A DNA stretch of 64,000 bases from Chitinophagaceae bacterium (lineage in GTDB: Bacteria; Bacteroidota; Bacteroidia; Chitinophagales; Chitinophagaceae), in NCBI GenBank assembly GCA_019752045.1, contig JAIEMP010000010.1:62001-126000 (forward strand), written 5' to 3'. Made by a program: the position numbers and the translations under genes. Shown here in pieces: positions 1 through 64,000 of the stretch; within the stretch, counting starts at the first letter, position 1, and the number at the start of each line of letters is the position of its first letter. Below the pieces are notes generated by a model, which was not told the origin of the DNA, made no database searches, and worked only from the letters and a program-made list of their open reading frames with translations.

Positions 1-2120
1 ACGATATTATTCTCAGTCATCAATCGGTTGAATTAACAGAGGTGGTGATTTATGCTGAAAAACCTCTCATCGAATCAAAAGATGGAAACATTACATTTAA
101 TGTAGGCGAAAGTGCATTGAGCAACGGCAGCACTGCCACCGAACTCTTAAAACAAACTCCGCTTGTAACGACTGATCCTAACGGAAAAATTTTAGTACGT
201 GGAAAAGAACCAAAGATTTTAATTGATGATAAACCGGTTGAATTAAACATGCAGCAACTCCAGGATTTGCTGGAAAGCATGCCCGGCAGTACTATTGAAA
301 AAATTGAAGTGCTTACCAATCCGCCGCCTCAATTTGCAAATGAACAGGGAGGCGTGATTAATATTGTTACTAAAAAAGGCAGAGTGGGTTTTGGCGGCAG
401 AGTAAATCTGTATTTCGGTTCAAGAGGTGAAGCAGGCGTCAGTAGTAATTTTAATTATCGTAAGCAGGGTTTTGCAATTAATCTCAATGCTGGCATCGGA
501 TACAATCAATTTGAAACAGATGGATACAGTAACAGGACGAATGTTTACAATGATTCAGTAAATCAATTAAAGACAAACAGCCTGTCATTAAATAAAAATA
601 TAAGACCCAACCTGCGGTTGAATATGGATTACGATATCAACAAGCGGAATATCATCAACTTTGTTGCACAATACAATCAAAACGATTTTGATAACAATGG
701 GTTTACACGATATAAAAATCTCAACCGGTTTGAACAGATTTCAAGGCTGAGTGAACGCACCATTGCTACAGACGGATTAAGCAGAAGCCCCTCAGTAAAC
801 TTTACGTATATACGCAAAGGAAAACTGCCCGGTGAACAGTTCAGAATCATTACTTCATACAATGTTGGCCGCAACCAGAACGTCCGTAACTTTTTTCAGC
901 AGTTTTTTAATGCAGATGAAACTCCTAATGGAATTGACAGTACACAAAAACAATCAACCCTCACAAAAAACAATGGGTTTGCTGTTACGGTTGCATATGA
1001 TAAACTGCTGAAAAATAAAAAAACCAGTTTTTCAACCGGTGTATCTTACAACAGAACAAACAGTCATGTATTACTTACAACCGAGTTTTTGAAAAAGCCT
1101 GAGCGTGATTTTCAGAAAGTGGATTTGCTCAGTAATAATTTTAAGTTTCACCAGGATGTGATCAATGCCCGTTTTTCTATGAAGCATATTTTTCAGCCGG
1201 GCTTTTCAGTATCTGCAGGTGCTGCAGTTGAGCAAACTAATATTTTATTTGAACTGTTACAGGAAAACCGGATGGTCTATAACCGCTTTTATAATTTTCT
1301 GCCATTTGCCAATATCAACCGCAGCTGGAAAAATAAAACCAATCTCACATTTGCCTATCGCCGTACGATTCGTCGTGCCGGCATCAATGAATTAAATCCG
1401 GCAATAGATTACAGCGATCCGTATAATTTACGTTATGGTAATCCTGAGCTGAACCCTACACAATCGCACAACTTTGATCTAGTGGCAGGTAAAACCAAAG
1501 AGAAGTTTTTTGCCAATATCGGTTTGGGATATAACCTTGTTGAAGATGTATTTAGCCAGATACGTACGTTGCAGCCCGATGGTAAAACTGTTATAACCTG
1601 GAACAATGTAAGCAACCGGCAGGAGTATGAAATGAGTACATGGGGAGGACTCACTTTCAGCCGTAAACTGCGGAGTAATATCAGTGCCAGCTATACCTAT
1701 AATCAGTATGGTACATTCGATAAGCAGGTGCGGAAGTTCAGAGACGGAGGTTCTTTTACCTCCAACTTTACAACCAACTATCTGCCCACAGATTTATGGA
1801 CGTTTACCGGCGCATTTACATTTAACCGTTTTGCCAACCCGCAGGGAACGGTAAGGAGTAACGTAAATATGAATATCGGCATTCAGCGAAAATTATTTAA
1901 GAAGAAAGTGATACTTACAGTAAATGCCGTTGATCCGTTTATTCAACAGCAAAACCAAACATTTACGTACGGTCCTAATTTTAATCTTGAAAGTTTCAGC
2001 CGTACACAAACCAGAAATTACCGCATTACGCTCAGCTACAGTTTTACAAAAACAGCTACGGCCAAAAAGAAAGGGCCAGCCGCCAATGATAAATTGAAAC
2101 AGAAAACCGGGATCAAATAA
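1..2120 (+). CDS. TonB-dependent receptor-type outer-membrane beta-barrel protein (5' partial)
   Basis: The reading frame is open from the first base of the window (in-frame codons before the GTG at 42 read DIILSHQSVELTEVV), so the true start lies upstream. The visible part holds a plug-like region (motifs LLKQTPLVTTDPNGKILVRG, IEKIEVLTNPPPQ, GGVINIVTKK) followed by a long barrel of alternating aromatic strands ending in NYRITLSYSF. This matches the Bacteroidetes outer-membrane beta-barrel family (OMP_b-brl_3), usually preceded by a carboxypeptidase-like domain, which would be the missing N-terminus. It probably sits in the outer membrane; its substrate cannot be inferred. The tail after the last strand is Lys-rich. 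A strong terminator follows directly. Confidence 0.88.
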   Translation, partial: DIILSHQSVELTEVVIYAEKPLIESKDGNITFNVGESALSNGSTATELLKQTPLVTTDPNGKILVRGKEPKILIDDKPVELNMQQLQDLLESMPGSTIEKIEVLTNPPPQFANEQGGVINIVTKKGRVGFGGRVNLYFGSRGEAGVSSNFNYRKQGFAINLNAGIGYNQFETDGYSNRTNVYNDSVNQLKTNSLSLNKNIRPNLRLNMDYDINKRNIINFVAQYNQNDFDNNGFTRYKNLNRFEQISRLSERTIATDGLSRSPSVNFTYIRKGKLPGEQFRIITSYNVGRNQNVRNFFQQFFNADETPNGIDSTQKQSTLTKNNGFAVTVAYDKLLKNKKTSFSTGVSYNRTNSHVLLTTEFLKKPERDFQKVDLLSNNFKFHQDVINARFSMKHIFQPGFSVSAGAAVEQTNILFELLQENRMVYNRFYNFLPFANINRSWKNKTNLTFAYRRTIRRAGINELNPAIDYSDPYNLRYGNPELNPTQSHNFDLVAGKTKEKFFANIGLGYNLVEDVFSQIRTLQPDGKTVITWNNVSNRQEYEMSTWGGLTFSRKLRSNISASYTYNQYGTFDKQVRKFRDGGSFTSNFTTNYLPTDLWTFTGAFTFNRFANPQGTVRSNVNMNIGIQRKLFKKKVILTVNAVDPFIQQQNQTFTYGPNFNLESFSRTQTRNYRITLSYSFTKTATAKKKGPAANDKLKQKTGIK

Positions 2121-2157
2121 AAACGTCCTGCTTATTAAAACAGGACGTTTCTTTTTT
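2121..2157. terminator. Bidirectional intrinsic terminator
   Basis: Perfect 10 bp stem AAACGTCCTG (2121-2130) and CAGGACGTTT (2141-2150) with a 10 nt loop, followed on the plus strand by CTTTTTT. On the minus strand the stem is followed by TTATTT. It sits between the barrel gene and the convergent small ORF 2156-2311. Confidence 0.9.
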
Positions 2158-2311
2158 ACGAAAACATACAGGTGCGTTTGCAGTTTTTTTTCTTTTCAAC
2201 TTTCTGCTCAAACTTTTTTTCTGTTTTGTTTTCGTTTCTTCGGTTGATGTTGGCAATGGCAACAATTGCAACAAAGGCTAACAGCAACGTAATAATTACG
2301 GCTCTTTTCAT
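2156..2311 (-). CDS. Small putative membrane-anchored or secreted protein, 51 aa
   Basis: ATG at 2311, TAA at 2156-2158. The protein starts MKRAVIITLLLAFVAIVAIA, a hydrophobic segment typical of a signal anchor or signal peptide. A strongly basic, Glu/Lys-rich tail follows, ending NCKRTCMFS with two Cys. The stop codon abuts the terminator hairpin at 2121-2150, which suits a convergent gene. The overlapping plus-strand ORF has no such signal. No family is recognised. The gene is small, so this rests on the N-terminal pattern and the terminator context. Confidence 0.55.
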   Translation of the reverse strand: MKRAVIITLLLAFVAIVAIANINRRNENKTEKKFEQKVEKKKNCKRTCMFS

Positions 2312-2432
2312 AACCGGAAATTTTAGATACATAAGTTACAACAAAAGTCTGTAAACAAATACCGGGTTTTGATGAATGGCCCCCACAGCTGGAATTCTTG
2401 TTTACATTTACAGATAAACAACAAACCCGTGT

Positions 2433-2837
2433 ATGAGCGAGGAAGTAAATCAAATGAATTTTCATACCCGTAAATGGGTAAAGCCCGAAGACCTGAACCC
2501 CAACCAGAGTTTATTTGGAGGCCGGTTGTTGCAATGGATTGATGAAGAAGCAGCTTTGTATGCAGTAATTCAACTGGAGAACCGTAAAGTGGTCACCAAG
2601 TTTATCTCGGAGATAAACTTTATTTCTGCACCGGTGCAGGGCGATATTATTGAGATAGGTATTATTGCCACACATTTTGGCAACACTTCCATGACTATGC
2701 GATGTGAAGTGCGTAACAAACTTACACGTGAACAGATACTTACGATTGAAAAAATGGTGTTTGTAAATGTGGATGATTTAGGCAAACCTGTGCCACACGG
2801 AAAAACAGAGATTACTTATGTGAAAGACAGACTCTAA
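2433..2837 (+). CDS. Acyl-CoA thioesterase, hotdog fold (YciA/ACOT type)
   Basis: 134 aa, the usual length for a single hotdog domain. Residues 24-40 (NQSLFGGRLLQWIDEEA) match the conserved loop and helix of YciA/ACOT thioesterases with an acidic catalytic residue (D37). The central strand motif GDIIEIGI and the C-terminal strand EKMVFVNVDD also fit. The predicted role is hydrolysis of acyl-CoA thioesters in the cytoplasm; chain-length preference is unknown. It is transcribed alone, divergent from the small ORF at 2156-2311. Confidence 0.88.
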   Translation: MSEEVNQMNFHTRKWVKPEDLNPNQSLFGGRLLQWIDEEAALYAVIQLENRKVVTKFISEINFISAPVQGDIIEIGIIATHFGNTSMTMRCEVRNKLTREQILTIEKMVFVNVDDLGKPVPHGKTEITYVKDRL

Positions 2838-2923
2838 ATCAATAGGCAATATTGAATGAGCAATTGATAAGAATTGCCTAATGGTATTTACTCAATGCTT
2901 TTTGCTCATTGCAAATTGTCTGT

Positions 2924-3187
2924 TTACTCATCATCATCCTCATAAAACGCATCCTGACTGAAAAAAAGTTTTTCCCAGTTGGCAACAGCTTTATCATCGA
3001 GACATTCTGCTATATCAAAAATTTCATCTGTTTTCTTCTTCCACACAATTTCTTCGCCTTCTGTATAAGTAGACACACAAACTGCATGATCACTTTTAAA
3101 ATGAACTTTGATCAGCTTCAATGCCTCATTTTCTTTTTCCTGAATGAGGTAATGACATCCTGTTTCCATCAATTCATACGAATACAT
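2924..3187 (-). CDS. Small conserved-looking hypothetical protein, 87 aa
   Basis: Acidic cytoplasmic protein starting MYSYELMETGCHYLI and ending in the acidic run YEDDDE. No signal peptide or membrane segment and no recognised family. The ATG at 3187 lies 12 nt after the stop of the 48 aa ORF 3200-3346 on the same strand, so the two may be co-transcribed. The 86 bp downstream (2838-2923) hold a loose inverted repeat (AATGAGCAA / TTGCTCATT) but no clear terminator. Confidence 0.7.
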   Translation of the reverse strand: MYSYELMETGCHYLIQEKENEALKLIKVHFKSDHAVCVSTYTEGEEIVWKKKTDEIFDIAECLDDKAVANWEKLFFSQDAFYEDDDE

Positions 3188-3199
3188 ACTTCACAATTT

Positions 3200-3346
3200 T
3201 TAAACTTGAACAATGTTAACGGGCAGTAACCGGAATTCAAATGGTGTCGGTAAGTTGGAGTTGATCTGTACCAATCCTGTTTCAGTGATGCGGTACGGAA
3301 CAAATGTAGGACGATTCACAACAAAAAGGGGATGCAAAAATGTCAC
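3200..3346 (-). CDS. Putative very small protein, 48 aa (GTG start)
   Basis: Minus-strand frame open between TAG at 3353-3355 and TAA at 3200-3202; the only plausible start is GTG at 3344-3346. The translation includes FVPYRITETGLVQINSNLP and FEFRLLPVNIVQV. Its alternating polar/hydrophobic pattern looks coding rather than random. It is followed 12 nt later by the ATG of the 87 aa gene, suggesting a two-gene unit. It could instead be the remnant C-terminus of a larger protein. No family recognised. Confidence 0.45.
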   Translation of the reverse strand: MTFLHPLFVVNRPTFVPYRITETGLVQINSNLPTPFEFRLLPVNIVQV

Positions 3347-3410
3347 TTCAGGCTATTTCACAAAAAATTAAAGTTCAGCGGTTGAAAATCAAGAGGTTGA
3401 GTAAATAAAT

Positions 3411-3857
3411 TTATTCCAGCTCTGTAACGCTGATCTTTTTGCCATCAAAAATGACCTGCAGAATTTTAATGGACACAACGGATTTTCCGTTCACTGAGGC
3501 AGGTATCCAATCCTGCCGGTTCAGGTGGGTTTTGAGCTCGGTATAATTGGGACGAACATTGCTGTTAGGACGGGCTTCATACAAACAAACTTTTCCTTCG
3601 GCAGTGATCAGTAAGCTCAGCGTAATTTTTCCGCCGGCTTTTTTTTGAACATAGTCTTTAAAGAACTGATCAAAGTAATCATCAAGGCTGGTCTTTTTGT
3701 TTTTCCATTGTGCAGTTTGCTGCACACGGATGTACACATCATCAAATACTTTTTCTCCAAATTGTTTGCAACTGTCGAGGCGGATAATTTCCTGTTGCTG
3801 CTGTGCAGATGCAGTATATGTTGCAAGAAGTAGGATAAAGGATAAGATTGGTTTCAT
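3411..3857 (-). CDS. Secreted protein with TonB C-terminal-like domain
   Basis: 148 aa with a clear signal peptide (MKPILSFILLLATYTASAQ, cleavage near residue 19). The C-terminal half has the pattern GKITLSLLITAEGKV ... WIPASVNGKSVVSIKI, which matches the TonB C-terminal fold often used by Bacteroidetes in stand-alone periplasmic proteins. There is no N-terminal TonB transmembrane and Pro-rich linker, so it is unlikely to be an energising TonB. Its precise role is unknown. It lies downstream of the YdeI gene on the same strand, after a 47 bp gap. Confidence 0.75.
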   Translation of the reverse strand: MKPILSFILLLATYTASAQQQQEIIRLDSCKQFGEKVFDDVYIRVQQTAQWKNKKTSLDDYFDQFFKDYVQKKAGGKITLSLLITAEGKVCLYEARPNSNVRPNYTELKTHLNRQDWIPASVNGKSVVSIKILQVIFDGKKISVTELE

Positions 3858-3904
3858 TATATAAAGATAGTGAAGAAGCTTTTAGCTAAAAGCTCATAGC
3901 TTTT

Positions 3905-4513
3905 TTACAATTTAAATCCCTGTGCTCCGGGTTTTTTGTTTGCTTCGCTCATGAGCACCGTTTGTACCAATCGTTTATTTCTGGTTTCGGTTGTTTTTGC
4001 ACTGTCTATCCAGCTGAGAAATTGTTTCCGTACAGATGGAGCAAAGGCTTTAAAATTTGCAAGGGCTGCTTTTTTCCCTTTGAATGCTTTTGCTACATCT
4101 TGTGGAAGGTAATTGTTTTTGGCTGCTTCGTCTGATGCGGTTAAAGCATCCCAGCTTCCGTTTTTTTTGGCTGTTTCAATTTTTGCAAGACCGGCGGGAG
4201 TCATCAAACCGTTGCTGAGTAATATATTCACCCGTTCTTTATTGGCATTGCTCCAAACACTTTTTGGTTTGCGGGGAGTAATAAGAATCATGGAACGTTC
4301 GTCGTCCAGTTTTCGGGCAAGACCATCAATCCAGCCAAAGCACAAGCATTCTTCCACAATATCGTTGTAGGGAAGACGAGGTTTACTTTTGCCAACCTTG
4401 TAGTAAATAAGCCAGATGCCCGTTGATTGCAGATGATTTTCCTGCAGCCATGCACGCCATGCTTTTCTGTCTTTTGGATAATAAGCATCGAGGCTGTCAA
4501 TGGCCCTGGGCAT
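3905..4513 (-). CDS. YdeI/OmpD-associated family protein (bacteriocin-protection type)
   Basis: 202 aa. The N-terminal part holds AWRAWLQENH, GIWLIYYKVGKSKPRLPYNDIVEECLCFGWIDG and the TPRKPKSVWSNANKERV block, all hallmarks of the YdeI/OmdA family. The C-terminal part (AFAPSVRKQFLSWIDSAKTTETRNKR) is the DUF1905/OmdA-type tail. The family is cytoplasmic and of poorly defined function; the bacteriocin link is by name only. The start at 4513 lies 10 nt after the stop of the 60 aa membrane protein, suggesting co-transcription. Confidence 0.87.
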   Translation of the reverse strand: MPRAIDSLDAYYPKDRKAWRAWLQENHLQSTGIWLIYYKVGKSKPRLPYNDIVEECLCFGWIDGLARKLDDERSMILITPRKPKSVWSNANKERVNILLSNGLMTPAGLAKIETAKKNGSWDALTASDEAAKNNYLPQDVAKAFKGKKAALANFKAFAPSVRKQFLSWIDSAKTTETRNKRLVQTVLMSEANKKPGAQGFKL

Positions 4514-4523
4514 ATGAATACAA

Positions 4524-4706
4524 TTATCCTTCGTGCTTGCGGTTCAGCATCCAGAGCAGGAACATGATGAGGAAAATAACAGTACCGGTTCCTCCAAAAA
4601 TAATGGCTGTTAATACTTTCTGTGCGCCTGTAGATAATACCATTGACAGGGCAATTGCCAAATAAACAATATAGATCGTCAGGAGGGTGTATATCTTTTT
4701 ATCCAT
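4524..4706 (-). CDS. Small two-TM membrane protein, 60 aa
   Basis: Sequence MDKKIYTLLTIYIVYLAIALSM followed by a short Gly/Thr turn, then FGGTGTVIFLIMFLLWMLNRKHEG. These are two hydrophobic helices (about residues 7-25 and 34-53) with a basic C-terminus. It is the first gene of a short minus-strand unit with the YdeI gene. No recognised family; a role in the inner membrane is inferred only from hydrophobicity. Confidence 0.65.
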   Translation of the reverse strand: MDKKIYTLLTIYIVYLAIALSMVLSTGAQKVLTAIIFGGTGTVIFLIMFLLWMLNRKHEG

Positions 4707-4812
4707 GATGGTAAAATTATTGATGCGAAATTGAGGAATAATCAGTTATATCCCAAAATTTATTCACAGGACTGTGAACAAATAGTAAGAGAGTATAGGA
4801 AAGTGGTTTTGT

Positions 4813-4820
4813 TATATTTG
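4813..4820 (+). promoter_or_regulatory. Candidate -7 box (TATATTTG) of the parE promoter
   Basis: TATATTTG matches the Bacteroidetes -7 consensus TAnnTTTG exactly. No TTG at the usual -33 spacing is clear. It lies 4 bp upstream of the repeat element at 4824-5036, so the element seems to occupy the 5' leader between promoter and the parE ATG. Confidence 0.45.
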
Positions 4821-4823
4821 CCA

Positions 4824-5036
4824 GCCCCCTAAATCCCCGATAGGGGACTTGCCACGCACAGCCCTTACTTATTAAGCCCTAAAAATTAATAGCAGAGAGG
4901 TCGGTGTTTTGGTGAAACAAGCTTTCATGTTGAAGTGGAAGTTGAATTATTTGAATAATTGATGCAGCACCGCCTCCTCTCTTTTGGAGAGGAGGAAGCC
5001 CGCCCGGATGACCGGTCGGACGGGGGAGGTGAGGCC
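4824..5036. repeat. ~213 bp MITE-like dispersed element, copy 1 (upstream of parE)
   Basis: Begins GCCCCCTAAATCCCC, followed by a GGGGACTTGCC then GCACAGCCCTT core, and ends GGGGGAGGTGAGGCC, roughly the reverse complement of its start. Near the right end is a perfect 9 bp hairpin (4973-4981 with 4987-4995) and a GC-rich imperfect palindrome (about 5000-5027). It closely resembles 9059-9276 in ends, core and length. No ORF of note. It fills most of the 346 bp gap between the 60 aa gene and parE. Confidence 0.7.
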
Positions 5037-5052
5037 AACTGAAAACTAAGTA

Positions 5053-6945
5053 ATGGCAGAAGAAAAAAAGAATTTGTTTGATTACGATGAGGATTCCATC
5101 AAAACCCTCGATTGGCAGGAGCATATCCGTTTACGTCCGGGTATGTACATTGGTAAACTGGGCGATGGCAGCAGTCCCGATGATGGGATTTATGTGTTGA
5201 TGAAAGAGGTGATTGATAACTGTATTGATGAACACACAATGGGCTATGGTAAACATGTGGATGTAACCATGGAAAAAGGGGTGATAACTGTTCGTGACTA
5301 CGGTCGTGGTATTCCGTTAGGTAAAGTAGTGGATGTGGTGAGCAAGATCAACACCGGTGCCAAATACGATAGCAAAGTGTTTCAGAAATCAGTTGGATTG
5401 AACGGCGTTGGTACCAAGGCAGTAAATGCGTTGAGTCAATATTTTAAAGTAACAGCTTTTCGTGAGGGCAAGGAAAAAGCAGCAGAGTTTGAAAAAGGTA
5501 TTCTCGTAAAAGAACATAAAGAACAAAAATCAACAGAAGAAAACGGGACTCTTGTTACGTTTATTCCGGATGATTCGATCTTTAAAAATTACCATTACAT
5601 CCATGAGTACATGGATAACCAGTTCTGGAACTATTGTTATCTCAATGCAGGATTGGTGATCAACTTCAATGGCAAAAAATATGTTTCAAAAAATGGATTG
5701 CTGGATCTGTTGCAACGCAAAACCAATGAAGATGAGTTGCGTTATCCCATCATTCATTTAAAAGGTGAGGATATTGAAGTTGCCATTACACACGAAAATC
5801 AGTACGGCGAAGAATATTATTCATTTGTAAACGGACAGTTTACCACACAAGGTGGTACCCACCTGGCAGCTTTCAGAGAAGGTTATGTAAAAACGATTCG
5901 TGATTTTTATAAAAAGGATTATGATTCGGCTGATATACGTGGAAGTATTTGTGCGGCGGTGAGTGTACGTGTACAGGAGCCCGTATTTGAAAGTCAGACA
6001 AAAACAAAACTTGGCTCCAGTGTAGTGTTTGAAGGTGGCCCAAGCATGAAGAATTTCATTGGTGATTTTCTTGCCCGTGATCTTGATCTCTACCTGCATA
6101 AAAATCCGGCTGTTGCTGAAGCGTTGAAAAAACGCATTGAGCAAAACGAACGTGAGCGGAAGGAATTAGCCGGTATTAAGAAACTGGCAAATGAACGTGC
6201 CAAGAAAGCCAATCTGCATAACAAGAAATTAAGAGATTGCCGCTTTCATTACAACGATGAAGCAACAGGCAAAGACAAGGATAAGATTCTGGAGAAGCAG
6301 AAAGAAACCACCATTTTTATTACCGAAGGTGATAGTGCCAGCGGAAGTATTACCAAATCAAGAAACGTTGAAACACAAGCTGTGTTTAGTTTGCGTGGTA
6401 AACCGTTGAACTGTTACGGTCTTACTAAGAAAGTGGTGTATGAAAATGAAGAGTTCAATCTTTTGCAGCATGCGTTGAATATTGAAGATAGTTATGAAGA
6501 TCTGCGTTATAACAATATTGTGATTGCAACCGATGCCGATGTGGATGGCATGCACATCCGTTTATTGTTGATGACTTTCTTCCTGCAGTTCTTTCCTGAC
6601 TTGGTGAAGAATGGACATGTGTTTATTTTAGAAACACCATTGTTTCGTGTACGCAACAAACAGGAAACTATTTACTGTTACGATGAAACAGAAAAGCAGG
6701 CTGCAGTAAAAAAACTGGGCAGCAAACCGGAGATCACCCGCTTTAAAGGTTTGGGTGAAATCAGTCCGGATGAATTCGGACGTTTTATTGGTGCAGAAAT
6801 GCGGAAAGAACCGGTGATGTTGTTGCCTGAAACACATATTCAGCAGGTGCTGGAATATTACATGGGCAAGAACACTCCCGACCGGCAGGAATTTATTATT
6901 GATAATTTGAAAGTGGAGCTGGATAAAGTAGAAGAAATCATTTAG
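5053..6945 (+). CDS. parE: DNA topoisomerase IV subunit B
   Basis: 630 aa, the normal ParE length. It holds the GHKL ATPase domain (LRPGMYIG near residue 27, EVIDNCIDE near 52 with the Mg-binding Asn, DYGRGIP near 82, and [13 protein letters not shown] near 115), the transducer, and the TOPRIM metal site (EGDSASG with E425, DADVDG with D494/D496) followed by RFKGLGE. It forms the ATPase half of topoisomerase IV, which decatenates daughter chromosomes. Its partner parC is 2.4 kb downstream on the same strand with three genes between, an unusual spread. The Bacteroidetes type is sometimes named GyrB-like, but pairing with the parC-type gene and a separate gyrA here supports ParE. Confidence 0.93.
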
Positions 6946-6960
6946 ACAAGAATTGTTAGC

Positions 6961-7013
6961 CACGAATTACACGAATAGCACGAATTCATTTGCGATAATT
7001 AGTGTAATTCGTG
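6961..7013. repeat. Inverted repeat, 12 bp perfect arms
   Basis: CACGAATTACAC at 6961-6972 and GTGTAATTCGTG at 7002-7013, spacer 29 bp, between parE and the methyltransferase gene. A partial extra copy (GCACGAATTC) lies in the spacer. It is followed by A-rich rather than T-rich sequence, so it is a poor plus-strand terminator. The arm motif looks like a dispersed intergenic repeat. Confidence 0.7.
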
Positions 7014-7029
7014 TTCAAAAAAATTATTG

Positions 7030-7818
7030 ATGTTTGAATTTCACGCCGACAGAAAACGTTATTTCGAGATACAGATACTGAATACAGAAAAGTATGTGAT
7101 CCCGTTTATTGAGAAAGTATTCTCTGTTAAACCGAGTATGCGTGTATTGGAAATTGGTTGTGGTGAAGGCGGCGTATTGAAAGCATTCATTGATAAGGGT
7201 TGTACAGGTGTAGGCGTGGAGCTGGATGAAAGTCGTTTGGTAAATGCAAGAGCGTGGATGAAAGAAGAACTGGAACAAAACAAAGTCACCTTTCATTCAA
7301 AAGATATTTACAAAACAACCGAAGCAGAGTTTGGTGGTGCGTTTGATATTATTTTGTTGAAGGATGTGATTGAACATATCCATGATCAGCCGAAGTTGAT
7401 TGAATGGATGAAAAGTTTTTTGACAACGGATGGTGTGATCTTCTTTGGATTCCCTCCATGGCAGATGCCTTTTGGTGGACATCAGCAGATCAACAAAGGC
7501 AAATGGTTAAGCAAGCTGCCTTACTATCATTTGCTTCCAACACCTGTTTACAAATGGATATTGAAATCGAATGGTGAGAATTGGGAAGAGATGCTGGAGA
7601 TAAAAGAAACCGGAATTTCCATTGAACGGTTTGAGCGGATCTGTAAAGAGAAAGGGTATAAGCTGATCAATCAAACACATTTCCTCATCAACCCGATTTA
7701 TGAATACAAGTTTGGATGGAAACCGAAAGAACAGTTTGGATTGGTGAAAGCCATTCCGTTTGTTCGTAATTTTTTTACAAGCTGTGTTTATTATTTAATA
7801 CAAGTGAATAAACGTTGA
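7030..7818 (+). CDS. Class I SAM-dependent methyltransferase
   Basis: 262 aa from the ATG at 7030; a TTG codon just before is less likely. SAM-binding motif I is VLEIGCGEGG (about residues 38-47), motif II is the acidic GVELDES, and the post-I region has FDIILLKDVIEHI, typical of Methyltransf_11/12 Rossmann enzymes. The C-terminal half has FFGFPPWQMPFGGHQQI, seen in lipid- and sugar-modifying relatives. The substrate is unknown. It ends just before the ATG of the DUF1835 gene (2 nt gap), so the pair is probably translationally coupled. Confidence 0.87.
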   Translation: MFEFHADRKRYFEIQILNTEKYVIPFIEKVFSVKPSMRVLEIGCGEGGVLKAFIDKGCTGVGVELDESRLVNARAWMKEELEQNKVTFHSKDIYKTTEAEFGGAFDIILLKDVIEHIHDQPKLIEWMKSFLTTDGVIFFGFPPWQMPFGGHQQINKGKWLSKLPYYHLLPTPVYKWILKSNGENWEEMLEIKETGISIERFERICKEKGYKLINQTHFLINPIYEYKFGWKPKEQFGLVKAIPFVRNFFTSCVYYLIQVNKR

Positions 7819-7820
7819 AC

Positions 7821-8636
7821 ATGATACATATTGTTTTTAATGAAGATGACATTGCTGTTTTAGAACAGGCAATTGAATTAGATGAAACCTTATTGGGTGA
7901 AGTGTTGCAGGTACAGGACGATTATGCTGTAGGCCCGTTAAAAGACATTTACACGGAAGAAGGTATTGCAAACCGCCGCCACTGGTGGAAAGAAGTACTT
8001 GCCGGCACCGACCTTGAAAAGAAACTTGATGAAGGTGCAGTAGATGACAATAAACTTGTTGCATTCATTATTGAGCGCTTACAGAATAACGAAGAAGAAA
8101 AAGTATGGATCTGGGCTGCACAGAATAAACATGATGTAAGCGGATACTACTGGCTCATCAGTCAGTTAAAAGATTTTCAGGGCCGAGTTTATATTTTGTA
8201 CCTGAACAACCTGCCGTTCATAAATGAGAAAGGACAATTGTTTTATCCTGAATGGATCAGCACCATTCAACCAAAGGAAATGACCAAAGCAAAAAAACTT
8301 GCACGACTTGTTACGCCAAGTGAATTTGAAGTAGATCCTGATGAATGGACAAAACTTTGTAACGAAGAAAAAGGAGTTCGTTTGTTGGAAGGCGGAAAGA
8401 AATTGCGCCAGGAAGATTATGATTTTTACGATGCTGATTTAAAAAGTTATGTTACCGGCGATTGGCAGAAAGCAAGTAAGATCATTCACCAGTTTTTGAA
8501 CAAGAACAAACATACCACCGGTGATATGTATTTGTTGTGGCGTTTAAAATTAATGATTGCAAACGGACAGTTTGATGTGCAGGGTGAAGTAAAGAACATG
8601 AAAGAGTTTGAGGTGAAAACCCCCTCCGCCCCCTAA
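7821..8636 (+). CDS. DUF1835 domain-containing protein
   Basis: 271 aa from the ATG at 7821. The N-terminus MIHIVFNEDDIAVLEQAI ... YAVGPLKDIY fits DUF1835; the later part (GKKLRQEDYDFYDADL ... MYLLWRLKLMI) fits the partner DUF3658-like domain. Cytoplasmic, function unknown. The last residues KTPSAP and the stop codon are encoded by a C-rich dispersed repeat (8620-8646), so the native C-terminus may have been replaced or extended. Confidence 0.82.
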   Translation: MIHIVFNEDDIAVLEQAIELDETLLGEVLQVQDDYAVGPLKDIYTEEGIANRRHWWKEVLAGTDLEKKLDEGAVDDNKLVAFIIERLQNNEEEKVWIWAAQNKHDVSGYYWLISQLKDFQGRVYILYLNNLPFINEKGQLFYPEWISTIQPKEMTKAKKLARLVTPSEFEVDPDEWTKLCNEEKGVRLLEGGKKLRQEDYDFYDADLKSYVTGDWQKASKIIHQFLNKNKHTTGDMYLLWRLKLMIANGQFDVQGEVKNMKEFEVKTPSAP

Positions 8637-8646
8637 AAGGGGAACT
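8620..8646. repeat. C-rich palindromic dispersed repeat at a gene end
   Basis: CCCCCTCCGCCCCCTAAAAGGGGAACT-type sequence. It shares the CCCCCTAA...GGGGAACT signature with 27591-27619 and with the left end of the element at 4824. It encodes the last codons and the stop of the DUF1835 gene. Confidence 0.65.
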
Positions 8647-8687
8647 GGAAACAGTCTGTTTATTATGTAAGAGTAAATTTTTTTTAG

Positions 8688-9068
8688 ATGAAAGCTGTAC
8701 TAAAGCTGGAAGAATTAGGAATGTGGGTTGGGTGCATTATCCTACTTTATGCAATAAATGTAGAATGGTGGTTGTATGTGTTGATGTTTCTCGGACCTGA
8801 TGTGAGTATGCTTGGTTATTTGATAAACAACAAAGTAGGAGCGTGGAGTTATAATTTGTTTCATCATAAAGGTGTTGCGGTTATTATTTTAGTAGCAGGT
8901 GCGATCATTTCAAATAATAATCTTTTCAGTAATTGGGCTTGGTTATTTCCAATTGGGTTGGTTTTGCTTGGTCATTCCAGCATGGACAGATTTTTTGGTT
9001 ATGGCTTGAAATATGAAAACGGGTTTAAGTTTACACATTTAGGAGAAATAGGAAAGAAGCCCCTCTAA
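8688..9068 (+). CDS. DUF4260 family membrane protein
   Basis: 126 aa. Family-like blocks in order: LKLEELGMWVGCIILLYAI, WWLYVLMFLGPDVSMLGYL, YNLFHHKG, then LLGHSSMDRFFGYGLKYENGFKFTHLGEIG. Three or four hydrophobic helices place it in the inner membrane. The conserved PD, H and DR-GYGLKY-THLG residues are all present, so it looks intact. Function unknown. The final KPL and stop are supplied by the left end of the repeat element at 9059-9276. Confidence 0.87.
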   Translation: MKAVLKLEELGMWVGCIILLYAINVEWWLYVLMFLGPDVSMLGYLINNKVGAWSYNLFHHKGVAVIILVAGAIISNNNLFSNWAWLFPIGLVLLGHSSMDRFFGYGLKYENGFKFTHLGEIGKKPL

Positions 9069-9276
9069 ATCTCCCCCGAGGGGAGACTTGCCAAGCACAG
9101 CCCTTGCTTCTCAGATATATTGATCAATAGTGGAGAGATTGAAAGGTGATGAGTAAAGTTCTAAAGAAAATGTGGTAGTTAAGTAGTTTGCTAATGAGAT
9201 GAAGTGCCGCTCTTTCTCCTTTGGGATAACTGAGGAACGAAAGTTACGAGCGAAGCTCAGAAGGAGATAGGGGCCG
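9059..9276. repeat. ~218 bp MITE-like dispersed element, copy 2 (upstream of parC)
   Basis: Starts GCCCCTCTAAATCTCCCCC, continues GGGGAGACTTGCC then AAGCACAGCCCTT, and ends AAGGAGATAGGGGCC, near the reverse complement of its start. Near the right end, TCTCCTT pairs with AAGGAGA around an inner CTGAG/CTCAG pair. Same architecture and core as 4824-5036. The remaining 9277-9363 holds GTGCGACGCAACAA, a motif also seen at 36267-36280, and nothing else I can name. Confidence 0.68.
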
Positions 9277-9363
9277 AATAGAAAACAAAACGTACAAGAG
9301 TGCGACGCAACAAAAGTTACATAGCAGTACTTGCGTTAGAAAAATAAAAAAGAACAGAACGAA

Positions 9364-11877
9364 ATGAGCGCAGCGAAAAAGAAAGAAAATGTTTTTGAGA
9401 ATGAGAATGGTGTGCAGGGTCAGTATAAAAACTGGTTCCTCGATTATGCATCTTATGTAATTCTGGAGCGTGCCGTACCCGCCATTGAAGATGGGATGAA
9501 ACCCGTGCAGCGACGTATTCTTCATGCCATGAAAGAAATGGATGATGGACGTTTCAACAAAGTGGCGAATATTATTGGTCAGGCGATGCAGTATCATCCG
9601 CATGGTGATGCAAGTATTGGCGATGCATTGGTGAATATTGGTCAGAAAGATTTGCTGATTGATACGCAAGGTAACTGGGGTGATGTACGTACAGGCGATG
9701 ATGCAGCAGCTCCACGTTATATTGAAGCAAGACTTTCCAGGTTTGCTTTAGAAGTTGCCTTCAATAATAAAACAACAGAGTGGCAACTGAGTTATGATGG
9801 CAGGAAGAATGAACCGGTGGTATTGCCTATGAAGTTTCCGTTGTTGCTGGCACAGGGCGCAGATGGTATTGCTGTTGGCTTATCAACAAAAATTTTACCG
9901 CATAACTTTTGCGAACTGATTGAAGCTTCCATTAAATATCTGCGTGGTAAACGTTTTGAACTGCTTCCTGATTTCCAGACAGGCGGCATGATTGATGCGA
10001 GTAATTACAACGATGGCAAGCGTGGCGGTAAAGTAAGAGTACGTGCACATATTGAAGAGCTGGATAAAAAAACATTGCTGATCAAGGATGTGCCATACAG
10101 TGTTACTACAACTCAATTAATGGACAGCATTGTAAAAGCAAATGACCAGGGAAAAATCAAGATAAAAAAAGTAACAGACAATACTGCTGCCGAAGTAGAA
10201 GTGCAGATTGATCTGGCACCGGGCATTTCACCCGATATTACCATTGATGCATTGTATGCATTTACTGATTGTGAAATTTCCATTTCGCCGAACGCTTGTG
10301 TAATTGTTGATAACAAGCCGCAGTTTCTTGCAGTAACGGATCTGTTGAAATATTCAGCTGATCAAACAAAAGATTTGCTGAAGAAAGAACTGGAGATTAA
10401 ACTGGGTGAGTTGCAGGAGAAATGGCATTACACATCATTGGAAAAAATATTCTTTGAAGAAAAGATATACAAGGAACTGGAGAAGAAACATGAAACTTGG
10501 GAGAAAGTAATTGCTGCTATTGATGCAGCCTTTGTTCCGTTTAAGAAACAACTCCGCAGAGATATTACCAGAGAAGATATTGTAAAGCTGACTGAAAAAC
10601 CGGTGCGTCGCATATACCGTTTGGATATTGATGAACTGAATGAACAGATCAAAGGATTGGAAGCAGATATTAAACAGGTGAAACACGATTTGGCGAACCT
10701 GGTTGATTTTGCAGTAGCTTATTACGAAAATCTCCTGAAAAAATATGGCAAGGGTCGTGAACGTAAAACAGAGATCAGGCCTTTTGAAACCATTCAGGTA
10801 AAGCAGGTAGCCATTGCCAACACAAAATTATACATGAACCGTGAAGATGGTTTTATTGGTACATCGTTAAAGAAAGATGAATTTGTTTGTGAGTGCTCTG
10901 ATTTTGATGACATCATCGTGTTTACCAAACGGGGATTGATGAAAGTGGTGAAGGTGAGCGACAAAGCATACATCGGCAAAGACATTATTCATGCTGCAGT
11001 GTTCCAAAAGAATGATGAACGCACAACGTATAACATGATCTATGCCGATGGAAAAGCCGGTGTAAGCTATGCCAAACGTTTTAACGTGACCGGTGTAACA
11101 CGTGAAAAAGAATATGATCTCACCAAAGGTGATGAAAAAAGCAAGGTGCATTACTTTACTGTAAACCTGAATGGTGAAGCCGAAGTAGTGAAAGTAACAT
11201 TAACGCCGGGTTGCAGTGCAAGAAATAAGGAGTTCGATTTTTATTTTGAAGAACTTGATATTAAAGGCCGCAGCAGTATGGGTAACCAGGTAACCAAGTA
11301 CCCGATTAAATCAGTAAAGTTTAAAGAGAAAGGCCGCTCTACATTGAGTGGAAAGAAAATGTGGTTTGATGATAAGTTCGGCCGTTTAACTACGGAAGAG
11401 AAAGGACAATACCTTGGCAAGTTTGAACCGGATGATAAAGTGCTTGTGATTTACAGGGATGGTAATTATGAAATCACCGATCAGGAGTTAACGCAAAAGT
11501 TTGACCCCGAGAATGTGTTATTGATTGAATTGTTTAATCCTGAGAAAATTATTACAGCAGTGTATCTTGATAATGACAAGCTGCAATACAATGTAAAGCG
11601 TTTTAAAATTGAAACCACCACACTCCGGAATAAATTCTTCTTTATAAAAGAAGGCGACAAGAATTATTTAGAAGCTGTAACAACCGATGATGAACCTGTG
11701 TTGGCTATGCAAAGCGGAAGGGGAGCACAGGTGCGAAAAGGAAAAATTAAACTGGCGAAGGTGGCGGAAGTGATGGGCTGGAAAGCAGTGGGAGCAAAGC
11801 TTACAGACTTCAATAAGAGTATTGAAATGGAATGGGTGAAAGAAGACCCGAATGCACAACCGGAGTTGTTTGGATAA
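9364..11877 (+). CDS. parC: DNA topoisomerase IV subunit A
   Basis: 837 aa. The breakage-reunion domain has the quinolone-region helix HPHGDASIGDAL (S84, D87, susceptible-type residues) and catalytic tyrosine Y119 in AAPRYIEARLS. A coiled-coil tower region follows (about 330-480), then a C-terminal beta-pinwheel. I see no QRRGGRG GyrA box, in contrast to the gyrA at 54478, supporting a ParC assignment. It works with ParE (5053-6945) in decatenation. ATG at 9364 gives MSAAKKKENV. Confidence 0.92.
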   Translation: MSAAKKKENVFENENGVQGQYKNWFLDYASYVILERAVPAIEDGMKPVQRRILHAMKEMDDGRFNKVANIIGQAMQYHPHGDASIGDALVNIGQKDLLIDTQGNWGDVRTGDDAAAPRYIEARLSRFALEVAFNNKTTEWQLSYDGRKNEPVVLPMKFPLLLAQGADGIAVGLSTKILPHNFCELIEASIKYLRGKRFELLPDFQTGGMIDASNYNDGKRGGKVRVRAHIEELDKKTLLIKDVPYSVTTTQLMDSIVKANDQGKIKIKKVTDNTAAEVEVQIDLAPGISPDITIDALYAFTDCEISISPNACVIVDNKPQFLAVTDLLKYSADQTKDLLKKELEIKLGELQEKWHYTSLEKIFFEEKIYKELEKKHETWEKVIAAIDAAFVPFKKQLRRDITREDIVKLTEKPVRRIYRLDIDELNEQIKGLEADIKQVKHDLANLVDFAVAYYENLLKKYGKGRERKTEIRPFETIQVKQVAIANTKLYMNREDGFIGTSLKKDEFVCECSDFDDIIVFTKRGLMKVVKVSDKAYIGKDIIHAAVFQKNDERTTYNMIYADGKAGVSYAKRFNVTGVTREKEYDLTKGDEKSKVHYFTVNLNGEAEVVKVTLTPGCSARNKEFDFYFEELDIKGRSSMGNQVTKYPIKSVKFKEKGRSTLSGKKMWFDDKFGRLTTEEKGQYLGKFEPDDKVLVIYRDGNYEITDQELTQKFDPENVLLIELFNPEKIITAVYLDNDKLQYNVKRFKIETTTLRNKFFFIKEGDKNYLEAVTTDDEPVLAMQSGRGAQVRKGKIKLAKVAEVMGWKAVGAKLTDFNKSIEMEWVKEDPNAQPELFG

Positions 11878-12059
11878 AGCAATGATGAATAATGAATAAA
11901 AGCAAAAGTGATCGCACAAGAAGCAATCGCTCTTTGCTTTGGTTGCACAATGCTTTGTTAACGCATTCCATTAACAAAAGATTAGATACAGCAATAAAAA
12001 TCTGGCTCACTTTTCTAATGTGTATTGGCATCAGGCTTTAAAATCCTGCAACCATTTAC

Positions 12060-12728
12060 ATGACCACTACATACTCTTCTCTGCTGTTTGTCTTTCTTGC
12101 AGCAGCAATCACAACCAACGCACAAATAAAACCCATTATTAAAATCGGCGCATCACAATCAACCTGGAAAGGGGAAGCAAGAAATTCTTTTGATCAATTG
12201 CTTGATTCAACAAATGGTTTTATAAGCAGCCGTAATCGAACTGGTTTTTATGCCAATGTTGGTGCCGAAATACCCATGGGAGCCTTTGCTTCCTTTGAAC
12301 CCTCAGTCGGTTATTCACAAAGAGGTTTTGGTGTAAGAGGTAATATCACAATCAACAATATGAAGATTGAGGCTCTGAATGCAAGAGTTACGGCACAAAT
12401 GCATTATGTTGATCTTGCAGCTTTGCTGAAAGTAAAGCCTGTTGCAGGTTTACAACTCTTTGTTGGTCCGCAGGTATCTTATCTGGTGAAGAATAATCTG
12501 CATGCCGATATAGCAGTACTTGGTTTCTCTCTTTTAAATAAAGACATGGATGTTACGGATGAATTCAATCGTTGGGATATGGGTGTAACAGGCGGTATTG
12601 GTTACGAATTTACCAATGGCATTGGTATAACGGCCGCATATGAACGAGGTTTTCAGCGGGTGGATAACAAGGAGCGGTTTAAGGCATTCAATGAAAGTTA
12701 TAAAGCAGGGTTAACGTATCGATTTTAA
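12060..12728 (+). CDS. Secreted outer-membrane beta-barrel protein (PorT-like family)
   Basis: 222 aa with a signal peptide (MTTTYSSLLFVFLAAAITTNAQ). It continues with IKPIIKIGASQSTWKG, a pattern of about eight alternating strands, and ends YKAGLTYRF with a terminal Phe as expected for outer-membrane barrels. It matches the small OMP_b-brl_2 (PorT) group common in Bacteroidetes. Ligand and role unknown. The 182 bp before it hold no gene I can support. Confidence 0.8.
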   Translation: MTTTYSSLLFVFLAAAITTNAQIKPIIKIGASQSTWKGEARNSFDQLLDSTNGFISSRNRTGFYANVGAEIPMGAFASFEPSVGYSQRGFGVRGNITINNMKIEALNARVTAQMHYVDLAALLKVKPVAGLQLFVGPQVSYLVKNNLHADIAVLGFSLLNKDMDVTDEFNRWDMGVTGGIGYEFTNGIGITAAYERGFQRVDNKERFKAFNESYKAGLTYRF

Positions 12729-12738
12729 ATAAGAAGCC

Positions 12739-12803
12739 AAACTTTGCCAAAGTTTTTATTAGAAGAACTAAACAAAACAGTCCTCTCAACTTTGGCAAAG
12801 TTG
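12739..12803. repeat. Pair of near-palindromes (AACTTTGSCAAAGTT)
   Basis: Two copies at 12739-12755 and 12787-12803, each near-palindromic (AACTTTG/CAAAGTT) and in opposite orientation, so they can also pair with each other. They lie between the barrel gene and its terminator. Confidence 0.65.
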
Positions 12804-12824
12804 TTTCATCTATGAAAACCTTTA

Positions 12825-12858
12825 CCGATGATGCAATGCCCTGCATCATCGGCTTTTT
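12825..12858 (+). terminator. Intrinsic terminator
   Basis: Perfect 11 bp stem CCGATGATGCA (12825-12835) and TGCATCATCGG (12842-12852), 6 nt loop, followed by CTTTTTATTG. It ends transcription from the barrel gene at 12060-12728. Confidence 0.88.
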
Positions 12859-12940
12859 ATTGTTTGCATCACAGACAGGGTTTTTAACTCATTTCTCATT
12901 TTTCATCACTCATTACTCATTACTAATTATTGATTACTCA

Positions 12941-13351
12941 TCATTCTTCGCTTTCAACAATCTTACCATAATCAATCAGCAATTCTTCACCCGCTTTTAT
13001 TTCACGCAGGGTTTCAAAATCTTCACCATCGTTAATAGAAATTATATTGGGAGATTCGTCGTGATTCAGAAAGTTAACAATGTCCATCACTTTAAAACCG
13101 TAATCAGGAACATAGTAATGATCTTCATCAAACAAACAATAGGTTTCAACCAGCTCCCTGCTGTAAACAGGCAAAGCATCAATTTCACTCCGCTCAATTT
13201 TGATCCACTCTCCAATATTTTTAGAGAATAATCCACGCTGACCTTTGGGAATATCCCTTAAAGCAAAAACGCCGTTACCGTGAATGGGAGAGGGTTTCAT
13301 CATTACCCATGTATCGTGTTGCAGTTCGTGGAGCAGTTGTTCTTTGGTCAT
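12941..13351 (-). CDS. SET domain-containing protein
   Basis: 136 aa, a minimal stand-alone SET domain. The N-terminal motif SPIHGNGVFALRDIPKG, the pseudoknot motif VNFLNHDESPN and the catalytic-type LLIDYG tyrosine near the end are all in place. Bacterial SET proteins are predicted protein-lysine methyltransferases; the target is unknown. It follows smpB with a 1 nt gap, so the two are almost surely co-transcribed, suggesting (inference) a ribosome- or translation-linked target. Confidence 0.85.
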   Translation of the reverse strand: MTKEQLLHELQHDTWVMMKPSPIHGNGVFALRDIPKGQRGLFSKNIGEWIKIERSEIDALPVYSRELVETYCLFDEDHYYVPDYGFKVMDIVNFLNHDESPNIISINDGEDFETLREIKAGEELLIDYGKIVESEE

Positions 13352-13352
13352 A

Positions 13353-13787
13353 TTATTTCAGATATTGCTTCATGTCACGCTCTGCATCACGGCTTTTGAT
13401 GGTTTCCCGTTTATCATGCAGTTTTTTTCCTTTACCTAAACCAACTTCGAGTTTGGCTAAATTTTTCTCCGTAAAGAAAATGCGGAGTGGTACAACGGTG
13501 TAGCCTTTTTCCTTGATCTTATTTTCCCACTTCTTGATTTCCTTTTTGTTGAGCAACAGTTTGCGGTCGTGCACAGCCAGGTGATTATTGGTGGTGCCGA
13601 ATTTATATTCAGCAATGTGCAGGCCTTTGATCCAAAGTTCATGCTTGTGAAAGAAGCAATAGGAATCGCTGAAACTCACTTTACCTTCACGGATAGATTT
13701 TACTTCCGTACCAACCAATACCATACCTGCAACGAGTTTATCCTCGAAGTAATATTCATGAAAAGCGCTTCTGTTCTTAAGTTCCAT
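13353..13787 (-). CDS. smpB: SsrA (tmRNA)-binding protein SmpB
   Basis: 144 aa, normal SmpB length. Core motifs: NRSAFHEYYFEDKLVAGMVLVGTEVKSIR, the ELWIKGLHIAEY strand and the GYTVVPLRIFF strand. The basic C-terminal tail GKGKKLHDKRETIKSRDAERD folds into the ribosomal A site. It delivers tmRNA to stalled ribosomes for trans-translation. No tmRNA gene is visible nearby. Downstream neighbour is the SET-domain gene. Confidence 0.95.
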   Translation of the reverse strand: MELKNRSAFHEYYFEDKLVAGMVLVGTEVKSIREGKVSFSDSYCFFHKHELWIKGLHIAEYKFGTTNNHLAVHDRKLLLNKKEIKKWENKIKEKGYTVVPLRIFFTEKNLAKLEVGLGKGKKLHDKRETIKSRDAERDMKQYLK

Positions 13788-13802
13788 ATTTTTTGTATCA
13801 GC

Positions 13803-13863
13803 AGGTATGCCATACTTATTCTAACTGATAAACCATCAATCCCTGCGGAAGTATGGCATACCT
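13803..13863. repeat. Paired palindrome element (AGGTATGCCATAC family), copy 1
   Basis: Perfect 15 bp inverted repeat: 13803-13817 and 13849-13863, spacer 31 bp. Each arm is itself close to a palindrome. A second copy of the family lies at 45215-45274. Located upstream of smpB, so it probably lies in the 5' region of that transcript. Confidence 0.75.
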
Positions 13864-13877
13864 ATCAGGATTACCGT

Positions 13878-13930
13878 ATCCGAAATAAAAATGCAATCAA
13901 TAAAAGTTGAATCAACTTTAATTGATTGCA
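13878..13930 (-). terminator. Intrinsic terminator of the fba-accD unit
   Basis: Long palindrome 13892-13930 with 19 nt arms, one mismatch and a 1 nt centre. On the minus strand it is followed by TTTTTATTTC. It lies 17 bp beyond the accD stop. Confidence 0.88.
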
Positions 13931-13947
13931 AATATAAAATGGTTTAA

Positions 13948-14865
13948 TCAGTTCTTAAATAATGTAAACAGCACACCAAACTTCTGCTTCATATTCTTTC
14001 TGTCAACAATCAAATCAAGAAAGCCATGCTCCAGTAAAAATTCGCTGCGTTGAAAACCTTCGGGCAAATCTTTTTTAATAGTTTCTTTAATTACCCTTGG
14101 TCCTGCAAAGCCAATTAATGCACCCGGTTCACCAATATTCAAATCGCCCAGCATACCAAAAGAAGCAGTTACACCGCCAAAGGTTGGGTCAGTCAGCAAG
14201 GTGATGTATGGGAGTTTTGCATCGCTCATTTGAGATAGCTTTCCTGAAATTTTTGCCAGCTGCATTAATGAAAATGCACTTTCCATCATTCTTGCGCCAC
14301 CGCTTTTGCAGATCATGATCATGGGCAAGCGATGCTCAATACAGTAATCGGCAGCACGTGCTATTTTTTCACCCATCACACTGCCCAGCGAACCACCAAT
14401 AAAATCAAAATCCATACAGCATACCACTGTATCATGACCTTCAATTTTTCCTGCAGCTACACGGATTGAATCATGCAGATCCGTTTTCTTCCAGATGTCT
14501 TCCAGTCTTTTCTGGTAAGGTTTCAAATCGGTAAAACCAAGATGATCTTTGGAACGGATGTTAGCGAATAATTCGGTGTATTCATCTCCATCAAACAAAA
14601 GATCGTAGTACTCAGCGCTTCCAATGCGGTGGTGATAATTACACTTTGGGCAAACAAATTTATTATCTGCAAGCTCCTGTGATGTACAGGTATATTTACA
14701 TTCAGGGCATTTTGTCCATAGGCCTTCCTGAATTTCTTTTTTTTCTGATGTGGTAGTGAGAATTCCCTTTTGAACCCGTTTAAACCAGGAAGATCGCTGA
14801 GCATCTTCACGGGGAAGATCATCACCTGTCAGGTTTTTCTCAATATCCTCTTCTTTTTTCGACAT
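13948..14865 (-). CDS. accD: Acetyl-CoA carboxylase carboxyltransferase subunit beta
   Basis: 305 aa from the ATG at 14865; the longer frame to 14928 adds a non-family extension overlapping the aldolase gene. The zinc ribbon has C53-x2-C56 and C72-x2-C75 (CPEC, CPKC). The crotonase-like core follows with GSLGSVMGEKIARA, SGGARMMESAFSLMQ and DPTFGGVTASFGMLGD, ending in the EFLLEHGFLD helix. With AccA it transfers carboxyl from carboxybiotin to acetyl-CoA in fatty acid synthesis. It follows fba by 41 nt and ends at a strong terminator. Confidence 0.93.
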   Translation of the reverse strand: MSKKEEDIEKNLTGDDLPREDAQRSSWFKRVQKGILTTTSEKKEIQEGLWTKCPECKYTCTSQELADNKFVCPKCNYHHRIGSAEYYDLLFDGDEYTELFANIRSKDHLGFTDLKPYQKRLEDIWKKTDLHDSIRVAAGKIEGHDTVVCCMDFDFIGGSLGSVMGEKIARAADYCIEHRLPMIMICKSGGARMMESAFSLMQLAKISGKLSQMSDAKLPYITLLTDPTFGGVTASFGMLGDLNIGEPGALIGFAGPRVIKETIKKDLPEGFQRSEFLLEHGFLDLIVDRKNMKQKFGVLFTLFKN

Positions 14866-14906
14866 TGCAATCTGTTTTTTGTGATACCAATTTAAAGTAA
14901 AAACAA

Positions 14907-15974
14907 TTATGCATTTCTGTTGATACAATTCAGATCATCAAACGCTACTTCAAGACGTTTGATAAAGCTCTCTTCGCCTTTGCGTAACCATACACGGGGA
15001 TCGTAATGTTTTTTATTAGGACTGTCAGGGCCATCCGGATTTCCTAATTGCCCCTGCAGATAACCTTCGTTCTTTTTGTAGTTGTTGAGAATACCTTCCC
15101 AGAACGCCCATTGCAGATCGGTGTCAATGTTCATTTTAATTGCACCATAACTGATGGCTTCACGGATCTGGTGTTGGGGAGAACCGCTGCCACCGTGGAA
15201 TACAAAGTACACCGGCTTGGGACCTGTACCAAGATTCTTTTCAATATACACCTGGCTGTTATGCAAAATGATTGGTGTTAACTGCACATTGCCTGATTTG
15301 TAGACACCATGCACATTTCCAAATGCTGCAGCAACGGTAAAGAGTTTTCCTACTTTGCTCAACTCAGTATAAGCATAAGCAACATGAGCCGGTTGGGTAT
15401 AAAGTTTTTCGTTGTCAACATCGCTATTGTCCACGCCATCTTCTTCACCACCTGTTACACCCAGTTCAATTTCAATTCCCATTCCCAACGGAGCCATTCG
15501 TTTGTAAAACTCAACAGAGGTATGGATATTTTCTTCCAACGGTTCTTCGCTCAGATCAAGCATGTGTGAACTGAAGAGAGGTTGACCTTTTTCTTTTTTA
15601 AATTCAACACCTGCATCAATTAAACCGCTGATCCAGGGTAACCATTTTTTGGCTGCATGATCCGTATGCAACACAACAGGCACGCCGTAATATTTTGCTA
15701 CGTTATGAATATGTAAAGCACCTGATATTGCACCACGGATATTTCCCTGCAGCTGATCGTTCGGCATTCCTTTACCTGCAATAAACTGTGCACCACCATT
15801 AGAAAACTGAATAATCACAGGAGAATTTACTTTTGCAGCTGTTTCTAATGTAGCATTGATGGTATTGGTACCAATTGTGTTCACCGCTGGTAATGCAAAC
15901 TGATTATCTTTTGCATCGTTCAGGAGAGCTTCCAGTTCTTCACCAAAGAGAACGCCGGCTTTGTATTTACTCAT
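14907..15974 (-). CDS. fbaA: Class II fructose-bisphosphate aldolase
   Basis: 355 aa, close to E. coli FbaA in length. Zinc and catalytic residues lie in LHTDHAAKKW (D105, H106), the long loop SSHMLDLSEEPLEENI, GVTGGEEDGVDNS, AAFGNVHGVYK, and FHGGSGSPQHQIREAI with NIDTDLQ at the phosphate site. It interconverts fructose 1,6-bisphosphate and triose phosphates. It is first in a unit with accD. A box TATCTTAG on the minus strand (16022-16029), one mismatch from consensus, may be its -7 element. Confidence 0.94.
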   Translation of the reverse strand: MSKYKAGVLFGEELEALLNDAKDNQFALPAVNTIGTNTINATLETAAKVNSPVIIQFSNGGAQFIAGKGMPNDQLQGNIRGAISGALHIHNVAKYYGVPVVLHTDHAAKKWLPWISGLIDAGVEFKKEKGQPLFSSHMLDLSEEPLEENIHTSVEFYKRMAPLGMGIEIELGVTGGEEDGVDNSDVDNEKLYTQPAHVAYAYTELSKVGKLFTVAAAFGNVHGVYKSGNVQLTPIILHNSQVYIEKNLGTGPKPVYFVFHGGSGSPQHQIREAISYGAIKMNIDTDLQWAFWEGILNNYKKNEGYLQGQLGNPDGPDSPNKKHYDPRVWLRKGEESFIKRLEVAFDDLNCINRNA

Positions 15975-16088
15975 TGTAGTTGTTTAAAATTGACTGTTGA
16001 GAATTTCCGTTTTTCAGAGCCGCTAAGATAGTTAAATACTGATTAGCAGCCTTTGCATGGAAGATTTTTCTGTTACAGATAACAGTCA

Positions 16089-17609
16089 TTAGTAAAAGTG
16101 AAGGATCATCAACCCCGGATTAATTTCTGTTGTTTGTGATGCTTTTTTTGCAAGCTGCCCTCCCTGAAATAATTCTTTCTCAATTGGAGTGTTGTAATAA
16201 AAAAAGTAGTATCGGATTTTTTGCTGCTCTATTTCCTGCAACAGTTCGTTGGCAGTATAAACAGGTTTGGTAAAGGTATAAAATGGATTGCCGGATAAAT
16301 AGGCCATTACCATACACTCACCCTCCTTTGCATTAGATGTAAATGATCCTTTGATGGATTGTTGCCGGATAGTTGCTGTTGTTTGATAGAGTTGTTTGTT
16401 TACATGCAGGTTATCTTTTAAAAGATTAACCGGTTCAAGTAGAAAGCTTCCAAAAAAAATGAGTTGAAGAACCCATTGCTGCCATCGTAAAAACGAAAAT
16501 GCATCGAATAGTTTTTGCAGCAGCATACTGCCGGCTATTAAAAAAAGGAAGGTTAAACTCCATAAAAACCTTGTTTCGATATGCAGCAGGAGGTAGCCTG
16601 CAGATAAAGCCGCACTTGTCAATAACAGAAAAAACCAGAAACGTTTTTTTTCTTTGAACTGAAAAACAACAGACAAAAATAAAATAACAGCGCTGAAAAA
16701 AGAGATGGAATGCAAACTCGTAAACCACTGTTGCAGATTAAAAAGTACAATTCTTAATTGATGTAAGAGGATGGAAAGAGAAGATGCCTCACGGAAATTG
16801 AGCTGTTCAATTTTCCACGGGTCTTCCCAAATGGAAGAAGAACCCGGGTAAGGTGGTGCAGCCAACAAAGGGCCCGATACAACTCGGTACTTCATATCCC
16901 AGTTTCCGTAATTATTTTTTCCATGGGCAATCATCCATTCACCATACTTCCAGTGCAGTGCATAGATCCAAGGAAATGATACCAGCAAAAACACAGCAAC
17001 ACCTGCAATGATGCAATAGATTTTTTTAGCAGCATTTGGATTGCAGAAAAAATGAAGCAGGATAAAGTAGAGAAGAAAGAATGGAAAGGCATACGACTTG
17101 GCAAAATATGACAAAGCGCCCAAGGCACCTGCAACCATGTTCAGTGGAATGCTGTTGTAAAATTCTTTGAGGTGAACAAGGTTAAACAGCAGCAACAGAA
17201 TAAAAACAAGAAGCATATCTGCTGCCAGTTCATAAAATGAATAGTGCAATAAAATAATAAAAGACGTAAAAAGAATGGCCGACTTATAAAAATCAGTAAG
17301 TGTAAATTTTTGCAGCAGCCTGTGTAAAGCAAACAAACATCCAATGGCAATAAGTCCATTTGAATATCTGAATGCATCTTCAGGAAGTATACCCAGCTTA
17401 ATAAACGGAATCGTTATCCAGGAGTGGAGTGGAGACCAGTAACCATTTATTGCCAGTGAAAAATGACCCGCTGCATATTGTTTGGCCACGGCTGCATAGC
17501 CAACACCATCTACATCAAAAACATATTTGTAAAAAGGGAAACAACCGACAAATAAAACGCAAAAGCCAGCCAATGCAATTGAAAGCCTGTTATCAGTAAT
17601 CCGGTTCAT
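16089..17609 (-). CDS. GT-C type membrane glycosyltransferase (ArnT/PMT-like)
   Basis: 506 aa with about 10-12 hydrophobic helices. The first outside loop carries YVFDVDGVGYAAVAKQYAAG, an acidic motif position typical of GT-C glycosyltransferases that use polyprenyl-phosphate sugars. The C-terminal third is a soluble-looking segment (YLSGNPFYTFTKPVYTANELLQ). It probably glycosylates a lipid or protein at the outer face of the inner membrane; the acceptor is unknown. Its start overlaps the end of the BtuF-like gene by 17 nt, so the two are one transcription unit. Confidence 0.75.
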   Translation of the reverse strand: MNRITDNRLSIALAGFCVLFVGCFPFYKYVFDVDGVGYAAVAKQYAAGHFSLAINGYWSPLHSWITIPFIKLGILPEDAFRYSNGLIAIGCLFALHRLLQKFTLTDFYKSAILFTSFIILLHYSFYELAADMLLVFILLLLFNLVHLKEFYNSIPLNMVAGALGALSYFAKSYAFPFFLLYFILLHFFCNPNAAKKIYCIIAGVAVFLLVSFPWIYALHWKYGEWMIAHGKNNYGNWDMKYRVVSGPLLAAPPYPGSSSIWEDPWKIEQLNFREASSLSILLHQLRIVLFNLQQWFTSLHSISFFSAVILFLSVVFQFKEKKRFWFFLLLTSAALSAGYLLLHIETRFLWSLTFLFLIAGSMLLQKLFDAFSFLRWQQWVLQLIFFGSFLLEPVNLLKDNLHVNKQLYQTTATIRQQSIKGSFTSNAKEGECMVMAYLSGNPFYTFTKPVYTANELLQEIEQQKIRYYFFYYNTPIEKELFQGGQLAKKASQTTEINPGLMILHFY

Positions 17610-18378
17610 GATTTAAAAATAAGCTTTCTCTCAGTTTCCTGAAATATTTTGGACTGTGCATTAACCGGCTTCCGTACCAGCTGAACATTTCGCCATCAAC
17701 AATTTTACAGGTGGGGAATGGTGCGGTTGTAAGCTGCATCCATTCTTTTTTAAGTTCGTCAATCTGTTTTTCTTTAAACGGAAATGGTTCTGATGAAAGC
17801 AGAATCACTTCCACATTCGTTTCAATTAAATCTTTTACAGTAACAGGTGGGTATCTTTTTTGGGAGTGAAAAACATTGCTGAAACCGGCATATTGCATCA
17901 TGTTATCAATAAATGTATCTCCGCCGGCTGCCATATAAGGTGATTTCCAAATGAGGTAAGCTGTTTCGTAAACAACAGTGCCGGTAGTTAATGAAGCAAA
18001 TTCTGTGCGGATAGTTTCAATCAATTGGTTTCCTTTCGCATGGGTATCTGTTAAACGGGCAATCTCTTTGATCATGTGTAATGCATCTTGCAGCGTGCTG
18101 ATATCACTGCAGTAAACCGGACAAAATTGCTCAATGGCTTCAATTTGCTCTTTTACGTTTTCTTCTTTATTCGCCAATACGATTGTGGGTTGCAGTGATT
18201 TGATGAGTTCAATCTTTAATTGCTTGGTTCCGCCAACTCTGGTTTTGGTTTTAAACCAATGGGCAGGGTGAACGCAAAACTTTGTTATACCAATCACTTC
18301 TGTTTGCAGACCGAGATCATGTAATAATTCAGTTTGAGAAGGAACAACAGAGACTATGCGTAAGGAGGTAGTGGTCAT
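17593..18378 (-). CDS. BtuF/FecB-like helical-backbone metal receptor without signal peptide
   Basis: 261 aa. Motifs RIVSVVPSQTELLHDLGLQTEVIGITKFCVHP, VGGTKQLKIELIKSLQPTIVLANKEEN and GGDTFIDNMMQYAGFSNVF match class III periplasmic binding proteins for cobalamin or iron-siderophore (Peripla_BP_2). The protein starts directly at the domain with no signal peptide or lipobox, so it seems cytoplasmic; such stand-alone forms are of unclear role. No ABC permease or ATPase is next to it. A 12 bp hairpin ends 6 nt before its ATG. Confidence 0.8.
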   Translation of the reverse strand: MTTTSLRIVSVVPSQTELLHDLGLQTEVIGITKFCVHPAHWFKTKTRVGGTKQLKIELIKSLQPTIVLANKEENVKEQIEAIEQFCPVYCSDISTLQDALHMIKEIARLTDTHAKGNQLIETIRTEFASLTTGTVVYETAYLIWKSPYMAAGGDTFIDNMMQYAGFSNVFHSQKRYPPVTVKDLIETNVEVILLSSEPFPFKEKQIDELKKEWMQLTTAPFPTCKIVDGEMFSWYGSRLMHSPKYFRKLRESLFLNHEPDY

Positions 18379-18384
18379 AAAAGA

Positions 18385-18414
18385 AATTTGCCTGTCTTTT
18401 CAGACAGGCAAATT
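18385..18414 (-). promoter_or_regulatory. Terminator-like hairpin in the leader of the BtuF-like gene
   Basis: Perfect 12 bp stem (18385-18396 with 18403-18414) with a 6 nt loop. On the minus strand it is followed by TCTTTT and then the ATG at 18376-18378. A 22 aa ORF (18400-18468, starting MNSYQRKPSNTK) has its TGA in the loop. It could be an intrinsic terminator for transcription from upstream, or an attenuator opened by translation of the small ORF. Confidence 0.5.
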
Positions 18415-18527
18415 AAAAAATTCAGCGGTTCCTTTGGTGTTTGATGGTTTTCTTTGGTACGAATTCATTTTCTAGGATTTTGGAACCGGATTTTTCTTTC
18501 TTTCAGATTATCTCCTTTGCAGGCCGA

Positions 18528-19010
18528 TAAAAAGAAAAAAAGATCTGGATTTCAAAGGATATGAAACTTGGATTTCTGGTTTTTAATAGGATCCAGATCT
18601 TTTTTTAAAGCCTTTTTTTGGTCTCTTGGTTTCCGTTACAGATGATTCTGATTCGGTTGGCTTTTTTTTGGTTTTTCAGGATGTTAGGATTCGGGTTCTT
18701 CAGTTGGTTAGGACATTAGGATTTTTTCTTAGGCTCTTCTGTTGGATTTGGATTTACGGTCTTTCATTCATCGGACATTTGGATTTTTCTTAGGTTCTTC
18801 TGTTGGATTTGGATTTTAGCGTTTTTCATTAGTCAGGACGTTGGATTTTTCAGACGGTTTGGTTCTCTTTTAGGTTTATTGATTAAAAGTATTTTAAACA
18901 AACGGAAGATGATTGATAATGGATTTTATTTTTTGGTTTTTTAATGGATTTGAATAGTTCATCTAAGTGTTTTTCTAAAATCAGCACGTGTTTTTGTTTC
19001 AATCAACTTC
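18528..19010 (-). ncRNA. Putative ~480 nt non-coding RNA (or long leader) with tandem repeats
   Basis: A strong minus-strand promoter (19016-19046) and a strong intrinsic terminator (18535-18606) bracket this stretch. No ORF above 22 codons fits in it. The transcript strand is rich in A and C and poor in G, with little local pairing. It holds imperfect tandem copies of a 62-63 nt unit (18711-18772, 18773-18835, partial 18836-18857 and a half copy from 18679), each with AATCCAAATCC and GAAGARCCTAAG motifs. Tiny ORFs at 18894-18962 and 18764-18829 are not in the same repeat frame, so coding is not conserved between copies. Alternatives: a long 5' leader of the BtuF-like gene, or a decayed Lys/Pro-rich coding tail. 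Confidence 0.5.
18535..18606 (-). terminator. Bidirectional intrinsic terminator ending the putative ncRNA
   Basis: Perfect 16 bp arms AAAAAAAGATCTGGAT (18535-18550) and ATCCAGATCTTTTTTT (18591-18606), spacer 40 nt. On either strand the arm ends in a T run. Confidence 0.72.
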
Positions 19011-19015
19011 CGGTA

Positions 19016-19046
19016 CAAAAGTATGTTGAGCTGCTACACCGGGCAA
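19016..19046 (-). promoter_or_regulatory. Bacteroidetes-type promoter for the putative ncRNA
   Basis: On the minus strand, TTG (plus 19044-19046), a 20 nt spacer, then TACTTTTG (plus 19016-19023), an exact TAnnTTTG -7 box. It is the only box in this window where I found both elements with near-consensus spacing. Expected transcription start near 19008-19011. Confidence 0.65.
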
Positions 19047-19200
19047 GAGCAGTATTTCTCTTTTTTAAATACTCGGTATTTACTTCGGTACTCGTAGATC
19101 TACGTATAACTGTTTCGGAGTCTTACTTATCATTGCCAGATTTCCCTCAGTAAATTATCTTTCAAACTTTATAAAGTTGTTTACAATAAAGTATGAAGCA

Positions 19201-19229
19201 AAAAAAACCGCACTTGATGTGCGGCTTTT
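19201..19229 (-). terminator. Intrinsic terminator of the cystathionine beta-synthase gene
   Basis: Stem CCGCAC (19208-19213) and GTGCGG (19219-19224), 5 nt loop; on the minus strand followed by TTTTTTT. It lies 20 bp past the stop of the upstream minus-strand gene. The stretch 19047-19200 between it and the ncRNA promoter holds no feature I can support. Confidence 0.85.
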
Positions 19230-19248
19230 CATGATTTCATTTGATGAT

Positions 19249-20616
19249 TTATTTGGTGAGTGACTGAATAATATCATACTTGGTAACGATGTGCAGGTTA
19301 CCTGCATCATCTTTACTTAGTACTGCACCATTTTCTTTTGTAATAAATGTACTCAAACGCTCAATGGGTGTATCAAACGGTACAACAGGTAAAGCCGGCT
19401 CCATCACCGCTTCAACACTTGCATGTTTTATTTCAGGATTCGAAAAAACTTTTGCAAACAATCCGTTTTCTGAAATAGAACCAACAGGTCCATTGCCATT
19501 TACAACAGGAATCTGTTCTATATCATATTTCTTCATCAGCTCAACTGCTTCTGCAACTGTATGCGTGGGTTCAATACTGATTAAGCGGTTGTGTGATCTG
19601 GATGATACAATATCTTTAAACGTTTTTACTTCCATAAAACCACGTTCCATCATCCATTGATCATTGTATATTTTACCTACATACCTGCTTCCATGATCAT
19701 GAAAAATACAAACCACCAGATCATCTTTTTTTAAACGGTCTTTTAATTGAAGCAATCCCTGAAAACAACTGCCTGCACTGTAACCGCAAAACAAACCTTC
19801 TTCTTTTGCAAGTTTACGTGCCATGATGGCTCCGTCTTTATCAGTCACCTGTTCAAAATGATCTATTACGCTCATGTCGTAATTCTTCGGCACAAAATCT
19901 TCTCCAAATCCTTCACTGATGTAGGGGTGCACTTCATTCATATCAACTTCTCCGGTACGGAAATATTTTGTTAGCAAGGAGCCGTATACATCAATGGCCC
20001 ATATTTGAATATTTGGATTCTTTTCTTTTAAATACTGGGCTGTACCTGTTACAGTACCTCCTGTTCCTGCTGTACAAACAAGATGGGTGATTTTCCCATC
20101 GGTCTGTTCCCAAATTTCGGGGCCTGTACTTTCATAATGCGCCAAACGATTGGCCAGGTTATCGTACTGGTTCATGTGTAAAGAGTTCGGCACCTCTTTG
20201 GCTAGTCTTGCAGCTACACTGTAATAACTTTTCGGATCATCGGGCAAAACATTGGTAGGGCATACAATCACTTCTGCACCTACCGCTTTTAAGATATCTG
20301 CTTTCTCTTTGGATTGCTTATCAGTAGTAACAAAAATACATTTGTACCCTTTTACAACTGCAGCAAGTGCAAGACCCATCCCGGTGTTACCACTGGTACC
20401 TTCAATAATAGTTCCTCCCGGTTTCAGTTTACCTTCTTTCTCTGCAACCTCCACCATTTTCAGTGCCATCCTGTCTTTAATGGAGTTGCCGGGATTGAAA
20501 TAATCAACCTTTGCCACAACATCGCAGGGAAAATTTTTTGCTACTTTATTCAGGCGGATCATTGGAGTATTCCCAATTGTTTCCAGAATATTATTTTTAA
20601 TGTTCATAATGTTCAA
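19249..20616 (-). CDS. Cystathionine beta-synthase (PLP domain plus two CBS domains)
   Basis: 455 aa. The PLP-dependent fold has the Schiff-base lysine in NPGNSIKDRMA (K47), the EGTSGNTGMGLA substrate loop and the GTGGTVTGTAQYLKEKNP phosphate-binding loop. The C-terminal part (from about residue 340) holds two CBS motifs (AVELMKKYDIEQIPVV; AVMEPALPVVPFDTPIERL), as in cystathionine beta-synthases. It condenses serine (or O-acetylserine) with homocysteine. Start may be ATG at 20616 or 20607. A cysteine synthase activity is possible, but the CBS pair favours this call. Confidence 0.88.
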   Translation of the reverse strand: MNIMNIKNNILETIGNTPMIRLNKVAKNFPCDVVAKVDYFNPGNSIKDRMALKMVEVAEKEGKLKPGGTIIEGTSGNTGMGLALAAVVKGYKCIFVTTDKQSKEKADILKAVGAEVIVCPTNVLPDDPKSYYSVAARLAKEVPNSLHMNQYDNLANRLAHYESTGPEIWEQTDGKITHLVCTAGTGGTVTGTAQYLKEKNPNIQIWAIDVYGSLLTKYFRTGEVDMNEVHPYISEGFGEDFVPKNYDMSVIDHFEQVTDKDGAIMARKLAKEEGLFCGYSAGSCFQGLLQLKDRLKKDDLVVCIFHDHGSRYVGKIYNDQWMMERGFMEVKTFKDIVSSRSHNRLISIEPTHTVAEAVELMKKYDIEQIPVVNGNGPVGSISENGLFAKVFSNPEIKHASVEAVMEPALPVVPFDTPIERLSTFITKENGAVLSKDDAGNLHIVTKYDIIQSLTK

Positions 20617-20697
20617 ATGCAGAAATTAAGTGCATGGCAGCAAAGTTACGATTTGTACAGGAGAGATCTTTCGTTCAAAATTATTCAAACACAGGTT

Positions 20698-20705
20698 TAT
20701 ATTTG
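20698..20705 (+). promoter_or_regulatory. Candidate -7 box (TATATTTG)
   Basis: Exact match to TAnnTTTG, 15 bp upstream of the ATG at 20721. A weak TTTCG at 20669-20673 is the best -33 candidate. Confidence 0.45.
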
Positions 20706-20720
20706 TTTAAAGAAAAAATC

Positions 20721-21407
20721 ATGAAAACATCATTACTGCTGATACTTTGCCTGTTACAGTTTTTGATAAGCTTTTCACAGGAACAGGAAAGTCAGAAGCC
20801 TGTTTTTCGTTTTGGGGTGATGACAGGAATTGCTGCTACCGATATGAAGTTTACAGTAAAGCCCTCACCGGCTTACAACAACAATAAAAACCTGCCTTTT
20901 GTACATTTCTCAACAGCAATAAATCCTGCTGTTGGTTTGTATACATTGTTTACGTTGTCTGAAAACAAACATGGGCATCATGCAGGGTTTGATCTGATGT
21001 ATCATCCGTATAAATACACCAGCGATACCACGTCTATATTGAGTGAGCGTGGGGTATATAAATTTTCACTGGCCTATCTTAAAAGTTCGCTCAGCTATCG
21101 TTACAGTTATTCTTTTGATAAAATAAAGGTATCGGCCATTGGCGGTTTTACTTTTGGGTTAAATACAAAACTGGAACAGGCATATTATTATAACGAAGAA
21201 GGCCGTGAACGGCTTGAACCGCTCGGAGTTGTGAAACCATCACACGACATTGGTTTTTTTGGCGGAGCAGGGTTGCAATACAAACGAGCTGGAGTGGATA
21301 TTCGTTATTATACCAGCAATCCTTTTACCAATAACGTAAACCTTGATTTTAAAGCAAGAACGGGTTCCTATTTTTTATTATTGAAGTATGATCTGCTTAA
21401 AAACTGA
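20721..21407 (+). CDS. Secreted outer-membrane beta-barrel protein
   Basis: 228 aa from the ATG at 20721, chosen because a signal peptide starts there (MKTSLLLILCLLQFLISFSQ); the longer frame from 20634 is not signal-like. Repeating amphipathic strands follow (FRFGVMTGIAATDMKF, YKFSLAYLKSSLSYRYSYSF, VDIRYYTSNPF), ending SYFLLLKYDLLKN. It is consistent with the PorT-like barrel group, although the terminal residue is not Phe. Function unknown. Confidence 0.75.
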   Translation: MKTSLLLILCLLQFLISFSQEQESQKPVFRFGVMTGIAATDMKFTVKPSPAYNNNKNLPFVHFSTAINPAVGLYTLFTLSENKHGHHAGFDLMYHPYKYTSDTTSILSERGVYKFSLAYLKSSLSYRYSYSFDKIKVSAIGGFTFGLNTKLEQAYYYNEEGRERLEPLGVVKPSHDIGFFGGAGLQYKRAGVDIRYYTSNPFTNNVNLDFKARTGSYFLLLKYDLLKN

Positions 21408-21484
21408 TATTTCAAATACTGATTGAAGCTTGCATGTGATGTAAATATTCAAAAAAATAACAGCCACAGTTGTATTAAAACCTA

Positions 21485-21520
21485 TTTAAAGAAAGAAGGC
21501 AACAGTTATCTGCTGCCTTC
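21485..21520 (-). terminator. Intrinsic terminator of ctpA
   Basis: Stem GAAGGCAACAG (21495-21505) and CTGCTGCCTTC (21510-21520), one G-U wobble on the minus-strand RNA, 4 nt loop; the minus strand continues TTTCTTT. It lies 22 bp beyond the protease stop. Confidence 0.82.
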
Positions 21521-21542
21521 TAAATTCGCCTATCGGAGACTT

Positions 21543-23138
21543 TTATTTTTTAATTTCCTGCAGCGCTTTTATTACTAAAGGATCGTTGAAGTTTTTCATT
21601 TTTATATATCCTTCACTATGCCACAGTTGCCTGCCCACCAGGGCGGCAAAATATTCCCGGAGAAGTTGTTGCTGTTTTGCAGGCAACAGATGGGTTTGAA
21701 TACTGTCTTTTAATGCGGCTTTTGTTAAATAGTCCCATGCAGCGGGATTGTTTAAAACAGTTTGCTGCAGTTCTGCAGTTGTTTTGATGGTACGCAGATT
21801 GTTTTTGTTTTGCAGGTAATAATAGTAAGCAGCCTGCGAAATCATTTCTCTGTACAATTGTTTTTTATCACGGGGAAAAAGTTCAGTTGAATCAACTGCT
21901 ACATAAATGTCAGGAGAGATTCCGCCACCACCAAATACAGGTCGGCCACCTTTTGTTTTATATTTTTTACCATGATGTGCTGCCGAATCGCCATGAAACA
22001 ATTCGCCGTTTGAATAACGTTCGGTTACTTCATTTTTATAATGATCTTTTTCACCACGTGTATATGGCTTTTGAATACTGCGGCCAATAGGTGTATAGTA
22101 ACGGGATATAGTTAAACGAACTGCACTGCCATCGCTTAAACTGAATTGTTCCTGTACCAATCCTTTTCCAAAAGAACGTCGGCCAAGAATAATGGCCCTG
22201 TCCCAATCCTGCAGTGCACCGGCCAGTACTTCACTTGCAGAAGCAGAACCCTCATCTATCAGCAAAATTAATTTCCCTTCTTCAAACAAACCCGGACGCC
22301 TTGCTGTATAATTTTGACGGGGATATGATTTTCCTTCGGTATAAACAATTTCTTTACTGCCACTTAAAAATTCATCGGCAATCTGCACCGCATCATCCAG
22401 CATACCTCCGCCATTGCCACGCAAATCAAGAATCAATTTTTGCATGCCTTCTTTTTGCAAACGTTCCATGTTTTCCATAAACTCTTCATATGTAGTGCTT
22501 GAGAATTTATTTAAACGGATATAAGCAATGCCGGTTTCAATCATGTATGCAGCTTCAGCACTTTTAATAGGAATGATTCCCCGTTTGATGCTGATATTTT
22601 TCTGTTGTTTATTTCTTAAAATAACAGTTCGGATTTCGGTACCCTTAGCTCCACGAAAAAATTTACGGATGTCTTCATACTTTCTTTTTTTGCCGGAGAT
22701 AACCGAATCATTGGCAATAAGGATTTGATCGCCCACTTCTAATCCGGCATTGGCTGCAGGCCCTTTTTCCATAATGGCCGTAATATGCACCGTATCATCT
22801 ATCATGTTAAACTCAATACCAATTCCCTGAAAGTTACCCTGCATATCTTCATTCACCGATTGTACTTCCTGCGGAGCAATATATACAGAATGGGGATCGA
22901 GCTGGTTGAGGACATCTTCTATAGCAAAGTATCCAAGCGAATCTACATTTACTGTATCAACATACCGTTGTTTCACCAGCTCAAGAATTTCCTGGAGTGA
23001 TGTGCGTTGCGACTTTCCAAAGAAAGAAGGGCTGTACGCACCCATATTATCTTTGAGCTTATATCCAAAAAACATACCCAGCATCAGGGCAACGGATAGT
23101 AAAACGGGTAACCAAACTTGTACTTTTTTTTGAGTCAT
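21543..23138 (-). CDS. C-terminal processing peptidase (S41 family, CtpA type)
   Basis: 531 aa from the ATG at 23138 (MTQKKVQVWLP), which begins a signal-anchor helix; the longer frame to 23168 is not supported. Order: membrane anchor (about 8-25), QRYVDTV and DPHSVYI cap motifs, PDZ domain (about 85-165, with GLEVGDQILIAND), then the S41 core with DLRGNGGGMLDDAVQIAD, the Ser nucleophile region DEGSASASEVLAGAL and the Lys in SFGKGLVQEQ. It is a periplasmic Ser/Lys protease that trims C-termini. It is divergent from the kinase-murQ pair. Confidence 0.92.
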   Translation of the reverse strand: MTQKKVQVWLPVLLSVALMLGMFFGYKLKDNMGAYSPSFFGKSQRTSLQEILELVKQRYVDTVNVDSLGYFAIEDVLNQLDPHSVYIAPQEVQSVNEDMQGNFQGIGIEFNMIDDTVHITAIMEKGPAANAGLEVGDQILIANDSVISGKKRKYEDIRKFFRGAKGTEIRTVILRNKQQKNISIKRGIIPIKSAEAAYMIETGIAYIRLNKFSSTTYEEFMENMERLQKEGMQKLILDLRGNGGGMLDDAVQIADEFLSGSKEIVYTEGKSYPRQNYTARRPGLFEEGKLILLIDEGSASASEVLAGALQDWDRAIILGRRSFGKGLVQEQFSLSDGSAVRLTISRYYTPIGRSIQKPYTRGEKDHYKNEVTERYSNGELFHGDSAAHHGKKYKTKGGRPVFGGGGISPDIYVAVDSTELFPRDKKQLYREMISQAAYYYYLQNKNNLRTIKTTAELQQTVLNNPAAWDYLTKAALKDSIQTHLLPAKQQQLLREYFAALVGRQLWHSEGYIKMKNFNDPLVIKALQEIKK

Positions 23139-23255
23139 GCAAATAAGTTCATATAAAAAGAGCTGCAAATCTCATGAAAATAAAGCATATTGCCTTGTCG
23201 CTTTTGCGCCAATTATAATAATTTACAGAAAAGGCCCGAAAAACTTAATAGCGGT

Positions 23256-24101
23256 ATGAGTGTCAATAAACTAATTGCAGACAGCGGAGCAACCAAAGCA
23301 GAGTGGTGTTTATTAAAGGGAAAGAAAAAGAAAACCATCTTTACACAGGGCATCAGCCCGTACCTGATGACCACGGAGCAAATGGTAAAAATGCTCAGCA
23401 AAGAACTCAGGCCCAAGCTGAAAAATGAAACTATACATGAAATTTTTTTTTACGGTACCGGTTGCAGTAGTCCTCAAAATGTAAAAAATGTAATAAAGGC
23501 ACTGAAAGAATTGTTTCCAAAAACAAAAAAAATAAATGTTGATCATGATCTGATGGGAGCCGCTAAAGCCCTTTGTGGTGATGAGAAAGGTGTGGCCAGC
23601 ATCTTGGGTACAGGTTCCAACTCCTGTTATTTCAACGGAAAAAAGATTGTAAAAAACAGCCCGGGTTTGGGTTATGTTTTGGGCGATGAAGGAAGTGGTG
23701 CATTCCTTGGCCGTAAAGTCATCCAGCATTTTCTTTACAACACGTTTGATGAAGAGCTGATGGCAAAATTTCAATCGAAATACAAAACAAACCGTTTAGA
23801 TATTCTCGATCATGTATATCGTCAGCCATTACCCAACCGGTATATGGCTTCATTTGCACTTTTTCTTACCGAGAACCGGGGTCATTATATGGTAGAAAAT
23901 ATCATTGAAGATTCGTTGAACGAGTTTTTCTATCATCATATTTACAAGTATCGTGAAAGCTGGTTATACCCGCTTCATTTTACCGGTGGAGTAGCATATG
24001 CATTCAGAGATGTCATTAAAACCTTGTGTCATTCGTATGAATTGCAGTTAGGTAAAATTTTAAAAAACCCCATGCAGGGTTTAATTGAGTATCACAGTTA
24101 A
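23256..24101 (+). CDS. BadF/BadG-type sugar kinase (N-acetylglucosamine kinase-like)
   Basis: 281 aa from the ATG at 23256 (MSVNKLIADSGATKAEW). Phosphate-1 motif ADSGATK, phosphate-2 region ASILGTGSNSCYFNGK and the adenosine-side motif HFTGGVAYAF place it in the ASKHA fold, BadF/BadG/BcrA group, where GlcNAc/MurNAc kinases fall. It is 9 nt upstream of murQ, so a role in amino-sugar phosphorylation during murein recycling is a reasonable inference. Substrate preference cannot be read from sequence. Confidence 0.82.
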   Translation: MSVNKLIADSGATKAEWCLLKGKKKKTIFTQGISPYLMTTEQMVKMLSKELRPKLKNETIHEIFFYGTGCSSPQNVKNVIKALKELFPKTKKINVDHDLMGAAKALCGDEKGVASILGTGSNSCYFNGKKIVKNSPGLGYVLGDEGSGAFLGRKVIQHFLYNTFDEELMAKFQSKYKTNRLDILDHVYRQPLPNRYMASFALFLTENRGHYMVENIIEDSLNEFFYHHIYKYRESWLYPLHFTGGVAYAFRDVIKTLCHSYELQLGKILKNPMQGLIEYHS

Positions 24102-24110
24102 TACAAGAAT

Positions 24111-24932
24111 ATGTCAGATCAGTTTATAAGAATTACAGAACAGGAATCGAATTACCGCCATCTGGATGAAATGAGTGTGGCTGAGCTTTTGTACAACATT
24201 AATAAAGAAGACAGTATTGTGCCTGCAGCAGTTGAACAATCTATACCACAAATAGAAGCATTGGTTGCAGCTATTGCTGATAAAATGTTAATGGGCGGAC
24301 GTTTGTTTTATATGGGTGCAGGAACCAGCGGACGATTAGGCATCCTTGATGCAAGCGAATGCCCGCCAACTTATGGTGTGCCTTATGGTTTGGTTGTAGG
24401 AATTATTGCCGGTGGAGAAAAAGCCATTACAAATGCGGTAGAGTTTGCAGAAGACAGCAGGGAAGAGGGTTGGAGAGATTTGCAGGCATACAATGTGTCC
24501 GAGAAAGATGTTGTTGTTGGCATTGCAGCAAGCGGAACAACTCCTTATGTAATTGCAGCACTTGAAGAATGCCGGAAAAATAATATTATAACAGGCAGTA
24601 TCAGTTGTAACCCCAACTCTCCTGTAAGTGCCGTAGCAGATTTTCCAATTGAAGTGGTAGTTGGACCCGAGTTTGTAACTGGAAGTACAAGAATGAAAAG
24701 CGGCACTGCACAAAAACTGGTTTTGAATATGATCTCAACATCTGTCATGATTCAATTAGGCAGAGTAGAAGATAACCGCATGGTAAATATGCAGCTCAGT
24801 AATGAAAAGCTTGTTGACAGAGGCGTTAAAATGCTGATGTTGAAGAGTGGTGTTACAACGTACGATAAAGCGAAAGAGCTGTTGCTGAAACACGGCAGTG
24901 TAAAAAAAGCATTAACAGCACTCGGAAAATAA
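24111..24932 (+). CDS. murQ: N-acetylmuramic acid 6-phosphate etherase
   Basis: 273 aa. SIS-domain enzyme with the full MurQ signature: YMGAGTSGRLGILDASECPPTYG (catalytic Glu E83), VVGIAASGTTPYV, and the GSTRMKSGTAQKLVLNMIST helix. It cleaves the D-lactyl ether of MurNAc-6-P to give GlcNAc-6-P in cell-wall recycling. It is the second gene after the kinase. A hairpin-capable stretch (TACTAA/TTAGTA, 24941-24969) follows, just before the thr leader ORF. Confidence 0.94.
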   Translation: MSDQFIRITEQESNYRHLDEMSVAELLYNINKEDSIVPAAVEQSIPQIEALVAAIADKMLMGGRLFYMGAGTSGRLGILDASECPPTYGVPYGLVVGIIAGGEKAITNAVEFAEDSREEGWRDLQAYNVSEKDVVVGIAASGTTPYVIAALEECRKNNIITGSISCNPNSPVSAVADFPIEVVVGPEFVTGSTRMKSGTAQKLVLNMISTSVMIQLGRVEDNRMVNMQLSNEKLVDRGVKMLMLKSGVTTYDKAKELLLKHGSVKKALTALGK

Positions 24933-24985
24933 ATCTTTGCTACTAACACTTGTTGTGTGAGGCTTAGTATTTATCTTGTGCTCTC

Positions 24986-25072
24986 ATGAAACAGTTAGTT
25001 GTAAATATCACATCCCCTTCGTTAGCATCTGCTGCTAACACTACAACTATTATTACAACTACGATCCGCTGA
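24986..25072 (+). CDS. thrL: Putative threonine operon leader peptide, 28 aa
   Basis: ATG at 24986, TGA at 25070. After MKQLVVNITSPSLASAA comes NTTTIITTTIR: 7 Thr and 4 Ile codons in all, 6 Thr and 3 Ile within the last 11 residues. This is the same design as enterobacterial ThrL, in which ribosome stalling at Thr and Ile codons controls thrABC. It lies 88 bp upstream of the thrA ATG and in the same direction. Function is inferred from composition and position; sequence similarity to thrL itself is limited to the Thr/Ile run. Confidence 0.72.
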   Translation: MKQLVVNITSPSLASAANTTTIITTTIR

Positions 25073-25078
25073 GCGGAT
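25021..25078 (+). promoter_or_regulatory. Attenuator-like hairpins within the thr leader
   Basis: Two short perfect stems. GTTAGC/GCTAAC (25021-25026, 25034-25039) lies just before the Thr/Ile codons. ATCCGC/GCGGAT (25064-25069, 25073-25078) encloses the leader stop codon TGA in its 3 nt loop. A ribosome stalled on the Thr/Ile run or resting at the stop would affect the second stem. I could not identify a canonical GC stem plus T-run terminator between 25079 and 25160; only a weak GAAC/GTTC before TTTTT is present, so the exact switch is unresolved. Confidence 0.5.
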
Positions 25079-25160
25079 TGTATATTACCATATCACCCCC
25101 GGGCCTTTGCTGCTGTTTGAACTGAAACGTTCTTTTTCTAAACTTTTATTTTATTTGAAT

Positions 25161-27599
25161 ATGCTGGTTTTAAAATTTGGTGGTACTTCCATGGGAAGTG
25201 CAGAAGCAATAAAACAAGTTGCTGCAATTGTACAAAACAAACTGCAAGCCTCTCCGGTAATGGTTGTGGTGAGTGCCATGAGTGGCACTACAGATCAGTT
25301 GCTGAACTGTGGAAACAAAGCTTCTGCAACAGACGAAACGTATAAAGAAGTTTTAAAGCAACTGGAAACAAGACATCTGGATACTGTAAAAGCATTAATT
25401 CCTGTACAGCAGCAAAGCAGTGTGCTGAGTATGGTAAAAAAATATTGTAATGAAATTGAAGATATCTGTAACGGTATATTTCTTTTAGGCGAATCCTCCC
25501 TGCGTACAAAAGATAAACTGATGAGTTATGGCGAGCTGCTCTCATCAACAATTATTCATGCAGTGTTTAGAGCAGGTGGAACTAACGCTGTATGGAAAGA
25601 TGCAAGAGAACTCATCTGCACCAATTCCAACTACAGCAATGCAGCAGTTGATTTTGCTTTAACCAATCAACAGATCAATACATTTGTACATAAAACCAAA
25701 GAGCAACTGACTATTGTTCCCGGTTTTATTGCCAGTGATGAACACGGAGTTACAACTACATTAGGAAGAGGTGGTTCTGATTATACAGCAGCTATTCTTG
25801 CAGGAGCAGTTGATGCAGGCGCTTTGGAAATATGGACGGATGTAAGTGGTATGATGACTGCTGATCCACGTTGGGTCTTTAATGCAAAAATTATTCCTTC
25901 CATTTCTTATCAGGAAGCAATGGAGCTTTCGCACTTTGGTGCAAAAGTGATTTATCCGCCAACCATTCAACCGGTGTTGAATAAAAATATTCCCGTGTGG
26001 ATCAAAAATACATTTGCAGCAGAAGATCATGGAACTGTGATTGAACATAAATCTGAATCCACAAATATTATCACAGGGATTTCAAGTATCAATTCATTGG
26101 CCTTACTTAGCCTTGAAGGAAGCGGCATGGTGGGTATTCCAGGTTTCAGCAGCCGGTTATTTGCAGCACTGGCAAACGCACAGATCAATGTGATCTTAAT
26201 TACACAAGGTTCATCAGAGCATTCTATTTGTGTTGGTGTAGATGTTGCATTAGCGGCCAAAGCAAAAGAAGTGGTAGACAAAACATTTGAATATGAAATT
26301 GCAACAGAAAAAGTAGAGCCGTTGCAGATAGAAGAAGGATTATCTATTGTTGCATTGGTGGGTGATCAAATGCGTCATCACACCGGTATCAGCGGACGAA
26401 TGTTTTCTGCGCTGGGCCGTAACGGTGTAAACATCCGTGCCATTGCGCAGGGATCAACTGAACGCAATATTTCTGCAGTGGTTGCTACGGCCGATGTACG
26501 CAAAGCAGTGAATGTATTGCACGAAGAGTTTTTTGAAACCACAAAGAAACTCATCAACCTGTTTATTGTTGGTACAGGAAATGTGGGAAAGAAACTGCTG
26601 GCACAATTAAAAAAGCAACAGACATTTTTAGAAACACATTTACGTTTGCAGGTGAATATAACGGGGTTGAGTAACAGCCGCAAAATGCTGATCAATGAAA
26701 ATGGTATTCGTCCCGATCAGTGGCAGGAAGAACTGGAACAGGGACAGCCGGCCAATCTGCAGCAATTTGTACAATCCATCATACAAAAAAATTTACGCAA
26801 CTCTGTTTTTGTTGATGTAACGGCAAACGGAGCTATTGCAGATGTGTATGCAACATTACTGGAGAAAAGTATTGCCGTGGTTGCATGTAATAAAGTGGCA
26901 GCATCATCGCAACTCAGTAACTATAAAAAACTCAAACATCTTTCTGCTGAATACAATGCACCATTTTTATTTGAAACAAATGTAGGAGCAGGGTTGCCCA
27001 TCATTGGCACATTAAATGATTTAATGCGCAGCGGCGACAGTATACAGCGCATGGAAGCAGTGTTGAGTGGTACACTCAATTTTGTTTTCAACCATTACGA
27101 TGGCAGCAGGCCATTTGTAGATGTGGTGAAACAGGCGCAGGACGAAGGTTATACTGAACCTGATCCACGATTGGATCTGAGCGGTACCGATGTGATGCGG
27201 AAGATTTTAATTCTTGCACGTGAAGCCGGTGTGCAAATGGAAATGGAAGATATTACCTGCAACGGTTTTTTACCTGAAAGCTGTATGAAAGGAACCGTCG
27301 CCGATTTCTATGAAGCCATGAAAAAAGAGGAAGCACACTTCAAAGCCATTTACGAAAAAGCAAAAGCAGAAAACTGCAAGCTGAAGTTTGTTGCAAGTTA
27401 TAATCAAGGTGTTGCTTCAGTTGGCTTGCAGCATATTCCGCCACAACATGATCTGTATCATTTGTATGGGAAAGACAATGTGGTGTTGTTTTATACAGAT
27501 CGTTATGCCGATCAGCCATTAGTTGTAAAAGGTGCAGGTGCCGGTGCTGAAGTAACAGCAAGTGGTGTGTTTGCAGATATTATGAGAACGGCCCCCTAA
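25161..27599 (+). CDS. thrA: Bifunctional aspartokinase / homoserine dehydrogenase
   Basis: 812 aa from the ATG at 25161 (MLVLKFGGTSMGSAEAI); the frame to 25107 is not needed. Aspartokinase domain with KFGGTS, TTLGRGGSDYTAA and EIWTDVSGMMTADPR. Tandem ACT domains (about 310-460, with GMVGIPGFSSRLFAAL and QGSSEHSICVGV), then a homoserine dehydrogenase Rossmann fold (FIVGTGNVGKKLLAQL), NVGAGLPIIGTL and GTLNFVFNHY. It catalyses steps 1 and 3 from aspartate to homoserine and is the likely target of feedback control. The final residues AP and stop come from a C-rich repeat. Confidence 0.94.
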   Translation: MLVLKFGGTSMGSAEAIKQVAAIVQNKLQASPVMVVVSAMSGTTDQLLNCGNKASATDETYKEVLKQLETRHLDTVKALIPVQQQSSVLSMVKKYCNEIEDICNGIFLLGESSLRTKDKLMSYGELLSSTIIHAVFRAGGTNAVWKDARELICTNSNYSNAAVDFALTNQQINTFVHKTKEQLTIVPGFIASDEHGVTTTLGRGGSDYTAAILAGAVDAGALEIWTDVSGMMTADPRWVFNAKIIPSISYQEAMELSHFGAKVIYPPTIQPVLNKNIPVWIKNTFAAEDHGTVIEHKSESTNIITGISSINSLALLSLEGSGMVGIPGFSSRLFAALANAQINVILITQGSSEHSICVGVDVALAAKAKEVVDKTFEYEIATEKVEPLQIEEGLSIVALVGDQMRHHTGISGRMFSALGRNGVNIRAIAQGSTERNISAVVATADVRKAVNVLHEEFFETTKKLINLFIVGTGNVGKKLLAQLKKQQTFLETHLRLQVNITGLSNSRKMLINENGIRPDQWQEELEQGQPANLQQFVQSIIQKNLRNSVFVDVTANGAIADVYATLLEKSIAVVACNKVAASSQLSNYKKLKHLSAEYNAPFLFETNVGAGLPIIGTLNDLMRSGDSIQRMEAVLSGTLNFVFNHYDGSRPFVDVVKQAQDEGYTEPDPRLDLSGTDVMRKILILAREAGVQMEMEDITCNGFLPESCMKGTVADFYEAMKKEEAHFKAIYEKAKAENCKLKFVASYNQGVASVGLQHIPPQHDLYHLYGKDNVVLFYTDRYADQPLVVKGAGAGAEVTASGVFADIMRTAP

Positions 27600-27619
27600 A
27601 TTTCCCAAAGGGGAACTTT
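27591..27619. repeat. C-rich palindromic dispersed repeat at the thrA end
   Basis: GCCCCCTAAATTTCCC...AAGGGGAACTTT. It provides the last codons and the stop of thrA. Same family as 8620-8646 and the left end of 4824-5036. Confidence 0.65.
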
Positions 27620-27656
27620 ATGAACAATTTGATTAATTAAATCATCATCTATTTTA

Positions 27657-28655
27657 ATGAAAAGTTCAGATCATACTAAAACGAATCATATGTCGGAGGT
27701 TAAATCCTCCCCCTCCGGGGGAGTTAGAGGGGGCTTTGTTTTAGTTCAATGCCCTGCAACAGTTGCCAACCTTGTTTGCGGTTTTGATATTTTAGGAATG
27801 GCCTTAGCCGAACCCTATGATATCATGAAACTGAAATTGATTGATGAACCAAAAGTGATCATCACAAACAAGGATGCATATAATTTGCCAACAGACGCTG
27901 AAAAAAATGTTGCAGGTGTTGTATTACTTTCTGTCATGGAAAAAATGAACAACCAATTTGGCTTTGAAGTAGAAATTACAAAACAGATTAAACCGGGCAG
28001 TGGTTTAGGATCAAGTGCTGCAAGTGCTGCAGGTGCTGCAGTTGCAGCCAATCATTTGCTGAATCATATTTTTTCAAGAGAGGAGCTGGTGCAGTTTGCA
28101 ATGAACGGAGAAAAACTGGCGAGTGGTGTAAAGCATGCAGATAACATTACGCCCTGCATAACAGGTGGTGTTACCTTGATTCGCTCCATTCATCCGTTGG
28201 ATATTGTTCAACTCCATTCACCTCCTTTATTTGTTACTGTAGTGCATCCGCAAATAGAAGTAAAAACAAGTGATGCCCGTCAAATCCTGCGTAAAGAAGT
28301 GTTACTGAAAGATGCCATTAAACAATGGGGCAATATTGCCGGACTGGTTGCAGGTTTTGAGAAAGCTGATACCGATCTCATTGGCAGAAGTTTGGAAGAT
28401 GTGATCATTGAACCTGTGCGCAGCATATTAATTCCGGGCTTTGATGAAATCAAAACAAAAAGTAAAGAAGCAGGAGCATTAGGTGGTGGTATTTCCGGAA
28501 GCGGACCATCCATTTTTATGTTGTGCAAAGAAGAAGCCACTGCAAAAAAAGTAGAACAGATTATGCAGGAAATTTTTACGCAACTGGGAATTGATTTTAA
28601 AACCTATGTTACAACCATTGCACAGGAAGGCGTGAAAGTAGTAAATGCGAAGTAG
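27657..28655 (+). CDS. thrB: Homoserine kinase
   Basis: 332 aa from 27657 (or 321 aa from the ATG at 27690). GHMP-kinase features: substrate-binding VQCPATVANLVCGFDILG, the Pro-rich ATP loop PGSGLGSSAASAAGAA, and the C-terminal GGGISGSGPSIFML. It phosphorylates homoserine in threonine synthesis. The N-terminus upstream of VQCPATVANL includes SSPSGGVRGG, which is translated from a C/G-rich dispersed repeat at 27701-27737, so the native N-terminus has been replaced or extended in frame. It lies between thrA and thrC. Confidence 0.93.
   Translation: MKSSDHTKTNHMSEVKSSPSGGVRGGFVLVQCPATVANLVCGFDILGMALAEPYDIMKLKLIDEPKVIITNKDAYNLPTDAEKNVAGVVLLSVMEKMNNQFGFEVEITKQIKPGSGLGSSAASAAGAAVAANHLLNHIFSREELVQFAMNGEKLASGVKHADNITPCITGGVTLIRSIHPLDIVQLHSPPLFVTVVHPQIEVKTSDARQILRKEVLLKDAIKQWGNIAGLVAGFEKADTDLIGRSLEDVIIEPVRSILIPGFDEIKTKSKEAGALGGGISGSGPSIFMLCKEEATAKKVEQIMQEIFTQLGIDFKTYVTTIAQEGVKVVNAK
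27701..27737. repeat. C/G-rich palindromic repeat inside the thrB 5' coding region
   Basis: TAAATCCTCCCCC then a CTCC turn and GGGGGAG, followed by TTAGAGGGGGC. It can fold into a GC-rich hairpin and is translated as part of SSPSGGVRGGF. Confidence 0.65.
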
Positions 28656-28661
28656 GAGGTA

Positions 28662-28740
28662 CGTCACCTCGACGAAGGAGAGGTCTCTAAAAAATGAAAC
28701 TGTCTCCAACTGTAGAGATGTCTCGTTCCTCGACATGACG
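28662..28740. repeat. Imperfect inverted repeat between thrB and thrC
   Basis: 27 nt arms at 28662-28688 and 28714-28740, matching at 21 of 27 positions (blocks CGTCA, TCGA, GAA, GAGA, TCTCT), spacer 25 nt. It occupies most of the 115 bp between thrB and thrC and could form a stem in the operon mRNA. Confidence 0.7.
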
Positions 28741-28770
28741 GACTTAACTTAATCACTAAAACAAAAGAAC

Positions 28771-30117
28771 TTGAACTATTATAGTCTTAATAAACAATCA
28801 CCCATTGCTTCGTTCAAAGAAGCAACCATACTCGGGCAAGCGCCTGACAAGGGTTTGTATTTTCCTGAATTTATTCCGCAGGTTGACAGGGATCTAATCA
28901 GCAATATTGAAAACATCAGCAACGAAGAAATTGCATTTCGTGTAATAAAGCCATACGTTGGTAATGAAATTAAAGAAGATGAATTGTTTCGCATTGTTTC
29001 AGAAACTGTGAACTTTTCCATTCCGTTAGTACAAGTGAATGAACAGATTTCTTCACTTGAATTATTTCACGGACCTACGTTGGCATTTAAAGATATTGGT
29101 GCAAGGTTTATGAGCAGGTGTTTGGGGTATTTTACAAAAGCCGGTATTTCGACTTCGCTCAATACCCGGCAACGGAACCCTTCGACTCCGCTAAGGATTA
29201 CCGTTCTCGTTGCAACCAGCGGCGATACTGGCGGCGCTGTAGCCAATGGTTTTTACGATGTTGATGGGGTAGATGTAGTAATCTTATATCCAAGTGGTAA
29301 AGTAAGCAGTGTGCAGGAAAAACAATTAACAGCACTTGGAAAAAATATTCATGCACTGGAAGTAAACGGAACGTTTGATGATTGTCAGCAACTGGTGAAA
29401 CAGGCGTTTACTGATGCTGAATTGAACCAAAAGTTATTTCTAACATCAGCCAATTCCATTAATGTCGCAAGATGGTTGCCACAACAGTTTTATTATTTCT
29501 TTGCATACAAACAATGGAAGCAGAAGGATCAGCCTCCCGTTATTGCTGTACCAAGCGGCAACTTTGGTAATATCTGTGCAGGTATTTTAGCGCATATGAG
29601 CGGACTTCCTGTAAAACATTTTATTGCAGCATGCAATGCAAACGATGTGGTGCCAAATTTTATGCAATCGCAGAGCTATCAGCCAAAGTCTGCTATAGCA
29701 ACTATCAGCAACGCTATGGATGTAGGCAACCCCAGCAATTTTGTGCGTATTCTTGAATTGTTTCATCAGCAATTTCCGCAGCTGAAAGAAAAGTTCAGCA
29801 GCCTTAGTATCTCCGATGCTGAAACCAAAGCAACCATGAAACGGGTGTTTAATGACTTTGGTTATATCCTTGATCCGCATGGTGCAGTTGGTTTTCTTGC
29901 ATTGGAACACTACCTCACCAATGAACCCTCATTACAAAAAGGAATGTTTCTCGAAACAGCACATCCTGTTAAGTTTTATGATGTGGTAGAGGATGTACTG
30001 CAACATACAATTGAATTACCTGATGCTGTACAGGCCATTATGCATAAACCCAAAGCAGCAACATTCATTGATGCGGATTATGATGCATTGAAAGAAGTGT
30101 TGAAAGGAATTTCTTAA
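28771..30117 (+). CDS. thrC: Threonine synthase
   Basis: 448 aa with a TTG start at 28771 (MNYYSLNKQSPIASFKEA). No ATG or GTG fits in frame, and family members begin at this point. PLP lysine in GPTLAFKDIGARF (K107); VATSGDTGGAVANGF loop; ANSINVARWLPQQFYYF and VPSGNFGNICAG motifs. It converts O-phosphohomoserine to threonine. Between FTK and VTVLVATSGDTGG the protein has an extra run of about 18 residues (GISTSLNTRQRNPSTPLR) encoded by a dispersed repeat; I think it is an in-frame insertion into a surface loop. Confidence 0.93.
   Translation: MNYYSLNKQSPIASFKEATILGQAPDKGLYFPEFIPQVDRDLISNIENISNEEIAFRVIKPYVGNEIKEDELFRIVSETVNFSIPLVQVNEQISSLELFHGPTLAFKDIGARFMSRCLGYFTKAGISTSLNTRQRNPSTPLRITVLVATSGDTGGAVANGFYDVDGVDVVILYPSGKVSSVQEKQLTALGKNIHALEVNGTFDDCQQLVKQAFTDAELNQKLFLTSANSINVARWLPQQFYYFFAYKQWKQKDQPPVIAVPSGNFGNICAGILAHMSGLPVKHFIAACNANDVVPNFMQSQSYQPKSAIATISNAMDVGNPSNFVRILELFHQQFPQLKEKFSSLSISDAETKATMKRVFNDFGYILDPHGAVGFLALEHYLTNEPSLQKGMFLETAHPVKFYDVVEDVLQHTIELPDAVQAIMHKPKAATFIDADYDALKEVLKGIS
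29141..29203. repeat. Dispersed repeat inserted in frame in thrC
   Basis: Two imperfect hairpins, CCGGTATT...AATACCCGG (29141-29169) and CGGAACCCTT...AAGGATTACCG (about 29173-29203), carrying TTCGACTTCGCTCA and TTCGACTCCGCTAA. The reverse complement TGAGCGAAGTCGA is the unit of the tandem repeat at 46306-46356. Confidence 0.65.
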
Positions 30118-30193
30118 TTCCTTCAACAACAAACTGCTTTTTTGAAAAGGTAAATTATGTTTATTCTTTCTTTAGTTATCTTGATTTTTCATC

Positions 30194-31393
30194 ATGATGT
30201 ATTTCCACCTTAACAGTGAAAGTGTACCATTGTTATTCTTCTTTATCAACGGTCTCATCTTTTCTGCATTATTAATTAAAAAAGGTTTTCAGGAAGACAG
30301 TAAGGCTGCTTTGTGGCTGGGATTGTTTGTTTTTTTATGCAGTTTGTATTTATGTCCGTGGATGTGTGGTCATGCCAAGTGGTATTTTGCAGAACCTTAC
30401 CGGCAGATTCTTTTTTATGTACCCACCATGCAGGTTTTATTGTTAGGGCCGGTTATCTTTTTTTATACAAAGAGTTTACTGCAATCTGATTTTCGTTTAA
30501 CCGGAAGGCAGTATTTACATTTATTTCCTGCTGCCGCATATCTTGTTTATAGTCTGGTTGTTTTTATTACAGACAAACTCGTTCTGCAAAAACCTTTTTT
30601 TTATGCTGATGGACGGGATAAAGACCTGGCCGATTGGTATCAGCAGCTTGGCTGGCTCTCCATGATCACTTATGCAGTTCTGAGCATTCGTTTGTACAAC
30701 CGTTACAGAAAACTGGTTGTAGATGCAGTAAGTTTTGCCGATTCCGTAAAGTTTGAGTGGGTAAAACGTTATCTCGTTGCATTTGTTCTGATGCAGCTGT
30801 GCATGGGTGTATTTTTATTTTTATATCCGGAATGGGGAAGTTTTTCAAACAAGTGGTGGTACTACTTACTGTTTTCCATTCTTTCTTTTTATATCGCCCT
30901 GCAGGGATATGTAAATGTGCATCAGGTGAATTTTGAACTGGAACCCATTGTCAAAGCAGAAAATGAAAATACAAATCAGGAAGCGGCAAACAGTGCAACA
31001 TCGGAAAAGACTGCAAATGAAACAGAAGAAAAAAACAGTGGTTTAAACTTTGCTGAATGGAAACAAAAAATCAGTACTGTCATTGAAGCAGAACAGCTGT
31101 ATGAAAATCCACGGCTTTCGTTAACTGATCTTGCAGAAAAACTTCAAACCAATCCTACAACAGTTTCAAAAGCCATCAACAATTGTTTTGAAATGAACTT
31201 TAACGATTTCATCAATCAATACAGAGTGGAGGCTGTTAAAAAAATGCTGACGAAAGGGTTGCATCAAAAACAAACACTGTTGGGTATAGCGTATGATGCC
31301 GGATTTAATTCTAAAACCACGTTTAACCGGGCGTTTAAAAAAAATACCGGTTTAGCGCCCAAAGAATTCCTTGAAAAGATGAACAAAGAATAA
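30194..31393 (+). CDS. AraC-family regulator with N-terminal membrane domain
   Basis: 399 aa. Residues 10-235 hold about seven hydrophobic helices. A polar, Glu/Asn-rich linker (about 255-285) follows, then a C-terminal AraC-type double helix-turn-helix (about 300-399: LSLTDLAEKLQTNPTTVSKAIN and LLGIAYDAGFNSKTTFNRAFKKNTGLAPKEF). It is a membrane-tethered transcription regulator common in Bacteroidetes; the signal is unknown. It lies directly upstream of the secreted serine hydrolase, a plausible target. Confidence 0.87.
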   Translation: MMYFHLNSESVPLLFFFINGLIFSALLIKKGFQEDSKAALWLGLFVFLCSLYLCPWMCGHAKWYFAEPYRQILFYVPTMQVLLLGPVIFFYTKSLLQSDFRLTGRQYLHLFPAAAYLVYSLVVFITDKLVLQKPFFYADGRDKDLADWYQQLGWLSMITYAVLSIRLYNRYRKLVVDAVSFADSVKFEWVKRYLVAFVLMQLCMGVFLFLYPEWGSFSNKWWYYLLFSILSFYIALQGYVNVHQVNFELEPIVKAENENTNQEAANSATSEKTANETEEKNSGLNFAEWKQKISTVIEAEQLYENPRLSLTDLAEKLQTNPTTVSKAINNCFEMNFNDFINQYRVEAVKKMLTKGLHQKQTLLGIAYDAGFNSKTTFNRAFKKNTGLAPKEFLEKMNKE

Positions 31394-31486
31394 AAAATCC
31401 TGTTCCAAATCTTGATTTGAAACTTTCGTGCAGCTTTTAACCTTGATTTTTACAAAAAATCATTTCAACGCACAATGTTTAATCGT

Positions 31487-33286
31487 ATGAAGAAAATTCT
31501 TTTAGCCCTCTGCTTACTCATCGCCATTCAATTTATACACGCACAAAAAAAACAGGTAAAAGCCCGGATCAAATCGGTTGAAAACGGTTTGATTCCTCTT
31601 GTGCCCGTAAAAGGGTTTAAGAGCTGGACGATTGAAGAACGGATGAAGCATCATAACATCCCCGGTGTTAGTATTGCCGTTATCAACAATTTTAAAGTAG
31701 AATGGGTGAAGGCGTATGGATGGGCTGATACAGTTCGTAAAATTCCAATGACCACTCAAACGATGCTATCAGCAGGTTCAATCAGTAAAATGCTGATGGC
31801 TGCGGGAGCATTGAAAATGGTTGAGCAACAAAAACTCCATTTAGATCAACCCATTAATCAGTTTCTCAGTTCATGGAAATTGGGAGAGAATGATTTTACA
31901 GCAAAGACTCCGGTTACGCTGCGTATGCTGCTGAGTCATACTGCCGGCACTTCCCAATCTGCTTATTTTGGGTATGAAGCTGATCTGGCCCGTTTTCCAT
32001 CACTTGTAGAAATTTTAGACGGCCGTTCGCCCGATGGTACAAGGCGGGTTGCAGTTGTAAAAGAACCCAATACAGGGTTTCAGTATTCAGGTGGTGGAAG
32101 TTTAGTGGCACAGCTTGCGATGATGGATGTAAGTAAAATGGCTTTTGAACCGTTGATGCGCAGTTTAGTGTTTGATCCGCTGGGTATGAGTGCAGCTACA
32201 TTTGAACAACCGCTTACCGAAAAATATGCAAAACGGGCTTCATGGGGTTATCAGGATGTTTCCTGGTACAAAGGCACTCCTTATGTATATCCGCAACAGG
32301 CAGCAGCCGGTTTATATGCAACAGCGGGTGATTTAGCAAAGTTTATTGTTGATCTGCAGTTGTCTTATTATGGCCGTGGAAAAATTTTAAGCAAAGACAT
32401 GCTTAAACAAATGATGCAGCCGCAGGCAATTTTCTCAGAGGGAAATGTTTCAAAAGAACAGATCGCTGTCGGACCGTTTTTATATCAACGTCCGGATAAT
32501 ACAGAAGACAAGGGCATCTATTTCAATTTTGATGGTGCCAATGCAGGCTTCATTGCATCTGCTATGGGTAATCTTACAGAAGGATATGGTGTGGTGATCA
32601 TGGTTAATTCCGGCAACGATTATAATGGTCTCTGTAAAGAACTCCGCCGTGCAGTTGCAAAAACCTATGGTTGGTATAAATTCTTGCCCGATGAGATTAC
32701 ACCTGTGCAATTAGATACAGTTCTGTTGAACAGTTACACAGGCAGATATCGTAAAAACGAAAACGAAGTGGTATATGTAAGCAGGGAAGGAGATCACTTA
32801 CTTGTTCGTTACAATAACAGTCTGCCAATTTATACTTTCCCAATGCAAAAAGATACGGTTGTATTTACTGATTACAATATCAAAGGCTGGTTCAGCCGCA
32901 ATGCACAGGGACAGGTTACAGGTATACAGAATCAGTATCAGACACAGGCCATGCCACGTATGAAAGACGATGAGTTCTCCATAGAAGAACTTTTTAATCT
33001 CAAACGATATGAAGATGCAAAAGTGCTGTTAAGGAAAATCAATGCAGACGAAAATCAACTTACTTATTTAGCGTATGAAAAAAGCAAACACTTTGAAGCT
33101 GCAAAAGCAATATTAGAAGTTGCAGAAGAACGTTTCCCTAACTCAGTGATGGTGTTGGCTAATTTCGCTAAACTTTATCTGCTTTACAACAACAGGTCAA
33201 AAGCATTGGAGTATGGAGAGCGTGCATTGAAAATTGATCCAGCCAACAAAGAATTAAGAGAGCAGGTTCAACTGCTGAAGCAGTAA
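31487..33286 (+). CDS. Secreted serine hydrolase, beta-lactamase/PBP4*-like, with C-terminal TPR-like segment
   Basis: 599 aa from the ATG at 31487 (an ATG at 31475 is also possible). Signal peptide MKKILLALCLLIAIQFIHAQ. Class C beta-lactamase fold with the SxxK motif in LSAGSISKMLMAAGAL, a YSG variant of the YxN motif (FQYSGGGSLVAQL) and a third-motif region around FDGANAGFIASA. A DUF3471-like beta domain follows (TGRYRKNENEVVYV). The last ~100 residues have TPR character (AKAILEVAEERFPNSVMVLANFAKLYL). Probably a periplasmic esterase or peptidase; true beta-lactamase activity is unlikely to be its role. Confidence 0.82.
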   Translation: MKKILLALCLLIAIQFIHAQKKQVKARIKSVENGLIPLVPVKGFKSWTIEERMKHHNIPGVSIAVINNFKVEWVKAYGWADTVRKIPMTTQTMLSAGSISKMLMAAGALKMVEQQKLHLDQPINQFLSSWKLGENDFTAKTPVTLRMLLSHTAGTSQSAYFGYEADLARFPSLVEILDGRSPDGTRRVAVVKEPNTGFQYSGGGSLVAQLAMMDVSKMAFEPLMRSLVFDPLGMSAATFEQPLTEKYAKRASWGYQDVSWYKGTPYVYPQQAAAGLYATAGDLAKFIVDLQLSYYGRGKILSKDMLKQMMQPQAIFSEGNVSKEQIAVGPFLYQRPDNTEDKGIYFNFDGANAGFIASAMGNLTEGYGVVIMVNSGNDYNGLCKELRRAVAKTYGWYKFLPDEITPVQLDTVLLNSYTGRYRKNENEVVYVSREGDHLLVRYNNSLPIYTFPMQKDTVVFTDYNIKGWFSRNAQGQVTGIQNQYQTQAMPRMKDDEFSIEELFNLKRYEDAKVLLRKINADENQLTYLAYEKSKHFEAAKAILEVAEERFPNSVMVLANFAKLYLLYNNRSKALEYGERALKIDPANKELREQVQLLKQ

Positions 33287-33333
33287 GAGTTGCAGCAGTT
33301 TTTTACGGCATTTGATTTATTTCTGACTTACTG

Positions 33334-33370
33334 AAAAGAGTTGCAATGCAAGTGCAGCTCTTTTTTATTT
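33334..33370 (+). terminator. Intrinsic terminator of the serine hydrolase gene
   Basis: Arms AAAAGAGTTGCA (33334-33345) and TGCAGCTCTTTT (33353-33364) with one U-G pair, then TTTTATTT. Confidence 0.87.
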
Positions 33371-33535
33371 GATCAGGTGAAGACTGACAGAAATCGGCTG
33401 CATATCCGCTGAGGCCTCAAAACTGCAGTAATAACGACAAAATTCAACGTGTTTATACTACAGGAATCGGATCTTTTCTGATTTATATTTACATCGTCCA
33501 ATTATCCAATTTTGTAAAACCAATAACCTGAATCC

Positions 33536-33787
33536 ATGAAAAAGCTATTCTTCGATGATCAGGCGCATATTGCCGGTCAGTTTCAAATTGTTGAAGATCA
33601 CACCACACAAATTGCCCGTTTGGCCTTTCACAAAATCAACTCGTACAAACTTTCATTAAACAACGAGGCGTATTGCATGAGCAGGGTTGATCTGAAAGAT
33701 ATTATTAAAGGAAGTCTGCTGAATTATGTAAACCCATTCAGTGTATTATTTGTTCAGGGCTTTTTTAATGATGATGTACGAAACTGA
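33536..33787 (+). CDS. Small hypothetical protein, 83 aa
   Basis: Starts MKKLFFDDQAHIAGQFQIVED and ends VQGFFNDDVRN. No signal peptide or membrane helix. No family recognised. A TATATTTA box (one mismatch from TAnnTTTG) lies about 50 bp upstream. It stands alone between a terminator and the 188 aa hypothetical gene. Confidence 0.65.
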   Translation: MKKLFFDDQAHIAGQFQIVEDHTTQIARLAFHKINSYKLSLNNEAYCMSRVDLKDIIKGSLLNYVNPFSVLFVQGFFNDDVRN

Positions 33788-33875
33788 GCAATCGTATTCC
33801 TCATTTGATTTTAATTTTTATTTCTACATTTCTATCTTGAAATTTGCAGTCTGAACCATCGTTCAGTTTGTGAAT

Positions 33876-34442
33876 ATGCATGATATAGAACCTTTTTACA
33901 ATTGGCGTCACATCTATATAAGTGATGAAGATGAACATTCTCCATTCTTCGGAAGGCAGTATTCTGAGTTTGAGTATACACACACCGTTTACAACTATTA
34001 CATCCATCCGCAGTGGGATGAGTTTGGGAGCAAAACACTTTACCTGAAGATTTTAATTGCCGATTACGAAGAAAAATATGCCATCATCGAATTGCTGGGA
34101 GAGTGGAACGACGCCATTGAAAATGATGTAATGGAATTAAAACGGGAAGTGATTGATAAACTCATGAGCGAAGGCATTTACAAGTTTATTCTCATTGCAG
34201 AAAATGTACTCAACTTTCACAGCAGCGAAAAAGATTATTATGAAGAGTGGTATGAGAACTGTGCCGATGAAAACGGATGGACCATTATCCTCAACATGCC
34301 CGAACAGACACAGTACGACTTTAAAAAACTAAAACTGAACCGTTACCTGGAATTAATGCAGCTGGATAACTGGCGTGTGTACAAACCCTTTCATTTATTT
34401 AAAAAAATTGACGGAGAGTTGAATCTGCGTTTGAGTGTATAG
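33876..34442 (+). CDS. Hypothetical cytoplasmic protein, 188 aa
   Basis: Starts at the ATG at 33876 (MHDIEPFYNWRHIY); a GTG two codons earlier is less likely. It is rich in Tyr, Trp, Asp and Glu, with blocks FFGRQYSEFEYTHTVYNYYIHPQWDEFGS, LYLKILIADYEEKYAIIELLGEWNDAIEND and YYEEWYENCADENGWTII. It looks like a well-conserved globular protein of unknown function; I do not recognise a named domain. No obvious operon partner. Confidence 0.75.
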   Translation: MHDIEPFYNWRHIYISDEDEHSPFFGRQYSEFEYTHTVYNYYIHPQWDEFGSKTLYLKILIADYEEKYAIIELLGEWNDAIENDVMELKREVIDKLMSEGIYKFILIAENVLNFHSSEKDYYEEWYENCADENGWTIILNMPEQTQYDFKKLKLNRYLELMQLDNWRVYKPFHLFKKIDGELNLRLSV

Positions 34443-34537
34443 CTGGCAATACCAACAAATAGATATTTTATTCAAAATTGAAAAATACCCTCCGCATTAC
34501 CGCCACTCTTAATTAGCTTGCGTAAAAATTGAACATC

Positions 34538-35305
34538 ATGGCTAACAAATTATCTTTTGCCTCACTTATTGCGTTGATGTTTGTATGTGCTGTTGCAACA
34601 GCGCAGGATAGTGAAAAGCCGGAAGGCACTAAGATGAACAACATCAAACTCAACGTACTTCCTTTAGCAATTAAAAATTTTTCACTGCAGTATGAACGTG
34701 TTATTACCAAACGTTTTTCAGCAGCAGTTGGTTTGCGGTTTATGCCCAACTCCGGCTTGCCGATAAAAAATACATTTATTGATCTGGTTGGTGCAGCTGA
34801 TCCAAATGCGGCTGCAACCATTGATAACTTAAAGGTGAGCAACTTTGCCATTACACCTGAAGCACGTTTTTACGTTGGGAAAAAAGGATACGGCCGTGGT
34901 TTTTATATTGCACCTTATTACAGGTTTGCAGTGTTTAAATCGGCAGAGGTTCCTATTACATATGAAAACAGTGCGGCACAATCCAATACGATTAAGCTCA
35001 ATGGAAAAATAACAACACATATCGGCGGACTGATGTTTGGTGCGCAATGGTTTTTAGGTCAGTATATTTCATTAGACTGGTGGATTGCCGGTGGCCATTT
35101 TGGTGCAAACAAGGGTTCTTTCTCAGGTAAAGCAAGTATACCGCTAACCCCGGAAGAGCAGGCCGATATTAAAGCAGAGATTGATGCATTTGAACTTCCT
35201 TTCGGAAATAAAACAGCAATTGTTAATGCACAGGGAGCTACTGTAAATTTCAATGGACCCTGGGCAGGCATAAGAGGCGGATTAACCATCGGTTTCAGAT
35301 TTTAA
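34538..35305 (+). CDS. Secreted DUF3575-like outer-membrane barrel protein
   Basis: 255 aa from the ATG at 34538 (MANKLSFASLIALMFVCAVATAQ, signal peptide); a TTG three codons earlier is less likely. After MNNIKLNVLPLAIKNFSLQYERVI come strands such as ITPEARFYVGK, GFYIAPYYRFAVF and GLMFGAQWFLG, ending GIRGGLTIGFRF with a terminal Phe. The NxLPLxxxNFSLQYER opening fits DUF3575. Function unknown. Confidence 0.8.
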   Translation: MANKLSFASLIALMFVCAVATAQDSEKPEGTKMNNIKLNVLPLAIKNFSLQYERVITKRFSAAVGLRFMPNSGLPIKNTFIDLVGAADPNAAATIDNLKVSNFAITPEARFYVGKKGYGRGFYIAPYYRFAVFKSAEVPITYENSAAQSNTIKLNGKITTHIGGLMFGAQWFLGQYISLDWWIAGGHFGANKGSFSGKASIPLTPEEQADIKAEIDAFELPFGNKTAIVNAQGATVNFNGPWAGIRGGLTIGFRF

Positions 35306-35324
35306 TTTTCCGATTCAATTTTTT

Positions 35325-35353
35325 AAGAGCTGCTCACAGAGCAGCTCTTTTTG
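35325..35353 (+). terminator. Intrinsic terminator
   Basis: Perfect 11 bp stem 35325-35335 with 35339-35349 (AAGAGCTGCTC/GAGCAGCTCTT), ACA loop, then TTTTG. It separates the DUF3575 gene from the sdh operon. Confidence 0.92.
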
Positions 35354-35398
35354 TTTTGAATAAAATGTTTTGTCTGAACTTTTTGTGCGTTCCTGCCC

Positions 35399-35406
35399 TA
35401 AATTTG
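35399..35406 (+). promoter_or_regulatory. Candidate -7 box (TAAATTTG) of the sdh operon
   Basis: Exact TAnnTTTG match 27 bp upstream of the sdhC ATG. No TTTG at standard -33 spacing; TTTTG runs at 35368 and 35381 are off by several bases. Confidence 0.5.
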
Positions 35407-35433
35407 CAACGGCTCTTCCAAAACTATTTTGAT

Positions 35434-36141
35434 ATGACGTTTAAGCAGATGTTCACTTCTACTATTGGTAAAAAATTAGTCATGGGCCTTACCGGTCTGT
35501 TTCTTATTTCCTTTTTAATTATTCACGTAAGTATTAATGCCACCATTTTTGCTGATTTGTTTAACCCGGATGATAACGGGACAATGTTTAACAAAGCAGC
35601 TCATTTTATGGCTTCCACTGTGCTCATCCGCATTTTAGAAGTTGGTTTAATGGGAGGAATCCTCTTGCACATTATTCAAGGTTACATGCTCACATTGCAA
35701 AATAAAAAAGCCCGTTCAACAGGTTATGCTGTTGAAATGGGAAACAAAGGAAGCAAATGGTACAGCCGCAGTATGGGATTGCTGGGTACGTTGTTACTTC
35801 TGTTTTTCATTTTGCATTTCAGTCATTTTTGGGTGCCTGCACGTTTTACAGAAGCGGGTCTTGAAATGCCGGTTGAATACAATGGTGTGTTGATGCACGA
35901 TATGTTTGGTTTAATGAAAGCAACATTTAGTGAACTGTGGGTTGTAGTTGCATACATCGTTGCATGCATCTCCCTGTTCTGGCACTTGCTGCATGGTTTC
36001 CAGAGTGCCTTTCGCACCATTGGAGTAAACAACAACCGCTATCTCTTGTTATTAAATTCAATCGGTTGGGGTTTTTCTGTACTGGTGAGTTTATTGTTTG
36101 CGTTGATGCCTGTGGCCATGTATTTGAAGTGGATTGAATAA
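35434..36141 (+). CDS. sdhC: Succinate dehydrogenase cytochrome b subunit
   Basis: 235 aa from the ATG at 35434 (MTFKQMFTSTIGKKLVMGLTG); the longer frame from 35356 includes the promoter region and is rejected. Five hydrophobic helices carry His residues for two hemes (IIHVSINA, LLHIIQGYM, FILHFSHFW, MHDMFG, WHLLHGFQSAFR). It is the single-subunit B-type membrane anchor used by Bacteroidetes complex II, passing electrons to or from menaquinone. First gene of sdhCAB. Confidence 0.92.
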   Translation: MTFKQMFTSTIGKKLVMGLTGLFLISFLIIHVSINATIFADLFNPDDNGTMFNKAAHFMASTVLIRILEVGLMGGILLHIIQGYMLTLQNKKARSTGYAVEMGNKGSKWYSRSMGLLGTLLLLFFILHFSHFWVPARFTEAGLEMPVEYNGVLMHDMFGLMKATFSELWVVVAYIVACISLFWHLLHGFQSAFRTIGVNNNRYLLLLNSIGWGFSVLVSLLFALMPVAMYLKWIE

Positions 36142-36280
36142 GAGGGGCCCCCTCTGGCTCCCCCGGAAGGGGAGAATTGCAAAGCACAAGGCTGACTTTT
36201 TAGGAATGTTTATTTATATACAGAGGGTTTGAAATAAAAGTGAAAGAGGTTGTTGCTGTTGAAGTGTGCGACGCAACAAC
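36142..36280. repeat. Dispersed element related to the parE/parC copies (upstream of sdhA)
   Basis: Left end GGGGCCCCCTCTGGCTCCCCC with GGAAGGGGAGAATTGC then AAAGCACAAGG resembles the left end and core of 4824-5036 and 9059-9276. Its right part differs: it ends in a perfect 8 bp stem, GTTGTTGC (36249-36256) and GCAACAAC (36273-36280), and holds GTGCGACGCAACAA, also found at about 9300. Probably a diverged or composite copy. It separates sdhC from sdhA. Confidence 0.55.
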
Positions 36281-36356
36281 TGCCGAACAGATAACACAAA
36301 AGCTGACTACAAATAAAATACCTTATAACTTGTACTTCAAACGAATTTGAACGAAT

Positions 36357-38327
36357 ATGCTGAATTCAAAAATTCCCGCAGGGCCATTAGAAACAAAATG
36401 GAAAAATTATAAGTCAACATGTAAGCTGGTAAACCCGGCAAACAAAAGAAGTCTGGAAGTGATTGTGATTGGTACCGGTTTGGCCGGCGCTTCCGCAGCA
36501 GCTTCTCTTGGTGAGTTGGGATATAAAGTAAAAGCATTCTGTTTTCAGGACAGTCCACGCCGTGCACACTCTATTGCAGCACAGGGAGGAATTAATGCGG
36601 CAAAAAATTACCAGAATGATGGTGATTCTGTATACCGTTTGTTTTACGATACCATTAAAGGAGGCGATTACCGTGCACGTGAAGGAAACGTTCATCGTTT
36701 GGCCGAAGTGAGTACAAACATCATTGATCAGTGTGTGGCACAGGGTGTTCCTTTTGCACGTGAATATGGCGGTTTGCTCAGCAACCGTTCATTTGGTGGT
36801 ACACAGGTACAACGTACATTTTATGCTGCAGGCCAAACGGGTCAGCAGTTATTAATAGGCGCTTACCAGGCTCTGGAACGTCAGGTAGCATTGGGTAATG
36901 TAACCATGTATGCCCGTCATGAAATGCTGGATATTGTAATGATTGATGGCAAGGCAAGAGGCATCATTGCACGTAATCTTGTAACCGGAGAACTGGAACG
37001 CCACTTCGGTCATGCAGTACTGTTATGCAGCGGTGGTTATGGAAATGTATTTTATCTTTCAACCAACGCCATGGGCAGTAATGTAACGGCCGCATGGAAA
37101 GCACATCGTAAAGGAGCCTATTTCAGCAATCCTTGTTTTACACAAATTCATCCAACCTGTATACCGGTAAGTGGCGATCATCAGAGTAAGTTAACCTTGA
37201 TGAGTGAATCATTACGGAACGATGGACGCATTTGGGTTCCGAAGAAACAAGGCGATACACGTAAACCAAATGAAATACCCGAAGAAGAAAGAGATTATTA
37301 TTTAGAGCGGAGATATCCTGCATTTGGTAACCTTGTTCCAAGAGACGTTGCAAGCCGTGCAGCAAAAGAGCGTTGTGATGCCGGTTATGGTGTGGGCACA
37401 AGCAAGCAGGCGGTGTATCTCGATTATGCAGCAGCGATTCAACGCTATGGAAAAATTGAAGCAGGTAAGCGGGGTATTAATGCCGATGCGGATACCATTA
37501 CGCAGATGGGGAAAGATGTAGTGAAAGAAAAGTATGGTAATCTGTTTGATATGTATGCAAAGATCACCGGTGAAAACCCATACGAAGTGCCGATGCGGAT
37601 TTATCCTGCCGTGCACTATACCATGGGTGGTTTATGGGTTGATTATGAACTGATGACGAATATTCCCGGTTTATACGCTTTAGGTGAAGCCAACTTCAGC
37701 GATCATGGTGCAAACCGTTTAGGTGCAAGTGCGTTGATGCAGGGTTTGGCTGATGGATATTTTGTTATACCCTACACAATCGGCAACTACCTGGCAGATG
37801 AAATTCGGGTAAAAGCGATTTCTACAGATCATCCTGCATTTGCAGAAGCAGAGAGTAAAGTGCGTGACCGCATTCACATGCTCATGAATATTAAAGGAAC
37901 CAAAACGGTTGAAAGTTTTCATAAGCGTTTGGGTAAAATCATCTGGGATAAATGTGGTATGGCCCGTAATGCCGAAGGGTTGAAACAGGCCATTAAAGAA
38001 GTGCAGCAGTTGAAGCAGGAGTTCTGGAGTGATGTTCGTATTCCAGGAGAGATTAACGAAATGAATCCTGAACTGGATAAGGCAAACCGTGTAGCCGACT
38101 TTATTGAGTTAGGTGAGTTGATGTGTATTGATGCATTAAATCGTGAAGAAAGTTGTGGTGGTCATTTCCGTGAAGAACATCAAACAGAAGAAGGAGAAGC
38201 ATTACGTCATGATGATAAATTTATGTACGTTGCCAGCTGGGAAATGAAAGGCGAACATGAATGGCAATTGCATAAAGAAGAATTGAATTATGAAGTGGTG
38301 AAACCGAGTCAGAGAAGTTATAAATAA
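36357..38327 (+). CDS. sdhA: Succinate dehydrogenase / fumarate reductase flavoprotein subunit
   Basis: 656 aa, the long Bacteroidetes/epsilon-type form. FAD-binding [22 protein letters not shown]; covalent-FAD histidine region [16 protein letters not shown]; substrate and capping motifs [35 protein letters not shown] and [13 protein letters not shown]; and [24 protein letters not shown]. It oxidises succinate (or reduces fumarate) in complex II. It is separated from sdhC by a repeat element and from sdhB by the four-helix-bundle cassette. Confidence 0.95.
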
Positions 38328-38332
38328 GAGGT

Positions 38333-38799
38333 AATTTGAAAATTTGAAAATGTGGTAATTTGAAAATGAAATCAAATTGCTAATATTCAAAATTCAAGTT
38401 ATGAGAAATGATAAAGACAATGTGATTGTGACCAAAACAATTGATTTTTCAGTTTCGGTCATAGCTTATTGCGAAGCTCTTGAACAAGACAGAAAATATG
38501 TTATTGCAAGACAATTACTTCGTTCAGCAACCAGTATAGGTGCTAACGTGTTTGAGGCACAAAATGCTGAAAGCAAGGCTGACTTTATTCATAAAATGAA
38601 AATAGCAGCCAAAGAAGCAAGTGAAACATTGTACTGGTTGATCCTTTGCGAAAGAAGTGAGAGTTACAAATACAACCCAAAACTGAAAGAAGATTTAGAT
38701 GAGATACTACGGATTTTATCAAAGATCATCGCTTCTTCCAAAGGAAGGATTTCCGGGTTTATTTGGAGTGTGTTGGTTGCATTTTCAAATTTTCAAATT
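38333..38799. mobile_element. Inverted-repeat-bounded four-helix-bundle (IVS-type) cassette inserted between sdhA and sdhB
   Basis: Perfect 20 bp inverted repeats at 38333-38352 and 38780-38799 (AATTTGAAAATTTGAAAATG and its complement) flank a single gene. Related partial repeats (AATTTGA, AATGTG) extend both ends to about 38331 and 38815. The cassette starts 5 bp after the sdhA stop and ends just before the sdhB ATG. rRNA intervening sequences that encode the same protein family likewise lie within inverted repeats that form a stem. Confidence 0.6.
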
Positions 38800-38820
38800 C
38801 TCAAATTGACACATTTATAG
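38401..38820 (+). CDS. Four-helix-bundle protein (IVS / S23-type)
   Basis: 139 aa from the ATG at 38401; the frame extending to 38377 adds repeat-derived codons. Motifs in order: [16 protein letters not shown], the helix [50 protein letters not shown], and the last helix [18 protein letters not shown]. This is the family first seen inside 23S rRNA intervening sequences, a pentameric alpha-helical toroid of unknown role. The C-terminal residues [12 protein letters not shown] are encoded by the right inverted repeat. It interrupts the sdhA-sdhB junction. Confidence 0.9.
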
Positions 38821-38821
38821 T

Positions 38822-39586
38822 ATGGAACATAAAAATATTAATGTTAAACTGAAAGTTTGGCGCCAGAAGAACAGTAAAGAGAAGGGTTCATTTGAAACCT
38901 ACAATGCCAACAATATTTCGCAGGAAATGAGTTTTCTGGAAATGTTTGATGTGTTGAATGAGCAACTGATTGTGGAAGGAAAAGATCCCGTGGCGTTTGA
39001 TCATGATTGCAGAGAAGGTATTTGCGGTATGTGCAGTATGTACATCAACGGTCGTCCGCACGGACCATGGCAAGCCAATACTACCTGTCAGTTACACATG
39101 CGTGCCTTTAACGATGGCGATACTATTGTAGTAGAACCATGGCGTGCTAATGCATTTCCTGTAGTAAAAGATTTAATGGTGGATCGTTCTGCCTTTGACC
39201 GTGTAATACAGGCGGGAGGATATATCAGCGTTAATACTGGCAATGCAGTAGATGCAAATGCTTTACCGGTAGATAAAGCCAAGGCAGATGCTGCTTTTGC
39301 TGCTGCAGCCTGTATTGGTTGCGGTGCATGTGTGGCTGCCTGTAAAAATTCATCGGCCATGTTGTTTGTGAGTGCAAAAGCGGCGCACCTGAATCAATTG
39401 CCACAAGGTGAACCCGAAAAGAAAACAAGGGTGATTAACATGGTTGCTCAAATGGATAAAGAAGGATTTGGCGCCTGTACCAATACCGGTGCATGCGAAG
39501 CCGTTTGTCCGAAAGAAATTTCCATTACCAATATTGCACGACTGAATGCAGATTATGCAGTTGCAAGTTTAACAGCTACAAAATAA
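38822..39586 (+). CDS. sdhB: Succinate dehydrogenase / fumarate reductase iron-sulfur subunit
   Basis: 254 aa. The [2Fe-2S] site is [21 protein letters not shown] with a distal Cys in NTTCQLH. The [4Fe-4S] site is [11 protein letters not shown] and the [3Fe-4S] site is [12 protein letters not shown]. The protein relays electrons between SdhA flavin and the SdhC hemes. Its ATG is 1 nt after the stop of the four-helix-bundle gene, so translation may be coupled to it. A strong terminator follows. Confidence 0.95.
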
Positions 39587-39623
39587 TTGTCTGCTTACCT
39601 GAAAGCTGACTGAACAACGTCAT

Positions 39624-39660
39624 AAAACGAAAAGACTTCCTTTGGAGGTCTTTTCGTTTT
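39624..39660 (+). terminator. Intrinsic terminator of the sdh operon
   Basis: 17 nt arms 39624-39640 and 39644-39660 with one G-U pair and a TTT loop; the right arm ends TTTTCGTTTT. Confidence 0.9.
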
Positions 39661-39734
39661 CATTTTAGATCTAGGCGACAATGATCACTTAAGTATTTCT
39701 TTTGTTGATTGATGGGATAAGGTTTGCTCAATAA

Positions 39735-39852
39735 CCCCGACTTTCAAGTCGGGGATTATGAGAACACTGGTTGATGGCTTCAGCCTTGAAGATTCTGCTC
39801 ATGGCTAAAGCCCGGAAGATTTGTGCTAAATACCCCGACTTAAAAGTCAGGG
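39735..39852. repeat. Composite dispersed element bounded by CCCCGACTT hairpins
   Basis: Hairpin CCCCGACTT/AAGTCGGGG at 39735-39754 and a diverged copy CCCCGACTT/AAGTCAGGG at 39833-39852. Between them are two small palindromes, GGCTTCAGCC (39776-39785) and GGCTAAAGCC (39803-39812), each followed by GAAGATT. It lies in the ~340 bp gap after sdhB; nothing else in that gap is recognisable apart from the terminator and the region just before the next gene. Confidence 0.65.
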
Positions 39853-39927
39853 TTAAACTAAATGAAATAGCCTCATCACACAATAAATTCTATTTTTACA
39901 CATTCTTATCCTGAAAACCACTGACTT

Positions 39928-42900
39928 ATCAGAAAACTCTTCTTTTTTACGGCTTTACTGCTTTCCTCACTGCTTGCAACTGCACAGCAGTTAAACCCGT
40001 TGTCGAATCTCCGCACGAAAAAGATCAGTACAAAAACAAGCCCGGTTAAGATTGATTCGCTCAGCCTTGTGCCCAACTCTGTATTTATTTCCGGTTTAAC
40101 AAAGACAGATTACAGGATAGATGAGATCAATGCACAACTCTTCTGGATCAATGCACCATCGTTTGATTCAGTGACGGTTACTTACCGTGTGTTTCCATAT
40201 AAGCTCAATGCGCAGGCACAGCGTATGAAATATGATGACATCAAAAACAATTTCATCACCACACCTCTCACCATTGATAACGAAACAGGTTTTGGAAAAA
40301 ACATGTTCGATTTTGGAAATGTAAATTATAACGGAAGCTTTGGGCGTGGTATTTCGTTTGGTAACAATCAGGATGCTGTTGTAAATGGTGTACTGAACCT
40401 GCAGATCAATGGAATGATTGGCGACAGTATGTTTCTGTCGGCTGCATTAACAGATAACAATATTCCTGTGCAGGCCGAAGGTAATACCCAACAGCTGAAT
40501 GAATTTGACCGTGTGTTTATTCAACTAAAGAAAAAAGGATGGCAATTAAATCTCGGCGATATTGATGTAAGACGGAACGATGCATACTTTCTAAGTTTTT
40601 ATAAACGCTTACAAGGCATTTCATTTCAAAATGAAAGCAAGGTATTTAAAAACGGAAAAAATACTTCGCTGGTTACAGGAGCCATTGCCAAAGGAAAGTT
40701 TAACCGCTTTGTATTTCAGGGGTTAGAAGGAAACCAGGGACCATACCGCTTACAGGGGCCAAATGGAGAATTGTTTTTTATTGTACTGGCAGGTACTGAA
40801 CGGGTGTTTATTGATGGTGAGTTGATGCAGCGGGGCGAAGATCAGGACTATGTGATAAATTACAACACCGCCGAAGTAACGTTTACACCTAGGCGAATGA
40901 TTACCAAAGACAGGCGCATACAGATTGAGTTTGAATATGCCGACAGAAATTTTCTGAATTCACAGGTCATTATTGGAAATGAATTAAAAGTAAATGAGAA
41001 AGTCACATTTCGGGTGAATGCGTTTTCTAATTCCGATTCAAAAAATACATCTGTTAACCAGGTGTTGAGTACAGAACAGAAGCAGTTTTTGTTTGATGCA
41101 GGCGATCGAATTGAAACAGCTTTATATCCATCCATTACAAAAGATACGTTTGCAACAGACCGGATTGTATATCGTTTGGTTGATTCTGTTGTAAACAGCA
41201 TCACCTACGATTCGGTGCTGGTTCATACTACCGTTCAGCAGCCCGATGTATACAGTGCAGCCTTTGTTGATGTAGGTGAAGGAAACGGAGATTATGTACA
41301 GGACATCAGCGGAACAAACGGGCGAACATTTAAATGGATTGCACCCGAAAACGGAATTCGAAAAGGCCGGTTTGTACCTGCCGTTCGCTTAGTTGCACCG
41401 CGCACACAACAAATGATAACCGTTGGTGCCGATTACCAGGTGAATAAACATTTTCTGGTAAAGACAGAGTTGGCAGTCAGCCGCTTTGATATAAACACAT
41501 TATCAAGAAAAGATAAAACAAACGATCAGGGGGCAGCGGGAAGAATTGCCATGCAATACAACAACCGCTTTAAAGGAAATCCAGCGAAGCCATTGAACTA
41601 TAAAATAACCGGATCGTATGAACTGGTGCAGGATCGCTTCAGGGCATTGGAACGTTTACGACCGGTGGAGTTTACAAGGGAATGGGGTTTGCCTGTTTTT
41701 TTGCAACAGGAAAAAGAACAGATCATCAATGCAGGAGTTGAACTGATGCGTGCAAAAGAACACACATTCAACTATGGAATTGAAAGTTATCAGCGGGGTC
41801 TGTTATTTAAAGGATTAAGACATGCTCTGCAACATTCGTTTACAAAAAAAGGCTGGAGCTGGTTGGGCAGTATGAATTATTCCGGTACAGACAGTGGCAG
41901 TAACAAAGGGTTTTTTCTGCGGCCCAAACTGGATTTAAAGAAACGTTTTGATCAACTGGATCAAATAGAAATTGGAGGGCAGTATTATCTGGAGCACAGC
42001 GAAATCAGAAACCGCAGAACCGATTCACTTGCAGCACTCAGTTTTGTATGGGACACCTGGACGTTTTATCTGCGTTCAAAAGAAGCAGCCAATAAATGGG
42101 GGGTCAATTTTTTTACACGAAGAGATAAATTGCCGGTAGGAAAACAAACCGAACAGGTTGACCGCAGTTATAACTACAATGCTTATGTTGAATTAATGAG
42201 CAGTGAGCGTCATCAGTTCAGGCTCAACGCTACTATTCGTGAACTGAAAGTATTTAATCAGCAGTTAACCGGACAAAAAGCAGAACGTACAGTACTTGGA
42301 CGTGCAGAATATTTTATTAATGAATGGAAAGGAATGGTCACGGGAAATCTTCTGTACGAAGCAGGCAGCGGGCAGGAGCGGCGCAGAGATTATTCTTTTT
42401 TAGAAGTTCCTGCCGGCCAGGGTGAGTTTACATGGAACGATTACAATGCCGATGGTATTCCGCAACTGAATGAATTTGAAGTAGCGTTGTATCAGGATCA
42501 GGCAAGGTACATCCGTGTGTTTACTCCAACACTTGATTTTATCCGTGCAAACTACAATCAGTTTAACTACAGTTTAAATCTGAACCCAAGAGCGTTGATT
42601 GACGTGAACAAAGCGACCGGGTTTAAAAAATTGTTGACAAGAATTTCTGCTCAGTCCGCTATGCAGATTTTTAAAAAAGAAATTTCTCAAAAGAATATCA
42701 GTTTAAACCCGTTTTCAAAACCTTCAGTTGATACAAGTCTCATCTCTCTGAATTCCATCATCACCAATACATTCTTTTATAACCGTACCAGCAGTGTGTG
42801 GGGAATTGATTTTACACATATCCTCAATAACAACCGTTCCATTTTAACTTATGGATTAGAAACCCGTACCCTCAGCGATTTTTCTACAAGGGTACGCTGG

Positions 42901-43392
42901 AATCTGTCGAAACGATTTGCTTCTGTGATCACGTATAAATCAACCAACAACAAACTGGCCACACCAAAATTCGGTAACAGGAATTATAATCTGGCGCAAT
43001 GGCTTACAGAACCATCGCTCAGTTACCAGGATGGAACAAAATATCGCTTCTCACTGAATTACAAGTACGAAGAAAAAAACAATCAGGAAGGAGCTAAAGA
43101 GCGGGCACAGATTCATTCCATCATCACAGAACTCCGGTACAATGTGTTATCAAGCAGTACCATTAACGGTAAATTTCAGTTTAGTAATATCAGCTTCACA
43201 GGCGCAACCAATACAACCGTTGCCTTTATTATGCTGGATGCGTTACTGCCGGGTAAAAATTTTATCTGGAATATTGATTTCACCAAACGGTTATCCAATA
43301 ATATGGAAATTAATTTCCAGTACGAAGGAAGAAAGCCCGGTGAAACAAAAGCCATTCATACAGGAAGAGCATCTGTAAGAGCCCTGTTCTAA
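39928..43392 (+). CDS. Large outer-membrane beta-barrel protein with probable non-AUG start
   Basis: 1154 aa if initiated at ATC 39928. The first canonical start (TTG, 40000) would remove an otherwise perfect in-frame signal peptide, RKLFFFTALLLSSLLATAQ; between the TGA at 39922 and 40000 there is no ATG, GTG or TTG in frame. The protein has a conserved N-terminal region (LTIDNETGFGKNMFDFGNVNYNGSFGRGI; GPYRLQGPNGELFFIVLAGTERVFIDG, RGEDQDYVINYNTAEVTFTP) and then a long barrel-like C-terminal half. Probably an outer-membrane protein of Chitinophagaceae type with unknown function. A start-codon mutation or sequence error is the alternative. Confidence 0.75.
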   Translation: MRKLFFFTALLLSSLLATAQQLNPLSNLRTKKISTKTSPVKIDSLSLVPNSVFISGLTKTDYRIDEINAQLFWINAPSFDSVTVTYRVFPYKLNAQAQRMKYDDIKNNFITTPLTIDNETGFGKNMFDFGNVNYNGSFGRGISFGNNQDAVVNGVLNLQINGMIGDSMFLSAALTDNNIPVQAEGNTQQLNEFDRVFIQLKKKGWQLNLGDIDVRRNDAYFLSFYKRLQGISFQNESKVFKNGKNTSLVTGAIAKGKFNRFVFQGLEGNQGPYRLQGPNGELFFIVLAGTERVFIDGELMQRGEDQDYVINYNTAEVTFTPRRMITKDRRIQIEFEYADRNFLNSQVIIGNELKVNEKVTFRVNAFSNSDSKNTSVNQVLSTEQKQFLFDAGDRIETALYPSITKDTFATDRIVYRLVDSVVNSITYDSVLVHTTVQQPDVYSAAFVDVGEGNGDYVQDISGTNGRTFKWIAPENGIRKGRFVPAVRLVAPRTQQMITVGADYQVNKHFLVKTELAVSRFDINTLSRKDKTNDQGAAGRIAMQYNNRFKGNPAKPLNYKITGSYELVQDRFRALERLRPVEFTREWGLPVFLQQEKEQIINAGVELMRAKEHTFNYGIESYQRGLLFKGLRHALQHSFTKKGWSWLGSMNYSGTDSGSNKGFFLRPKLDLKKRFDQLDQIEIGGQYYLEHSEIRNRRTDSLAALSFVWDTWTFYLRSKEAANKWGVNFFTRRDKLPVGKQTEQVDRSYNYNAYVELMSSERHQFRLNATIRELKVFNQQLTGQKAERTVLGRAEYFINEWKGMVTGNLLYEAGSGQERRRDYSFLEVPAGQGEFTWNDYNADGIPQLNEFEVALYQDQARYIRVFTPTLDFIRANYNQFNYSLNLNPRALIDVNKATGFKKLLTRISAQSAMQIFKKEISQKNISLNPFSKPSVDTSLISLNSIITNTFFYNRTSSVWGIDFTHILNNNRSILTYGLETRTLSDFSTRVRWNLSKRFASVITYKSTNNKLATPKFGNRNYNLAQWLTEPSLSYQDGTKYRFSLNYKYEEKNNQEGAKERAQIHSIITELRYNVLSSSTINGKFQFSNISFTGATNTTVAFIMLDALLPGKNFIWNIDFTKRLSNNMEINFQYEGRKPGETKAIHTGRASVRALF

Positions 43393-43426
43393 AAAAAAGA
43401 AAGCGGCAGAATAGTCTGCCGCTTTC
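43388..43426 (-). terminator. Intrinsic terminator, mainly for the coiled-coil gene
   Basis: Perfect 11 bp stem GAAAGCGGCAG (43399-43409) and CTGCCGCTTTC (43416-43426), 6 nt loop; on the minus strand followed by TTTTTTTT. It lies between convergent genes. Confidence 0.85.
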
Positions 43427-43452
43427 AACTTGTAAACCCATCAACTGTATGC

Positions 43453-44439
43453 TTAACTGAATAAGCCGCCTTTACGTAAGTTTTTAGAACCTTCGCCTAT
43501 TTTAAAACCATTGTTATAAACTTCTACCTTGTATGCACCTTCTACAAATTTTGCACCCGGCTTCCACTCAATTGATACAGGTACACTTTTACCTGCAGAG
43601 AATGTAACGCTGGTCATTTTTGTAAATACTCTTTCACCTTCTTCTCTGGTTGTAAAACGGCCGCTGCCCAATGCTTCGTTGCTTACTACCTGACCGGTAG
43701 GATCTGTAATTACAACATACACATCTTTTGTACCTTCTTCACCAACACGGTTGTATACGGTAAAGTTTAAACGGATTTTATCTACACGCTTTGCAACATC
43801 TTTTTCTTTCTCTCTACCGTTACGGCGTTCGTCAATTGTAACAATATTAATGTTTGATGCATTTAACGTAGATGCTACATCCAGTTTTTCTTCAACAGCT
43901 TTCTTTTCTGTTGTCGTTTGATCGTACTGTACCTGTAAAGCTTCTTTTTGAGTAGTGATTTCCTGCTTCTCTGTTCTCAGTTGCAGGTTTTCGCCTTTCA
44001 GGGTTTCAATTTCTGTTACATAACCGGTGATCTTTCCGTTTAACTCATTAATTAAACGTTTTGCTTCTGCAAGATCAGCAGCGGATTTATTCTGCTTGTT
44101 TAATAAAGATTGAATACGTGATTTCAGATTCGAAACTTCAGAATTTTTTGTCTTTACCAGACTGTCCATGCTGGAGTTCATGGTGGTTAATTCATCCAAA
44201 CGTTGCAGAGCAGCATTGTACTCTGTTTGAATGGCTGTTTTGCTGCTGTCACTGGTGCTCAGTTGAGACTGCAATAACGTAGTAGCTTCTTTGGTTTTCG
44301 ACTTGTCCCAGATGATGTATCCCCATGTGCCAAGTAAAGCTGCGATTAACAGACCATAGATTAAACCACGGTTGTTGTTTTTTTGACTGGCAGGAGGAGT
44401 GTCCTGTGGAGTTGCTGAAGGATAATTTGAATAAGACAT
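43453..44439 (-). CDS. Single-pass membrane protein with long coiled coil
   Basis: 328 aa. Residues 1-23 are Pro/Gln/Asn-rich and cytoplasmic. One transmembrane helix follows (LIYGLLIAALLGTWGYIIW, about 26-44), then a coiled coil (about 50-190, heptad-like with LNGKITGYVTEIETLKGENLQLRTEKQEI). A C-terminal beta domain (about 215-328: KIRLNFTVYNRVGEEGTKDVYVVITDPTG) has an immunoglobulin-like look. Probably inner-membrane anchored with a periplasmic tail. Function unknown. Its start is only 38 bp from the divergent exonuclease start. Confidence 0.75.
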   Translation of the reverse strand: MSYSNYPSATPQDTPPASQKNNNRGLIYGLLIAALLGTWGYIIWDKSKTKEATTLLQSQLSTSDSSKTAIQTEYNAALQRLDELTTMNSSMDSLVKTKNSEVSNLKSRIQSLLNKQNKSAADLAEAKRLINELNGKITGYVTEIETLKGENLQLRTEKQEITTQKEALQVQYDQTTTEKKAVEEKLDVASTLNASNINIVTIDERRNGREKEKDVAKRVDKIRLNFTVYNRVGEEGTKDVYVVITDPTGQVVSNEALGSGRFTTREEGERVFTKMTSVTFSAGKSVPVSIEWKPGAKFVEGAYKVEVYNNGFKIGEGSKNLRKGGLFS

Positions 44440-44477
44440 AACGTTTGTTTTTAAATTTTAAATTTTTATTTTAGTGC

Positions 44478-45212
44478 ATGGCCGACCGTCAATTTTACAA
44501 ACCCGAACATCTCTTGGTACTCGACATTGAAACCGTACCGCAATATCCATCGTTTGAAGAACTCCCGGAACCATGGAATGTTCTCTGGGCAGACAAAATT
44601 TCCAAAACCATGCCAGAAAATTTTTCCGCTTCCGAAATGTATGAACAAAGGGCCGGAATTCAAGCTGAGTTTGGCAAAATTATTTGTATCAGCACCGGCT
44701 TTTTCTATTATGATAAAGGAGGAAGATTGTGTTTCCGAATAAAATCATATGCCCATCAGGACGAGAAACAATTGTTAGCCGCTTTTGCAGAAAAGCTGGA
44801 ACATTTTCATAAGTCGGTACCTGAATATCATTTTGCAGGTCATAATATTAAAGAGTTTGATATTCCTTATATCAGCAGACGAATGCTGGTGCATCAATTG
44901 CAATTGCCTTCCTGTATGCAGTTTAGTGGAAAGAAACCATGGGAAACAAACCTCATTGATACCATGCAGTTATGGAAGTTTGGAGATTATAAAAACTATA
45001 CTTCACTTAAATTACTGGCCGCATGTCTGGGTGTTGATACACCAAAGGATGATATTGACGGCAGCAAAGTAAAAGAAGTTTATTACAAAGAAAAAAATCT
45101 GCAGCGGATTGTTGATTATTGCCAGAAAGATGTAGTTGCGGTTGCTCAGATTTTTCTACGCTTTCAGCATTTACCTTTGCTGCCGGCAGAAAATATTTTT
45201 ATTGCTGAGTAG
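44478..45212 (+). CDS. Predicted 3'-5' exonuclease (PolB-like, DEDDy)
   Basis: 244 aa. Exo I motif LLVLDIETVP (D16, E18), Exo II motif HFAGHNIKEFDIPYISRRM, and Exo III motif IVDYCQKDVVAVAQIF with Tyr, so all four acidic residues of the DEDDy class are present. It matches the stand-alone PolB-like exonuclease family (DNA_pol_B_exo2). Likely acts on DNA or RNA 3' ends in repair or processing. It is 73 bp upstream of holA, with a palindromic repeat between. Confidence 0.83.
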   Translation: MADRQFYKPEHLLVLDIETVPQYPSFEELPEPWNVLWADKISKTMPENFSASEMYEQRAGIQAEFGKIICISTGFFYYDKGGRLCFRIKSYAHQDEKQLLAAFAEKLEHFHKSVPEYHFAGHNIKEFDIPYISRRMLVHQLQLPSCMQFSGKKPWETNLIDTMQLWKFGDYKNYTSLKLLAACLGVDTPKDDIDGSKVKEVYYKEKNLQRIVDYCQKDVVAVAQIFLRFQHLPLLPAENIFIAE

Positions 45213-45214
45213 AT

Positions 45215-45274
45215 AGGTATGCCATACCTGAACTTACACAGCCATTCTACTTTGCCATCAGGTATGGCATACCT
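45215..45274. repeat. Paired palindrome element (AGGTATGCCATACCT family), copy 2
   Basis: Perfect 17 bp inverted repeat: 45215-45231 and 45258-45274, spacer 26 bp. Same core as 13803-13863. It fills the gap between the exonuclease gene and holA. Confidence 0.75.
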
Positions 45275-45285
45275 TTACATACAAC

Positions 45286-46281
45286 ATGAATACAGAAAAA
45301 ATTTTAAACGACTGGAAGAAGAATAAATTCAAGCCCGTTTATTGGTTTGAAGGGGAAGAAGATTTTTATATTGATCAGTTGGTTGATGCTGCTGAACATA
45401 ACATTCTTACTGAAGCTGAAACAGGATTTAATCTTTCTGTGTTTTATGGCAAAGATGCTGTTTGGGCCGATGTGGTAAATGCCTGCATGCGTTACCCCAT
45501 GTTTGGCGAAAGACAGGTTGTTATTTTGAAAGAAGCCCAGCAAATGAAAGACCTCGACAAACTGGAGGGGTATATTGATAAGCCGCTTGCTTCAACCATA
45601 TTTGTTGTTGCGCATAAAGAAAAAAAAGTAGATGGCCGTAGTAAACTGGCCAAGCTTTTAAAAGAAAAAGGAGAAGTGCTTTCAACCAAAAAAATGTACG
45701 ACAACGAACTGCCTGCATGGACACAGGATTTTGTTGAAAGCAAAGGGTACCAACCCACACAAAAGGCCATTCATTTATTAGTTGATCATATCGGGAACGA
45801 TCTCAGCCGGATTGCAAATGAAATTGACAAGGTGATCTTAAATCTCGGCAATCGAAAAAATATTACGGAAGACGATATTGAAAACTTTGTAGGCATCAGT
45901 AAAGAATACAATGTGTTTGAACTGCAGAATGCTGTTGGAAAAAAGAACCTGGTGAAAGCATTACAGATTGTACAGTATTTTGAAAGTAATCCCAAAGCTG
46001 CACCTATTCAATTGGTACTGCCTTCTCTTTACAGTTATTTTTCCAAAGTGTTTATGCTCTTTGGTGCACAGGGCGATGATAAAGCAGTAGCTGCACAAAC
46101 AGGTATTAATGCATGGTTTATGAAAGACTATAAAGCCACCGCTTCTGTTTATGGTTTTGAAGGAGTACAATCCGCCTTACTTTTAATGCATCATTACAAC
46201 TTAAGAAGTGTTGGGGTTGGTGATGTTGGTACAGAAGATGCATCATTGCTCAAAGAAATGATTTATAAAATGATGATGTGA
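45286..46281 (+). CDS. holA: DNA polymerase III subunit delta
   Basis: 331 aa, normal length. Features: VYWFEGEEDFYIDQLVDAA (the delta equivalent of the Walker A region), MRYPMFGERQVVILKEAQQM, FVVAHKEKKVDGRSKLAKLL, and the lid region HIGNDLSRIANEIDKVIL with ISKEYNVFELQNAVG. Delta opens the sliding clamp as part of the clamp loader. It ends just before a tandem-repeat region. Confidence 0.9.
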   Translation: MNTEKILNDWKKNKFKPVYWFEGEEDFYIDQLVDAAEHNILTEAETGFNLSVFYGKDAVWADVVNACMRYPMFGERQVVILKEAQQMKDLDKLEGYIDKPLASTIFVVAHKEKKVDGRSKLAKLLKEKGEVLSTKKMYDNELPAWTQDFVESKGYQPTQKAIHLLVDHIGNDLSRIANEIDKVILNLGNRKNITEDDIENFVGISKEYNVFELQNAVGKKNLVKALQIVQYFESNPKAAPIQLVLPSLYSYFSKVFMLFGAQGDDKAVAAQTGINAWFMKDYKATASVYGFEGVQSALLLMHHYNLRSVGVGDVGTEDASLLKEMIYKMMM

Positions 46282-46305
46282 GGAAAGGTGAGTAGTGAAT
46301 AGTCA

Positions 46306-46356
46306 GTGGTGAGCGAAGTCGAGTGGTGAGCGAAGTCGAGTGGTGAGCGAAGTCGA
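46306..46356. repeat. 17 bp tandem repeat, three exact copies
   Basis: GTGGTGAGCGAAGTCGA at 46306-46322, 46323-46339 and 46340-46356. A related hairpin GAACATTGAGCGTAGTCGAAATGTTC-type follows at about 46368-46393. The unit core is the reverse complement of motifs inserted in thrC. Confidence 0.85.
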
Positions 46357-46431
46357 ACCACGGGAAAGAACATTGAGCGTAGTCGAAATGTTCGAGAATA
46401 TTATACAGTAACCCTTACACATACGTTTGCG

Positions 46432-46439
46432 CCAAATTG
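46432..46439 (+). promoter_or_regulatory. Candidate -7 box (TACGTTTG) of glmM
   Basis: Exact TAnnTTTG match followed by CGCC, as at the metK promoter; 76 bp upstream of the glmM ATG. No clear -33 TTG. Confidence 0.45.
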
Positions 46440-46515
46440 TTTACATCAGCACACAACCATTAACTTCGCATCGCAGATAAATCTGCATTCGCAAAACTAA
46501 AATCTTCAATCGGTC

Positions 46516-47886
46516 ATGGCTTTAATGAAATCAATCTCTGGCATTCGGGGTACAATTGGTGGTAAACCCGGCGATAATTTAACTCCTGTTGATATTGTAA
46601 AATTTACAGCAGCATACGGAACCATTCTCGGTAAAGGAAAAAAAGTAATTGTGGGCAGAGATGGCCGGATGAGCGGAGAAATGGTTCGGAGCTTAGTAGT
46701 AAATACATTGGTTGGTATGGGACTGCATGTTATTGATCTTGGCTTAAGCACAACACCTACCGTTGAAATGGCCGTGAAGTTTGAAGGTGCTGATGGTGGA
46801 ATAATTTTAACCGCATCACACAATCCCAAACAATGGAATGCATTAAAACTGTTGAATGAAAAAGGAGAGTTCATCAGTGCAGAACTGGGCGAACAAATGC
46901 TTGCAATAGCAGATAAAGAAGCATTTGATTTTGCAGGTGTAGATGAACTTGGTACATACTCGTATGATGATACCTTACTGCAAACACATATTGATGCAAT
47001 CCTTGTTCATCCGTTGGTGAATAAAAATGTAATTGCTGAAAAGAAATTTAAAGTGGTGGTTGATGCAATTAACAGCTCAGGCGCAGAAGCCGTTCCTGCT
47101 TTGTTACTTGCGTTGGGAGTAACAGATATAACAGTGCTGAATGCTGACATGCACGGCAACTTTGCTCACAACCCGGAGCCATTGGCAGAAAACCTGGTTG
47201 AACTTTGCAATGCTGTCATCAACCAAAAAGCAGATATGGGCATTGCTGTTGATCCTGATGTGGATCGCTTATGTTTTGTTAGTAACGATGGCAGTTTGTT
47301 TGGCGAAGAATATACATTGGTTGCTGTTGCAGATTATATTCTCACACATCAAAAAGGAAATACGGTTTCCAATCTTTCATCTACCAGAGCATTGCGGGAT
47401 GTAACGGAAAAACATGGTGGCGAATATTTTGCAAGCGCAGTAGGAGAGGTGAATGTAGTGAAGATGATGAAAGAAGTAAATGCTGTTATTGGTGGTGAAG
47501 GCAACGGTGGAATCATTGATCCGCATTTGCATTATGGAAGAGATGCACTCATCGGTATTGCTTTGTTCTTAACTCATCTTGCACAATCCGGGATGTCATC
47601 AGCAGAGTTACGAAAAACTTACCCTGATTATTTTATGAGCAAGCAAAAAATTGATCTGCCCAAAGGAACCGATGTAAAAGCGATTCTTGAAAAAGTTCAA
47701 TTACAATATGCTGCACAACCTGTAAATACAGTTGATGGTGTAAAAATTGAATTTGATAAAAGCTGGGTGCATTTGCGCAGCAGCAATACAGAACCCATCA
47801 TTCGGGTTTATTCAGAAGCTTCGACTATTGAAAAAGCAGATGCATTGGCTACTGAGGTAATGAATACAATTAAAAGCCTGATGTAA
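46516..47886 (+). CDS. glmM: Phosphoglucosamine mutase
   Basis: 456 aa. Alpha-D-phosphohexomutase with SGIRGTIGG at the N-terminus, the phosphoserine loop TASHNPKQWNALK (S101), the metal loop DPDVDRL, the sugar loop GGEGNGGIIDPHLHYGRDA and the phosphate-binding RSSNTEPIIRVYSEA. The GIRGTIGG form and length are typical of the Bacteroidetes enzyme annotated as GlmM. It converts GlcN-6-P to GlcN-1-P for UDP-GlcNAc synthesis. A phosphomannomutase or phosphoglucomutase role cannot be fully excluded. Confidence 0.85.
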   Translation: MALMKSISGIRGTIGGKPGDNLTPVDIVKFTAAYGTILGKGKKVIVGRDGRMSGEMVRSLVVNTLVGMGLHVIDLGLSTTPTVEMAVKFEGADGGIILTASHNPKQWNALKLLNEKGEFISAELGEQMLAIADKEAFDFAGVDELGTYSYDDTLLQTHIDAILVHPLVNKNVIAEKKFKVVVDAINSSGAEAVPALLLALGVTDITVLNADMHGNFAHNPEPLAENLVELCNAVINQKADMGIAVDPDVDRLCFVSNDGSLFGEEYTLVAVADYILTHQKGNTVSNLSSTRALRDVTEKHGGEYFASAVGEVNVVKMMKEVNAVIGGEGNGGIIDPHLHYGRDALIGIALFLTHLAQSGMSSAELRKTYPDYFMSKQKIDLPKGTDVKAILEKVQLQYAAQPVNTVDGVKIEFDKSWVHLRSSNTEPIIRVYSEASTIEKADALATEVMNTIKSLM

Positions 47887-47926
47887 GGTTGTGATGACTC
47901 ACACTTTTCTTAAAAAATTATTTGGC

Positions 47927-48217
47927 GCAGAGAACAGGAGATAAAGAGGTCAACGCAGAGAATCTCTGCGCAAACTCTGCTTCTCATTTTTCTGTGCCAA
48001 GCTTCCACAGAATTTTACTCTCTTTAATTTTTACGCTGAGAACAAGAGGTAAGGAGATAAACGCAGAGAATCTCTGCGCTAACTCTGCTTCTCCTTTCTC
48101 TGCGCCAAGCTTCCACAGAATTTTACTCTCTTTAATTTTTATGCTGAGAACAAGAGGTAAGGAGATAAACGCAGAGAATCTCTGCGCTAACTCTGCTTCT
48201 CCTTTCTCTGCGCCGAA
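47927..48217. repeat. 108 bp tandem repeat, about 2.7 copies
   Basis: The inner palindrome CGCAGAGAATCTCTGCG recurs at 47954, 48062 and 48170 with a period of exactly 108 bp. Copies 2 and 3 are nearly identical (one base seen different, ACGCTGAG vs ATGCTGAG); copy 1 is more diverged. Because 108 is a multiple of 3, long ORFs stay open on both strands, but I read this as repeat rather than gene. It fills most of the ~400 bp gap between glmM and the cysteine desulfurase. Confidence 0.88.
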
Positions 48218-48286
48218 AAAAGACAAACAACTGCTACCTCAAACAACTTCAACAACTCCTTATCTTTACAGCCTTATTTTTTCAGC

Positions 48287-49414
48287 ATGACTCGTATTTA
48301 TTTTGATAACGCCGCTACTACTGCCATTGATCCACAGGTGCTGGATGCCATGCTTCCTTATCTGCAGAATAATTTCGGCAACCCATCCTCCATCTATTCT
48401 TATGGAAGAGAAACCAGGTTGGCCATTGAAAATGCACGCAAAACAGTTGCAAAAATTCTCAATGCACATCCTGCAGAAATTTTCTTTACAAGCGGCGGCA
48501 CAGAAAGTTCAAATACTGCCATCACTGCATCTGTTCGTGATCTGGGATGTAAACATATCATTACATCATCCATTGAACACCATGCAACATTGCATACAGT
48601 TGAATATCTCAACAACAGAGACGAAGCCAGGGTAAGTTATGTACAGGTATTACCTAACGGTCATATTGATTTGCAACATCTGGAAGAATTACTTGCTGCC
48701 GCTCCTGAAAAAACACTGGTCACGTTAATGCACGCTAACAATGAAATTGGAAATATTACTGATCTGTTTGCTGTAGGTAACCTCTGTAAAATGTACAGTG
48801 CCATTTTTCATTCAGACACCGTGCAGACGGTGGGGCATTTTCCGTTTGACCTGCGCAATACTCCTGTGCATTTTATTACAGGATCAGCACATAAATTCCA
48901 CGGACCAAAAGGAGCGGGGTTGTTATACATCAACGAAAACGTACACATCAAACCATACATCCATGGTGGCGGACAAGAACGTAACATGCGGGCGGGAACT
49001 GAAAATGTGTATGGTATAGTTGGTTTTGCCAAGGCATTAGAACTGGCAACTGAAAAATATGAAGAAGAAAGCAATTCCATTAAAGCACTCAAATATTATT
49101 TAATTGAACAGCTCAAAAAAAATATTAAAGGTCTCAGCTTTAATGGCGATCCGATGGGCTTCAGCAATTACACGGTGTTGAATGTAAGCTTTCCCAAATC
49201 AGAAAAAACAGAAATGCTGTTGTTTAATCTGGATATGCTGGGTATTTGTGCATCGGGTGGAAGTGCCTGCACAAGCGGCGCACAACAGGGTTCACATGTA
49301 ATCCGTGCCATTAACAGCAACCCTAATCAAATACCTGTACGGTTTTCGTTCAGCAAGTACAACACAAAAGAAGAAGCCGATATACTGGTGGAGAAACTGA
49401 AAGAAGTGATGTAA
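48287..49414 (+). CDS. Cysteine desulfurase (IscS/NifS family)
   Basis: 375 aa, class V PLP aminotransferase fold. N-terminal YFDNAATTAIDPQVL; FTSGGTESSNTAI; SIEHHATLHTVEYL; PLP lysine in TGSAHKFHGPKGAG (K203); RAGTENVYGIVGFAKAL; active-site Cys in ASGGSACTSGAQQGSHV (C328). It removes sulfur from cysteine for Fe-S clusters or tRNA thiolation. No isc or suf partner genes are adjacent. A TATCTTTA box at 48261 may be its -7 element. Confidence 0.9.
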   Translation: MTRIYFDNAATTAIDPQVLDAMLPYLQNNFGNPSSIYSYGRETRLAIENARKTVAKILNAHPAEIFFTSGGTESSNTAITASVRDLGCKHIITSSIEHHATLHTVEYLNNRDEARVSYVQVLPNGHIDLQHLEELLAAAPEKTLVTLMHANNEIGNITDLFAVGNLCKMYSAIFHSDTVQTVGHFPFDLRNTPVHFITGSAHKFHGPKGAGLLYINENVHIKPYIHGGGQERNMRAGTENVYGIVGFAKALELATEKYEEESNSIKALKYYLIEQLKKNIKGLSFNGDPMGFSNYTVLNVSFPKSEKTEMLLFNLDMLGICASGGSACTSGAQQGSHVIRAINSNPNQIPVRFSFSKYNTKEEADILVEKLKEVM

Positions 49415-50041
49415 TTACTGCAGTACGATTTGTTTTTGAATCATCCCCTGCGTAGTTCGCATTTGTAAAATATAAGTACCTCTTTGCAATGTGGCGGTTT
49501 TAAATGGAAGAGTAAATTCTCCCGGTTGCACATTCATATCAATAACCTGCTGTACAATCCTTCCCTGCATATCATATATTGTCATCAGTATACGTCCGGC
49601 TTTCTTTACACTCACATTCAACCACGCATCTGCAACAACCGGATTTGGATACACTGTAAAATTAAATTCACGAAGTCTGTTTTCAGAAATCCCTGCAATG
49701 ACATTTACATTAATACGGCCTTTCATTCCACTGGCTACATGATTACCGCAAACAAAAAAAATAGATGTGCCTGCCATTGAAGCTTCAACTGTAAAAGTGT
49801 AGGTTGAGGTTTCATTAAAGCCGCCGGGTAAGGGCGTATTGCCATTTGCATTCCATGTTGTTTGTGACACCTGTACAAGCGGATGAAACGGTTCTGACTG
49901 AATGATAATCACATCTCCAACATTTACAGTAACAAGATCAGGGCTGTAAGAAAAACCAACGATGTTGATGTTGATGGTAGCCGCAGTAACAGAAGTAACG
50001 AACAGGCAAACACTCAGGCAAAAAAGTAAAATTCGTTTCAT
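49415..50041 (-). CDS. Secreted cupredoxin-like protein with T9SS sorting domain
   Basis: 208 aa. Signal peptide (MKRILLFCLSVCLFVTSVTA). Residues 22-115 form a plastocyanin-like domain with a complete set of candidate type 1 copper ligands: H53 (PFHPLV), C98 and H101 (FVCGNHVASGM) and M106. Residues 128-208 (FTVYPNPVVADAWLNV ... LQRGTYILQMRTTQGMIQKQIVLQ) are a type A C-terminal sorting domain, so the protein should cross the outer membrane by the type IX system. Possible role in electron transfer or copper binding at the cell surface. Its end is adjacent to the convergent cysteine desulfurase. Confidence 0.85.
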   Translation of the reverse strand: MKRILLFCLSVCLFVTSVTAATININIVGFSYSPDLVTVNVGDVIIIQSEPFHPLVQVSQTTWNANGNTPLPGGFNETSTYTFTVEASMAGTSIFFVCGNHVASGMKGRINVNVIAGISENRLREFNFTVYPNPVVADAWLNVSVKKAGRILMTIYDMQGRIVQQVIDMNVQPGEFTLPFKTATLQRGTYILQMRTTQGMIQKQIVLQ

Positions 50042-50166
50042 ACTTGCAGTTTAGATTCTTTAAGTTAATTCATTTCACATCCGGACGGGAAATTTTTTTG
50101 TTTCAGTTGGAAAATTTAATGTCTGAACCGGAAAAAGTCAATAATTTCCATTTTTAAATTACGATT

Positions 50167-51525
50167 ATGATCACCAGACAATTTATCCTATCTGCCATTG
50201 CTTTTTGTACGTTGTTCAGTTCATGTAAGCTGATGCCCAAAAAAGAATCAACAGCAGCAACTGTTTCCTCTTTTCCGGATTACGTAAAACAATCAAATAT
50301 TTATGAGGTGAACGTAAGGCAGTATTCTGCAGAGGGTACATTTAAAGCTTTTGGTGAATCATTGCCGAGACTGAAAGAAATGGGTGTGGAGATTCTCTGG
50401 TTTATGCCCATCACACCCATCAGTAAAGTTGATCGCAAAGGTGTGTTAGGAAGTTATTATGCTGTAGCCGATTATACAGCGGTGAATCCGGAGTTTGGAA
50501 CAATGGAAGACTGGAAAGCGTTGGTGGAAAAAGCACACGGTCTGGGTTTGAAAGTAATCACCGATTGGGTTGCCAACCATACCGGTGCAGATAACCGCTG
50601 GATGCAAAGTAATCCTGATTTTTTTCTGAAAAATAAAGACGGTCAATTTGCTTTTGCATTTGACTGGAGTGATACAAGAGATCTCAACTACTGGAATCCG
50701 GTATTGCACGACAGTATGATCAATGCCATGAAATTCTGGGTAACAGAAACCAAGATTGATGGCTTCCGTTGCGATGTAGCTGCAGAAGTGCCACGCAGTT
50801 TCTGGCAGCGTTGCATAACAGAACTTAAAAATGTAAAACCTGATATTTTTATGTTGGCCGAAGGGGATGTTGCATGGTTACACGATGCAGGCTTTCATGC
50901 AAGCTATGGCTGGGATGGTTTTGCTAAAATGAAAAAAGTGGCCAAAGGCGAAGCAAGTGCAAAAGTGCTGGATACGGTGATCCGTCATTTAGAAGAAACG
51001 TATTCGCCCAACTATATTAAAATGTATTTCACCAGCAATCATGATGAAAACAGCTGGAACAAAGCCGACTATGAAACCATGCCCGGCGAAGTGCATGCAC
51101 CGTTTGCTGTGTTAACACAAACATGGAAAAATACATTGCCGCTGATCTATAGCGGACAGGAAGAACCATTCCTCGATTCCATTTCATTTTTTTATAAAGA
51201 CACGATTTCGTTTGGTAAATTTCAGCGTGCTCCTTTTTATAAAACATTACTGGCGTTGCGAAAGAGTACTCCGGCTTTAGCAGTTGATGCTGCATATACC
51301 AAACTCCAGTCAAGTAATGATGATGCGGTGTTTGCATACACAAGAGAAAAAGAAGGGAAGAAAATATTGGTGATCCTTAATCTTTCAAACAAACCACAAA
51401 CGGTAACCATCAATGGAAAAATTGCAGGAGAAATGGAAAATGTATTTGCAGGCAAGAAAGAAATGTTGAACGACGGACAAAATTTTACATTAGCACCGTG
51501 GGGGTATTTAGTTTACACAAAGTAA
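50167..51525 (+). CDS. Alpha-amylase family (GH13) lipoprotein
   Basis: 452 aa. Lipoprotein signal ending in LFSSC (lipid on Cys). GH13 regions: DWVANHTG (I), GFRCDVAAEV with nucleophile D203 (II), LAEGD with acid E232 (III), and FTSNHDE with D293 (IV), then a beta-sandwich C-domain (VILNLSNKPQTVTING). It should hydrolyse or transglycosylate alpha-glucans at the outer membrane or in the periplasm. There is no SusCD pair next to it, so it is not part of a polysaccharide utilisation locus in this window. Confidence 0.9.
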   Translation: MITRQFILSAIAFCTLFSSCKLMPKKESTAATVSSFPDYVKQSNIYEVNVRQYSAEGTFKAFGESLPRLKEMGVEILWFMPITPISKVDRKGVLGSYYAVADYTAVNPEFGTMEDWKALVEKAHGLGLKVITDWVANHTGADNRWMQSNPDFFLKNKDGQFAFAFDWSDTRDLNYWNPVLHDSMINAMKFWVTETKIDGFRCDVAAEVPRSFWQRCITELKNVKPDIFMLAEGDVAWLHDAGFHASYGWDGFAKMKKVAKGEASAKVLDTVIRHLEETYSPNYIKMYFTSNHDENSWNKADYETMPGEVHAPFAVLTQTWKNTLPLIYSGQEEPFLDSISFFYKDTISFGKFQRAPFYKTLLALRKSTPALAVDAAYTKLQSSNDDAVFAYTREKEGKKILVILNLSNKPQTVTINGKIAGEMENVFAGKKEMLNDGQNFTLAPWGYLVYTK

Positions 51526-51589
51526 AGTTGTTCAATCGTTTTTTGAATTTAGCAAGATTGATGATCCTTATAAAAGTATATTGAAGTAT

Positions 51590-52204
51590 ATGCGAAAAAA
51601 ACTGTTGCTTAACCTCATCTTTCTCCTGTTTTTACTAACTGCAGGTGCAAAAGATCTTGATGGAATCATTATTAAAGGCAAAGACAGCATCAAAGTAACG
51701 TTCAGAGTGCCGGTAGGTTTACTGTCAGGTGAGCCGTTGTATGAAAAAATACAACACAAGATTGATTACTATGATGCAGCAGGTAAACGGAAAAAACTGA
51801 AATCAGATGATGCAGATGAAATTCAATTCAGTTTCAATGGCCAAACTATCAGGATGTTATCGAGGGTAAACTCACTCGCTTTAGGTAACCTCTTTTCATC
51901 ATCAACAAATATTTTTCTAAAACTTGAAATCAACGGGCCTGTAAAATTGTTTAAATACTATTTCACAGCGGCCAGGCCAGGTGTGGGTGTGGGAATGGGA
52001 GGTGGCACATATACAGAAGTTTCTTCTGTACTGCAAAAAGGAAACGGAACTTTAATCATGCCGGCGGGATTTGGTATGAAAAAACAAATGATGGACTATT
52101 TCTCAGACTGTAAAGCTCTTGTTGAAAAAATAGATTCAAAAGAGTTTCGCATGAAGGAATTAGAGGACATGGTGAACTATTACAATTTAGAATGCAGTAA
52201 GTAA
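51590..52204 (+). CDS. Secreted hypothetical protein, 204 aa
   Basis: ATG at 51590 begins a signal peptide (MRKKLLLNLIFLLFLLTAGAK). The mature part has DGIIIKGKDSIKVTFRVPVG, KIDYYDAAGKRKKLKSDDADEIQFSFNG, a Gly-rich loop PGVGVGMGGGTYTE and a C-terminal helix CKALVEKIDSKEFRMKELEDMVNYYN. No recognised family. Probably periplasmic. Convergent with the TDO gene, whose stop is 10 bp away, with no clear terminator between. Confidence 0.72.
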   Translation: MRKKLLLNLIFLLFLLTAGAKDLDGIIIKGKDSIKVTFRVPVGLLSGEPLYEKIQHKIDYYDAAGKRKKLKSDDADEIQFSFNGQTIRMLSRVNSLALGNLFSSSTNIFLKLEINGPVKLFKYYFTAARPGVGVGMGGGTYTEVSSVLQKGNGTLIMPAGFGMKKQMMDYFSDCKALVEKIDSKEFRMKELEDMVNYYNLECSK

Positions 52205-52214
52205 AAACTCTGGC

Positions 52215-53285
52215 CTAGCTAATAAACCCTAACGCCTTAATCAACTCATCAGGCAACAGCGGCATTTTTCTCCGTTCAATTAAATAAGTTGAAAGTGAAG
52301 CCAGGTCTTTAAAAATATAATGTTGCTGCACGGCACCTTCTAAATAACCTGCACCGCTGGTGTTACCTGTTCCCACACGCATGCCAATCATTCGACGCAC
52401 CATTACATAATGTTTGTGTCGCCAACCGGCAAGCCAATGATCAATTTCAATGAGTGTGTCGAGTATTTGAAACGATGTTTGAAACACCGGAAAATCTCTA
52501 TACAACATAATAAACAAGGCGCTGCGCATAGCAGCATCACTAAAGGTTGCGTTGCCGTTGTTGCCGTCCCCACCTACAACTCCAAGAAACTGTTCATCAA
52601 ACGCTGCAAGTTTCTGTTGTTCTCTTTCTGTTAAACTGTTTTGATAAATGGAACGGTAATCGTTCCAGAACGGATGGATCTGTGTTGATGGATGTAATGG
52701 ATTATAACCTTTCCAGAATCTTTCATCAAAAAAAGGCATGCGCTCCAACCATTGATTCACCAGTTGAAGAATGGTAGAGGAAGTTTCAACTGAATTAATT
52801 TCATTAAAATCTGTTTGAGCAAAACCTCCTTCGTTGGTGCGTTTATAATAATCATGTTGGTGACGTTTCTCCATTTTTAATCCAAGCGTTGCCTCAATTA
52901 AACGAAACTGTTTGCTCTGAAAACCGGAAGCTGGAGTAAGCAGATTTCTGAATTCAAGAAAATCAAGGGGAGTCATCGTATCCAGCACCGTTACCTGTTG
53001 GTTCAGCAGTTCAAGTATTTTTGTTACACGTTTTAAACGGTGCCTGCATAAATTCAGGTCTTCACTGTTATCATCTACTTTTTCTTTACTGAATACTTTC
53101 TTTACAAACTCCAGTTCAAAAAGAATTTGTTTAAACCATAATTCATAAGACTGATGAATGATGATAAAAAGCATTTCATCATGAGCAGGCGATTGTCCAG
53201 TTTCAAAGCTCAGCGGATGCTGACTGTCGAGAATTTTTTCCAGTTGCAGGTAGGAGGGATAGTATTGGCCGTTATTTGGAGTCAT
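52215..53285 (-). CDS. Tryptophan 2,3-dioxygenase
   Basis: 356 aa. Motifs of the TDO heme enzyme: HDEMLFIIIHQSYELWFKQILFE near the N-terminus, TPLDFLEFRNLLTPASGFQS, the proximal-heme histidine region AGWRHKHYVMVRRMIG and GTGNTSGAGYLEGA. It oxidises L-Trp to N-formylkynurenine, the first step of the kynurenine route. No kynurenine formamidase or kynureninase gene is nearby in this window. A central loop is somewhat longer than in the shortest bacterial forms. Confidence 0.9.
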   Translation of the reverse strand: MTPNNGQYYPSYLQLEKILDSQHPLSFETGQSPAHDEMLFIIIHQSYELWFKQILFELEFVKKVFSKEKVDDNSEDLNLCRHRLKRVTKILELLNQQVTVLDTMTPLDFLEFRNLLTPASGFQSKQFRLIEATLGLKMEKRHQHDYYKRTNEGGFAQTDFNEINSVETSSTILQLVNQWLERMPFFDERFWKGYNPLHPSTQIHPFWNDYRSIYQNSLTEREQQKLAAFDEQFLGVVGGDGNNGNATFSDAAMRSALFIMLYRDFPVFQTSFQILDTLIEIDHWLAGWRHKHYVMVRRMIGMRVGTGNTSGAGYLEGAVQQHYIFKDLASLSTYLIERRKMPLLPDELIKALGFIS

Positions 53286-53451
53286 GGTTCAACAGTTGTG
53301 TGTGGCAAGGTTAAAGATTTTTAGCGACTTTGCTGATACTGGCACAAGCAATGAGAAACTGTTTAACTGTAATCTGCCTTTTTCGAAAAACACAGTTACT
53401 TTTGCAGTACTCCCCATGTAAGACTGGCTTTATTTTTGTAAATGAATTATC

Positions 53452-54339
53452 ATGCTTAAGAAACCAGTATTCTTCTTTCTCTGTCTTATCACCATTTTTC
53501 AACTTGCTGCACAGGATCTGCGTATCAACCTCTTTGGTGGTATGGCCAACTACAATGGAGATCTGCAGGCAAAGACCATCACTTTCCAACAGGCCCGTTA
53601 CGCTTTAGGTGCATGGGTGAGTTATGATATCAACCCTAAAATCATGTTACGTGGCGGGCTGCATTACGGTATTGTAAGAGCTGAAGACCGTTTTCAGGCA
53701 AATCCACTCAACCGCTTACGTAACCTGAGTTTTGCAACCAATATCTGGGAACTGCAGGCAGGGGCGGAGTATCATTTTTTGGGTATGGATGACAGGATTT
53801 TTTCGCCTTATATTTTTGCAGCAGCTGCCGGGTTTCGTCAAAATCCATATGCATATGATGCTGCAGGCAATAAAGTTTTTTTAAAACCATTATCAACAGA
53901 GGGGCAGGGGCTGGCAGGATATCCTGATCGAAAACCCTACAGTCTTTTTCAGTTTGCAGTACCGGTTGGTTTGGGCGTACGGATGGTATTAACAGACAGA
54001 ATAGATGTTGGAGCTGAATTCGGTTATCGAAAAACATTTACCGATTATATGGATGATGTAAGCCGTTCTTACATTGATCAGAATACTTTACTGCAGGCCC
54101 GTGGACCCAAAGCCGTTGAAATGGCTTTCCGCACTCCCGAACTGCCCGATCATACAACTGATCCGTATCCCGTTGATCTGGAAAAACGGGGCGGTTCGCA
54201 ATTCAAAGACAATTATTATTTTTTGGGAGTTACGCTTACGTATCGTTTAACAGGTGGCGATAAAATGAATGGAGGCAAAGCTTCCGGAAGAGGAGGAAAA
54301 CGAAGGTCGGGTATAGGTTGCCCAACCAATGTTTATTAA
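53452..54339 (+). CDS. DUF6089 (PorG-like) outer-membrane protein
   Basis: 295 aa, signal peptide MLKKPVFFFLCLITIFQLAAQ. Opening INLFGGMANYNGDLQ, LRGGLHYGIVRAEDR, WELQAGAEYHFLG and SPYIFAAAAGFRQNPYA follow the DUF6089 pattern; the family includes PorG of the type IX secretion system. A basic tail with two Gly-rich runs and one Cys (GGKRRSGIGCPTNVY) follows the last strand. Whether it is PorG itself cannot be decided here. A TACTTTTG box (53397) and a TATTTTTG box (53431) upstream are promoter candidates. Confidence 0.78.
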   Translation: MLKKPVFFFLCLITIFQLAAQDLRINLFGGMANYNGDLQAKTITFQQARYALGAWVSYDINPKIMLRGGLHYGIVRAEDRFQANPLNRLRNLSFATNIWELQAGAEYHFLGMDDRIFSPYIFAAAAGFRQNPYAYDAAGNKVFLKPLSTEGQGLAGYPDRKPYSLFQFAVPVGLGVRMVLTDRIDVGAEFGYRKTFTDYMDDVSRSYIDQNTLLQARGPKAVEMAFRTPELPDHTTDPYPVDLEKRGGSQFKDNYYFLGVTLTYRLTGGDKMNGGKASGRGGKRRSGIGCPTNVY

Positions 54340-54399
54340 TCCATTTACAGACAGATAAGCCTTCCTTTTTTCTTATCCACAAACGCAATTAATTTGTTG

Positions 54400-54430
54400 A
54401 AAAACAGCCAAAATAAAGGCTGTTTTTCTG
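54400..54430 (+). terminator. Intrinsic terminator before gyrA
   Basis: Perfect 10 bp stem AAAAACAGCC (54400-54409) and GGCTGTTTTT (54418-54427), 8 nt loop, followed by CTG. Confidence 0.88.
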
Positions 54431-54452
54431 TTTCGGTACCCTTGGTTTTTGG

Positions 54453-54460
54453 TATCTTTG
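54453..54460 (+). promoter_or_regulatory. Candidate -7 box (TATCTTTG) of gyrA
   Basis: Exact TAnnTTTG match, 17 bp upstream of the gyrA ATG; TTTCG at 54431 is a near match to the -33 element at plausible spacing. It implies a very short 5' leader. Confidence 0.55.
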
Positions 54461-54477
54461 GCAGCCTAAATTAAGCT

Positions 54478-57060
54478 ATGGATCAAATTGAAAATTTAAT
54501 GGATAACAGTCAGGATAATAACGGACGAATTATACCCGTAAATATCGAAGAGCAAATGAAAACCGCTTACATTGATTATTCAATGTCGGTGATCGTTGGC
54601 CGTGCTTTGCCCGATATCAGAGATGGTTTAAAACCCGTTCACCGTCGTATTCTTTACGCCATGAATGAGCTGGGTTTGCAATACAACAAATCATATAAGA
54701 AAAGTGCAAGAGTGGTGGGTGAGGTGCTGGGTAAGTATCATCCGCATGGCGATGGTTCTGTGTACGATGCCATGGTACGTATGGCTCAGGAATGGAGCAT
54801 GCGTTATACCTTGGTTGATGGGCAGGGTAACTTTGGAAACCAGGATGGTGACGGACCTGCTGCTATGCGTTACACCGAGGTGCGTATGGAACGCCTCACG
54901 GAAAGTATGATGGAAGATATTGACAAAGAAACAGTCGACTTTCAGCCCAACTTTGATGAATCTGAAAGAGAACCTTCTGTTTTACCTGCACGGATTCCAC
55001 TCTTATTAGTAAATGGTTCAAGTGGTATTGCCGTAGGTATGGCCACCAACATGATGCCGCATAACCTGAGCGAAGCCATTGATGGTTGTGTTGCTTATAT
55101 TGATAACAAAGAAATTACGATTGATGAACTGATGAAGTTTGTAAAAGCTCCTGACTTTCCAACAGCAGGAACTATTTACGGTATGGAAGGCATTAAGGCC
55201 GGTTATCATTTTGGAAGAGGCAGGGTGGTGTTGCGTGGTAAACTAACCATCGAAACAAAAACCAGCGGAAGAGAACAGATCATTATTACCGAAGTGCCTT
55301 ATCAGGTAAACCGTGATGCGTTAACAGATAAAATTGGTCAGTTAGTTAACAATAAGCAGATCGAGGGGATTGTTCATGTAAACAACGAGAGTAATCAGAA
55401 AGAAGGAACAAGAATTGTAATTGATCTCAAACGTGATGCAGTTGCCAATGTGATCGTTAATCAACTCTACAAATTTACCGAGTTACAGACTTCTTATGGT
55501 ATCAACAATGTTGCACTGGTAAAAGGAAGACCAAAAACTTTAAACCTTAAAGATCTCATTGCAGAGTTTGTTGAGTTCCGTCATGAAGTAGTTATTCGCC
55601 GTGCTAAATACGAACTGCGTAAAGCACAGGAACGTGCACATATCTTACAGGGTTATCTTATTGCGTTAGATCATCTGGATGAAGTAATTAAACTCATCCG
55701 CAATTCAGCAACACCCGATCTGGCAAAAGAAAACCTGATCAATGCAGGATGGGGATTGGATGAAATTCAGGCAAAAGCCATACTGGAACTGCGTTTACAA
55801 CGCTTAACCGGAATGGAAAGAGACAAGATTAAGCATGAGTATGATGAGTTAATGAAGCTGATTGCTCATTTAAATGAATTACTCAGCAACGAACACATGC
55901 GTTTTGAACTCATTAAAACCGAACTGCTCGAATTAAAAGCAAGATTTGGTGATGAGCGTAAAACAGAGATCACTTATCTGGATGATGAAGTAAGAATTGA
56001 AGATCTGATTAAAGAAGAAGATGTGGTGATTACCATCTCACATCATGGTTATATTAAACGTACATCAGCTTCAGAATACCGTCAACAACGTCGTGGAGGC
56101 AGGGGAGCCATTGGCAGTAAAACAAGAGAAGAAGATTATGTAGAACATCTCTTTGTTGCATCAACTCATCATACCTTATTATTCTTTACTGAAAAGGGCA
56201 GATGTTACTGGCTGAAGAGTTATGAAATTCCCGAAGGCGATAAAACAAGCAAGGGCCGTGCAATTCAAAACCTCATGCAATTACCGCCGGATGATAAGGT
56301 GAGAGCCATTATTGATGTAAAAAATCTGGACGATGAAGAATTTGTAAAGAATCATTACATTGTACTTTGCACCAGAAAAGGAATTATTAAAAAGACGCTT
56401 TTAGAAGATTTTAGCAGACGTCGTGCAACCGGAGTGAATGCTATTACCATCGTAGAGGGCGATCAGTTATTAGAAGCTAAGATGACAGATGGCAACAGTG
56501 AAATTATGATGGCCGTTAAAAGTGGAAGAGCCATCCGTTTCCCTGAAGCGAAAGTAAGAGCAACCGGTCGTGGTGCAATTGGTGTTGCAGGTATTGAAGT
56601 GGATGATGAAAAAGATGAGGTAGTTGGAATGATTTGTGTAAATAAAGATGATACGTCAAGAACCGTGTTGGTTGTAAGTGAAAAAGGATATGGCAAGCGT
56701 ACCGCATTTGAAGAGTACCGCATGACCAACAGGGGAGGAAAAGGAGTAAAGACTATTAATGTTACTGAAAAAACAGGAGCGTTGGTTGGTTTACTGGAAG
56801 TAACGGAAAAAGAAGATCTCATGATCAGTTGTAAGAGCGGTGTAACCATACGCATGAAGATGAACCAGATCAGCGAGCAGGGAAGAGCAACGCAAGGAGT
56901 TAAACTGATCAGGGTAGATGAAGGAGATGAAATTGCAGCTCTTACCCGTTTAGATGACAGTAATGAAGAAGACGAAATGATTACAGATATAAATGAAACC
57001 GGAGAATCAACCGATACAACCGGAACAACAGAAACCGCTGAAACACCTGATAATCAGTAA
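54478..57060 (+). CDS. gyrA: DNA gyrase subunit A
   Basis: 860 aa. Breakage-reunion domain with the quinolone-region helix [16 protein letters not shown] (S94, D97, susceptible-type) and catalytic Y132 in [10 protein letters not shown]. The C-terminal pinwheel carries the gyrase-specific GyrA box QRRGGRG (about 537-543), which separates it from the parC at 9364. The acidic Thr/Glu-rich C-terminal tail (from about 838) is typical. With GyrB (outside this window) it introduces negative supercoils. Its own promoter and an upstream terminator suggest independent transcription. Confidence 0.96.
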
Positions 57061-57093
57061 ACGGAACTATTAATTCTCAAATAAAAAGGAAAA

Positions 57094-58356
57094 ATGAAAA
57101 AATTTCTTTTCTCAGCGATTGCTGTTATGTTTTGCCTGGCTGCATCAGCACAGGATATGAAAAAAGTACGTGGCTTTTTCGATAAAAAAGATTGGGTAAA
57201 AGCGAAAGAATCCATTGACCTTACCCTTGCCAACGAAAAAGAACAAAAGAACTGGGAGGCATGGTACTATAAAGGATTGATTTATGCACAAATTTCAAAA
57301 GACCCCAATCTGAAAGGAACTTTGCCCGATGGCTGGATGCAATCGTTCAATGCGTATCAGAAATCAATGGAGCTGGATCCCAAACAAGCCGAAGCTTTTA
57401 TGGCCATCCGCAGCTATCCGGTTTTTGATAACTATCTGGAATTACAACGTGAGGGCAATAAGTTTTATAACGATAAAGTATATGCCAGTGCGCTTGAATT
57501 ATATAAGCAGGCCGATCAGGTAGGCCGTTTCATTTACAAAAACAAATGGGCACTGAGTGAAGTAGATACCATTCTGTATTACTATGCCGGCGCAGCTGCC
57601 ATGCAGGTAGAAAAAATGGACGAAGCCATTGCGTATTTTCAAAAGATATGTGATGCAGGAATTGGTGGCGAAGGATTTGATGTTTGCTACCGTTATGTAA
57701 CCTATCATTACGACAGCAAGAAAGACGAAGCAAACGCACAGAAGTATGCTGCATTAGGACGTAAATTATATCCTGCCGATACATACTATGATAAACTTGA
57801 TCTGGATAAAATTAAAAAGCAAGGTGTAGGCCCCGATCTTTTTAAACAGTATGAAGTTGTGCTTGAAAAAGAACCCAAGGATTATGAAATGCGGTACGAT
57901 TATGCAGCCGAAATGTTTAACTGGTTGTACATGGATCAAAAAGCACCAGCCGATCAGAAGCAGGTGTATTTTGAAAAAATTGTTGCTCAGTTAAAAACCT
58001 GTATTTCAGTAGATCCTAAGCAGCCCGATGCACATTTATTACTCGGTAAAACCTATTTTAATGAAGCTGCTGCTATTCAGGATGAACTGAAATTGGTGAA
58101 GGGTACAACACCCGCCGATACGCAGAAGAAAGCAGACCTGAAGAAGAAAATGGAAGAAAAGATGAAAGAAGCCCTGCCATATCTGGAAGGATCTCTGGCA
58201 ATTTATGAAGCAATGTCTGCAGATCAAATGAAAGATAAGCGTACAAAGAACGAATACAAGACTACACTGTATTTGTTAACTGATGCCAATCGTTTTGTGG
58301 GTAATACAGAAAAGGAAAAAGCATACCAGAAAAAATATGATGCGTTGAATCAATAA
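57094..58356 (+). CDS. Periplasmic tetratricopeptide-repeat protein
   Basis: 420 aa with signal peptide (MKKFLFSAIAVMFCLAASAQ). TPR-like helix pairs run through the protein, for example WYYKGLIYAQISKDPN, AFNAYQKSMELDPK-type spacing, YYAGAAAMQVEKMDEAIAYFQKI, and DAHLLLGKTYFNEAAAIQDEL. A Lys/Glu-rich helix (ADLKKKMEEKMKEALPYL) precedes the end. Probably a scaffold in the periplasm. It begins 33 bp after gyrA without a terminator between, so it may be partly co-transcribed. Confidence 0.83.
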   Translation: MKKFLFSAIAVMFCLAASAQDMKKVRGFFDKKDWVKAKESIDLTLANEKEQKNWEAWYYKGLIYAQISKDPNLKGTLPDGWMQSFNAYQKSMELDPKQAEAFMAIRSYPVFDNYLELQREGNKFYNDKVYASALELYKQADQVGRFIYKNKWALSEVDTILYYYAGAAAMQVEKMDEAIAYFQKICDAGIGGEGFDVCYRYVTYHYDSKKDEANAQKYAALGRKLYPADTYYDKLDLDKIKKQGVGPDLFKQYEVVLEKEPKDYEMRYDYAAEMFNWLYMDQKAPADQKQVYFEKIVAQLKTCISVDPKQPDAHLLLGKTYFNEAAAIQDELKLVKGTTPADTQKKADLKKKMEEKMKEALPYLEGSLAIYEAMSADQMKDKRTKNEYKTTLYLLTDANRFVGNTEKEKAYQKKYDALNQ

Positions 58357-58374
58357 GATTTCGCATCTCAGATG

Positions 58375-58403
58375 AAAGGCTGTCCAAACGGACGGCCTTT
58401 TTC
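58375..58403 (+). terminator. Intrinsic terminator after the TPR gene
   Basis: Arms AAAGGCTGTCC (58375-58385) and GGACGGCCTTT (58390-58400) with one G-U pair, AAAC loop, then TTC. A frame from 58372 runs through it, which is one reason to start the next gene at 58429. Confidence 0.85.
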
Positions 58404-58428
58404 TTTACATTTAATCAAAGAAAAAAAC

Positions 58429-59022
58429 ATGTCGTTATTATTGAACAGATCTGTATTTGGTAACCCTGCAAATACAGGAAATGTTTTAAGCCGGGAAGAA
58501 GCAATGCAACTGCTGAATGATTGGGTAAAGAATGAACGCCTGCAACTGCATATGAAACAGGTAGCTCATTTAATGAAATGCTGGGCTGCAGAAAAAGAAG
58601 GATTCGATGAAGCCGCACAATGGCGTTGGGAAATGGCCGGACTGCTGCACGATGCAGATTGGGATCAGTGGCCTGATTTGCATTGCAAAAAAATTATTGA
58701 AGAACTGGAAGCCAGAAATATTGATCCCGAAATCATCCGTGCCATTGCCAGCCACGGGCCCAATCATTTTGGTGTAGAACCTGAAACGAAGATGGACAAA
58801 ATGTTATTTGCCTTTGATGAATTAAGCGGATTGATTCATGCATATTCGTTGATGCGCCCCGAAGGCTATACCGGCATGGAACTGAAAGGCGTGAAGAAAC
58901 GCTTAAAAGAAAAAAGTTTTGCAGCAAATGTAAACAGGGAAGAGATTGCTGATGCTATGAACAGGGCCGGGGTTGAATTGGATGTAATTATTCAGTTTAT
59001 TATTGAGAGGCAGCAAATGTGA
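58429..59022 (+). CDS. HD domain-containing predicted hydrolase
   Basis: 197 aa from the ATG at 58429 (MSLLLNRSVFGNPANTG); the longer frame would overlap the terminator hairpin. Metal-binding HD-domain features: LHMKQVAHLMK with the first His, MAGLLHDADWDQWP (HD pair), and AIASHGPNHFG with a further His; DELSGLIHAYSLMRPEG follows. It matches the COG2316-type HD hydrolases. Substrate unknown, probably a nucleotide or phosphoester. Confidence 0.85.
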   Translation: MSLLLNRSVFGNPANTGNVLSREEAMQLLNDWVKNERLQLHMKQVAHLMKCWAAEKEGFDEAAQWRWEMAGLLHDADWDQWPDLHCKKIIEELEARNIDPEIIRAIASHGPNHFGVEPETKMDKMLFAFDELSGLIHAYSLMRPEGYTGMELKGVKKRLKEKSFAANVNREEIADAMNRAGVELDVIIQFIIERQQM

Positions 59023-59075
59023 GAAATAAATTGTCTAATAATTGCTTAACATAATATTAATTATACGATAAATTA

Positions 59076-60047
59076 TCATTTGAAAAAGGAAAGCTCTTCG
59101 GAAAGATCAAGTTGTGGATGGGACTCTGCAATGGCCATTGTCTTTTCAAGCTGTTGTTTTAGGAACTGCTGATGTTGTTTTGAACCCGGGTGAAACGGTT
59201 TGTGATTTTTTGCAGTAACTATTTGCCGGATCTCTTTCATGAGTTCAAGCGTTGGTTCCCGAAACGCATACGTTGCAAATTGTTCCATTACAAATTGCGT
59301 GGCTGCATAATTGGGATGCGCCAGGTCAATATCATAAAACCGGTAATCCCGCAGAACATCGATCACTAATTCATAAGCCGGGAAATAAAACAAACGATCA
59401 AATTTATTCACCAGGTGATGAACCGTTTCCAGCAAGCGGGCCTTGCTGCGGTTATTGTCAACAACCCCGTCTCTTAAATGCCGTACAGGGCTAATGGTAA
59501 ATATGATCTTCAACTTGGGATTTGCATGAAACAACTGATGCATGGTATTATCCAGGCTGGCAATCTGTTCATCAATGGGCAGCAGATATTTATCAAACCA
59601 CTGAGCCGGTGCTTTATGACAGTTAGCAACAAAACGTTGCTCTTCTTTTAATTTATATACAAAGGAAGAACCGAGCGATATAATTAGCCAGTCGGCCTGC
59701 TTAATAAAATCATGTGCTGCCTGTTGTGATTGGTTAATCAATGCTAAAGTTTTTTGCTGATCGGGGTTTGAAAAACGGCTGTGATGATCCCAGCTCTGCC
59801 ACAACTCATTATATTGAAACAGATCCTGTTCTGTGTACTGCTGTTGCTGTAAATAAGAAACCAAACTCCTGCAAACACTCATTGGCTCAAACAATATACC
59901 ATTGGGGTTTTGAAGTGTATGAAATTTTAACTCCTGCAGATTATTGCCGATATGCTCCGTAAAACAACTGCCAAGCAGCAGAATCTTATGCTGATACGTA
60001 ATGGGCATCGGCAACGGTTTGATATCAATATGCGTAAGAAAATTCAT
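59076..60047 (-). CDS. GSCFA domain-containing protein
   Basis: 323 aa. The naming motif LLLGSCFTEHIGNNL is near the N-terminus (about residues 24-38); further blocks NPNGILFEPMSVCRSL, DWLIISLGSSFVY and FTISPVRHLRDGVVDNNRSKARLL follow the family. The fold resembles SGNH/GDSL esterases; the Ser in GSCF is the probable nucleophile. In Bacteroidetes the substrate is not established. It overlaps the HMG-CoA lyase-like gene by one base, so they are co-transcribed. Confidence 0.88.
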   Translation of the reverse strand: MNFLTHIDIKPLPMPITYQHKILLLGSCFTEHIGNNLQELKFHTLQNPNGILFEPMSVCRSLVSYLQQQQYTEQDLFQYNELWQSWDHHSRFSNPDQQKTLALINQSQQAAHDFIKQADWLIISLGSSFVYKLKEEQRFVANCHKAPAQWFDKYLLPIDEQIASLDNTMHQLFHANPKLKIIFTISPVRHLRDGVVDNNRSKARLLETVHHLVNKFDRLFYFPAYELVIDVLRDYRFYDIDLAHPNYAATQFVMEQFATYAFREPTLELMKEIRQIVTAKNHKPFHPGSKQHQQFLKQQLEKTMAIAESHPQLDLSEELSFFK

Positions 60048-60910
60048 CAGCTGAAAATTTCACCTGCCAGCAGCAGGCTTTTTTGTAATGCTTCTTGATT
60101 TAAATGTAGTGAGGTTGTTCCTTCAAAAAATGGAATCATCTTTTCAGTATCCATATTACCAACCAGTTCATCATTGGCCATGGGACAACCGCCGATTCCT
60201 TTTAATGCTCCATCAAAACGTTTGCAACCGGCTTTATATGCTGCTGCTAATTTTTCTTCCCAATTCAATGAAGTGGAATGTAAATGCACGCCAATTTCTG
60301 TGTCTGGTAATTTTTGAATTAAAGTAGAAGTGATTTGATGCACCTGTTCAGCAGTTGCAATACCAACTGTATCTGCCAGCGATAAAATTTCAATATCTAA
60401 CGCAACCAGTTGCTTTGCCCAATGGGTAACGATTTCATCGTTCCAGGGATCGCTATAAGGATTTCCAAAACCCATAGATAAATAAACCACCAGTTGCTTT
60501 TTGTTCTTTACACAAAGCTCCTTAATAGTTTCAACCCGTTTCAATGATTCGCTGATGGAACTGTTTGTATTGCGTTGCTGAAAGGTTTCTGAAACAGAAA
60601 AAGGAAAACCAAGATAACTGATTTCATCAAATACGACCGCATCTTCAGCTCCACGTTCATTTGCTACTATTGCAAGAAGTTTTGATTTGGATTTTGAAAT
60701 TTGGATTTTGGAGATTACTTCTTTCGTGTCGGCCATTTGCGGAATTGCTTTGGCTGAAACAAAACTTCCGAAGTCAATGGTATCAAAACCCACCTGCAGC
60801 AAAGCATTGATGTATTCAATCTTTTTTTCGGTAGGAATAAATGTTTTCCAACCCTGCATGGCATCACGGGGGCATTCAATGAGCTTAATATGTTCAGCTT
60901 GTTTGTTCAA
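60047..60910 (-). CDS. Hydroxymethylglutaryl-CoA lyase-like enzyme (HMGL family)
   Basis: 287 aa TIM barrel. Substrate and metal motifs: LIECPRDAMQGWKTFIP (R15, D16), VGFDTIDFGSFVSAKAIPQMADT, the metal-binding VHLHSTS, and the active-site Cys loop GGCPMANDELVG. It cleaves HMG-CoA to acetoacetate and acetyl-CoA in leucine breakdown, or a similar acyl-CoA substrate. Residues about 66-76 (SKIQISKSKSK) are encoded by a low-complexity repeat (60680-60713) and look like an in-frame insertion. Overlaps the GSCFA gene by 1 nt. Confidence 0.85.
   Translation of the reverse strand: MNKQAEHIKLIECPRDAMQGWKTFIPTEKKIEYINALLQVGFDTIDFGSFVSAKAIPQMADTKEVISKIQISKSKSKLLAIVANERGAEDAVVFDEISYLGFPFSVSETFQQRNTNSSISESLKRVETIKELCVKNKKQLVVYLSMGFGNPYSDPWNDEIVTHWAKQLVALDIEILSLADTVGIATAEQVHQITSTLIQKLPDTEIGVHLHSTSLNWEEKLAAAYKAGCKRFDGALKGIGGCPMANDELVGNMDTEKMIPFFEGTTSLHLNQEALQKSLLLAGEIFS
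60680..60713. repeat. Low-complexity TTTGGATTTTGAAATT-type repeat inside the HMGL gene
   Basis: Repeated GATTTGGATTTTGAAATTTG and GGATTTTGGAG words, in frame, encoding a Lys/Ser/Ile-rich run. Compositionally similar to the TTGGATTTGGATTT words in the 18.7-18.9 kb repeats. Confidence 0.5.
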
Positions 60911-60912
60911 GA

Positions 60913-61677
60913 TCAGATCCGTTGTTTCATTGTTTCATACAATATCATACCTGTAGCAACACTTACATTTAAACTTTCAAAATCTCCTTTCATGGGGATT
61001 TTGAAAGTTTCATCACATATTTTCATGAGGCCCGGGAAAACACCTTTCTCCTCCCCTCCCATTACAATAGCGCAAGGTTCTTTAAAGTCGCAATCGTAAA
61101 CGGCTTTTGTTGCGGTCATTTCACTGGCTAATACTTTAATGCCATTCAAATGAAGATCATCCACTGCTTTCATTAAACTGTTTACTCTGCAAACAGCAAT
61201 TAACTCTAATGCACCGGCGCTGGTTAAAACAGCATCTTCATTTAAAGCGCCAACTCCTTTGTCGGGAATAATGATGGCCTGTACACCACAACAATAAGCT
61301 GTGCGTGCAATACCACCAATGTTGCGGATATCAGTAATCCCATCCAGAATTAAAAACAACGGCACTTCACCTTTATCAACTACCCATGAGATCACTTGCT
61401 GCAGATCCTGGTAACGGATCTTGGAAAGCTGTGCAATAATTCCTTCATGATCGGGCATGTTAAAACCATTCAGCTTTTCAACAGGCACTTTATTCACAGG
61501 AATATTTTGTTGAAAAGCAAGCTTCTTAATCTCTTCAATCACATCGCCATACAGATTATTGTGCACATAGATTTTATCTAACGGCTTGCCCTCTTGCAAA
61601 GCTTCCAGTACCGGAATTCGTCCGGCAATTAATGTTGATTTTTTAGGCCGCTGTTGTTTTTGTCTGAATTGTTTCAC
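60913..61677 (-). CDS. rlmB: 23S rRNA 2'-O-ribose methyltransferase, SpoU/TrmH (RlmB-like)
   Basis: 254 aa from the GTG at 61677 (MKQFRQKQQRPKKSTLIAGRIPVLEAL). The frame to 61758 crosses the metK terminator and is rejected. N-terminal substrate-binding domain with IAGRIPVLEAL; SPOUT knot motifs 1 LFLILDGITDIRNIGGIARTA, 2 CAIVMGGEEKGVFPGLM and 3 IPMKGDFESLNVSVATGMILYE. It methylates a ribose 2'-OH, probably G2251 of 23S rRNA. Other SpoU targets cannot be excluded. It lies 2 nt upstream of the HMGL gene. Confidence 0.87.
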   Translation of the reverse strand: MKQFRQKQQRPKKSTLIAGRIPVLEALQEGKPLDKIYVHNNLYGDVIEEIKKLAFQQNIPVNKVPVEKLNGFNMPDHEGIIAQLSKIRYQDLQQVISWVVDKGEVPLFLILDGITDIRNIGGIARTAYCCGVQAIIIPDKGVGALNEDAVLTSAGALELIAVCRVNSLMKAVDDLHLNGIKVLASEMTATKAVYDCDFKEPCAIVMGGEEKGVFPGLMKICDETFKIPMKGDFESLNVSVATGMILYETMKQRI

Positions 61678-61699
61678 TTTGCAAAGAAAAGATTTATCA

Positions 61700-61738
61700 A
61701 ATAAAAAACCCTGCAAGAGTTGTAAACCTGCAGGGTCT
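61700..61738 (-). terminator. Intrinsic terminator of metK
   Basis: Stem ACCCTGCA (about 61709-61716) and TGCAGGGT (about 61730-61737), loop 13 nt; on the minus strand followed by TTTTTTATTTG. It separates metK from rlmB. Confidence 0.85.
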
Positions 61739-61775
61739 AAAATTTTTCCTGTATGCACAGGAAAGTTCCAGGGGG

Positions 61776-63032
61776 TTATTTTAAACCAAATGCCTTTTTC
61801 ACTTTTGAAACATAATCCAATTTTTCCCAGGTAAACAATTCCACTTTTACTTTCTTCTCTTTACCATCGGGGCTCTTGAATGTTTTCTCAACTACTTCAG
61901 GTACACGACCCATGTGACCGTAAGCAGCTGTTTCGCTGTAGATGGGGTTACGCAATTTCAAACGTTGTTCAATGAAGTAAGGACGCATATCAAAAATACC
62001 TTCAATCATTTTTGCAATTTGTCCGTCGTTGAGATCAACTTTTGCAGTACCATAAGTATTTACGTTAATAGAAGTTGGTTTTGCAACTCCAATGGCGTAG
62101 GAAACCTGCACCAACACTTCATCGCACAAACCTGCAGCCACCATGTTCTTTGCAATATGACGTGTTGCATAAGCAGCAGAACGATCTACTTTAGAAGGAT
62201 CTTTACCGCTGAATGCTCCACCACCATGTGCACCTTTACCACCGTAGGTATCAACAATGATCTTACGACCGGTTAAACCTGTATCGCCATGAGGTCCGCC
62301 AATTACAAACTTTCCGGTTGGATTAATATGGTATTTAATATCGTTGTTAAACAACTTAGCGTATTTCTTGTATTTTGATTTGATGCGTGGGATGAGAATA
62401 TTAATCACATCGGCTTTGATCTTCGCCAGCATTTTTGCTTCAACATCAAAATCATCATGCTGTGTAGAAATAACAATCGCATCAATACGGATCGGTTGAT
62501 TGTGATCATTGTATTCTAATGTAACCTGGCTCTTTGCATCGGGACGCAGATAAGGCATCTTTGAATTCTTTTCTCTGCGGATGGCTGCTAATTCAATTAA
62601 CAGATTATGTGCAAGATCCAATGCCAATGGCATGTAATGTTCTGTTTCGTTGGTTGCATAACCAAACATCATTCCCTGATCACCTGCACCTTGCTCTTCT
62701 TTTTTCTTACGGTCTACACCCTGATTAATATCTGAACTCTGCTCATGAATGGCAGATAATACACCGCATGAGTTAGCTTCAAACATATACTCACTCTTGG
62801 TATAACCGATCTTTTTAATTACACCACGGGCAATCTCCTGTACATCCAGGTAAGCTTTTGATTTTACTTCACCTGCAAGTACAACCTGTCCGGTTGTTAC
62901 CAATGTTTCGCAGGCAACTTTTGATTGCGGATCAAAAGCAAGAAAGTTATCAATGAGTGCATCACTGATCTGGTCAGCTACTTTATCCGGATGACCTTCG
63001 GAAACTGATTCTGATGTAAATAAATAAGGCAT
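61776..63032 (-). CDS. metK: S-adenosylmethionine synthase
   Basis: 418 aa. Signatures: [21 protein letters not shown], the [16 protein letters not shown] hexapeptide region, [21 protein letters not shown] and [19 protein letters not shown]. These cover the ATP, Mg and K sites. It makes SAM from ATP and methionine. A Bacteroidetes -7 box (63066-63073) leaves only about 30 nt of leader, so no SAM riboswitch fits. A terminator follows. Confidence 0.96.
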
Positions 63033-63065
63033 GACTTAATTTTTTTCCTGATGGATTAGAAGGCG

Positions 63066-63073
63066 CAAAGATA
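63066..63073 (-). promoter_or_regulatory. Candidate -7 box (TATCTTTG) of metK
   Basis: On the minus strand TATCTTTGCGCC, an exact TAnnTTTG match 33 bp upstream of the ATG. TTTTTG sits 15 nt upstream, shorter than the usual -33 spacing. Confidence 0.55.
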
Positions 63074-63095
63074 AGTGTTGAAACAATTCAAAAAC

Positions 63096-64000
63096 TTACT
63101 GTTTGGAGTAATAAATACGCACAAACATTTTGTACTGTGGGTGAGATCCGCCGCCCAGTTGCACACGACCGTAAGCAAGAGGATTGATTGTTACAAACGG
63201 GTTTACTGAAACAACGCCTGCAATACCACCTGAGTACTCAGCAAAAAACGGAGCGGTGAGTTTAAAGTCTCGGGGGGCTGTTTTACCATTGGCCAGATAT
63301 TGAATATACCGGGTAATATTCATTTTATATTCAGCCACACGGTTACCGGAAAGGTTGGTAAAATAGGAAGCATCTCCGCCTGTATAACGGGTATTGATGT
63401 TGTAATACTTTACGTTCCGTTGCAGATCAATTGCATTGGTGTTGATGTAATAATTTAAACTGTCGTAAGGAATGCTTGCAATTTTACCATCGGCTGTGTA
63501 GGTAGATAAATGCAGGATCGGCTGAACCAGAAAGTTTTCTACAGAAGGCGGCCCCTGATACACTTGGCGTGCAACAATTTCTGCACGATGAATGATATAT
63601 GGTTTGTTCCTGAGCGTATCAAGTGATGGAACTTTAATTTTTACAGCAGTGCCCGGTCCTGTTTGTACATAAGCTAAAGAAGAGGGTAAGCCCGATATAA
63701 GAAAAGGTTCTGCCATGCTGCCACTGTAATTGCGATGGATTTTATTGGCATTGGCACTACGGATAGTATCTGCAATAAAGATAAATCTTGAAACCGTTGT
63801 ATCGGTTCCGCCATCACGTTTTGTATAGCGGTAGTAGAGATTTAATCTGGTTTCAGCTGCGTTTAATGTAAAGTAATTGACAGCGTTTCCACTTGCGGTT
63901 GAATCCGGGATAATGGCAAACCCACGTAAATATTCTTTGAAAATAGAATCGGTACGGAAGGCGGTTGTTACATTATTCTGATCGAGCAGGTCTCTTGCAA
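63096..64000 (-). CDS. DUF4270 family protein (5' partial)
   Basis: The frame is open to the window end: codons upstream of the internal ATG at 63716 read TDSIFKEYLRGFAIIPDS, AVNYFTLNAAETRLNLYYRY and VSRFIFIADT without a stop, so the true start lies beyond 64000. The FK-YL-GFAIIPDS and LNLYYRY blocks, and the later QPILHLSTYTADGKIASIPYDSL, fit DUF4270, a Bacteroidetes family of usually lipoprotein, surface-exposed proteins of unknown function. The visible C-terminal part is 301 codons and ends KMFVRIYYSKQ. Confidence 0.82.
   Translation of the reverse strand, partial: ARDLLDQNNVTTAFRTDSIFKEYLRGFAIIPDSTASGNAVNYFTLNAAETRLNLYYRYTKRDGGTDTTVSRFIFIADTIRSANANKIHRNYSGSMAEPFLISGLPSSLAYVQTGPGTAVKIKVPSLDTLRNKPYIIHRAEIVARQVYQGPPSVENFLVQPILHLSTYTADGKIASIPYDSLNYYINTNAIDLQRNVKYYNINTRYTGGDASYFTNLSGNRVAEYKMNITRYIQYLANGKTAPRDFKLTAPFFAEYSGGIAGVVSVNPFVTINPLAYGRVQLGGGSHPQYKMFVRIYYSKQ

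Follow-up and report, generated by a model that had tools for sequence, protein, structure and literature searches.

Does the interval between a cbs-like and a btuF-like gene in a Chitinophagaceae genome encode an RNA, and if so, what might that RNA do? A sequence-only reading of this DNA had proposed, for the minus strand, a new non-coding RNA (ncRNA) bounded by a promoter and an intrinsic terminator, rich in A and C, poor in G, carrying tandem repeats and largely unstructured. It took the repeats as a hint of a protein bound at many points along the RNA, or of a Rho/rut-like role. We followed up this proposal in the window (the whole 64,000-nt stretch of DNA that was analysed) and in related genomes. 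The features of the locus are collected in Table 1.

Table 1. Positions of the predicted ncRNA, its parts and its neighbours in the window.
Feature	Position	Strand	Basis or remark
Predicted ncRNA, ~475 nt	18535..19011	(-)	Start near 19011, end near 18535; promoter and terminator
-10 element TACTTTTG	19023-19016	(-)	Read from sequence
Upstream TTG	19046-19044	(-)	20 nt before the -10 element; sequence
Second conserved promoter dyad AAAAAAGAGAAATACTGCTCTTG	19044..19066	(-)	Family form AAAATnRGGCAnTnnTGCTCTTG
NarL-like 7-2-7 site TAC-N10-GTA (TACGAGTACCGAAGTA)	19081..19096	(-)	Window sequence
Closing stem, 5' arm GGAAGTTGATTGA	18999..19011	(-)	Alignment and sequence
Closing stem, 3' arm TCAATCATCTTCC	18904..18916	(-)	One T-T mismatch in the window
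A/C-rich loop inside the closing stem	18917..18998	(-)	Window sequence; family loops
A/C-rich, G-poor tail, words AATCCAA / GAAGAACC / ATCC..GAAAAACC	18607..18903	(-)	Window, genus, family
62-nt tandem repeat, 2.3 copies	18710..18851	(-)	Score 198
Intrinsic terminator, arms 18591-18606 and 18535-18550, T-run	18535..18606	(-)	
cbs-like gene (PALP + CBS domain), upstream neighbour	19249..20616	(-)	
btuF-like Peripla_BP_2 protein gene, downstream neighbour	17593..18378	(-)	

Architecture of the window locus

Both boundaries proposed for the unit were recovered. The TTG and the -10 element of a minus-strand promoter stand at the spacing claimed, and the terminator arms are complementary at 16/16 positions, lie 40 nt apart and come with a T-run. 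The composition of the body (18607-19011) was also as described (A 0.47, C 0.21, G 0.12, T 0.20), with the words ATCC and AAACC occurring 11 and five times, respectively. Two further claims stood in part. The tandem repeat is present, its score being the second highest among the 53 tandem-repeat rows of the 64-kb window, but the number of repeat units is not fixed and differs among six copies of the locus from Lacibacter species. Predicted fold stability of the 481-nt window RNA was close to that of shuffled sequences (z -0.72), in keeping with an unstructured RNA, yet a long-range stem encloses its first ~82 nt.

A 13-bp hairpin with T-rich sequence behind it (18385-18414, minus strand) immediately precedes the btuF-like gene, which starts at 18378, and could act as a second terminator or an attenuator of that gene; a similar hairpin precedes the btuF-like gene in locus L131. 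By eye, words like those of the RNA run on beyond its terminator towards btuF (18400-18530, minus strand), so that read-through transcripts would bear additional words. Elsewhere in the window, a 108-nt repeat (47926-48214, 2.7 copies, 93% matches) and a 17-nt repeat (46301-46356, 3.4 copies, 97% matches) were observed.

Distribution and conserved parts of the family

A search of 294 genomes of the family gave DNA homologs 72-79% identical in five genomes of the same genus and, in other genera, weak homologs of the 5' end. By eye, the homologs share a common start, GAAGTTGAYTGA, on which a search pattern was built and run on named genome records. This pattern matched at least 124 sites in at least 117 stretches. 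By record title, 114 of the 117 listed stretches belong to Bacteroidota, 76 of these to Chitinophagaceae by name; the genera among the listed matches include Lacibacter, Niastella, Flavisolibacter, Flavihumibacter, Puia and Ginsengibacter, and six bins carry a Sphingobacteriales label. After dereplication and selection, the counts given below refer to 112 of the 124 sites for the promoter (or 122 with full upstream sequence), 107 sequences for words, 99 of 108 loops and 60 random sequences for folding.

A covariance model, R1, was built on a 40-row alignment comprising 39 of 63 dereplicated 5' domains and the window sequence. In a strict-filter search, R1 was positive in 89/244 Chitinophagaceae genomes (38/101 genera), with 1-11 copies each. 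At loci L061, L115, L139 and L148 the RNA stands in tandem, two or three copies in a row, and paralogs of one genome have words in common, as judged by eye. Samples of the order and the phylum, which contain Chitinophagaceae too, gave 16/198 and 3/247 positive genomes, all Chitinophagaceae; R1 matched nothing outside this family in either sample. The genome sets used for the separate searches of the family overlap with one another. In the window's own genome, R1 matched positions 18896-19023 (E 8.2e-13; the 40 rows behind the model include the window sequence), and neither R1 nor a DNA search, whose other matches were short (E >= 0.083), found a second copy there.

The promoter, the closing stem and the word content recur at 124 sites among the matches listed. 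A strict script placed a terminator at 61/120 listed sites, the median distance from RNA start to terminator end being 272 nt; being strict, it misses some, and with a range of up to 900 nt a few of the 61 are possibly foreign to the RNA. A 13-bp terminator core (AAAAGATCTGGAT and its complement) is identical in six aligned Lacibacter sequences, which had been delimited by means of the 3' arm; in the 5' arm the outermost positions differ. As the sequence-only reading had stated, no riboswitch explains the locus: Rfam gave no match at gathering score in the window and none in 20 loci fetched for this RNA, the best relaxed-threshold match lying far below the cut-off, and on this ground a riboswitch or other known RNA was ruled out. 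No description of this RNA was found in the titles and abstract openings of the best matches in the open-licence PMC literature. The family is thus new to Rfam and to the open-licence literature searched and, judged from sequence, is almost certainly a real ncRNA family. Its homologs lend strong support to the ncRNA proposed by the sequence-only reading, to which the multicopy nature of the family, the NarL-like promoter site and the link to a response regulator were not visible. A mobile or phage element was rejected; the pattern matched three viral contigs, none of which then showed an A/C-rich body, and these matches look like chance. Locus L018 (1380-1640, genome G139) carries the word AATCCAAATCCAACAG and has no R1 match, and A/C-rich word RNAs may be more widespread than the modelled family.

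The closing stem, which the window folds with a single mismatch, is conserved in most of the members found. Its 3' arm, left free in the search pattern, was present at 114/124 listed sites, a median of ~101 nt from the 5' arm (115 matches to the regular expression, of which that at L050, at a distance of 558 nt, belongs to the following copy; two of the nine sites with no match are cut off at contig ends). A T-rich tract (at least 7 T in 14 nt) follows the 3' arm in 101/115 matches. In the 40-row alignment, in which the 5' arm was fixed by the search pattern, 479/480 cells of the first 12 pairs were standard pairs, the sole exception being the T-T of the window, and pair changes were mainly among A-U, G-C and G-U. 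At the 13th pair both sides change in five rows and pairing is broken in three; the 14th is broken in six. A small alternative hairpin, in which the latter half of the 5' arm pairs with bases close by, was predicted in 0.78 of 97 sequences versus 0.44 of shuffled ones, a moderate excess, and was not seen in the window. As it overlaps the long stem, the two forms would be mutually exclusive. The probability of being unpaired was 0.56 for the whole RNA versus 0.46 in same-locus windows (60 random sequences), and 0.72 versus 0.44 at RNA nt 20-39 (one random same-locus window for each of the 60). A probable role of the closing stem is to shield the loop and to present it.

Within this largely single-stranded RNA, particular words were far more frequent than in dinucleotide shuffles of the 107 sequences: GAAAAACC (68 observed versus 3.8), ACCGTCC (51 versus 1.9) and AATCCAA (137 versus 20.0), the excess of the last being partly due to a conserved site adjoining the 3' arm. 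UCC/ACC words in the body are commonly 4-12 nt apart, and the spacing between nearest CC doublets in these sequences was enriched over shuffles at 4-14 nt. C was the best conserved base in the six Lacibacter copies (conserved columns: C 32/67, A 51/131, T 20/54, G 8/34).

Promoter elements and associated response regulators

The family promoter, derived from the 112 dereplicated sites, consists of TTTACgA-N7-aGTAAATac followed by AAAATnggGCAattnTGCTCTTG and the -10 element. The latter is conserved, the search pattern itself having demanded TANNTTTG, and the TTG, absent from the requirements of the pattern, stands at the place equivalent to that in the window in 85/112 sites. The second promoter dyad has its best centre at -30.5 (112 sites), the window carrying a variant. 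The most distinctive element, TAC-N10-GTA, occurred in 69/112 promoters versus 4.2 in shuffles, at one fixed position in 61/112; each of nine other spacings (6-9 and 11-15) was found in 4-15 promoters (~4 in shuffles). The full element is missing from 46/122 promoters. Its geometry equals that of an engineered NarL 7-2-7 site, TACCCCTAAAGGGGTA, in the available text of PMC4549865.

Clustering of neighbouring genes revealed response regulators of the NarL/FixJ type that are encoded divergently from the RNA; all four that were scanned have Response_reg and GerE domains. Two of these recur, RR-A and RR-B, which are ~50% identical and lie in one cluster with more regulators and likely kinases (the kinases recognised by eye). 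RR-A is divergent from the RNA in at least 37 genomes (gap 252-334 nt), RR-B in at least 11. A divergent regulator within 400 nt (text filter) accompanied 13 promoters, 12 of which have TAC-N10-GTA; the site was also present in 64/109 of the others, which indicates that it belongs with the RNA and not merely with the regulator gene. A cbs-like gene is the nearest same-strand upstream ORF at 54/124 listed sites.

An RR-A match (E <= 1e-65) was found in 100/244 genomes, namely 89/89 RNA-positive and 11/155 RNA-negative ones. Identity of that match was at least 61% in 87 of the 89 RNA-positive genomes; in the remaining two (G048 and G081) it was only 49%, i.e. RR-B-like. Clade largely confounds this co-occurrence: in a RecA tree for 80 genomes, labelled from the strict-filter search, resolution was poor, row G021 was badly placed, and only three independent pairs lay on starred branches, which was not significant. 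In the window's own genome, RR-A lies on contig 9, far from the RNA.

In the 11 genomes with RR-A and no RNA by R1, a relaxed search gave no match below E 0.18. Upstream of RR-A, two of them (G145 and G068) have the same promoter element followed by words and terminator-like hairpins, with no closing stem; the same reading of a third (G098) found no such element. From the first two a signature, AAANNRGGCANTNNTGCTCTT, was drawn up post hoc. Its exact form was present in 3/11 RR-A-positive, R1-negative genomes (G145, G068 twice and G181) versus 0/58 RR-A-negative genomes (P = 0.003), leaving 8/11 in which it was not found; restricted to the eight genomes unread beforehand, the comparison was 1/8 (G181) versus 0/58 (P = 0.12). 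Allowing one mismatch gave 47 matches in 32/70 genomes of both groups (13 for the reversed control), and inspection of seven such places, including one in the window's genome, found no such RNA behind any. In the 259 nt following the four exact places, ATCC occurred 8, 3, 2 and 4 times and AAACC 2, 1, 1 and 2 times. C exceeds G in the A-rich places of G145 and G181; the excess is less clear in the two places of G068, which are short. As the stem-less candidate RNAs of these three genomes share the promoter element and the words of the family, the closing stem is perhaps dispensable; if the candidates are true relatives, the constant parts would be the promoter and the words.

On these sequence data, control of the RNA by RR-A/RR-B is somewhat more probable than not. 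It is rated no higher because the signature test is only partly independent and two genomes have an RR-B-like match only.

Some other neighbours of the RNA and its regulators were also observed. The cluster of NarL/FixJ-type regulators and likely kinases lies at L243:7580-13713, with equivalents in L245-L252, in RNA-bearing Chitinophagaceae. A family of small proteins (117-134 aa, MxxELLxK..GEEISHELGA..GRNIIExILAQPGC; L126:1547-1927, L087:4369-4752, L250:10288-10689 and L243:14170-14520) is encoded beside the RNA in some genera and inside the regulator cluster in others; two scanned members had no Pfam match, and the AlphaFold prediction was poor (mean pLDDT 55.5). In a single case, L137, a gene for an RRM-like RNA-binding protein (by motif) lies 313 nt past the RNA start and encodes a candidate ligand.

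Possible functions and relation to known systems

Word content fits a protein ligand, Rho or an antisense seed alike. In the reading we prefer, the NarL/FixJ-type regulator RR-A, possibly with its neighbour RR-B, would bind TAC-N10-GTA and set the amount of RNA. Through its repeated words the RNA would bind, many times over, a protein other than CsrA that recognises single-stranded RNA, and would thereby release the mRNA targets of that protein, as CsrB and RsmYZ do for CsrA. CsrA itself was ruled out as the ligand: GGA is depleted (87 versus 120.0, sd 6.5, in dinucleotide shuffles of the 107 sequences), and CsrA (PF02599) was found in 0/244 Chitinophagaceae genomes by a search that was positive in 3/14 control genomes. 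We place a stand-alone, trans-acting, CsrB/Rsm-like RNA that sequesters a protein under RR-A/RR-B just short of an even chance, and protein sequestration as the main function, argued by analogy with GacA-RsmX/Y/Z, is a possibility of the same order. More tentative is the wider proposal of an independently arisen Csr/Rsm-like post-transcriptional circuit of Bacteroidota. In it, paired NarL/FixJ-type regulators would drive a multicopy family of long, G-poor RNAs, and the UCC/ACC words of these would titrate either a global protein, yet to be recognised, that binds single-stranded RNA, or Rho itself, all without CsrA.

The strongest competitor is a base-pairing sRNA family in which C-rich seeds recur, similar to FopS/GibS, a multicopy family of Bacteroidaceae. 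The RNA is likewise multicopy and dispersed, with conserved, mostly single-stranded words such as ACCGTCCAG, and FopS provides a precedent for a multicopy family in this phylum (available text of PMC11697453). However, the number and order of words drift between close relatives and each RNA carries many repeats, a pattern expected of multivalent binding more than of a seed; we consider base pairing unlikely, though still a serious contender.

Rather less probable is that the ligand is Rho, the RNA then serving as a natural rut-like decoy or trap of Bacteroidota Rho whose amount would set Rho-dependent termination. Rho prefers C-rich, G-poor single strands such as rut sites, and the loops resemble these in composition: they average 93 nt, are mostly unpaired and have C over G (C/G 2.33, 99 of 108 loops), and CC doublets are most often 6-11 nt apart. 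This match to rut is compositional only, C makes up merely 24% of the loops, and the enrichment is of specific words, beyond YC doublets. Furthermore, among the best matches listed from the open-licence PMC literature, none conspicuously concerned an RNA that serves in nature as a decoy of Rho.

A cis-acting 5' leader of the downstream gene, in the window the btuF-like gene, would account for the words and the hairpin between the terminator and that gene, and a btuF-like gene is the first downstream ORF at 33/124 listed sites (36/124 counting the second ORF). Against such a leader as a general explanation, at 41/110 sites the first ORF beyond the RNA (simple ORF caller) is encoded on the other strand, same-strand downstream genes vary and, in arrays L115 and L139, a terminator stands behind each copy; this makes it very improbable. 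A decayed gene, or a chance assembly of promoter and terminator, can be set aside despite single-frame stop-free stretches of 39-70 codons in the six Lacibacter copies, given the conservation of promoter, stem and words across the family and a share of only 17/124 pairwise gap runs in multiples of three. By the latter measure a protein-coding gene was also ruled out; the single conserved reading frame that the sequence-only reading had named as evidence against an ncRNA was not found.

Should protein sequestration be the function, a multicopy RNA with a specific response regulator and a clear repeated word offers a bait for the missing RNA-binding protein, and the regulator link offers a testable two-component input in the CsrA-free Chitinophagaceae.

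Of the systems compared, type III toxin-antitoxin RNAs consist of tandem repeats followed by a terminator, beside a toxin gene. The present RNA shares the order of repeats and terminator, whereas no recurring toxin-like neighbour stood out when its neighbour clusters were inspected by eye. Ligands of Rho are similar in having C over G, close C doublets and mostly unpaired sequence; what sets the present RNA apart is a promoter of its own, the conservation of specific words and, at many sites, an intrinsic terminator. FopS/GibS form a multicopy sRNA family in the same phylum, and the RRM protein RbpB of Bacteroides binds mainly to single-stranded parts (available text of PMC11697453), but that family belongs to Bacteroidaceae and pairs through a seed; it is set apart from R1 by description, not by sequence.

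The closest likeness is to CsrB/CsrC and RsmX/Y/Z, which also are multicopy, repeat an unpaired motif and are linked to a response regulator, with a palindromic site upstream. UvrY controls CsrB, and GacA is of the NarL/FixJ type. RsmX/Y/Z are controlled by GacA, have a palindromic upstream site and sequester RsmA through multiple unpaired GGA motifs (available text of PMC2375449). In those RNAs the motif is GGA, whereas here it is an A/C-rich UCC/ACC word, accompanied by a long-range closing stem, in genomes with no CsrA. The kind of RNA, a regulator-linked, multivalent regulatory RNA, is therefore already known; its word, its host phylum and the absence of CsrA are new.
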